Source of the DNA: a virus | Length of the DNA: 25,764 bases | Direction: 5' to 3' (one strand) | Virus record (IMG/VR): IMGVR_UViG_3300035228_000350 | Span: 1-25,764 of that record | Shown: positions 1 to 25,764 of the stretch, piece by piece | How positions within the stretch are numbered: the first letter of the stretch is position 1 | Layout of the letters: the number at the start of each line of letters is the position of its first letter | Program-made: the position numbers and the translations under genes | The notes under the pieces: model-generated | What the model was told of the DNA's origin: nothing | Databases searched by the model: none | Seen by the model: the letters and a program-made list of their open reading frames with translations, nothing else

Positions 1-715
1 TCTTAGTCTTGAATTGAGATGATTTCTTATATGTACCTATTCTATTCATATCTTGCACAATAGTGCTCAGATAAATTGGTCTAAGGACTCTGATTCTTCT
101 CTTAGCATCATTCATAGCCACTTCAAACTCATAGTTAGTTACAGGAGCTACGTTCTGATTTTGAATTACATTACCATTAACATCTTTTGCAGTTCCAACA
201 GAATCTATGGTTGATAATTCATTTAACTGAGTGACTCTACTATATGAGACAATTTTTTGTTCTTCTGGTCTATACTTTAAATATTTAAGATCGAAGTTAG
301 AGTCCACTCTTAATCCTTCTGGAACAACTATTCTTCCCGCCCAATCGGTATCTTCAATAGTCTCATAGTGATGTATCTGACTCAATCCCTCATCACTACC
401 ATATTTTTCTAAGCAGTATTTTCTGAAATCAATATCATTTAGTGGCCACTGATCTCTAACTTTTGTTATATTGTTTGTTACTAATATAACCCAATCAAAT
501 CTAGGATCCCCATATAAAGTATATGCTAGTTGATCTGGTCTGAGATCACCGACAACAAAGAAATCTTCAAAAGATGTAGCTACCTGTTCCAGATCTTCAC
601 GAATTTTTGCTCTTCTGAAAATATTTTTTACTGGAATGTACTCATCATTGGAACTCCTGTCTGGAGATCTGGAGATGTAATCTATATTTGGTAAGTAGGA
701 AAAATAACCTTGCAT
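1..715 (-). CDS. 53: Baseplate wedge protein gp53, C-terminus beyond the window
   Basis: This minus-strand reading frame starts at ATG 715 and stays open to the window edge, giving 238 codons with the C-terminus missing. The N-terminus (MQGYFSYLPNIDY) and the segment at about residues 54-83 (VVGDLRPDQLAYTLYGDPRF followed by DWVILVTNN) match the T4 gp53 pattern, in which a short N-terminal strand is followed by a RPEELA..IYGNP..YWVLL block. T4 gp53 (196 aa) joins baseplate wedges to one another around the hub. The visible protein is already longer than T4 gp53, so it carries extra C-terminal sequence. It lies directly downstream of gp48, with one base between the gp48 stop codon and this start codon, and is probably co-transcribed from the promoter near 3400. 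Identification is by motif recognition and is fairly secure. Confidence 0.82.
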   Translation of the reverse strand, partial: MQGYFSYLPNIDYISRSPDRSSNDEYIPVKNIFRRAKIREDLEQVATSFEDFFVVGDLRPDQLAYTLYGDPRFDWVILVTNNITKVRDQWPLNDIDFRKYCLEKYGSDEGLSQIHHYETIEDTDWAGRIVVPEGLRVDSNFDLKYLKYRPEEQKIVSYSRVTQLNELSTIDSVGTAKDVNGNVIQNQNVAPVTNYEFEVAMNDAKRRIRVLRPIYLSTIVQDMNRIGTYKKSSQFKTK

Positions 716-716
716 A

Positions 717-2441
717 TTAGTATCCTATCATTGAAGTATTTGGATCGTCCTGACTCACAACAAAGATTGGCATTAAGTCTCCAGTTTGGTTTTTATCACT
801 ATGGATTCTGTTATCACCGTCAGACATACCTTCTTTTTGGTAGTCTGTGTTGTATATAGGCTCTAATTCGTTGAAACTGAGTTTCATCGTATATGATGTG
901 GGTTGACCTCTTTCATAGGCCATCCATTGACCTTCTGGGGTATAATTTACTGATATATCTGTCAGAGCACAAGCTTTGAACATGTTTGCACCCATGATAG
1001 GTTTGTTTCCATCAGTAACATATCTCAATCTGAATACGTTTGGTGTGCCTAGGAAGTAACTAGGTCCTCCAGCCTGTCCAGTACCACCCTCATTAGTTTC
1101 TTTCATTTTTCCACTCTTAACCAATTTTGTCATTTTTCTTGGAGCAGACCACTCTTTAAATGCACGAATAATCATTCTGCATATATGAGCTTCTTGTTCA
1201 TCTCTCGGAGTTAGTAACCATTCAAAATCAAAAGTTCTTAAACTCACACCAGCAAATAGAAGTTCCGTGTTGGAGTTTGCAATGACTCCACCAGTTCTAG
1301 CTAGTATTTGATCTGAACTGATATCAAATCCCTGATTCGCAAGTAACTGACTCATTTTGTTTGATGCTATATCAGCTCTACCAGCTTGTTGTGATGTTAG
1401 TTGGAGAATATTACCTAGTGCATCAAGAGTTTCAAAGATACCACTACCCGAAATCATAGATTTTAAAAGAGTCTTAGAACCAGCTTTTCTAATACCATCT
1501 AGTGCCGCATTATTCATATTACTTTCTTCCCACATTCTCTGGTTAGAATCTTGCATGTTATTAGGCATGGGTAACATGATTGGAGAACCCAGTTTCTTTC
1601 TAAATGCCGTTCCTCTTTTAGCACCATAAGCAGCTCCATTGTCTTTAGTAAACTCGGAACTATATGGAGGTTCATATGTATAACACTGAATGACCATGCG
1701 GTCTTGCTTCATAGACATGTCTTGTGGGTATATGACAGGTCTAGAGAACATGATCTCATCACCCCTGTCAAAAGCATATTTAATTTTTTGTGTTGAACCA
1801 GAGAAACCTCCCCCTTCACCATTCTTTCCGCCTGGAGTTTCGTTAAATTCTGCATTTTCTTTTTCTGACTCAACTTTCTTTTGAGCAATTCTTATTGCTC
1901 TAGAATATGCCATTGACCTTCTCATGTCGGTCTTTGCGTTTCCTGTTTTGATATAACCTTCTTCTCTAAGTCTCTTTAAGTCTTTTTCTGCTTTTTGTAA
2001 AGGTGTAAGGTCTGGGTTTTCTGCCCATTCCGCAACTTTTTCATCTGTTACATTAGCATATGATCTTGTTCTCTCAGCTAATTGTTCTTGTAAAATTGAG
2101 TTTGTTGGATCTACATTGCCGTCTTTATCAAAAGCAACTCCCTTAAAAGTTACATTCGTCTGACTTTTAATTGAACCACCTTGACCTTTTGTTGTAATTA
2201 TTGGTCTTGTTACCGAGCCAGGCTTCCACTCTCCATTTTCAAATATTGGTTCTGACCCAGCAATAACTAGACCCTTATCATCAACAGGCCATACTTTTAC
2301 TTGGTCTCCTTTAATAAATGCTTTGTACGTTACTTCTTCTGTACCACCATCCGATGTGATGACATCTTGTTTTAGTACTTGCTTAAGCCTAAGTTCATTG
2401 CCATACTCTTCAACTTGGTTAGCAAATGTAGGTTCTGCCAT
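717..2441 (-). CDS. 48: Baseplate tail tube cap protein gp48
   Basis: This 574-aa protein is longer than T4 gp48 (364 aa). The C-terminal half carries the tube-cap signature: a F-x-F-x-W strand then TPRDEQEAHICRMIIRAFKE (about residues 411-430), equivalent to the 'SPR..EA..v..IIR.fK' block of gp48/gp54/gp19-type tube folds, and a late strand ALTDISVNYTPEG (about 491-504) followed by LSFNELEPIYNTDY. Residues 220-300 (FSRPVIYPQDM...GSPIMLPMPNNMQD) look like the region that packs on the tube. The N-terminal 215 residues are additional, with a charged Lys/Glu-rich stretch at about 135-200. In T4, gp48 sits on the finished baseplate beneath gp54 and starts tube polymerisation. It lies between the unrecognised 164-aa gene (1 nt gap) and gp53 (1 nt gap). 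The alternative is gp54, but that role fits the 309-aa plus-strand gene better. Confidence 0.78.
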   Translation of the reverse strand: MAEPTFANQVEEYGNELRLKQVLKQDVITSDGGTEEVTYKAFIKGDQVKVWPVDDKGLVIAGSEPIFENGEWKPGSVTRPIITTKGQGGSIKSQTNVTFKGVAFDKDGNVDPTNSILQEQLAERTRSYANVTDEKVAEWAENPDLTPLQKAEKDLKRLREEGYIKTGNAKTDMRRSMAYSRAIRIAQKKVESEKENAEFNETPGGKNGEGGGFSGSTQKIKYAFDRGDEIMFSRPVIYPQDMSMKQDRMVIQCYTYEPPYSSEFTKDNGAAYGAKRGTAFRKKLGSPIMLPMPNNMQDSNQRMWEESNMNNAALDGIRKAGSKTLLKSMISGSGIFETLDALGNILQLTSQQAGRADIASNKMSQLLANQGFDISSDQILARTGGVIANSNTELLFAGVSLRTFDFEWLLTPRDEQEAHICRMIIRAFKEWSAPRKMTKLVKSGKMKETNEGGTGQAGGPSYFLGTPNVFRLRYVTDGNKPIMGANMFKACALTDISVNYTPEGQWMAYERGQPTSYTMKLSFNELEPIYNTDYQKEGMSDGDNRIHSDKNQTGDLMPIFVVSQDDPNTSMIGY

Positions 2442-2442
2442 G

Positions 2443-2937
2443 TTATTTTTTCCAGTTAAATGCTCGGTACTTTGGATATTTCATACCATTCCTGTCTATG
2501 AACTGTTCTGTAGGAAGTTTAGAAATTTCCCCCCAGTCTTCATTTTTAGGAACTTTTAGTAAACTACCCACACCAGAGTACAGGTATTTGTGTAGTGTAT
2601 TTTTAGGCACTGCAGCCCCGCCGCCACTATTTAGTAAGCTAATTGCAACAGAATCACGATAAGATGGATTTACATAGTGTAAATTGCATCCTAGAAACCC
2701 ATCTCTATAGAATTTCAGTGCCACCGCTAGTGGTTGAGTGTCCCAAAATTGATATCTTTCTGGGAAAGATGGACTGTATGAAAAGAAAAATAAATCTCCC
2801 TCGATTATTCCATTAGTATCACTTGTACTTATGTCTGGGTTTTGGATTTGAGATAGAGACTGTGTAAGAGCATTTATATACCATGCCCCACTTCTATTCT
2901 TCTTACCAGCTTGTTGTTTAATATCTTCTACGATCAT
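2443..2937 (-). CDS. Conserved-looking T4-like phage protein of unknown function
   Basis: This 164-aa protein is not one I can name. It is soluble, with no signal or membrane segment. It has aromatic-rich blocks: IIEGDLFFFSYSPSFPERYQFWD (about residues 44-66, split here as IIEGDLFFFSYS and PSFPERYQFWD), then NLHYVNPSYRDSVAISLL (about 85-102) and LPTEQFIDRNG...YPKYRAFNWKK at the end. The pattern of FFxYxP, PL..AL.F.DG..G.NLHYV reads like a small beta-barrel or SH3-like fold, but this is only an impression. The start codon at 2937 overlaps the end of gp4 by 20 nt, and the stop is 1 nt before gp48, so it is tightly embedded in a head-completion and tail-cap operon. A role in head-tail completion or as a virion component would fit the context and is inference only. 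Confidence 0.75.
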   Translation of the reverse strand: MIVEDIKQQAGKKNRSGAWYINALTQSLSQIQNPDISTSDTNGIIEGDLFFFSYSPSFPERYQFWDTQPLAVALKFYRDGFLGCNLHYVNPSYRDSVAISLLNSGGGAAVPKNTLHKYLYSGVGSLLKVPKNEDWGEISKLPTEQFIDRNGMKYPKYRAFNWKK

Positions 2938-3376
2938 GAGATATTCCTAAATCGTCTTCGGTCATGATCTTGAACTCATACTTTCTATCAGCACAGTATT
3001 CTTCTGCTGCTTCCCACTTTGCTTGATTAATAACCCATGCTTGAACGTCATGTGCCCACGACTTAGTTCTCCTTTTTGGATTCTTTGGAGGAGACTTGCA
3101 TTGTTTTTTGGGTTTCACTTCTATCACAACAGATCGTTTCTTTCCATCGGAGTCAGTGTATTTTATGAAAAAGTCAGGAAAGTATCTGTGCATCTTTCTA
3201 TCTAAAGGATTCTTGTATGGTATCCAAAATTCCTCTGATTGCCATTGACTTATATTCTCGGTCAGATCACAGTATTCCATGAACTTTCTCTCCCATAGAG
3301 AGCGATAAATGATCTGAGTGGGATCACCTTTATACTTTTTAATATGTTTTGGTTTAAATTTTCCCTTATAAGCCAT
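2918..3376 (-). CDS. 4: Head completion protein gp4 (PD-(D/E)XK nuclease-like)
   Basis: From ATG 3376 this is 152 aa, close to T4 gp4 (150 aa). The N-terminus MAYKGKFKP...KKYKGDPT, then YRSLWERKFMEYCD, is the family signature, and I recall homologues starting at the MAYKGKF methionine. An upstream ATG at 3397 would add seven residues (MTYHTMY), but it lies only 5 nt from a late-promoter-like element and would be nearly leaderless, so 3376 is preferred. A PD-(D/E)XK nuclease pattern is visible: P67-D68 (FPDFF), then I85-E86-V87-K88 in a predicted strand, with E29 upstream in SLWER. In T4 gp4 (also gp50/65) acts late in head maturation, before tail joining, probably trimming or protecting the packaged DNA end. 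It is the first gene of the minus-strand operon. Identification is strong; nuclease activity is inferred from the motif. Confidence 0.86.
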   Translation of the reverse strand: MAYKGKFKPKHIKKYKGDPTQIIYRSLWERKFMEYCDLTENISQWQSEEFWIPYKNPLDRKMHRYFPDFFIKYTDSDGKKRSVVIEVKPKKQCKSPPKNPKRRTKSWAHDVQAWVINQAKWEAAEEYCADRKYEFKIMTEDDLGISHDRRRY

Positions 3377-3402
3377 ATACATAGTATGGTAAGTCATAAC
3401 CT

Positions 3403-3409
3403 TATTTAG
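3403..3409 (-). promoter_or_regulatory. Late-promoter-like element CTAAATA upstream of gp4
   Basis: The minus strand reads CTAAATAAGG here, 26 nt upstream of the preferred gp4 start at 3376. It resembles the TATAAATA -10 box of T4-type late promoters and the CTAAATA variants of cyanophages. The same heptamer recurs upstream of 4381 and 19753. It overlaps the base before the gp54 start codon on the other strand, so the two divergent units share this short junction. Confidence 0.5.
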
Positions 3410-4339
3410 ATGGCCTCAAAGGAATCGAAAGCTTATTTTAATACTAAAGTTGGAAACTTGGGGGCAAATCCCCAAAGTCCTAGACCTTTTGCTGATATAC
3501 GAGACACCGCATTAGATGTTGGTGAAACCTTCGAGACTAGTTTCTTAGACTCACTAGGACATCCATCTTTATCAAGTTTTTACAAAGTAAGACTAGATTT
3601 AGCACCTACTAATTCAGCTGGCACTTTAGAGAAGTGGTTACAAGATTGTGGTGTGTATAAGAAAGATAGTTTAGGTCAAGAAAGATTTTCCTTAATGGCA
3701 ACTGAAGCAATATTGCCTGGAGCAACTTTTGCAACTACTTCGGAGACTGGGAGTAGACAAGGTATAGTAGAGAAATTTGCAGCACAAAGAACATTTAATG
3801 ATATTGCGGTCACTTATTATTTGACAGGAGACTACAGAAGTCTTACAATGTTTCAGGAATGGGTCAATTATATAAACCCAATGTATTCCGAGTCTGGACT
3901 AGAGACTGCTTCAGCTACAGGATATCCAGAAGAAAAACATTTTGCAAATAATAATTTCTTAAGATATAGATATCCACAGTCATACAAGAGAAGTATGACT
4001 ATAACTAAATTTGAGAGGAATATTGATACAACTCTCGTGAGACCAACGAGTCTGGCTTTTGGTTTAGGGAGCAATAACATTCCAGAAGCATTGAGTTATA
4101 GGTTTGTTAATGTTTTTCCTACATCCATACAGGATATTGCACTATCATATTCAGATTCTCAAGTATTGCAAGTGACAGTCAATTTTGCTTATGATAGGTA
4201 TGTTATGGTGAGGAGTTCTGATGTTATTGGATATACTGGTGGAACCATCCCATCTAATGATACTGATGACAACAGTAAGTCTCTCGTAGAATCTCCTACT
4301 AATGTCACTAATGAAACAGAACCTACTACAGCAAGATAG
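3410..4339 (+). CDS. 54: Baseplate tail tube initiator protein gp54
   Basis: This 309-aa protein is close in size to T4 gp54 (320 aa). The match to the tube-initiator pattern lies at AVTYYLTGDYRSLTMFQEWV (about residues 133-152), equivalent to 'vsF..D...yr.m.dWv', and near NVFPTSIQDIALSYSDS (234-250) followed by VTVNFAYDRYVM (255-266), equivalent to the 'G..P.s...ls.....i.tf.VtFaY' end of gp54 and gp19. The last 35 residues are Ser/Thr/Asn/Asp-rich and look disordered. In T4, gp54 binds the gp48 cap and nucleates the gp19 tail tube. It is transcribed away from gp4 and gp48, and no clear ribosome site is visible upstream (the ATG follows TTATTTAG). A role as another tube-fold protein cannot be excluded, but gp48 and gp54 together account for both such genes here. 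Confidence 0.78.
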   Translation: MASKESKAYFNTKVGNLGANPQSPRPFADIRDTALDVGETFETSFLDSLGHPSLSSFYKVRLDLAPTNSAGTLEKWLQDCGVYKKDSLGQERFSLMATEAILPGATFATTSETGSRQGIVEKFAAQRTFNDIAVTYYLTGDYRSLTMFQEWVNYINPMYSESGLETASATGYPEEKHFANNNFLRYRYPQSYKRSMTITKFERNIDTTLVRPTSLAFGLGSNNIPEALSYRFVNVFPTSIQDIALSYSDSQVLQVTVNFAYDRYVMVRSSDVIGYTGGTIPSNDTDDNSKSLVESPTNVTNETEPTTAR

Positions 4340-4353
4340 CTCCAAAAACCCTT

Positions 4354-4360
4354 CTAAATA
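4354..4360 (+). promoter_or_regulatory. Late-promoter-like element CTAAATA upstream of the gp26-like gene
   Basis: CTAAATA lies in the 41-nt gap between gp54 and the next gene, ending 20 nt before ATG 4381. The gap is otherwise AT-rich with no clear terminator hairpin. Position and sequence match a T4-family late promoter driving the long tail-hub operon. Confidence 0.6.
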
Positions 4361-4380
4361 ATAACGAATAATTACATATT

Positions 4381-5097
4381 ATGCCTTTACCAAAAATTAC
4401 TACCACTGAGTATGAGTTGGAATTGCCATCAAATGGAAAGACTATAAAGTATAGACCGTTTCTGGTAAAAGAAGAGAAGATACTTATCCTCGCTCTAGAG
4501 GGTGGAAACCAAAAAGATATTACTAATGCAGTTAAGCAAGTAATTAAAGAGTGCGTCATTACAACAGGACTCAAGATAGATAATCTACCAGCTTTTGATA
4601 TTGAATATTTGTTTTTAAATATTCGTGGTAAGTCTGTAGGTGAATCTATTGATCTTCTCGTCACATGTGGTGATGATGGAAAAACCGAAGTGAGTGTGAC
4701 AGTTCCTATTTCCGACATTCAAGTTGTAAGATCTGAAGATCACATATCAGAAATTGAAATTGGTGATGGATGGACTGTGAAGATGAAATATCCTTCTCTC
4801 AACCAGTTCATTGATAGCAACTTTACTGACAGTGAAGATACTATTGAGAAATCATTTAATGTTCTCTCTAGTTGTATTGAGATGGTTTATAACGATGAAG
4901 AGATGTTTGCCGCATCGGATTGCACTAAAAAAGAGTTAAAAGAATGGGTCGAAGCATTGACTTCACAACAGTTTCAAAAACTTGAAAAATTCTTTGAAAC
5001 TATGCCTAAATTGTCACATAAACTTACTGTGACTAATCCGAACACTAAGAAAGAAAACACTATAGTATTAGAGGGCTTAGCCGATTTTTTCGCCTAA
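4381..5097 (+). CDS. 26: Baseplate hub assembly protein gp26-like (zero-frame product)
   Basis: This 238-aa protein resembles T4 gp26 (208 aa), which takes part in hub assembly. The N-terminal block shows the family pattern: ELELPSNGKTIKYRPFLVKE (residues 12-31) then EKILILALEGG, AVKQVIKECV, and LPAFDIEYLFLNIRGKSVGE (64-83). Residues 88-120 form a beta-rich section with CGDDGKTEV, and the rest is helical and acidic. The reading frame ends in ..LADFFA then TAA. The last codons contain a T_TTT_TTC slippery heptamer at 5085-5091, and a hairpin follows, so a fraction of ribosomes is expected to shift into the 63-aa downstream frame and make a fusion of about 303 residues. It lies 41 nt after gp54 behind a late-promoter-like element. 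Family assignment is fairly sure; the exact role in the phage is taken from T4. Confidence 0.8.
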   Translation: MPLPKITTTEYELELPSNGKTIKYRPFLVKEEKILILALEGGNQKDITNAVKQVIKECVITTGLKIDNLPAFDIEYLFLNIRGKSVGESIDLLVTCGDDGKTEVSVTVPISDIQVVRSEDHISEIEIGDGWTVKMKYPSLNQFIDSNFTDSEDTIEKSFNVLSSCIEMVYNDEEMFAASDCTKKELKEWVEALTSQQFQKLEKFFETMPKLSHKLTVTNPNTKKENTIVLEGLADFFA

Positions 5098-5128
5098 GTA
5101 TGTCTCACATCAATCTTGAGACATACTT
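5085..5128 (+). promoter_or_regulatory. Predicted programmed -1 ribosomal frameshift site (slippery heptamer plus stem-loop)
   Basis: T_TTT_TTC at 5085-5091 lies in the zero frame of the gp26-like gene as gaT|TTT|TTC, the canonical X_XXY_YYZ arrangement. Four nt later a perfect 12-bp stem begins: AAGTATGTCTCA (5096-5107) pairs with TGAGACATACTT (5117-5128) around a 9-nt loop. The zero-frame stop TAA (5095-5097) sits at the base of the stem. After a -1 slip the reading continues CGC CTA AGT ATG into the 63-aa frame, with no stop between 5049 and 5288. The spacer is slightly short unless the two outer A-T pairs melt. Confidence 0.72.
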
Positions 5129-5291
5129 CCGAATCAATTTTGCTCTCATGCAGTACCATAAATATAACTTGTGGGATGTTGAGAATTGGATGCCTTGGGA
5201 AAGAGACATCTATGTTGGATTACTTAGACTTCATATTGAAGAAGAAAACCTAAAAGCAAGAGCCAGGGAAGCCCAAATGAAAAATGGCTAA
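5100..5291 (+). CDS. Small hub/tail assembly protein, probably the -1 frameshift extension of gp26
   Basis: This 63-aa frame has FALMQYHKYNLWDVENWMPWE near residues 14-34 (aromatic-rich, with MPWERDIYVGLL) and a charged helical end, HIEEENLKARAREAQ. The MPxERDIYV..L..HIEEE pattern is one I associate with small T4-like phage proteins next to gp26, in the place of T4 gp51 (a hub assembly catalyst, 249 aa), but the size is very different, so no gene name is given. Its ATG at 5100 lies inside the 12-bp stem and has no visible ribosome site. Expression is therefore more likely by -1 frameshifting from 5085-5091, or by re-initiation after the TAA two bases upstream, than by free initiation. It overlaps the next gene by 8 nt. 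By analogy to G/GT-type proteins, the fusion would be an assembly chaperone for the tape measure; that is inference. Confidence 0.68.
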   Translation: MSHINLETYFRINFALMQYHKYNLWDVENWMPWERDIYVGLLRLHIEEENLKARAREAQMKNG

Positions 5292-6981
5292 ACTAAGATC
5301 ACTATTAGACAAAGGTGCTAAAGCAGTTAAGAAAACTGTTAAAGCTGACAAGATTTTTGGGAAAGCCAAGAGTCTAGTAGGTGGTGCAAAGAATAAAGTA
5401 CTATCATCCACAAAAGGAACGTTAAGTAAAGTCAGAGGCAAAATGTCTCTGGTTCCTCAGGCTCTACAACCTCCCGAACAGATAACACCTAGAGCAAATA
5501 TAAAAAGGGTTGGAAGACTAGTAGAAAATAAAGTCCAAAATCTAGTTCCTAATTTAGTAAAGTCGGTACAATCTAAGGTCAGTACGTTTGATCCACAGGC
5601 CTTCTTAGGTAAGATATTTGGTGGTGGTTTAAATTCTTTACAGAACTTTGCCTCTGGGTTGTCGGGTCTACAATCCTCTCTGAAAAAATCTCTAGGATCT
5701 TTAACGGAATCGAAGGGGATCATTGCTGATCTCATCGAGAAGATGGCGAAGGCCAAACCTCAAAAGTCAAAGGGAGGTTTGTTAAAAGGATTATTAAAAG
5801 GTGCCGCAGTTGTTGGGTTGGCCGCACTGGCAGTTAAGGCAGCACCAGCAGCGTTAGGTGTTGCTGGAGCAATAGGTGGTGGATTATTTAAGGGATCTGC
5901 TCTGGGAGGTGGCCTCGCTCTTGCTAAGAACGTGTTTGGACGTAAGAAAAAAGAACTAAATGTTGATGGAACTAAATCAGAAGTAACTAAACAATTCAAA
6001 GAATCCTTGGAGAAATTTGATGAGGCTTTGAGTCTCGTTGAGATGCAGTTCAAAGGTAAAATCAGCAGGAAAAATATTAATACAGACCCTAATAATGAAG
6101 AGGATCCTGAAGAGGAAGAAGAGAGTGCTGTTGAGGGCAAAGGTGATGACGATACTGGTCTAAAGAACGCAACAGATGATGAACAACCAGCTGGTAAACC
6201 ACCAAAAGATAAGGATAAATCAGTTCCTACTACCGTAGAGGGATTGGATTCTAATTTTCCTCTGCCTGATCCTGATAAAAAAGCAGATGAAAACTTTGAT
6301 AGTCTCGGAAGACCAGTTCCCATAGGAACTGTTGTTGGTGGCGATGATATGCAACCATCAACAGTAGAACCACTTACTGATCCGACAAGTACTTTTACTG
6401 GACAAGGTGGACCTGATTTAGTATTAAAACCCCAGACTATAGAATTTCTCAAAGGGAACCAAGGTGTTAAGGGAAATAGAGGCGCTCTTGGATCTAAGGG
6501 AGACCCAGGCATTAAACCTACGACCGCTTCTTCTGGGACACCTATGGAACCTATAGCAGAGATGCCTAAACCACAGGGACTTATGAGAGGTCTCGCTGGT
6601 ATGGGAGACATGTTGAGCTTTGGTATGACTGACTTTGATAAGAGGGGAGATATATTTAAAGATAAGAGTAAGGCAGATGTTCCTACAGAGACAATGGGTG
6701 ATCTTTCCTTGCCTAAATTAGAGATTGCTGCTAATCTGAGGAATCTTGAAGCTTTAGGACAGGTAACAGATGGTATAAGTCAACCAGTTGGCCAAGGCAA
6801 CAAAACGGAAACTCCTCCAGTCGTGTCAATACCAGTGCCAGTAGGTGGTGGTGGTAATCAAACAGGGAAGTATAAGATGAGTAGGATGGAGAATGAAGCT
6901 CCTATACTTCTTGCAGTAGATCCTTCAAATATACATCTTACAACAACTAAATCACTGCTTAATATCATGGATGCGCTGTAA
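5284..6981 (+). CDS. Large internal tail/hub protein, candidate tape measure, with a collagen-like segment
   Basis: This 565-aa protein starts with a very basic Lys-rich region (residues 1-95), then helical sequence, a glycine/alanine-rich hydrophobic stretch (about 165-215, GAAVVGLAALAVKAAPAALG and onward) able to span a membrane, an acidic low-complexity section (265-300, DPEEEEE), and a Pro/Gly-rich linker region. Residues 391-411 are seven Gly-X-Y triplets (GNQ GVK GNR GAL GSK GDP GIK), a short collagen-like repeat. The C-terminus ends in a hydrophobic helix. Length is similar to T4 gp29 (590 aa), the tail-length determinator, and it follows the predicted frameshifted gp26 gene as tape measures follow frameshifted chaperones in other phages. 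I cannot align it to gp29, so the role is inferred from position and composition. Start ATG 5284 overlaps the preceding frame by 8 nt. Confidence 0.7.
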   Translation: MAKLRSLLDKGAKAVKKTVKADKIFGKAKSLVGGAKNKVLSSTKGTLSKVRGKMSLVPQALQPPEQITPRANIKRVGRLVENKVQNLVPNLVKSVQSKVSTFDPQAFLGKIFGGGLNSLQNFASGLSGLQSSLKKSLGSLTESKGIIADLIEKMAKAKPQKSKGGLLKGLLKGAAVVGLAALAVKAAPAALGVAGAIGGGLFKGSALGGGLALAKNVFGRKKKELNVDGTKSEVTKQFKESLEKFDEALSLVEMQFKGKISRKNINTDPNNEEDPEEEEESAVEGKGDDDTGLKNATDDEQPAGKPPKDKDKSVPTTVEGLDSNFPLPDPDKKADENFDSLGRPVPIGTVVGGDDMQPSTVEPLTDPTSTFTGQGGPDLVLKPQTIEFLKGNQGVKGNRGALGSKGDPGIKPTTASSGTPMEPIAEMPKPQGLMRGLAGMGDMLSFGMTDFDKRGDIFKDKSKADVPTETMGDLSLPKLEIAANLRNLEALGQVTDGISQPVGQGNKTETPPVVSIPVPVGGGGNQTGKYKMSRMENEAPILLAVDPSNIHLTTTKSLLNIMDAL

Positions 6982-8852
6982 TGAAAAAATCTAAAATAAC
7001 TGGTATAACACAGAAAGCTAAGAATTCAGTAGATAAATCTGAATCAACTATAAATCGATTTGCTCGATTTATGGGAGTGATGACTAAAAGTGTTACGAAG
7101 GATAGTCCTAATCAACAAACATTAAAAAAAGCTGGACTATTTGCAAAAAATTTCGGTGGTGGTAGGAGTTCAAAAGTGAATAAAATGTTACTTGGCGGTG
7201 CTTTGATGTTGCCTCTAGTTTTGGGGCAAATGATATCAAAAGAGAGATCTACAGAGGAACTTCTCCAAAACCAGTATGGTGGAAACGAGAAAGCAATGCA
7301 GTCAGATCTTAAGGAAGAACAAAAGATTAGAGATGAAGGATTAGAAAAAGTAAAAACTACTGCTGATGAGAACAAAGATATATCATTAGACAGGAAGAAA
7401 GATCTTAAAGCAGTATCCCAGAAAGACCCAGAAGAAATTCCTAAGTCAGAAGTAGATTCAGATGCTACTACCCTAGAAAGGATGAACGATAGATTATCAT
7501 CTGTGGATGGAGGTATCGATAAAAAAAATTCAGATCAGTTTGTGGAATTGATGGATAGATTTGTGTTCCTTGCTAAAGTTGGTGCTTTTGGTGTGGTGGA
7601 TAAAGGTCCAACCTTATCCGAACGTATAGATCAAACAAAGGCAAACATTAGAAAATTTACTGGTGGTAAAATTGATGATGGTGTATTTTCTCTTGGTTTT
7701 GGAATAAATATTCCGAATGTACTTTCGGAAAAAGGAAGACAAAAACTAGGTCTAGGACCTAAAGACAATTCAAAAGATCAAAAAAGTCAGATCCGAGAAA
7801 TTACTGAATCAGTTGATGCTCAGATTGCAAAAAATGAAAAGGCATATACAGATGCTGGTGCTCTAGCGGCTGATGAAGAAGCTACGAAAAAATACCTTAG
7901 AACTAAGACTGAACTAGAAAAGTTGAAGAAAAGACTTCAAGATGAACCTCTTACTGTACTTAACGAGATGATGTCAGATGCCAATCCTAGTAGTGTTTCA
8001 TCACAATCTACTATGTTAAGTCTTGGCGGTGGTGGTGGTACAGGAGAGCAAAATCTTGCTGCATTTCTATCAACTATGGAAGCATCTGGCAATCAAAACC
8101 AAGCAGATGCGTTCCAAGTAATGCTTAATAGAGCTGCTGATGCACAAGCAGGTGGTTCTTTCAGAGCATATGGCACCAGCTTAGGAGATCAAATTACGGG
8201 CAGGGAACAATTCTCGCCACTATCCTCTGCAATTTATGGTGTTAGTGCGGATAGTGCTGCAGCAGCAAAGTATGGTCCTATTTCATCGGCATTAGGTAAT
8301 AATCCACAGGAGAGAAAGAAAAGACTACTTGAGATTGCTTCTCAACCAGACGGTCTAAATGCACTACAAAAACTATTTGGTGGCGGTTCTTCATCTGACG
8401 CTTTAAAAGTATTAAAAGACTTTCAAACTGGTGGATCATTATCTCAAACATCTGTTAGTGATATTGGATCTATGGTATCCTTTAGGGGATATAGGTCTGG
8501 TTCTGGAGATTTTAATAGAGGAAAGGGAGGAAACTTCTTCTTTGGTTCAGGATCAAAAACAGGATCACTAAAACAAGTTTCTCCTGGCACTGATCCTATG
8601 GGAGATCAGTCATCTCTCACTCCGAATAAGCCTAATCAAATTGCTCAATTCGTTCCAACGGGATATATGCCTTATGATGATCCATCTAAATCATCTTCAC
8701 AAATTATTGCACTTACTCCTACCCCTGTAAATACAAGTCAACAACCCATTGTGACAGGATCGGGTGATAGTGGATCCCCACAAATAATTCCAGTAGCTGA
8801 TCATGGATCATTATTTACTCAAATTCAACTCAATAGTTTAGCTTTAACCTGA
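6981..8852 (+). CDS. Large internal tail/hub protein with a possible SleB-like cell-wall hydrolase domain
   Basis: This 623-aa protein has a basic N-terminus and one clear hydrophobic segment (about residues 69-84, MLLGGALMLPLVLGQM), then long charged helical regions (85-160 and 260-330). At about 357-460 a section resembles the Hydrolase_2/SleB pattern of wall hydrolases: LAAFLSTMEASGN with Glu367 in the place of the catalytic Glu of '..Y.EARGE', then QADAFQVMLNRAAD, and later REQFSP (408-413) like the '..QFSP' motif. The remainder is Gly/Ser/Pro-rich. The gp5-like protein here has no recognisable lysozyme, so this protein may supply the peptidoglycan-degrading activity during infection. It overlaps the preceding gene and gp27 by one base each (TAATG and TGATG). 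The hydrolase assignment is moderate; an alternative is a purely structural tape-measure partner. Confidence 0.65.
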   Translation: MKKSKITGITQKAKNSVDKSESTINRFARFMGVMTKSVTKDSPNQQTLKKAGLFAKNFGGGRSSKVNKMLLGGALMLPLVLGQMISKERSTEELLQNQYGGNEKAMQSDLKEEQKIRDEGLEKVKTTADENKDISLDRKKDLKAVSQKDPEEIPKSEVDSDATTLERMNDRLSSVDGGIDKKNSDQFVELMDRFVFLAKVGAFGVVDKGPTLSERIDQTKANIRKFTGGKIDDGVFSLGFGINIPNVLSEKGRQKLGLGPKDNSKDQKSQIREITESVDAQIAKNEKAYTDAGALAADEEATKKYLRTKTELEKLKKRLQDEPLTVLNEMMSDANPSSVSSQSTMLSLGGGGGTGEQNLAAFLSTMEASGNQNQADAFQVMLNRAADAQAGGSFRAYGTSLGDQITGREQFSPLSSAIYGVSADSAAAAKYGPISSALGNNPQERKKRLLEIASQPDGLNALQKLFGGGSSSDALKVLKDFQTGGSLSQTSVSDIGSMVSFRGYRSGSGDFNRGKGGNFFFGSGSKTGSLKQVSPGTDPMGDQSSLTPNKPNQIAQFVPTGYMPYDDPSKSSSQIIALTPTPVNTSQQPIVTGSGDSGSPQIIPVADHGSLFTQIQLNSLALT

Positions 8853-10267
8853 TGTCTGTATCTTTACAAAAAACTGAATTCAAACAAGTTAAAATAACCC
8901 CTGAGAATAATATTACTTTCAAAAGGGGTGGTTCTAGTGACTCAGGGAAACAAGACTCTGTAGATTCCCTTGATATTAAGAATAGTGTTGTGCAATTTGA
9001 CTATTTTGAGGATCTCTTATCTCCAGCAATATCAGTAAGGTTGTTAGTATCTGATACTTCTGCTCTCTTAAGTAAAATACCTATAAGAGGATATGAGAGG
9101 ATTGATCTTGTTATAGGAACTGCATACGGTGATGTTGAGTTTACTGAGGACAATGGAAATCCTCTGTATGTTTCTGCCATTGAAAAAATTAATCAAGTTG
9201 AAGGACAAGAAACATTTACTCTTAAGTGTTGTACTCTAACTAATCTCTCAAATGAGACTGCTAGAGTCATGAAAAGATATGAAAGAGGACCAATAAGTGA
9301 ACATGTTAAAAACATACTAACAGAGGTTTTAAAAATTGATCCAGATAGGATGAGCGTTGAGAAGAGTCTTACTAACTATGGTTTCATTGGTAATATGAGA
9401 AAACCATTTTATACTCTACAATGGTTATGTCCTAAAGCAGTTCCATCAACATCCCCAGTGTCAGGAAAAAGTGGAGAAGGAGTATCAGCGGAAGGAAAGG
9501 GAACCTCTGGATTCTTTTTCTATGAAGATTATGATGGATACAAGTTCAAGTCAGTAGATAGAATGGTGGATGCTACTCAAGTAGATTATCAAGCAGATAA
9601 CAGTGAGGCATTACTTAGTAACTATGGTATTCCAACATATACTTACTCAACTCTAATCACTGCAAACGATCCAGAAAGTGAGTTTAAGATTCTTCACCTT
9701 TTTACAAACAAAACTACAGATGTGCAGAAGAACTTAAGGGTTGGACTGTACAGTAACTTGACATATGTGTATGATCCATTAGACTGGAAGTTAGATGTTG
9801 TGAAATACAATTTAGAGGATAATGTAGAGGCTAAAAATTTGAAGACTGCTGGCGGTACAGTACCAATCCCACAGGGAGATATCACCAAATTAGCATCAAG
9901 AGTTCTTGTAAGAATAGGAGACAGAGGAATGTGGAATAAAAACCTTGAGGAATCCGATGAAGATGTGGAAGGACAGGGTAGAGACTCCGCTGACATGGCT
10001 AAATCTTTTACTAGATATGCAATGCTTTTCCAACAGTCCCTAAATATAACTGTACCTTGTAATCCTATGTTAAGAATCGGTGGTATTTTGAGAGTAGAGA
10101 TTCCAGAAGTAGGTCCCACATATGATGGACCTTCAGGTCAGAAGACATCAGACTCAGAACAAAGTGGATTCTTTGTTATCCGTAGTTTACGACATCACTT
10201 TGAAATTGCTGAGGGAAAAAATGTCACCTCACTAAATCTCATTAGAGATTCATATGGCATCCAATAA
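8852..10267 (+). CDS. 27: Baseplate hub subunit gp27-like
   Basis: This 471-aa protein is somewhat longer than T4 gp27 (391 aa). The N-terminal half shows a gp27-type beta domain: VQFDYFEDLLSPAISVRLLV (about residues 47-66), then IPIRGYERIDLVIG and VSAIEKINQVEGQETFTLKC, followed by helical ERGPISEHVKNILTEVL. A middle Gly/Ser-rich insert (about 195-220) precedes GFFFYEDYDGYKFKSVDRMVD, the typical second tube-like domain of hub proteins. The C-terminal part (MLFQQSLNITVPCNPMLRIG, then ILRVEIPEVG) is also of hub type. In T4, a gp27 trimer forms the ring that holds gp5 and continues the tail tube. It starts by one-base overlap with the 623-aa gene and lies just upstream of the gp5-like gene, as expected for a hub operon. 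Confidence 0.78.
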   Translation: MSVSLQKTEFKQVKITPENNITFKRGGSSDSGKQDSVDSLDIKNSVVQFDYFEDLLSPAISVRLLVSDTSALLSKIPIRGYERIDLVIGTAYGDVEFTEDNGNPLYVSAIEKINQVEGQETFTLKCCTLTNLSNETARVMKRYERGPISEHVKNILTEVLKIDPDRMSVEKSLTNYGFIGNMRKPFYTLQWLCPKAVPSTSPVSGKSGEGVSAEGKGTSGFFFYEDYDGYKFKSVDRMVDATQVDYQADNSEALLSNYGIPTYTYSTLITANDPESEFKILHLFTNKTTDVQKNLRVGLYSNLTYVYDPLDWKLDVVKYNLEDNVEAKNLKTAGGTVPIPQGDITKLASRVLVRIGDRGMWNKNLEESDEDVEGQGRDSADMAKSFTRYAMLFQQSLNITVPCNPMLRIGGILRVEIPEVGPTYDGPSGQKTSDSEQSGFFVIRSLRHHFEIAEGKNVTSLNLIRDSYGIQ

Positions 10268-10275
10268 GGAGTAAA

Positions 10276-10503
10276 ATGGAAAGTTTAGAGAAACACATTC
10301 AAAAAGATAAGGAGATCTTAGAAGATCCCACAACAAGTCCTCAAACTCGTAGGCATATCGAAGGAGAACTTCACGAGTTGGAAGATTATGTCGATCATCA
10401 CAAAAAAGAAATTGAGGAAGGAGATCATCACGATCCTACTGCTCTCGAACTATATTGTGATCAAAACCCCTCAGAACCAGAATGTCTCGTCTATGACGAT
10501 TAA
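10276..10503 (+). CDS. Small acidic helical protein between the gp27-like and gp5-like genes
   Basis: This 75-aa protein has a long charged helix (residues 1-47, ending in LEDYVDHHKKEIEEGDHHDP) followed by LELYCDQNPSEPECLVYDD with two cysteines (C60 and C69). The ending looks like a conserved motif rather than random sequence. Histidines cluster at 39-50 (DHHKK, GDHHD), which could bind metal. It has one of the few clear ribosome sites in the window: TAAGGAG at 10265-10271, 4 nt before ATG 10276. It ends just before the gp5-like gene. I do not recognise its function; a hub assembly accessory would fit the position. Confidence 0.72.
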   Translation: MESLEKHIQKDKEILEDPTTSPQTRRHIEGELHELEDYVDHHKKEIEEGDHHDPTALELYCDQNPSEPECLVYDD

Positions 10504-10509
10504 TGATTG

Positions 10510-13500
10510 ATGTTAGAAAGCGCCCTTGCACAGACCAACTTTGTTGGAAGAGATGGATTCATATGGTGGATTGGTAGAGTAGCCGATCCAGAACATTGGC
10601 GCGATCAATCTACTGATGTTAAATCTGGTTGGGCGTTTAGATGTAAAGTAAGAATAATAGGTTATCACCCATTTGACGAATCCATAATGGGTGAAAAAGA
10701 TTTACCTTGGGCACATGTCATGGTAGATCCTACCTCTGGTGCTGGACAGGCCTGTTTGGGAGAAAAGTCAAAGATGGTTGGTGGAGAAACTGTTTTTGGT
10801 TTCTTCTTGGATGGCGAGGAAGCACAACAACCAGTAATTTTTGGTGCTTTAGCTAGATCAATCAACGACAAATCAGGTCCTTCAAACTTTCTTAGAGATG
10901 GTGCTGAATCTGAAGCTAATGCTTTCGCTGTGGCAACTGGTAGGAAGGCTGGTATCGATGGGATGACCACTCTTCCCAATTCCGAAAACAAAGAATTAAA
11001 TCCAGCTGCTGTAGCAGAAGGAAAGAATCAATTACAAGAAAATGCAAAAAATAAAGCTGGTGAGGAAAAGAAAAACTCACCTGGCGAATTGGAAAGTGGA
11101 AAGGAGGGGATATCTAATGATAGAAAGTCAGAGGTAGAATTTTCTAATACCCAACTAGGTCCTCATAGTATGGACAATGGGTGTGAACAGGGTCCTTTAG
11201 GTGATATTGCACATACGATTGGTAGTTTTCTAACTACAGTAAACTCTCTTACTGCCTATGCTGGTGCTTACATTGACACTGCTCAAAATCTGCTTGCAGA
11301 TGTTAATAAGTTAGTTAGAAAGGCTTCTAAGTTAATATCTGCTGCGGTTAAAAAGATACTCAATGTTATTAGAGATAAAGTTATTGGGTTGATAACGAAG
11401 GTATTCCGAAATGTACAAGCACTAATTATACCAGAACCACAAAAATCTCCTATCCTCAAAGCCCTACAGAAAATTCTTGATATTTTATTCTGTATCTTTG
11501 GAGATCAACTTCCAGGCCTATTTGATCTAGTGACTGGTCTTTTGAAAGACATGATTGGTAAGGTATTAAATCCATCTGTCTGTGCTGTAGAGCAGATGGT
11601 CGGAAATATTTTGGGAGAGATCTACGATAAACTAACAAAAGCATTAAAACCAATACTAGACGGATTAGATTGGTTGACTGGCGCTTTAGGTAGTGTTGGT
11701 AGTTTGTTATCAAAGGTCAGTAGTTATGTTAATATGCTCTTAGGATTCTTTGCTTGTGCTAAATTATCCTGTAAAGAATATGATGATTGGTCTCAGGGTT
11801 TAGGAATCACATCTAAACCAGACTTATCATTTGGAAAAGTTCTTGACAACATGAAAATATTGGAACAATATGATAATTTTGTTGGAGCGGCAGATACTAC
11901 TGGTGATGGAGTTTATGATGCAAGAGCTAAATTCTCACTTCTCAGTATGCTAGGTGGAGGTTTACCAGACTTCTTTGATTGTAATGCTAGGGTACAGAAC
12001 CCACAAACACAAGATGATCTTGGTAATTCAGTACCGCCAGGATTTACATGGAGTGAATGTATCCCACCGAAGATAGAAGTTAGGGGAGATGGAACAAAAA
12101 CTGCTGTTCTTATGCCTATAGTCTCATCTGTAAATGGAAGTATTCTTACTTTAGAGATCTTGGAACCAGGCTTAAATTATACTGGAACTCCAAGAATTGC
12201 AATTATAGACAAGACTAGACATGGCGGCGGTGCTCACGCTGAAGCAATCATAGATGAAAATGGATCTATTGTTGACATCTTTATGTTGGCGCCTGGAGAG
12301 GGATATTGTCCTTCAACTAATGTAGTTCCTCCAAAGTATCCTGTTACTGAAGACGATGATGATGAAAATCCCTTCATTACATTTACTACACCCGCTGATG
12401 ATGCAGTAGGTGTTCAAACTTCTACTTCTCTTTCAATTACATTTAATGAACCAATAGTAAAAGGTAATGGAGATGTTACCATTACAGAATCGGGCACTAA
12501 TGTTGTGCATGAAAGAATCAATGTGAAGAATAATAAAATATCATTCCTATCCGATAGGATTATTAAGATAGATCCAAAGAATGACCTAAAATTTAACACA
12601 GAATACTATATTTCTATGTCTGAGGGTTCATTCTTAGATCTATATGAAAATCAGTTTGCTGGTATGGGAAGAACTGATACCTATAATTTTACAACCAGAG
12701 GTGTTTCTGGTATTGGTAGTGAGGCAGTTGGTATTGTAACGGATCTTGTTCCTTACAGGCCTGGAATTGGATATACTTCTGGAGATAAAGGTAGAGTGGG
12801 AGATTGTTCTTTCGATTTAATTGTTACTCCAGCAGGTTCTATCGCTGGAATCAATAACATCAATTGTCAAGATAAACATAAATCTATTCCTTCAGTATCG
12901 ATAGATACTAGAACAGGAATTGGTGCCAGATTGTATCCAATCATGTCATATAGTCCTGACTATGTTTCTGATATTGGAGAGAAACCAAGTAGAGATGGTG
13001 GTATTATTGGTAGAGGTGGAATTGTATCAACTGATGAGGCAAGAAGAGGTGGAACTCTGTTTGTTAAGGTAGTTGATTGTGTCTACAGTCAACGTACAAC
13101 ACAGGTTGGCTGGGTCAATGGTAACCCATATTATGGCGACTTCCATGTTCATCCATCAACAGGTAAGAAGATGGTAGGACCTACTCATGTATCCTCACCA
13201 CATGCCACAATATATAATACTAAGAATGAAAGTCTTGGCCAACAACCAGTTATAATCTACACCCCTCAATCGAGCACCACTACTACAACCACTACCACTC
13301 CAACTGTAAGTACAACTAACACAACTACTACAACGGAACAGACAAATGCCTCTGCCGACACTACTGATAGTTCTACACCATCTATTAATACAAATACCCC
13401 ACAAGAAACTACGCAGCCTCAAGAACAAACTGGGGGAACTACACCTCCAAGCACTCCTCCACCTAGTAGTCCTCCTTCTGGTGGTGGCGGGTCTGGCGGA

Positions 13501-13536
13501 TCAGGTGGATCAGGCGGTTACGGAGGCGGATACTGA
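10510..13536 (+). CDS. 5: gp5-like baseplate hub/spike protein with OB-fold and Ig-like domain, no visible lysozyme
   Basis: The ATG at 10510 is preferred over the in-frame TTG three bases earlier, giving 1008 aa. Residues 10-116 are the OB-fold start of gp5/VgrG proteins: GFIWWIGRVADPEHW, RCKVRIIGYHP, LPWAHVMVDPTSG, VFGFFLDGEEAQQPVIFGAL. T4 gp5 (575 aa) follows this with a lysozyme; here instead are long amphipathic helices (about 230-430) with no E...D...T lysozyme pattern that I can see. An Ig-like domain of Big_5 type lies at about 620-730 (TTPADDAVGVQTSTSLSITF ... TYNFTT). Residues 878-900 (FHVHPSTGKKMVG, then H893 and H898) form a histidine cluster. The end is a Thr/Ser/Pro-rich linker (about 916-977) and a Gly-rich tail. 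It makes the puncturing hub with gp27 and probably the needle protein encoded next. Confidence 0.8.
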   Translation: MLESALAQTNFVGRDGFIWWIGRVADPEHWRDQSTDVKSGWAFRCKVRIIGYHPFDESIMGEKDLPWAHVMVDPTSGAGQACLGEKSKMVGGETVFGFFLDGEEAQQPVIFGALARSINDKSGPSNFLRDGAESEANAFAVATGRKAGIDGMTTLPNSENKELNPAAVAEGKNQLQENAKNKAGEEKKNSPGELESGKEGISNDRKSEVEFSNTQLGPHSMDNGCEQGPLGDIAHTIGSFLTTVNSLTAYAGAYIDTAQNLLADVNKLVRKASKLISAAVKKILNVIRDKVIGLITKVFRNVQALIIPEPQKSPILKALQKILDILFCIFGDQLPGLFDLVTGLLKDMIGKVLNPSVCAVEQMVGNILGEIYDKLTKALKPILDGLDWLTGALGSVGSLLSKVSSYVNMLLGFFACAKLSCKEYDDWSQGLGITSKPDLSFGKVLDNMKILEQYDNFVGAADTTGDGVYDARAKFSLLSMLGGGLPDFFDCNARVQNPQTQDDLGNSVPPGFTWSECIPPKIEVRGDGTKTAVLMPIVSSVNGSILTLEILEPGLNYTGTPRIAIIDKTRHGGGAHAEAIIDENGSIVDIFMLAPGEGYCPSTNVVPPKYPVTEDDDDENPFITFTTPADDAVGVQTSTSLSITFNEPIVKGNGDVTITESGTNVVHERINVKNNKISFLSDRIIKIDPKNDLKFNTEYYISMSEGSFLDLYENQFAGMGRTDTYNFTTRGVSGIGSEAVGIVTDLVPYRPGIGYTSGDKGRVGDCSFDLIVTPAGSIAGINNINCQDKHKSIPSVSIDTRTGIGARLYPIMSYSPDYVSDIGEKPSRDGGIIGRGGIVSTDEARRGGTLFVKVVDCVYSQRTTQVGWVNGNPYYGDFHVHPSTGKKMVGPTHVSSPHATIYNTKNESLGQQPVIIYTPQSSTTTTTTTTPTVSTTNTTTTTEQTNASADTTDSSTPSINTNTPQETTQPQEQTGGTTPPSTPPPSSPPSGGGGSGGSGGSGGYGGGY

Positions 13537-14108
13537 TGGCAACTAAACCAGACGTACAAAAGAAAGAGTCACAGGAGTGGTTCAAAAATAATATAGGATT
13601 TCGTGAAACTTCTGGTGTAAAGATTACTGATGGAGATTTGCAGGGAGAATATACAGATTACTCTCTAATCACTGATGAAAAACAAGGTATCGCTTGGTAT
13701 AAGAGTGGACTTCAGAAGTTAGTAGTAAATGGGTGTTCATACGAAACTGTAGGTATAAGAGGAAAGGAGAATGAACCCAGTAAAGTTATTTGTGCCGCAT
13801 ACGGACACATTCTGATAGATGCTCAAGATGGTGATATAATATTACAAGGAAACAATATAAGACTAAATGCTAGATCAGAACTTACAATGAATGCTGCTGA
13901 TCAAATCTACTTAGGAAAGTCTCCTATTTTGAATATAGATGCCAGTAATACAAATGTTCTTGGTACTAAGAATCTTTCTCTTGGTGGTAACTTCGTTGAG
14001 GTATCTGGTGGATCATCAGTTGATTTGGGTACACAGACGGATAAGATACAGGGTGGATTTCTTGGCGCTTTGATCGGTGCCTTTGATAGATTTAAGGACT
14101 TTTTATAA
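13536..14108 (+). CDS. Beta-helical spike/needle-like protein (separate gp5 C-terminal-like domain)
   Basis: This 190-aa protein has an N-terminal region (residues 1-80, with ITDEKQGIAWYKSGLQKLVV) and then short repeating beta strands: HILIDAQDGDIILQGNNIRL (about 91-110), ARSELTMNAADQIYLG, ILNIDASNTNVLGTKNLSLG and NFVEVSGGSSVDLG. Such alternating V/I/L-x-V/I/L turns with N, D and G are typical of the triple-stranded beta-helix that forms the needle in T4 gp5 and VgrG proteins. The start codon overlaps the gp5-like stop by one base (TGATG). I infer that the needle is encoded apart from the OB-fold hub protein. The end is a short hydrophobic helix (GFLGALIGAFDRFKDFL). It could instead be a fibre or adaptor using the same fold. 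Confidence 0.7.
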   Translation: MATKPDVQKKESQEWFKNNIGFRETSGVKITDGDLQGEYTDYSLITDEKQGIAWYKSGLQKLVVNGCSYETVGIRGKENEPSKVICAAYGHILIDAQDGDIILQGNNIRLNARSELTMNAADQIYLGKSPILNIDASNTNVLGTKNLSLGGNFVEVSGGSSVDLGTQTDKIQGGFLGALIGAFDRFKDFL

Positions 14109-14962
14109 TGGCACAAACGGCTTCGATAGGAATGTTCGGTGACAAAGTTGTCATCGGAGCACTGGATACCTCATTTTTACCAGGCATACCAAAGGTATTT
14201 CCTGGCACTTTGGTGTCTAATGGTCCCTGCTACTTTGGATTAGTTCCTAACATTGGTGTTCCAATGGCAACAGTCATGATTGGACCTCCCATGAGTTTTC
14301 CAGCACCTGTATCATTGCAAGTTCATGGTATTACAAATATATTCGGTGTTCATAATGTGTTTGCAGTCAGTACATTCACTGGTCTTACTACAAAACTTGG
14401 AACTACAATCAAGAACGCACTGAGTCTTAAGAATGGTATTGATATTAAAAATGCACTGGGTATTGGTAACGCCATAACACAGAAGAATGGAAACGTAAAT
14501 ATTGCTGGATTCTGTACAATAGCTGGTTTACTTGCAGTTGGAGGAAACATAACTTGCCCATCAATTATTGCTGCAAACGGCACCTTTGCATCAGTTTCTG
14601 CTCCATTTAAGTTCTTTGATATACCACATCCAAGTAAAGAGTCCCCACATAGACTGAGGTATTCATGTCTAGAAGGACCAGAGATAGGTGTGTATTTCAG
14701 AGGAGTATTGAAAGGTGATAATGTGATTGAACTGCCATACTATTGGAAAGATCTTGTAGATGATGAATCCATAACAGTTCATTTAACTCCTATTGGAGTT
14801 TACCAAGATTTGTGTTATACTGTTTCTAAGGGAAGTAAATTAAACATAATAGTAAACCCCCATAGTTTCAAAACTCACAATATACGTTGCAGTTATGTAG
14901 TCTATGCTGAACGTAAAGATGTTTCAAGACTAGTTACAGAATATGAGGATAGAGAAACCTAA
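14108..14962 (+). CDS. Virion structural protein with a conserved tail-protein C-terminal domain
   Basis: This 284-aa protein begins with glycine/proline-rich strands (residues 1-80: MFGDKVVIGALDTSFLPGIP, VPMATVMIGPPMSFPAPVSL), followed by an alternating NALSLKNGIDIKNALGIGNA repeat (103-122) of beta-helical look. Residues 168-232 hold a compact motif: FKFFDIPHPSKE, LRYSCLEGPEIGVYFRG, NVIELPYYWKDLVD, SITVHLTPIGVYQDL. I recognise this last motif as recurring in cyanophage tail and fibre proteins but cannot assign a function. The N-terminal part somewhat resembles a PAAR-type tip, which would suit its place right after the needle-like gene; this is weak. It overlaps both neighbours by one base (TAATG). 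It may be a spike tip or a fibre protein. Confidence 0.68.
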   Translation: MAQTASIGMFGDKVVIGALDTSFLPGIPKVFPGTLVSNGPCYFGLVPNIGVPMATVMIGPPMSFPAPVSLQVHGITNIFGVHNVFAVSTFTGLTTKLGTTIKNALSLKNGIDIKNALGIGNAITQKNGNVNIAGFCTIAGLLAVGGNITCPSIIAANGTFASVSAPFKFFDIPHPSKESPHRLRYSCLEGPEIGVYFRGVLKGDNVIELPYYWKDLVDDESITVHLTPIGVYQDLCYTVSKGSKLNIIVNPHSFKTHNIRCSYVVYAERKDVSRLVTEYEDRET

Positions 14963-16596
14963 TGGCTGCTAATCCAAAGGAAATTGCAAAAAGACTCAGA
15001 GCGCAAACTGTCATACAAAGGAAGGAAGAAGATTCCATTGCAGAACAGTTAGCATTAACTGATGCACTCATTGATGAGTATGATGAAATAGTCAATAAAA
15101 TGGATGGTAAACTGCCTCCACTCATTGATCCCATCAACACAGCAATAACGGCTGTTCAAACTGCATATCTGGAGAGAATCTCTCATGGATGTAGGAGTGA
15201 TTTGGCATGGGTTCAAGTAGAGGACAGTAGTTTCAGTAGATATGGTTATGACGATGATGAAGAGGTAACGGTATGGGAGTGTAAAAAAGACGCTTCCACA
15301 TATCAGTTCTTGGGATACTACGGAGCAAAGTATTACAAGTACCCAAGAAATATGGAGTATGGTGCTAATGTTGTTGAAAATATCAATCGTGTTGACGTTA
15401 ATGTTGGTAGTGCTGCTCTTATTATATTTGACGATGATGCCGAAACTCTTACTGGGTTTACTACAGGGAGGGTTGGTATAAAAACAGGAGATCTTATTAC
15501 TGATGCTCTTATAAATCCAACCTTATTTCCATCAGGTAATGCTACAAGTGTTCTTGGATTTGGACTAACACCATACCCCGCTGAGGTTTATCCTTTATCT
15601 GGATTCTGTACATCTGGTGATAACAAAATTTATGCCGATAATAAGACTGGTATCTTCACCGCTTTTAGTGTAGGAGATTTTGTATTTGGTGATACAGGCA
15701 AAAGTGGAGGAGGGATGGTTTCAGCTGGAACCAGTATCACAGGTATTTCAACTGCTGTAGGTATTATAACATACGTTGATAATACAGGTATTACATCCGC
15801 TGCAGAAATGATTCTCAATGTGTTTGAATTGAATAATGCCGTCAGTATAACAGTTAACAAAGATATAGGAACTTCATTCTATATCGGTATTGTATCTGAT
15901 TATTATTTTGCACACTTGAGTCAACCGCCTTCTCAAGCTGGTATAAACAGTTCGGTAATAGTTGTAAGACCAGGCAATACATCAGATATCGAGTTTGAAT
16001 CAACAAAGAATCCAATCGACCCAGTTGAGATTGGTATCGCTCAAAATGTAAATATAGGAAAAGGACACCAATTAGATTTGATTAATAATGGTGATCCTAA
16101 TACCACTTCACAATGGAGACAAGTTAGACAAGAAGATGAACCTCTTGTTGGTAATGGTAGAGCTGGATATTATGTTGGTAATTTTAATTGGCCTACCTTC
16201 AGTACAGATGACGGAGACGGAACTTCAGATTCATTCTATGCGACAGAAGGACAGAGAATTATGATTGGTGTGGGTGGAACTGATGCTGGTAGTAGCACTA
16301 TCGGATATGCTAACGTTCCTCCAGGCCTATCTATACCAGGCGATTGTGGAACTTACGATAACGCAATCGTGGTCAAGACACAAGAAATGAATGAATTGAT
16401 CAACAAAAACGTACCCAAAATAAACTACTATATAAATGGAGCTAAAGCTATGAGGTATTTGAGGGATGAAGATGAAACTAGGGCTTGGGGTTATATGCAG
16501 GCATTAGGATACACTAATTCCAGACAAAAAACACAAGAAGAAAACGCATTGTCAATAGAAGATTTTGACTGGGCAGAGTTTGGATATGAATTATGA
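14962..16596 (+). CDS. Unrecognised virion structural protein
   Basis: This 544-aa protein begins with a charged helical region (residues 1-50, RLRAQTVIQRKEEDSIAEQL) that could form a coiled coil, then a Tyr-rich part (about 110-140: YQFLGYYGAKYYKYPRNMEYG), then a long beta-rich, Gly/Thr/Ser-rich region (150-430) with repeated GI/TGIxT turns like those of the giant protein at 19753. The C-terminal 100 residues are helical and acidic. The helix-then-beta layout with Asp/Gly turns is typical of a fibre or baseplate-associated protein. Neighbours are structural, and the start overlaps the preceding stop (TAATG), so a virion role is likely. No specific T4 counterpart is apparent. Confidence 0.6.
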   Translation: MAANPKEIAKRLRAQTVIQRKEEDSIAEQLALTDALIDEYDEIVNKMDGKLPPLIDPINTAITAVQTAYLERISHGCRSDLAWVQVEDSSFSRYGYDDDEEVTVWECKKDASTYQFLGYYGAKYYKYPRNMEYGANVVENINRVDVNVGSAALIIFDDDAETLTGFTTGRVGIKTGDLITDALINPTLFPSGNATSVLGFGLTPYPAEVYPLSGFCTSGDNKIYADNKTGIFTAFSVGDFVFGDTGKSGGGMVSAGTSITGISTAVGIITYVDNTGITSAAEMILNVFELNNAVSITVNKDIGTSFYIGIVSDYYFAHLSQPPSQAGINSSVIVVRPGNTSDIEFESTKNPIDPVEIGIAQNVNIGKGHQLDLINNGDPNTTSQWRQVRQEDEPLVGNGRAGYYVGNFNWPTFSTDDGDGTSDSFYATEGQRIMIGVGGTDAGSSTIGYANVPPGLSIPGDCGTYDNAIVVKTQEMNELINKNVPKINYYINGAKAMRYLRDEDETRAWGYMQALGYTNSRQKTQEENALSIEDFDWAEFGYEL

Positions 16597-16973
16597 TTCC
16601 TGATCATTTTTACCCATTCTGGACTGTTTATGATAGTATAGGACAGAAGTATTGTGATTGTAGTCACGAACAATATGCCATTACCACTCTGGAATTACAT
16701 GAGGGTGATGGATTTACATATAAACGGATAGAAGCACCCAAACCATTGCCACCTGAGATAATAGATGTCAAATCCACAGGTAGTTACGAGGGTAAATTGC
16801 CAGGGCAACAGGGATTACCTTCCGAAACTTCAATTTACTTTGATAGTATCAAGAAACGATTAGAAGAGAGGGAAAATGATGATATGAGAAATGCAATTAT
16901 AGATGCCGCCGTAAACGGTTATGAAAAAGTATTAGAACAAAGCGATTTACAGAAATTAGATGATTTGCATTAA
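16593..16973 (+). CDS. Small protein of unknown function
   Basis: This 126-aa protein starts by ATGA overlap with the preceding stop. The N-terminal half has aromatic and cysteine residues (HFYPFWTVYD, YCDCSHEQY), a Pro-rich middle (APKPLPPEIID), and a charged, probably helical C-terminus (about 80-126, IKKRLEERENDDMRNAIIDA). No motif is recognised. The tight overlap with structural and oxygenase genes suggests it is expressed in the same late operon. Confidence 0.6.
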   Translation: MIPDHFYPFWTVYDSIGQKYCDCSHEQYAITTLELHEGDGFTYKRIEAPKPLPPEIIDVKSTGSYEGKLPGQQGLPSETSIYFDSIKKRLEERENDDMRNAIIDAAVNGYEKVLEQSDLQKLDDLH

Positions 16974-17497
16974 TGAAACAACTTTTTGGAATACCTGTCT
17001 TTGAAGATCAGGTTGATGTAACTAAATTTGATTGTATTCCCCTCTCTCCCTTAGAACCTACTTGGGATTCTGGAGTTTCATCTACTTTCTCGTCACAGAA
17101 ACAAGAAGAAATTCCACAGGAAATTTGGGTTTATTTGTCTGGTATAATAGAGAGAAATCTCTATCCAGCAGAACTGATGGGAAAGAACGCAAGGTTTGGA
17201 CATATATGGAGAAATGTTTATAAGAAACATGATTATCAAGATGCTCACATACATCCTAAAAGTCAATGGAGTTATGTGATATATGTTGACGTGACATCAA
17301 GAACTGCATTTTTTAATCCTTCGATTCATAACATTCAGAACCATTTTGGTTGCACTTTGCCCCAGTTTCCGTTAGACTATAAACCTATTCTGGAGCCTGG
17401 GAGTATCATCATATTCCCATCATTCCTCATGCACATGGTTAATTCCGGCAATGAGGGAACTACAATATCTGGAAACATTTACATGGAATACTCATGA
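16973..17497 (+). CDS. 2-oxoglutarate/Fe(II) oxygenase-like protein (HxH variant)
   Basis: This 174-aa protein has the layout of the 2OG-FeII_Oxy_5 type found in cyanophages: an aspartate-rich start, then AHIHPKSQWSYVIYVD (about residues 91-106) with H92 and H94, and a later PGSIIIFPSFLMHMVNSG (about 142-159) with H154. H92 or H94 plus H154 would be metal ligands in a double-stranded beta-helix. The usual Arg that binds 2-oxoglutarate is not visible in EGTTISGNIYMEY, where Thr stands at the expected place, so activity is uncertain. Phage members of this class may modify proteins or nucleotides; the substrate is unknown. Start overlaps the preceding stop (TAATG) and it shares 4 nt (ATGA) with the next gene. 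Confidence 0.68.
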   Translation: MKQLFGIPVFEDQVDVTKFDCIPLSPLEPTWDSGVSSTFSSQKQEEIPQEIWVYLSGIIERNLYPAELMGKNARFGHIWRNVYKKHDYQDAHIHPKSQWSYVIYVDVTSRTAFFNPSIHNIQNHFGCTLPQFPLDYKPILEPGSIIIFPSFLMHMVNSGNEGTTISGNIYMEYS

Positions 17498-17796
17498 CTG
17501 ACAACAATAGAATGTCAAAAGAGGATTATCTCAAGAGATGCGAGGAAGTACAGGACACTGCCTATGCGGAGAAGGGGAATCCTCAGACATTTGGAAACAA
17601 CTTACTTCTACAAAATATTGATGCCTTTGGAGCAGAGATCGCAAGACTCTCTACTGCTGTACGGGCTCTAGAAAGATCGGCCAATGATGCAGAACTTCGG
17701 ATCATTGGCCTTGAAAATGAAATCGAAGTTTTATCTAGAGAGGTTGAAATTGGCAAAACGCACACTCACGATTCAAAAGAAAAACCCACAGAATAA
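17494..17796 (+). CDS. Short coiled-coil protein of unknown function
   Basis: This 100-aa protein has a central heptad-like helix (about residues 48-88, IARLSTAVRALERSANDAEL and onward) with Leu, Ile and Val at regular positions, so a coiled coil is likely. The tail is charged and His-containing (KTHTHDSKEKPTE). No family is recognised. The start ATG is at the 4-nt overlap with the oxygenase-like gene. A perfect 10-bp inverted repeat at 17679-17710 lies in its coding sequence, and a short gene overlaps its 3' end in another frame. Confidence 0.62.
   Translation: MTDNNRMSKEDYLKRCEEVQDTAYAEKGNPQTFGNNLLLQNIDAFGAEIARLSTAVRALERSANDAELRIIGLENEIEVLSREVEIGKTHTHDSKEKPTE
17679..17710 (+). repeat. Perfect 10-bp inverted repeat inside the coiled-coil gene
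   Basis: GGCCAATGAT (17679-17688) and ATCATTGGCC (17701-17710) are exact reverse complements with a 12-nt loop. The structure ends 39 nt before the TTG start of the 54-aa gene. It has no T-tract, so it does not look like an intrinsic terminator. An effect on translation or mRNA stability is possible. Confidence 0.6.
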
Positions 17797-17914
17797 TCAA
17801 GTCTGGGAGTGGGAGGAAACTCCAGAACTCTCTGCATTTATCTCCAAACAAACTGGCAATGAGGTTTTGAAACAGAAACCTACTATGAAAGATGTTGAAG
17901 TATCCGAATCTTAA
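17750..17914 (+). CDS. Short protein with a TTG start, overlapping the coiled-coil gene
   Basis: A TTG at 17750 is preceded by AGAGG at about 7 nt, a good ribosome-site spacing, and gives a 54-aa protein beginning MAKRTLTIQKK and containing QNNQVWEWEETPELSAF (residues about 15-31). The alternative ATG at 17684 would place 22 extra residues inside the upstream coding sequence in another frame and has no good ribosome site. The Trp-Glu-Trp-Glu-Glu motif and the good start context argue that it is real. It overlaps the coiled-coil gene by 47 nt and the next oxygenase gene by 23 nt. Function is unknown. Confidence 0.58.
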   Translation: MAKRTLTIQKKNPQNNQVWEWEETPELSAFISKQTGNEVLKQKPTMKDVEVSES

Positions 17915-18479
17915 AGACCACATATTTGAGTATGATTTGCTATCTGATCAGGAATGTGATCAGATAGTATCTCTTTTAGATTCTCGTGAATGGGGTGAAT
18001 TTTCTTGGTATCAGGACTTTGAACAGGTTGATATTGATAAAGAATCAAATATGAAATCAACCGTAACTGCCCCAGAGGCGGTAAATATAATACAACCACA
18101 TATAAATGATGAGTTGTTTAATGCCTTCCACGAAAAATATAATTATTATGACGTTGAGGATAATCAAACTGGCGGTTCATTTTGGGAAGCTTGCTCAGGC
18201 ATAAAATTCAATAAGTATGATGTTGGCGATTATCTTAGTCCACACTACGATCATATCCGAGATTTCTTTGAAGGACAATTTAGAGGCATACCTGTTACTA
18301 GTGTGGTAGGTGTGTTGAATGACGATTTTGAAGGAGGTGAGTTTAGGTTTTGGAAGGAACACACTGTCAATATAAAGAAGGGAAGTGTGTTAGTATTTCC
18401 AGCACTGTATTTGTTTCCACATGAAGTAATGCCAGTAACAAAAGGAACCAGATATTCTTGGATACAATGGATTGTATAG
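17892..18479 (+). CDS. 2-oxoglutarate/Fe(II)-dependent oxygenase, prolyl-hydroxylase type
   Basis: This 195-aa protein has a complete set of 2OG-Fe(II) oxygenase residues: H118-x-D120 (LSPHYDH), distal H177 (LYLFPHEVMPV) and R187 (KGTRYSW) for 2-oxoglutarate binding. The strands between (VTSVVGVLNDDFEGGEFRFW, then IKKGSVLVFPA) match the 2OG-FeII_Oxy_3 or PKHD-type domain with a typical N-terminal helix (LLSDQECDQIVSLLD). Such enzymes hydroxylate proline or other residues; those carried by cyanophages have unknown targets. It ends 20 nt before the tmRNA acceptor piece. The ATG at 17892 lies in the end of the 54-aa gene with a weak ribosome site, so coupled translation is likely. An 11-bp inverted repeat lies near its start. 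Confidence 0.84.
   Translation: MLKYPNLKDHIFEYDLLSDQECDQIVSLLDSREWGEFSWYQDFEQVDIDKESNMKSTVTAPEAVNIIQPHINDELFNAFHEKYNYYDVEDNQTGGSFWEACSGIKFNKYDVGDYLSPHYDHIRDFFEGQFRGIPVTSVVGVLNDDFEGGEFRFWKEHTVNIKKGSVLVFPALYLFPHEVMPVTKGTRYSWIQWIV
17940..17967 (+). repeat. Perfect 11-bp inverted repeat near the start of the oxygenase gene
   Basis: CTATCTGATCA (17940-17950) pairs with TGATCAGATAG (17957-17967) around a 6-nt loop. The stem is 46 nt after the ATG and is followed by TATCTCTTTTAG, so it could act as a weak terminator or attenuator, or fold in the mRNA to slow translation. It is also compatible with coding constraint on an acidic DQECDQ segment. Confidence 0.55.
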
Positions 18480-18499
18480 TCCTGATGTATGACTCAAAA

Positions 18500-18557
18500 A
18501 GACATGTAGGTGGTGTAATCGACATTCTGGACAGGGGTTCGATTCCCCTCATCTCCA
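18500..18557 (+). ncRNA. tmRNA acceptor piece
   Basis: This piece carries one strand of helix 2, the segment GACATTCTGGAC, a complete 5-bp T arm with a TTCGATT loop, and the 3' acceptor strand ending in A18557. No CCA is encoded after it (the next bases are TTCAA), so CCA would be added by the host tRNA nucleotidyltransferase. The 5' end is not defined in the sequence. Confidence 0.82.
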
Positions 18558-18653
18558 TTCAAGGGGATGCCATGGTCTCGACAGGGTATACGGAACATGA
18601 CTGAAAACCTGCTCGGAGAGCAAACCATAGATGCAAAAACATCTGACACTGCT

Positions 18654-18728
18654 GCGAATAACATCGTAGCGTTCTCTCGTATTCTTACAAGAGAATTTGC
18701 CCGCACTGACGAACTCGTCGCTGCTTAA
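18654..18728 (+). other. tmRNA tag reading frame with P5-like hairpin
   Basis: Reading from GCG at 18654 gives ANNIVAFSR, then ILTREFARTDELVAA, then TAA: 24 codons. The ANNIV.FSR start is the cyanobacterial tag pattern and the VAA end suits ClpXP-type recognition. Known cyanobacterial tags that I recall are about 16 residues, so this one is long. Two hairpins overlap the frame: TTCTCT with AGAGAA (18672-18677 and 18690-18695) and TTGCCC with GGGCAA (18697-18702 and 18730-18735), the second like helix 5, which in tmRNAs holds the stop codon. The resume codon could also be GCT at 18651. Confidence 0.78.
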
Positions 18729-18772
18729 GGGGCAATCGGGGATTAGTCACTCCTTGTTAACCAAGTGACTGT

Positions 18773-18787
18773 GGGGGCTCTGCCCCC
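18773..18787 (+). other. Strong GC hairpin closing the tmRNA coding piece
   Basis: GGGGGC pairs with GCCCCC around a 3-nt TCT loop. Just upstream, AGTCACT (18745-18751) pairs with AGTGACT (18764-18770). The run after the hairpin is TCCTATATAAATT, not a U-tract, so it may mark the RNA 3' end or take part in a pseudoknot rather than terminate by itself. Confidence 0.55.
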
Positions 18788-18792
18788 TCCTA

Positions 18793-18800
18793 TATAAATT
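18793..18800 (+). promoter_or_regulatory. Possible late-promoter-like element TATAAATT
   Basis: TATAAATT differs from the T4 late-promoter box TATAAATA at one position and lies 9 nt before the ATG at 18810. The AT-rich context makes chance occurrence likely; the short distance would leave almost no leader. Confidence 0.25.
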
Positions 18801-18809
18801 AAAACACTC

Positions 18810-18998
18810 ATGAGATTACAATTCTGGTATTCAAAAAATATTGAACAGTGGCATTGGACACTCCACACCAGACATTATGCTCCGAAAGGAACAGATTACT
18901 ATTATACCTCTGGATCAGGAACTGATGTAAGAGAGGTAATGGGTAAGGTTGCCTCAGAAGTTGAACATTTAGTGGAAGAAAAGAACAAAGATGTTTGA
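18810..18998 (+). CDS. Small protein of unknown function after tmRNA
   Basis: This 62-aa protein is rich in aromatic residues at the N-terminus (FWYSKNIEQWHWTLHTRHY, residues about 5-23) and helical and acidic at the end (VMGKVASEVEHLVEEKNKDV). This W.H.TL...HY type of start looks conserved rather than random, but I cannot name it. It follows the tmRNA locus by about 20 nt and overlaps the next gene by 8 nt. Confidence 0.62.
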   Translation: MRLQFWYSKNIEQWHWTLHTRHYAPKGTDYYYTSGSGTDVREVMGKVASEVEHLVEEKNKDV

Positions 18999-19695
18999 AT
19001 TAAGTGAAAATTTAGAAGCTACTGCCATCACAGACATAGGCATAGATGGTAGGAGTGCTATGGTCATAGATAATTTTTATGAAAATCCAGAGGAAGTTAG
19101 AAGATTAGCTTTAAAGTTGGATAGAAAAAAAGATATTCCATTTAGTAATCACCCTAATGGAATAGAAAGAGCTGCATATCAAACAGATGAACTAAGGAAA
19201 AATATAGAACATGTGATCAAACAGATATGTCATGACGATGAACATTGGGGCAGAACATGCGATAGACCAACGATTGACGAAAATATGTCATACATGTGGT
19301 TTCTTGTAGAGTATCTAAATGAAAAGACAATGACAGATCAACCAGATCGACTCATACCTTTTCAACTATGGTATGAACATAACCCATCGCCTTTCCAATT
19401 TAAGATAGAGATATATTTAAACCATGAGGAAGAATGTTTTGGTGGAACAAACCTATGGAATTTTGCTGGAAGGACTTCAGTAGTTGAAGATATGAAGGCA
19501 ATGTATGCCACTAAAAAACATTTTGATATTATTAAAGATGTTTATGACTCTAAATTTACTTGGGGTAGGGAGTTTACTTTTGGTATGAAATTTAATAGGG
19601 CAATAATCATTCCTGCTGACATATTACAATCTCCAATCATGAATACGGGTAAATTTACTGACGTAGATAGGATAACACAGGCCATATTTTTATAG
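18991..19695 (+). CDS. DUF6445-like protein, degenerate 2OG-oxygenase fold
   Basis: This 234-aa protein starts its fold with MVIDNFYENPEEVRRLALKL (residues 24-43), the typical opening of DUF6445-like proteins, a branch of 2-oxoglutarate oxygenase-like folds. Later IEIYLNHEEECFGGTNLWNF (139-158) and MKFNRAIIIPADILQSP (199-215) correspond to the last strands of that fold, and RITQAIFL ends it. The metal ligands are not visible: FKIEIYLN has no His-x-Asp, and DILQSP has no His where 'LFHS' is usual. It may be a non-catalytic relative. It overlaps the preceding gene by 8 nt and is followed by a promoter-like element. Confidence 0.66.
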   Translation: MFELSENLEATAITDIGIDGRSAMVIDNFYENPEEVRRLALKLDRKKDIPFSNHPNGIERAAYQTDELRKNIEHVIKQICHDDEHWGRTCDRPTIDENMSYMWFLVEYLNEKTMTDQPDRLIPFQLWYEHNPSPFQFKIEIYLNHEEECFGGTNLWNFAGRTSVVEDMKAMYATKKHFDIIKDVYDSKFTWGREFTFGMKFNRAIIIPADILQSPIMNTGKFTDVDRITQAIFL

Positions 19696-19713
19696 ATAGT
19701 CATTTGATCCTGT

Positions 19714-19720
19714 CTAAATA
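19714..19720 (+). promoter_or_regulatory. Late-promoter-like element CTAAATA upstream of the giant structural gene
   Basis: CTAAATA lies in the 57-nt gap after the DUF6445-like gene, 32 nt before ATG 19753. It is the third copy of this heptamer in a gene-start position in the window, so it probably drives the long structural gene. No strong ribosome site is visible; GGTTGTTGGTGCG precedes the ATG. Confidence 0.6.
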
Positions 19721-19752
19721 GGTTAGAAGAAATTTTATAGGTTGTTGGTGCG

Positions 19753-22700
19753 ATGCCTCTATCAAGATTAGAAAACTTTCTAAAGAACGCTGAGGGTAAT
19801 ATACTCTATGTAAACCCAAGTGACTTTGACGCTACTGATAGTATTGAAAACCGAGGTAACTCTCAGACAAGACCCTTCAAGACGATTCAGAGGGCACTGA
19901 TTGAGGCTGCAAGATTTTCATATCAGGTTGGTAAAAATAACGATAAGATAGACAGAACAACTATCTTAGCATATCCTGGCGTACACTACATTGATAACAG
20001 GCCTGGATTTACTGTCACAAATAATGGTGGCAACGCAGAATTTAAGTGCAGAAAGAACGCTGGATATGAAGTAACTTCATTAGAACAGTTTACAACTGAA
20101 ACAAACTTTGATGTTTTAGATCCTAATAACGAACTGTACAAGTATAATAGTACCGAAGGTGGTGCTATCATGCCTCGTGGTACATCTATCATTGGTTTGG
20201 ATCTTCGTAAAACCAAACTTAGACCTCTTTATGTTCCAGATCCTCTGAATGATGATATGGAATATGGTGGTGTTCTTAGAGTTACTGGTACTTGTTACTT
20301 TACGGCATTCACTATTTTTGATGCAGATATCACCAAGACTGCATACTATGACTATGATAGTAACAGAAAAACTCCTTCATATTCACACCACAAGTTAGCA
20401 ACATTTACTTATGCTGATGGTGTAAACAACGTCTTGATCGATGGTACAGATAGTACATTGACAGACCTTGATATGTTCTACTTCAAGGTTGCAAAGGCAT
20501 ACGGAGACTCATCTGGTAGACCAGTTGGAAACTATCCTACATTTGATGATTTTGAACCAAGTGTTGATGAATTTAGAATTGTTGGTGATTTACAAGCAGA
20601 TCCAGTTGGTGTTACATCTATCAGAGCGGGTGATGGTAATACACCAACGGCAACTCTGACCATTGAGACTAACAAGGCACATGGACTATTTAAAGATACT
20701 CCTGTTTTAATTGCTGGTATTACAACTGCAATCAACTCCTACAATGGTTCGTTCCTTGTAGATGAAGTTTCAAGTAGTACTCAGTTCACAGTTCAGACAC
20801 CAAATGTTCCTAGTAATGCACTACCAACTGCACAAGAAATTCAGAACTCTAGTATTGTAGTTGAGTCTGATACTGTTGGATCTGCTTCTCCATACATCTT
20901 TAACGTATCACTCCGATCAGTGTTCGGTATGAACGGATTGGATTGTGATGGTGACAAGGCAACTGGTTTCAAATCTATGGTTTGTGCTCAGTTCACTGGT
21001 ATCTCAATTCAGAAAGACGACAACGCTTTCATACTTTACAACCCTACAACTGCAATATTCAACGATACTACTACAGTATCAGAGTCAGATAAACCACTAC
21101 ACTCTAACTCAAGGGCGATATACAAACCAAATTTTGAAACCTCTCACATGAGGACTAGGAATAACTCTGTTATTCAGTTGGTTTCTGTGTTCGCTATTGC
21201 GTATGCTCGTCACTTCCATGCAGAACGAGGCGGTGACGCATCAATTACCAACTCTAACTCCAACTTTGGACAAACTGCTCTTGAGTCTACAGGTTTCCGT
21301 CCAGACTCATTCGACAGAGATGATGTTGGTTATATCACTCACGTCATTCCACCAAGAGAGATTACAAGAGAGGACTCTACTGTATCTTGGTTGACCATTG
21401 ATACTAGAAAAACCATTGGTGTTGGTGTAACTGATAGATTCTATCTGTTTGGTTATAACAACCAAGAGATTGTTCCTCCAGCAGAGATTGATTCATTCAA
21501 AGTTGGTGCAAGAAATAACGATACACTATTCCTAAGTTTAGTTAATACTCTATCTGGACAGGCAGTACAAGAGACTTATCAGTCTCCTGTCTTTATGCAA
21601 GTTCCTAGTGGTATCGGAACTTCTGGATTCAAAGAGTATGAGGTTATTAGAAACTCTGGTGTCAACGCCATTATTTCTAACGTATTCCAGTTCAAGACCG
21701 CTCATCAACTTGTAAATGGTGAGAAAGTCAGAGTATTCAGTAATACTGGTGAAACTCCAAGTGGTATCTTCAATGATAAGATTTACTTTGCAATCTCTGG
21801 TGGTACACTCGCTGCAGACAGAATTCAGTTAGCATCTACATTTAACGATGCTGCTTCTAGACGACCTATTACTGGTATTTCTAATGGTGGTGGTAAGTTA
21901 AGAATAAGATCTACTGTATCGGACAAGAATCCTGGCGATCCAGGCCACCCAATGCAGTTTGATGAGAGTACTTATACCATTAATAGTATTCCTAACACAG
22001 TTGGTGGTTGGTATCTAACTGGTTCTTCAAGCACTGCTGATAATACTATCTTCTCTGCTATCAATACTATCGGTGTTGGTGTGATTGGAGAGGAAACAGG
22101 AACTACATTCCTCAAGAGAAGAGTTGATAATAGATCTCTACTCGACAGACTCTATAGAATTAGATATGTTATTCCAAAAGAACATATCAATGCTCGTGCT
22201 CCTAAGCCTGGTTTCATTCTACAAGAGTCTAAGACAGTTGGTGTAAGTAGTGCATCATTCTTGAGTGCAGACTTAAGTAATCCAACTCAACTTAAGAACG
22301 TCAAAATTGTTAAGACGGCAACTTATAATGCTCAGACTATTTCATTTACAACTGAAGAACCACATAGACTACAGAAAGGAGACACTGTTACTATCAGGAA
22401 CATTGATAGTGTCAACAATAGTCTAGGAACATTCAAGTTAGGATATAATGGTGAGTTTGGTGTTGATAATGTTATTTCAACTAAGAAGTTCACTGTCACT
22501 GGTATCAGTACAGATCCAGGCCTGTTCCTTAATCAGGTAAACCAGAGAACTACTCAACAACAGATTGAATCGCTACCTACAGTTCAAAGATCAAAGGCAG
22601 TTGATAGTTTCACAGTTTACAGAGTACAAGAGAACAAACCTCATGTACCTGGCACATCTGGACAAGACGGTGTGTACAACATCACTATGGTTTGTGCATC

Positions 22701-25700
22701 TATTCCACTTGATAAGGATCTTGGATTTGGTGTATCTACTAAGTCTTTCCAACAAGACGTAAGAAATCTATATCCACAACAAGATAGAGACAACTACGAG
22801 TCTGATCCAGAACCCACTATCACTCATGCTAGTGCCGCAGTTATTGGTGAAGTTATCACTAGTGATAAGAAGAGATCTATCACCAAAGAGTCTCTTGGGT
22901 ACTTCATGCAGGGGCAACAGGTAGGTTTTGCTGCTACTGGCGCGATAATTACTGGTACAGGTAATACAACTGTTACTCTATTCACCGAAGTTGAACATAA
23001 CTTCAACTCTGTTAAGGGTTTGAGTGTTGTTAATCCTGGCGCTGGATACAACAATGGATCAGGTATTTCAACTGTAATCTACGCTGCAGACCTTGAGAAC
23101 TCTGCTCTGATTGGTAGAAATGCTTCTGCTAAGATCACAGTCTCAGCTGCTGGTACTATTACTGGTGCATCACTATTAGATGGTGGTTGTGGATATGGTA
23201 TCGGTAATACCATGACTGTATCTTCATTCCCTGCTGGCGCTCCTAGTGTCGCTGGTGTGGTGTCAGTTACATCTATCTTCACAAATATAGGAGATGGATT
23301 GAACCTCTCTGGTTTTGAAGATCCTAAGTTAAACGGTACATTTAAAATTGTTGATGTTCCTTCATCCAAGTCTATTTCTGTTGAGATTGGAACTTCGAGA
23401 AATCTTGACCCATACTTCACAGATAGAGACGATAGAAGAGTTCCAACATATCACTTAGCAAACATTGGTGTTGGTGTTACTTATATTGATGTCTCTAAAG
23501 AGACAGGAATTTCAACACTCAGAACAGATGACAACCACGCACTTGTGGCTGGTAACGCATTTGTTATTCAAGGAACTGGAAACCCACTATTTGATGATAG
23601 GAAGTTAGTTGTTCAAGGTGTAGAGGATGGTTTACCACTTAGAAGTATTACTTTCAACGTTGGTATCATCACTGCTGGTATTGATACATCATACTCACTA
23701 GTTTCCAACAGACTGTTTGGTACTGGTATATCTGCAAACGGTAAGTCATTGAGTGCTGGTGAGAATAATCTTGCTGGTAGATCTTCATACTTCTATACAG
23801 GTATTTCTACCACAATCAATGCCCCACTGACATCTACTGATACTACCATCACACTCTCATCTACTGAAGGATTCAGAAGAGGAGACTACTGTATGATCAA
23901 TGGTGAAGTCGTAAGATTCACCTCTGACAACATTAATAATATTCTTAGAGGTCAGTTTGGTACACTGGCATCATCTGCCATAACAGGAACTACGATCAAG
24001 AAGATCAAGGTTCTCGCTATGGAACTTCGTAGACCTTCGATTCTTCGTGCATCTGGTCATACGTTTGAATATCTTGGTTACGGATCAGGAAACTACTCAA
24101 CATCATTACCACAGAAACAGGATAGAGTTCTTTCAGATCAAGAGACATTATCTGCTCAGAAGAAAGAACTAGACGGTGGTACAGTTGTTTATACTGGTAT
24201 GAACGACTCTGGAGACTTCTTCACAGGATATAAGAAGTTATCATCTATTACAGGTGAAGAGGAAGTTCTTGAAGCGCCAGTGTTCACCTATGTTGGTGAC
24301 GATGCTGAAGCAGAGACAATCAAGAGAGCATCAGGTGTATTTGATGAAGTATTGATTAGAGAATCACTCACAGTTGAGGGTGGAGACAATAACAATAGGA
24401 CATCACAGTTCTATGGTCCTGTCAACATGACAGAGAAACTTACCAACACTTCCGCAGATGGTATTGAGACTGTAAACCTATCTCTTAGAGGAGATGCCCC
24501 ACAGGGTAAAGTGTTCACAGTTGGTATCTCTACACCATTAACTGCTGCAAGATCAGGTGATATTTCATTCGTTGGTGTTCCTAACGCTGGTGGATACTTA
24601 GGTCATATCTTTGCAGAGGGTGAGTGGAGAAGATTTGGTGCAGTTTCACAGGAGAGAGACAGATCATTCTATAGGTTTGATCAGATTGGTATTGGACAGT
24701 CTGGTGTTGGTATATTTAACTTCAAGGATTCATTTGAGGTCAATGGTGTTGCCAAGATCAAAGACTTGTTTGTGTCAGGTATCGTTACCTTCGCTGCTAA
24801 CCAGTCATTTGCTGGTGTGTCTTATGACACATTGGTCATCAAGAAGAACGCAAACTTCTGGGGATATAACACTACAGGTGGTATTTCTTATGACGGAATC
24901 CCTTGGGAACAACATGGTTTCTATACACAGGTACATGAGGCTGGTACATCTAGACTTTACAATGCAGAATTTGTTGGTACTTATGTAACCTTCAAGCCTG
25001 CATCTGCAATTCACATTGAGGGACCTTATAAGTCCACATTCTCAGGTGTAAGTACAATCACAGGCACACTTGAGGTTGGTAACTTAGAGTGTGAAGGTGG
25101 TACATTCAATGGTACATTTGTTAATGCTATCAACGCTGGTATTGATACACTTTCGGTTAAGAAAGATTTGTATGCAACTGCTGGTATTATTACTGATCTG
25201 AACGTCACAGTTGGTGTAGTTACTAACGGATTGTATGCTGACATTGGTATTACAACTCTATCTCATGTGGGCACACAATATGTCAATGAGAACAGAGTAT
25301 TCACAGGTATTACTACTAACTTAGAAGTAACAAACAGTGCGACTATTGCTAACGAGACAGTCACTAACGCCACAATTACTAACTTAATAGTTCCTAACAC
25401 TGGTTCTGCTGACATTGAAATTGCAAACATTGATCAACTTACATCTACAGACATCACATTTACTGATGACTTAATCGGACCTGACGCATACTTCTCGAAT
25501 GATGTTGACTCTGATGGTATGCTTACCAGATATATTGGTAGTAAGTATGGTCCTAATCCTGGCGTAGAGTCAGAACAGTTAACTATCTTTGCTAACGCTG
25601 GTCTTTATACTTGTATCACTGGTTTCGCTATGACAATGGCGAGAATCAATATGTCGCCTGGTGGTGACGGACTTGCTGCTCCTAAGATCACCGCTGACGT

Positions 25701-25764
25701 TGGTATTATTACCGCTCTGAGTGCTGGTGGTAATTCAAACATGAGTATTGATGCAGGTCCTGCT
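19753..25764 (+). CDS. Giant beta-rich tail fibre or baseplate structural protein, C-terminus beyond the window
   Basis: One reading frame is open for 2004 codons from ATG 19753 to the window edge. It begins MPLSRLENFLKNAEGNILYV and has SQTRPFKTIQRALIEAARFS (about residues 36-55), a pectate-lyase-like right-handed beta-helix start. Beyond that it is almost wholly beta-rich. At least four sections repeat a pattern of T..xH.L..G..V.I.G, at about residues 303-352, 645-683, 863-919 and 1258-1295. GIST, GITT or TGIS turns recur throughout. A section at about 1361-1420 (LTSTDTTITLSSTEGFRRGD, then INGEVVRF) is typical of tail-attached proteins. The likely role is a fibre, wedge-outer protein or adhesin on the virion surface; T4 gp10 and long-fibre proteins are alternatives. 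There is no transmembrane or signal sequence. Confidence 0.72.
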   Translation, partial: MPLSRLENFLKNAEGNILYVNPSDFDATDSIENRGNSQTRPFKTIQRALIEAARFSYQVGKNNDKIDRTTILAYPGVHYIDNRPGFTVTNNGGNAEFKCRKNAGYEVTSLEQFTTETNFDVLDPNNELYKYNSTEGGAIMPRGTSIIGLDLRKTKLRPLYVPDPLNDDMEYGGVLRVTGTCYFTAFTIFDADITKTAYYDYDSNRKTPSYSHHKLATFTYADGVNNVLIDGTDSTLTDLDMFYFKVAKAYGDSSGRPVGNYPTFDDFEPSVDEFRIVGDLQADPVGVTSIRAGDGNTPTATLTIETNKAHGLFKDTPVLIAGITTAINSYNGSFLVDEVSSSTQFTVQTPNVPSNALPTAQEIQNSSIVVESDTVGSASPYIFNVSLRSVFGMNGLDCDGDKATGFKSMVCAQFTGISIQKDDNAFILYNPTTAIFNDTTTVSESDKPLHSNSRAIYKPNFETSHMRTRNNSVIQLVSVFAIAYARHFHAERGGDASITNSNSNFGQTALESTGFRPDSFDRDDVGYITHVIPPREITREDSTVSWLTIDTRKTIGVGVTDRFYLFGYNNQEIVPPAEIDSFKVGARNNDTLFLSLVNTLSGQAVQETYQSPVFMQVPSGIGTSGFKEYEVIRNSGVNAIISNVFQFKTAHQLVNGEKVRVFSNTGETPSGIFNDKIYFAISGGTLAADRIQLASTFNDAASRRPITGISNGGGKLRIRSTVSDKNPGDPGHPMQFDESTYTINSIPNTVGGWYLTGSSSTADNTIFSAINTIGVGVIGEETGTTFLKRRVDNRSLLDRLYRIRYVIPKEHINARAPKPGFILQESKTVGVSSASFLSADLSNPTQLKNVKIVKTATYNAQTISFTTEEPHRLQKGDTVTIRNIDSVNNSLGTFKLGYNGEFGVDNVISTKKFTVTGISTDPGLFLNQVNQRTTQQQIESLPTVQRSKAVDSFTVYRVQENKPHVPGTSGQDGVYNITMVCASIPLDKDLGFGVSTKSFQQDVRNLYPQQDRDNYESDPEPTITHASAAVIGEVITSDKKRSITKESLGYFMQGQQVGFAATGAIITGTGNTTVTLFTEVEHNFNSVKGLSVVNPGAGYNNGSGISTVIYAADLENSALIGRNASAKITVSAAGTITGASLLDGGCGYGIGNTMTVSSFPAGAPSVAGVVSVTSIFTNIGDGLNLSGFEDPKLNGTFKIVDVPSSKSISVEIGTSRNLDPYFTDRDDRRVPTYHLANIGVGVTYIDVSKETGISTLRTDDNHALVAGNAFVIQGTGNPLFDDRKLVVQGVEDGLPLRSITFNVGIITAGIDTSYSLVSNRLFGTGISANGKSLSAGENNLAGRSSYFYTGISTTINAPLTSTDTTITLSSTEGFRRGDYCMINGEVVRFTSDNINNILRGQFGTLASSAITGTTIKKIKVLAMELRRPSILRASGHTFEYLGYGSGNYSTSLPQKQDRVLSDQETLSAQKKELDGGTVVYTGMNDSGDFFTGYKKLSSITGEEEVLEAPVFTYVGDDAEAETIKRASGVFDEVLIRESLTVEGGDNNNRTSQFYGPVNMTEKLTNTSADGIETVNLSLRGDAPQGKVFTVGISTPLTAARSGDISFVGVPNAGGYLGHIFAEGEWRRFGAVSQERDRSFYRFDQIGIGQSGVGIFNFKDSFEVNGVAKIKDLFVSGIVTFAANQSFAGVSYDTLVIKKNANFWGYNTTGGISYDGIPWEQHGFYTQVHEAGTSRLYNAEFVGTYVTFKPASAIHIEGPYKSTFSGVSTITGTLEVGNLECEGGTFNGTFVNAINAGIDTLSVKKDLYATAGIITDLNVTVGVVTNGLYADIGITTLSHVGTQYVNENRVFTGITTNLEVTNSATIANETVTNATITNLIVPNTGSADIEIANIDQLTSTDITFTDDLIGPDAYFSNDVDSDGMLTRYIGSKYGPNPGVESEQLTIFANAGLYTCITGFAMTMARINMSPGGDGLAAPKITADVGIITALSAGGNSNMSIDAGPA

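Follow-up and report, generated by a model that had tools for sequence, protein, structure and literature searches.

The DNA analysed here (the window) is a 25,764-base viral record, AT-rich and derived from a marine T4-like phage. Of the annotated phage records that were searched, Synechococcus phage S-SSM7 (Kyanoviridae) is the closest, its gp26 being 91% identical, and both proteins considered below are 100% identical to those of a 230,739-base IMG/VR contig (L013, L081) that may be the same virus. The locus consists of a gp26-like gene, a T-rich heptamer at its 3' end, a hairpin and a small open reading frame (ORF2) in the -1 frame (Table 1). It is flanked upstream by a tail tube gene and downstream by a gene encoding 565 residues, which returned no family match in PF and phrog profile searches. 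The latter occupies the tape-measure position, and in Cr30 and phiM12 the gene annotated as tape measure sits nearby, one gene further downstream. This gene position is compatible with that of a tail assembly chaperone of the lambda G/GT type. Elsewhere, the window encodes a 1009-residue gp5-like OB protein that has a Big_5 Ig-like domain and a long tail rich in Thr and Gly (10507-13536), and its tail gene region contains two different 2OG-Fe(II) oxygenase-type proteins (16973-17497 and 17892-18479; PF13759, PF13640) together with a DUF6445-like protein just below the family cut-off (18991-19695).

Table 1 Features of the gp26 locus, in window coordinates
Feature	Position	Strand	Evidence
Tail tube protein gene, upstream context	3410..4339	+	PF23849 E=8.6e-12; phrog_45 tail tube E=2.8e-31
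gp26-like gene, predicted short form of tail assembly chaperone (TAC-N), 238 aa	4381..5097	+	PF12322 T4_baseplate E=4.7e-73; phrog_150 E=2.8e-78
Putative slippery heptamer T_TTT_TTC, zero-frame register (GAT TTT TTC)	5085..5091	+	sequence; conservation in relatives
-1 frame extension (ORF2, 'gp51'), C-terminal domain of predicted long form (TAC-NC)	5091..5291	+	phrog_634 E=4.6e-24; C-terminal part of phrog_150; T4 gp51 206-245, hhalign E=2.3e-5
Spacer, heptamer to hairpin, 4 nt	5092..5095	+	sequence
Zero-frame stop TAA, 3 nt past heptamer	5095..5097	+	sequence; same distance in 172/191 relatives
Hairpin, probable stimulator	5096..5128 (arms 5096-5107 and 5117-5128, loop 5108-5116)	+	z=-5.9; kept in the window's cyanophage clades, modest covariation
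565-aa gene in tape-measure position, downstream context	5284..6981	+	position only

The gp26-like gene closes with GAT TTT TTC GCC TAA, and the heptamer lies in the zero-frame register exactly where an earlier note on this DNA had placed it. TTTTTTY is frequent in DNA of this composition, with 13 copies observed in the window against about 20 expected; two of these are on the + strand, and only the copy at 5085 runs in the sense of a gene. Because the bare heptamer is common by composition, the evidence for its function rests on its register and its conservation.

Conservation was evaluated across a set of 193 distinct gp26 junctions, drawn from viral contigs and from named phages, all of which keep both ORFs. 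The set covers Kyanoviridae (cyanophages) and Melnitz-type, Cr30, phiM12, KVP40-like and Aeh1-like phages, the last two names being assigned by similarity. T_TTT_TTY occupies the same register in 191 of the 193 (181 TTTTTTC and 10 TTTTTTT), and the heptamer is also present in EniLVp02, which was examined separately from this set. Such counts are not independent trials, as the relatives share ancestry; the identity of their gp26 to that of the window nevertheless falls as low as 22%, making chance retention of the heptamer very unlikely. In three relatives (L182, L208 and L230) the zero-frame stop has shifted to a position 24 nt past the heptamer, with heptamer, slip geometry and fusion frame intact. 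The heptamer is missing from two Ackermannviridae-like Vibrio phages, L171 (2998-3890; CTT TTT CGC TAA TG) and L174 (2983-3899; CTT TTC AAG TAA TG), in which overlapping gp26 and ORF2 are kept; these phages may use reinitiation or a slip of one tRNA.

ORF2 corresponds to the short 'gp51' of cyanophages, and its family, phrog_634, is labelled 'baseplate hub assembly catalyst'. As the earlier note had described, the -1 frame continues through this small ORF (stop at 5289-5291), whose ATG (5100) is buried in the 5' arm of the hairpin, and no Shine-Dalgarno-like purine stretch occurs in the 20 nt upstream of that codon. The predicted fusion junction reads ..ADFF-RLSMSHIN.. and every one of the 191 heptamer-bearing relatives has an open -1 frame, of 56 to 73 codons when complete. 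ORF2 can do without its start codon: ATG occupies its position in 121 of the 191 and is missing from 70, of which 66 have CTN, while the first nine -1 codons are free of ATG, GTG and TTG in 35 of the 191. Residue conservation at the start of the extension was rejected as independent evidence, since R and L/I/V are largely dictated there by the zero-frame C-G and the letters of the stop codon.

ORF2 also contains CATAAATA (5157-5164, codons H-K-Y), which matches the T4-type late promoter motif (NATAAATA); the sole other + strand copy of that motif in the window is at 7703. H-K-Y is encoded by CAT AAA TAY in 138 of 156 relatives against about 45% expected from gp26 codon use, an excess which indicates that the DNA motif itself may be kept. 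Its role is perhaps that of a late promoter serving the gene at 5284.

In T4 the two domains are naturally fused. T4 gp51 is composed of a PF12322 domain (residues 1-201, E=3.9e-52) and an ORF2-like C-terminus (hhalign 206-245, E=2.3e-5), and in alignment T4 gp26 terminates at the equivalent position. With a gp26-like domain and the ORF2 domain united in a single gp51 chain, T4 thus has one gene for the short form (26) and another for the long form (51), and the two are divergent neighbours. This result agrees with the description of cyanophage gp51 as lacking about 200 N-terminal residues and having an end that resembles T4 gp51 (Sullivan 2010, PMC3037559). A frameshift site in T4 gene 26 was considered and rejected, there being no heptamer and no small downstream -1 ORF, with gene 25 following. 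The same FF is coded TTC TTT in gene 26 of T4, JY1 and 215Ecol030PP and has been lost in Acj61. Judged from these gene sequences, the heptamer is absent where a separate long gene is present in the T4-type phages examined.

Downstream of the heptamer, the perfect 12-bp stem proposed in the earlier note forms with all 12 pairs around a 9-nt loop. Folding of 5085-5150 gave a minimum free energy of -17.7 kcal/mol against -5.3 +/- 2.1 for shuffled sequences (z = -5.9), and none of 200 shuffles was as low; the stem is not due to chance. The 25.8 kb contain just two perfect inverted repeats of at least 11 bp with short loops, and this is the sole perfect 12-mer. The other (11 bp, 6-nt loop, 17940-17967) lies inside the gene at 17892-18479. 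When the stem was counted as kept at 9 or more of its 12 pairs and mapped on the gp26 tree, it was found in 71 of the 191 relatives, nearly all of these belonging to two cyanophage clades with 59 and 17 members (83% and 100%). A sister clade of 56 and the outer, non-cyanophage groups have lost or replaced the stem, which was rejected as a universal element.

Covariation in the stem was evaluated using 72 distinct sequences, picked mainly by clade. Pairing occurred in 83.6% of cells against 79.4 +/- 0.5 in shuffled sequences and 22-47% in slid controls, and double changes numbered 27 against 9.9 +/- 2.0 in the shuffled sequences. One pair (GU/UA/UG/AU) accounts for most double changes, and its bases also alter Ala/Ser/Thr codons; another pair changes from UA to GC and AU, and RNAalifold gave no consensus structure. 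Against the refuting condition of the earlier note (loss of the heptamer or stem in close relatives), the heptamer stands, and the stem stands inside the window's own clades only, with modest covariation. Searches of RNA families returned sub-threshold mir-1302 matches on both strands, rejected as a palindrome artefact, and neither a terminator nor a sigma-70 promoter was found at the hairpin. The hairpin is a real, lineage-specific feature and probably a stimulator of frameshifting. Being confined to the window's cyanophage clades, it would be at most a lineage-specific one, and its 4-nt spacer falls slightly below the usual 5-9 nt between heptamer and structure. We tentatively raise the possibility, of which we are less than persuaded, that in a clade of cyanophages which includes this one the hairpin both sets the ratio of short to long chaperone and masks the ATG of ORF2, leaving fusion as the only way in which the C-terminal domain would be made.

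Structures of gp26 and the extension were modelled separately with AlphaFold, giving a confident model of the former (pLDDT 88.7) and a fair, all-helical model of the latter (83.6). Foldseek recovered gp26 relatives among viral models, and two single chains in a viral structure library (A0A8S0HX62 and A0A6J7X6V4) match both gp26 and the extension. Against the PDB, Foldseek found nothing significant. The HK97 tail assembly chaperone 2ob9 had the highest Foldseek probability among the matches listed (0.51-0.57) but with E above 1, and its TM-scores (0.21-0.25 by query, 0.43-0.50 by target) describe a weak match; the similarity of the models to this chaperone is suggestive only. A sequence search of solved structures yielded no match for gp26, and the weak matches of ORF2 were set aside as resembling chance helical matches.

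The locus is very probably a lambda G/GT-type tail assembly chaperone in which a predicted -1 programmed frameshift joins gp26 to ORF2. This central proposal of the earlier note is supported by the near-invariant heptamer, the universally open -1 frame and the many relatives without an ATG, and the likeness it saw to tail-assembly chaperones holds. The majority of ribosomes would stop at 5097 and release the short form. In a minority, two tRNA-Phe on TTT_TTC (5086-5091) would slip simultaneously by -1 and re-pair on TTT_TTT, and reading would continue as CGC CTA AGT ATG... to produce a fusion of gp26 and ORF2 with about 303 residues. Slipping would probably be made more frequent in this virus by the hairpin 4 nt past the heptamer. 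The division of labour would follow that of lambda, with the gp26 part coating the tape measure protein and the C-terminal part recruiting tail tube subunits.

Existing annotation suggests a different account, in which ORF2 stands alone as gp51 ('baseplate hub assembly catalyst') and its translation starts by termination-reinitiation at ATG 5100, 2 nt past the stop of gp26. The close relative S-SSM7 and P-SSM2 are annotated as two genes, and the TAA-GT-ATG geometry is common; in the window and 120 others the ATG lies about 2 nt after the gp26 stop, where coupled reinitiation could add free ORF2. The 70 relatives lacking an ATG, many with CTC or CTT instead, and the 35 lacking any usual start in nine codons demonstrate, however, that conservation does not extend to the start codon. 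Reinitiation was therefore ruled out as a general mechanism, and it leaves unexplained both the near-invariant heptamer and the T4 fusion; we consider this account improbable. Transcriptional slippage on the T-run could instead insert a base and join the frames in the RNA, as the site is a homopolymer that reaches 8 T in a few relatives. Yet 181 of the 191 have a run of exactly 6 T with C next, where TTT would have been synonymous and would have lengthened the run, and the fixed last base (C or T) is explained by a frameshift heptamer. Bacterial polymerase slippage also usually needs longer runs, and we regard this explanation as highly improbable.

The heptamer and hairpin might otherwise result from amino-acid conservation (FF and MSH...ETY) alone, without any recoding. 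F236 and F237 are indeed invariant in the gp26 alignment, and the hairpin arms encode partly conserved residues. The choice among synonymous codons argues against this idea. Elsewhere in the same gp26 genes, Phe-Phe is most commonly coded TTC TTT, and only 7 of 196 such pairs are T_TTT_TTY (2 T_TTT_TTC and 5 T_TTT_TTT); TTC TTT or TTC TTC, used elsewhere in these genes, is not used at the site. In all of 154 cyanophage-like sequences, T is the last letter of the codon ahead of the site and TTT is codon 1; codon 2 is TTC in 151 of them, and synonymous choice in the preceding 30 codons is far looser at most positions. T4-type phages in which FF coexists with a separate long gene encode it as TTC TTT. 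We find a by-product origin extremely unlikely, and a programmed frameshift remains our preferred reading.

Frameshifting in T4-like chaperones is of a known kind, and the window provides a further member, conserved in about 190 relatives. Vladimirov, Gautam and Davidson are said to have found in 2022 that frameshifting is conserved in several T4-like groups, with T4 using genes 26 and 51. As represented in papers that cite it, their study identified the T4-like tail assembly chaperones TAC-N and TAC-NC (gp26 and gp51) (Vladimirov, Gautam & Davidson 2022, Virology 566:9-15), and to it are attributed the poly-T -1 frameshift signals in TAC-N genes of T4-like phages (PMC12846349) and the observation that some T4-like phages carry a short and a long fused gene (PMC10885494). 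In 2016 T4 was still given in a review as the exception to G-T frameshifting (PMC5009743). The published gene pair is of the same kind as that of the window, and the arrangement of a short and a long gene was reproduced here for T4. Because these chaperones and poly-T signals were published in 2022, the earlier note's suggestion that a frameshift at the gp26 position of T4-like phages was undescribed falls, while its claim about the mechanism stands. Relative to those chaperones, as the citing papers describe them, the window adds an uncultivated phage and a clade-specific hairpin 4 nt past the heptamer; no description of this hairpin was found in the literature searched, in which the 2022 study is represented by its citing papers.

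Comparable sites occur in other tailed phages. The lambda heptamer, GGGAAAG, is unlike T_TTT_TTC, and the E / E' pair of phage P2, which has a contractile tail and a T-rich -1 site (T_TTT_TTG), belongs to a different protein family from gp26 and is likened to it by description. Lambda gpG and gpGT likewise depend on a -1 slip near the end of the gene for a short chaperone, with the tape measure gene downstream, and by description the long form gpGT has an extra C-terminal domain like that of the predicted fusion (PMC5009743). The chaperones of Vandenendeviridae / Andersonviridae (phage Adele) have a conserved -1 shift at the poly-T motif GTTTTT, in phage families and with a motif that differ from those of the window (PMC12846349).

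The comparison of T4, with its two genes, and its frameshifting relatives points to an evolutionary exchange between recoding and gene duplication. Cyanophage records, including those of close relatives, list gp26 as a gene separate from 'gp51 baseplate hub assembly catalyst' or omit ORF2, and hundreds of such entries should probably be one frameshifted chaperone gene.

Follow-up and report, generated by a model that had tools for sequence, protein, structure and literature searches.

The locus and its virus

The window, which is the whole stretch of DNA analysed here, is a 25,764-base virus record in which PHROGs and Pfam assign genes for a tail tube, a baseplate, a gp5-like hub and 2OG-Fe(II) oxygenases. 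ARAGORN places a permuted tmRNA at positions 18468–18819 on the plus strand, the sole RNA gene of its kinds across the window. The Rfam model cyano_tmRNA (RF01851) matches 18485–18787 on the same strand with 109 bits (E 5.6e-29) against a gathering threshold of 70, and tmRNA_permuted (RF04321), likewise above its gathering threshold, matches 18509–18728 with 85.8 bits (E 2e-15); the gathering scan of the window returned these two models and no other. The tmRNA stretch aligns over its full length, at 95–96% identity, with Synechococcus phages S-SSM6a and S-SSM7 (Kyanoviridae, Lipsvirus), and to judge from the sequence the source virus is a Lipsvirus-like, T4-like cyanophage.

Directly 5′ of the tmRNA lie two neighbouring ORFs (16973–17497 and 17892–18479, plus strand) that Pfam assigns to the 2OG-Fe(II) oxygenase family. 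Elsewhere in the window, an ORF amid the tail tube and baseplate genes (2918–3397, minus strand) carries a TnsA-like endonuclease N-terminal domain (Pfam PF08722, E 1.1e-24), and the gp5-like hub ORF (10507–13536, plus strand; 1009 aa) contains a bacterial Ig-like domain (Big_5) at residues 618–730.

The tmRNA of S-SSM7 and S-SSM6a, about 95% identical to that of the window, shares its locus, tag length and neighbours: a 588-base gene before it, annotated as hypothetical and having the length and position of the window's oxygenase ORF, and a fibre gene after it. The tags differ, reading AKSSDT...VTA in the two isolates and AKTSDT...VAA in the window. Both isolate records list the tmRNA as a hypothetical protein; the CDS annotations (L002 6031–6249 in S-SSM7, L003 3088–3249 in S-SSM6a) overlie the tmRNA, read into the tag and look mis-annotated. 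More distant copies are found in Sf-FS3, S-CAM1, S-CAM3 and AG-345-P14, several of them adjoining tRNA genes, and the tmRNA is kept across several cyanophage genera, often within tRNA clusters.

Anatomy of the two-piece tmRNA

The first-pass annotation had proposed a phage-borne permuted tmRNA at 18500–18788, a claim to be given up if no covariance model matched. Both the cyano_tmRNA model and the tmRNA finder detect it, and together with tmRNA_permuted and the covariation described below they confirm that 18485–18787 (plus strand) is a phage-borne, circularly permuted (two-piece) tmRNA of the cyanobacterial type. Its parts, all on the plus strand, are as follows.

18485–18557, plus: acceptor (3′ tRNA-like) piece with leader (ARAGORN, Rfam cyano_tmRNA, sequence); 5′ boundary tentative
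18509–18529, plus: helix 2, 5′ strand, pairing with 18582–18602 (Rfam; 96–99% of alignment cells paired, two-sided changes)
18533–18549, plus: T arm of 5 bp (18533–18537/18545–18549) with a TTCGATT loop (100% paired, two pairs covary)
18550–18556, plus: acceptor stem, 3′ strand CATCTCC, pairing with GGGGATG at 18563–18569 (7 bp, 100% paired)
18558–18562, plus: joining segment TTCAA (ARAGORN, sequence)
18563–18787, plus: coding piece (5′ tRNA-like and mRNA-like), from G18563 through the terminal hairpin (ARAGORN, Rfam)
18582–18602, plus: helix 2, 3′ strand (Rfam, covariation)
18633–18728, plus: tag reading frame with GCA resume codon, 31 aa AKTSDTAANNIVAFSRILTREFARTDELVAA and TAA stop (ARAGORN, A at -4, codon-position test)
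18633–18653, plus: N-terminal tag extension, codons 1–7, AKTSDTA; probably arose by duplication of the resume region GCNAAYAACATCG and then diverged
18654–18680, plus: tag core ANNIVAFSR, common to host-type tags and under purifying selection (codon-position test)
18681–18725, plus: phage-specific C-terminal part of the tag, ILTREFARTDELVAA, replacing host Q[AT]APVAA
18773–18787, plus: terminal hairpin GGGGGC-TCT-GCCCCC, 3′ end of the coding piece (Rfam; 77% paired, in a gappy part of the alignment)

The architecture described in the first-pass annotation holds in detail. ARAGORN, Rfam and the pairing across the break all place the acceptor piece 5′ of the coding piece, the sequence and a 35-sequence alignment support the three helices that close across the break (acceptor of 7 bp, T arm of 5 bp, helix 2 in blocks), and the piece boundaries A18557 and G18563, with the 5-nt join between them, are found in the sequence. 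The helix 2 blocks contain one C-A mismatch. The discriminator A18557 is the predicted mature 3′ end, and CCA is absent from the DNA. U18554-G18565 corresponds to the G3-U70 alanine identity pair, which is G-U in 35/35 sequences; together with the equally invariant A73, it predicts alanine identity.

In the Rfam alignment, the window lacks most positions of the leader hairpin that precedes the acceptor piece. This leaves the 5′ boundary of that piece uncertain, which counts against a functional tmRNA; we treat this hairpin of the Rfam model as a variable feature rather than a defining one. The tmRNA_permuted model omits protruding terminal regions, and permuted forms have been described (PMC11915505).

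The covariation alignment comprises 35 distinct sequences, 29 from phages and six from hosts. The named pairs are formed in 94.4% of cells, compared with 82.5% in shuffles and 48–54% when the partners are slid, and two-sided changes occur in 19/34 pairs. The covariation score is 0.416, against 0.188 for shuffles and about 0.1 for slid partners, and the acceptor and T arm are paired in 100% of cells. The tRNA-like helices covary strongly, far above the shuffled and slid controls. The predicted single-sequence fold is the expected one, and its energy is no better than that of shuffled sequences (z 0.62); folding energy being uninformative here, it is the covariance evidence that counts.

Joining segments of phages and hosts

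Loci for comparison came from two viral-collection scans, one genome scan and phage records, all being permuted tmRNAs called by ARAGORN. They comprise 69 phage loci, a number in which both the window and its locus L001 are counted, and, with L001 left out, 43 of the cyano-type. The hosts are the 118 picocyanobacterial genomes among the matches listed, picked by a DNA pattern permitting a join of 3–33 nt, and thus form a sample and not a census. The join measures 4–7 nt in the 43 cyano-type phage loci and 5–33 nt (median 12; four with 5 nt) in these 118 host genomes. The 5-nt join, considered as an unusual trait, lies inside the host range and is typical of phages.

Start codon and selection on the tag

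A resume codon with A at -4, an open tag frame and a stop codon are all present in the window. The first GCN codon is preceded by A at -4 in 43/43 cyano-type phage loci (A18629 in the window), and A at this position is essential in E. coli tmRNA (PMC2481249), which suggests that translation would resume at GCA18633. The internal alanine codons of the window tag have C or T at -4; resumption at one of them, the alanine of ANNIV, where the -4 base is T and not A, was considered and rejected. An internal alanine codon likewise has A at -4 in L015 and L018, so that the start is less certain in those two.

A codon test on minimum spanning trees of the distinct sequences counted 14 synonymous changes and one non-synonymous change in the core ANNIVAFSR, where the null mean is 4.2 synonymous changes and 0/5000 simulations scored as high. 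When extension and core are taken together, the synonymous bias appears in frame 0 (P 0.0006) and is absent in +1 and +2. Hosts among the matches listed gave 42 synonymous and 19 non-synonymous changes. The core is evidently under strong purifying selection, which makes its translation most likely. The extension, with nine synonymous and 21 non-synonymous changes (P 0.54), behaves as expected without constraint; the codon test thus sees no peptide-level constraint on it, and this counts against the functional reading.

The phage tag differs from the host tag

The host tag is ANNIVRFSRQAAPVAA with close variants, 16 aa long, in the 118 genomes among the matches listed. For 12/118 of these ARAGORN reports tags of 18 aa (starting VTANNIV or VTANKIV) and for 1/118 a tag of 21 aa; we take these 13 longer tags to be misplaced starts. 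All 118 end in VAA. In the phages, seven codons are inserted before ANNIV in 32/43 cyano-type loci (L001 left out) and six before ANNIV or ANKIV in L015, L027 and L034, while 8/43 (L021, L028, L029, L170, L184, L185, L193 and L198) have no insertion. The extension resembles the resume region: in L171 GCTAAAGACATCG aligns with GCGAACAACATCG, and 3/5000 shuffles score as high, compared with 8/5000 for the corresponding comparison in the window. As far as its sequence tells, the N-terminal extension probably arose when the resume region was duplicated.

The phage C-terminus is unlike that of the host in nearly all loci, and 23/43 end in TA, VA or AV, not AA. Among the extended tags, only those of L015, L027 and L034 retain Q[AS]APVAA. 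The window tag, 31 aa long, retains a terminal VAA, and the S-CAM1 type tags share this ending.

Origin, expression and host factors

A maximum-likelihood tree was built from the RNA after removal of join and tag, and in it a branch supported at 100/100 has all the phages on the same side. The tree holds 30 phage and 40 host rows, one of them long; its hosts are picocyanobacteria only, it is read without a root and its bootstrap is rough. It separates the phage RNAs from those of the sampled hosts, as far as these sequences go, and does not date an acquisition.

No sigma-70-like promoter was found near the tmRNA on the plus strand, which counts against a functional gene. As for a T4-type late promoter, TATAAATA is absent and TATAAAT is no commoner in the window than by chance. 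One TATAAAT lies at 18793–18799 (plus strand), between the terminal hairpin and the ORF at 18810–18998. A search of 11 phage records, some of them fragments, detected no SmpB gene, and the phage isolate records searched contain neither ClpS nor ClpP. With none of the three in the isolate genomes, host factors would be needed.

Proposed function and competing readings

Very probably, the locus encodes a functional two-piece tmRNA of cyanobacterial type, belonging to a T4-like cyanophage and acting in trans-translation with host SmpB. The permuted anatomy, the covarying tRNA-like domain, the A at -4 and the constrained tag core are the features on which this reading is built. We infer transcription, processing, charging and the use of host SmpB as follows. 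A single precursor would be transcribed and then cut at the 5-nt join, presumably by host tRNA-processing enzymes; CCA would be added to A18557 and the RNA charged with alanine via the G3-U70 pair. Together with host SmpB, the tmRNA would enter those ribosomes of the infected cell that had stalled on mRNA broken or lacking a stop codon. Alanine would be added, translation would resume at GCA18633, and the 31-residue tag would be appended and the ribosome released. The functions suggested in the first-pass annotation, namely retagging and sustained translation, are plausible and would fit the constrained tag core. Delivery of proteins to host ClpXP by the phage tag is suggested less strongly, because the C-terminus of this tag differs from that of the host tag.

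That difference raises the possibility, which we hold as tentative, that the phage RNA competes with host tmRNA and that the altered tag ends change how host proteases recognise the tagged products, which would be spared or redirected. Such an altered fate is compatible with a functional trans-translation RNA and would give it a purpose. The contrast between the uniform VAA of the hosts among the matches listed and the TA, VA or AV endings of 23/43 phage loci points this way, as does the separate clustering of phage and host RNAs; yet the window tag and the S-CAM1 type tags still end in VAA, and the changed C-termini could reflect drift in a weakly constrained tail. A distinct cyanophage tmRNA lineage, with a tag rewritten by a duplicated resume region and a new C-terminus that gives rescued proteins another fate, is conceivable, if doubtful.

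SmpB could be titrated by a complete tRNA-like domain without further parts, and the RNA of mycobacteriophage DS6A, which is confined to the tRNA domain, has been proposed to act as an inhibitory decoy (PMC4131195, PMC11915505); by analogy, the phage RNA might be charged or bind SmpB and so inhibit host tmRNA. For a decoy a tag would be superfluous, whereas here the core is conserved as a peptide, in frame 0 alone, and the resume context has been retained; we consider this role improbable. tmRNA genes are common phage integration sites (PMC11590407), so that the locus might be what is left of a host gene, no longer functional, or a copy of an integration site brought along by recombination; the covariation among phages, the constrained tag core, the long supported branch that parts phages from sampled hosts and the lack of an integrase among the window ORFs searched make such an origin very unlikely. 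Least probable, to a degree that we give it hardly any weight, is that the locus encodes a small protein, the reading adopted in the annotations of S-SSM7 (SSSM7_025) and S-SSM6a (CYVG_00208). An ATG frame at 18567–18728 is open in the window, but the S-SSM7 frame is stopped at codon 3 there, which leaves the hypothetical-protein annotation unsupported, and the DNA fits tmRNA models with covarying helices. The annotation in these published cyanophage genomes is thereby corrected. For the functional tmRNA that we favour, a selected core between two changed ends poses a testable question: does the RNA serve ribosome recycling alone, or also the choice of proteolysis targets?

Relation to known tmRNAs

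The picocyanobacterial permuted tmRNA (RF01851/RF04321) agrees with the window RNA in the order of the pieces and in its acceptor, T arm, helix 2, G3-U70 pair, ANNIV core and 3′ hairpin. The window RNA differs from it in a join shorter than that of most hosts, in a mostly missing leader hairpin, in clustering apart from the sampled hosts, and in a tag of 31 aa, rather than 16 aa, with an N-terminal extension and another C-terminus. Phage-borne permuted ssrA also occurs in other marine myophages, namely methylophage Melnitz and pelagimyophages (PMC9004378); that of Melnitz is of the alphaproteobacterial type with a glutamine riboswitch, whereas the window scan gave only the two tmRNA models. 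Mycobacteriophages of the Bxz1 group and DS6A (PMC4131195) likewise encode tmRNA but belong to other host groups, and the DS6A RNA holds little beyond the tRNA-like domain and no tag.

In a published survey, 402 of 18,146 phage genomes carry a tmRNA and 53 are suggested to be two-piece, 50 of them marine or aquatic, with AG-345-P14 among those named (PMC9004378). The novelty implied in the first-pass annotation, which had stressed a phage-borne permuted tmRNA with a 5-nt join, does not stand, since phage two-piece tmRNAs are already published and the short join is ordinary. What appears to be new, in that we did not find it described, is the lengthened phage tag with its altered ending. Our literature search found no paper on cyanophage tags or comparing phage with host tags; tmRNA Website entries lay outside this search, and priority for the tag observation is therefore not established.

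Permuted tmRNAs with other types of tag, ANDAFYGEMRLAA and ANDEKFALAA among them, are present in L157, L163, L164, L166, L169, L182, L187, L201 and other non-cyano viral contigs, where the joins reach about 33 nt.
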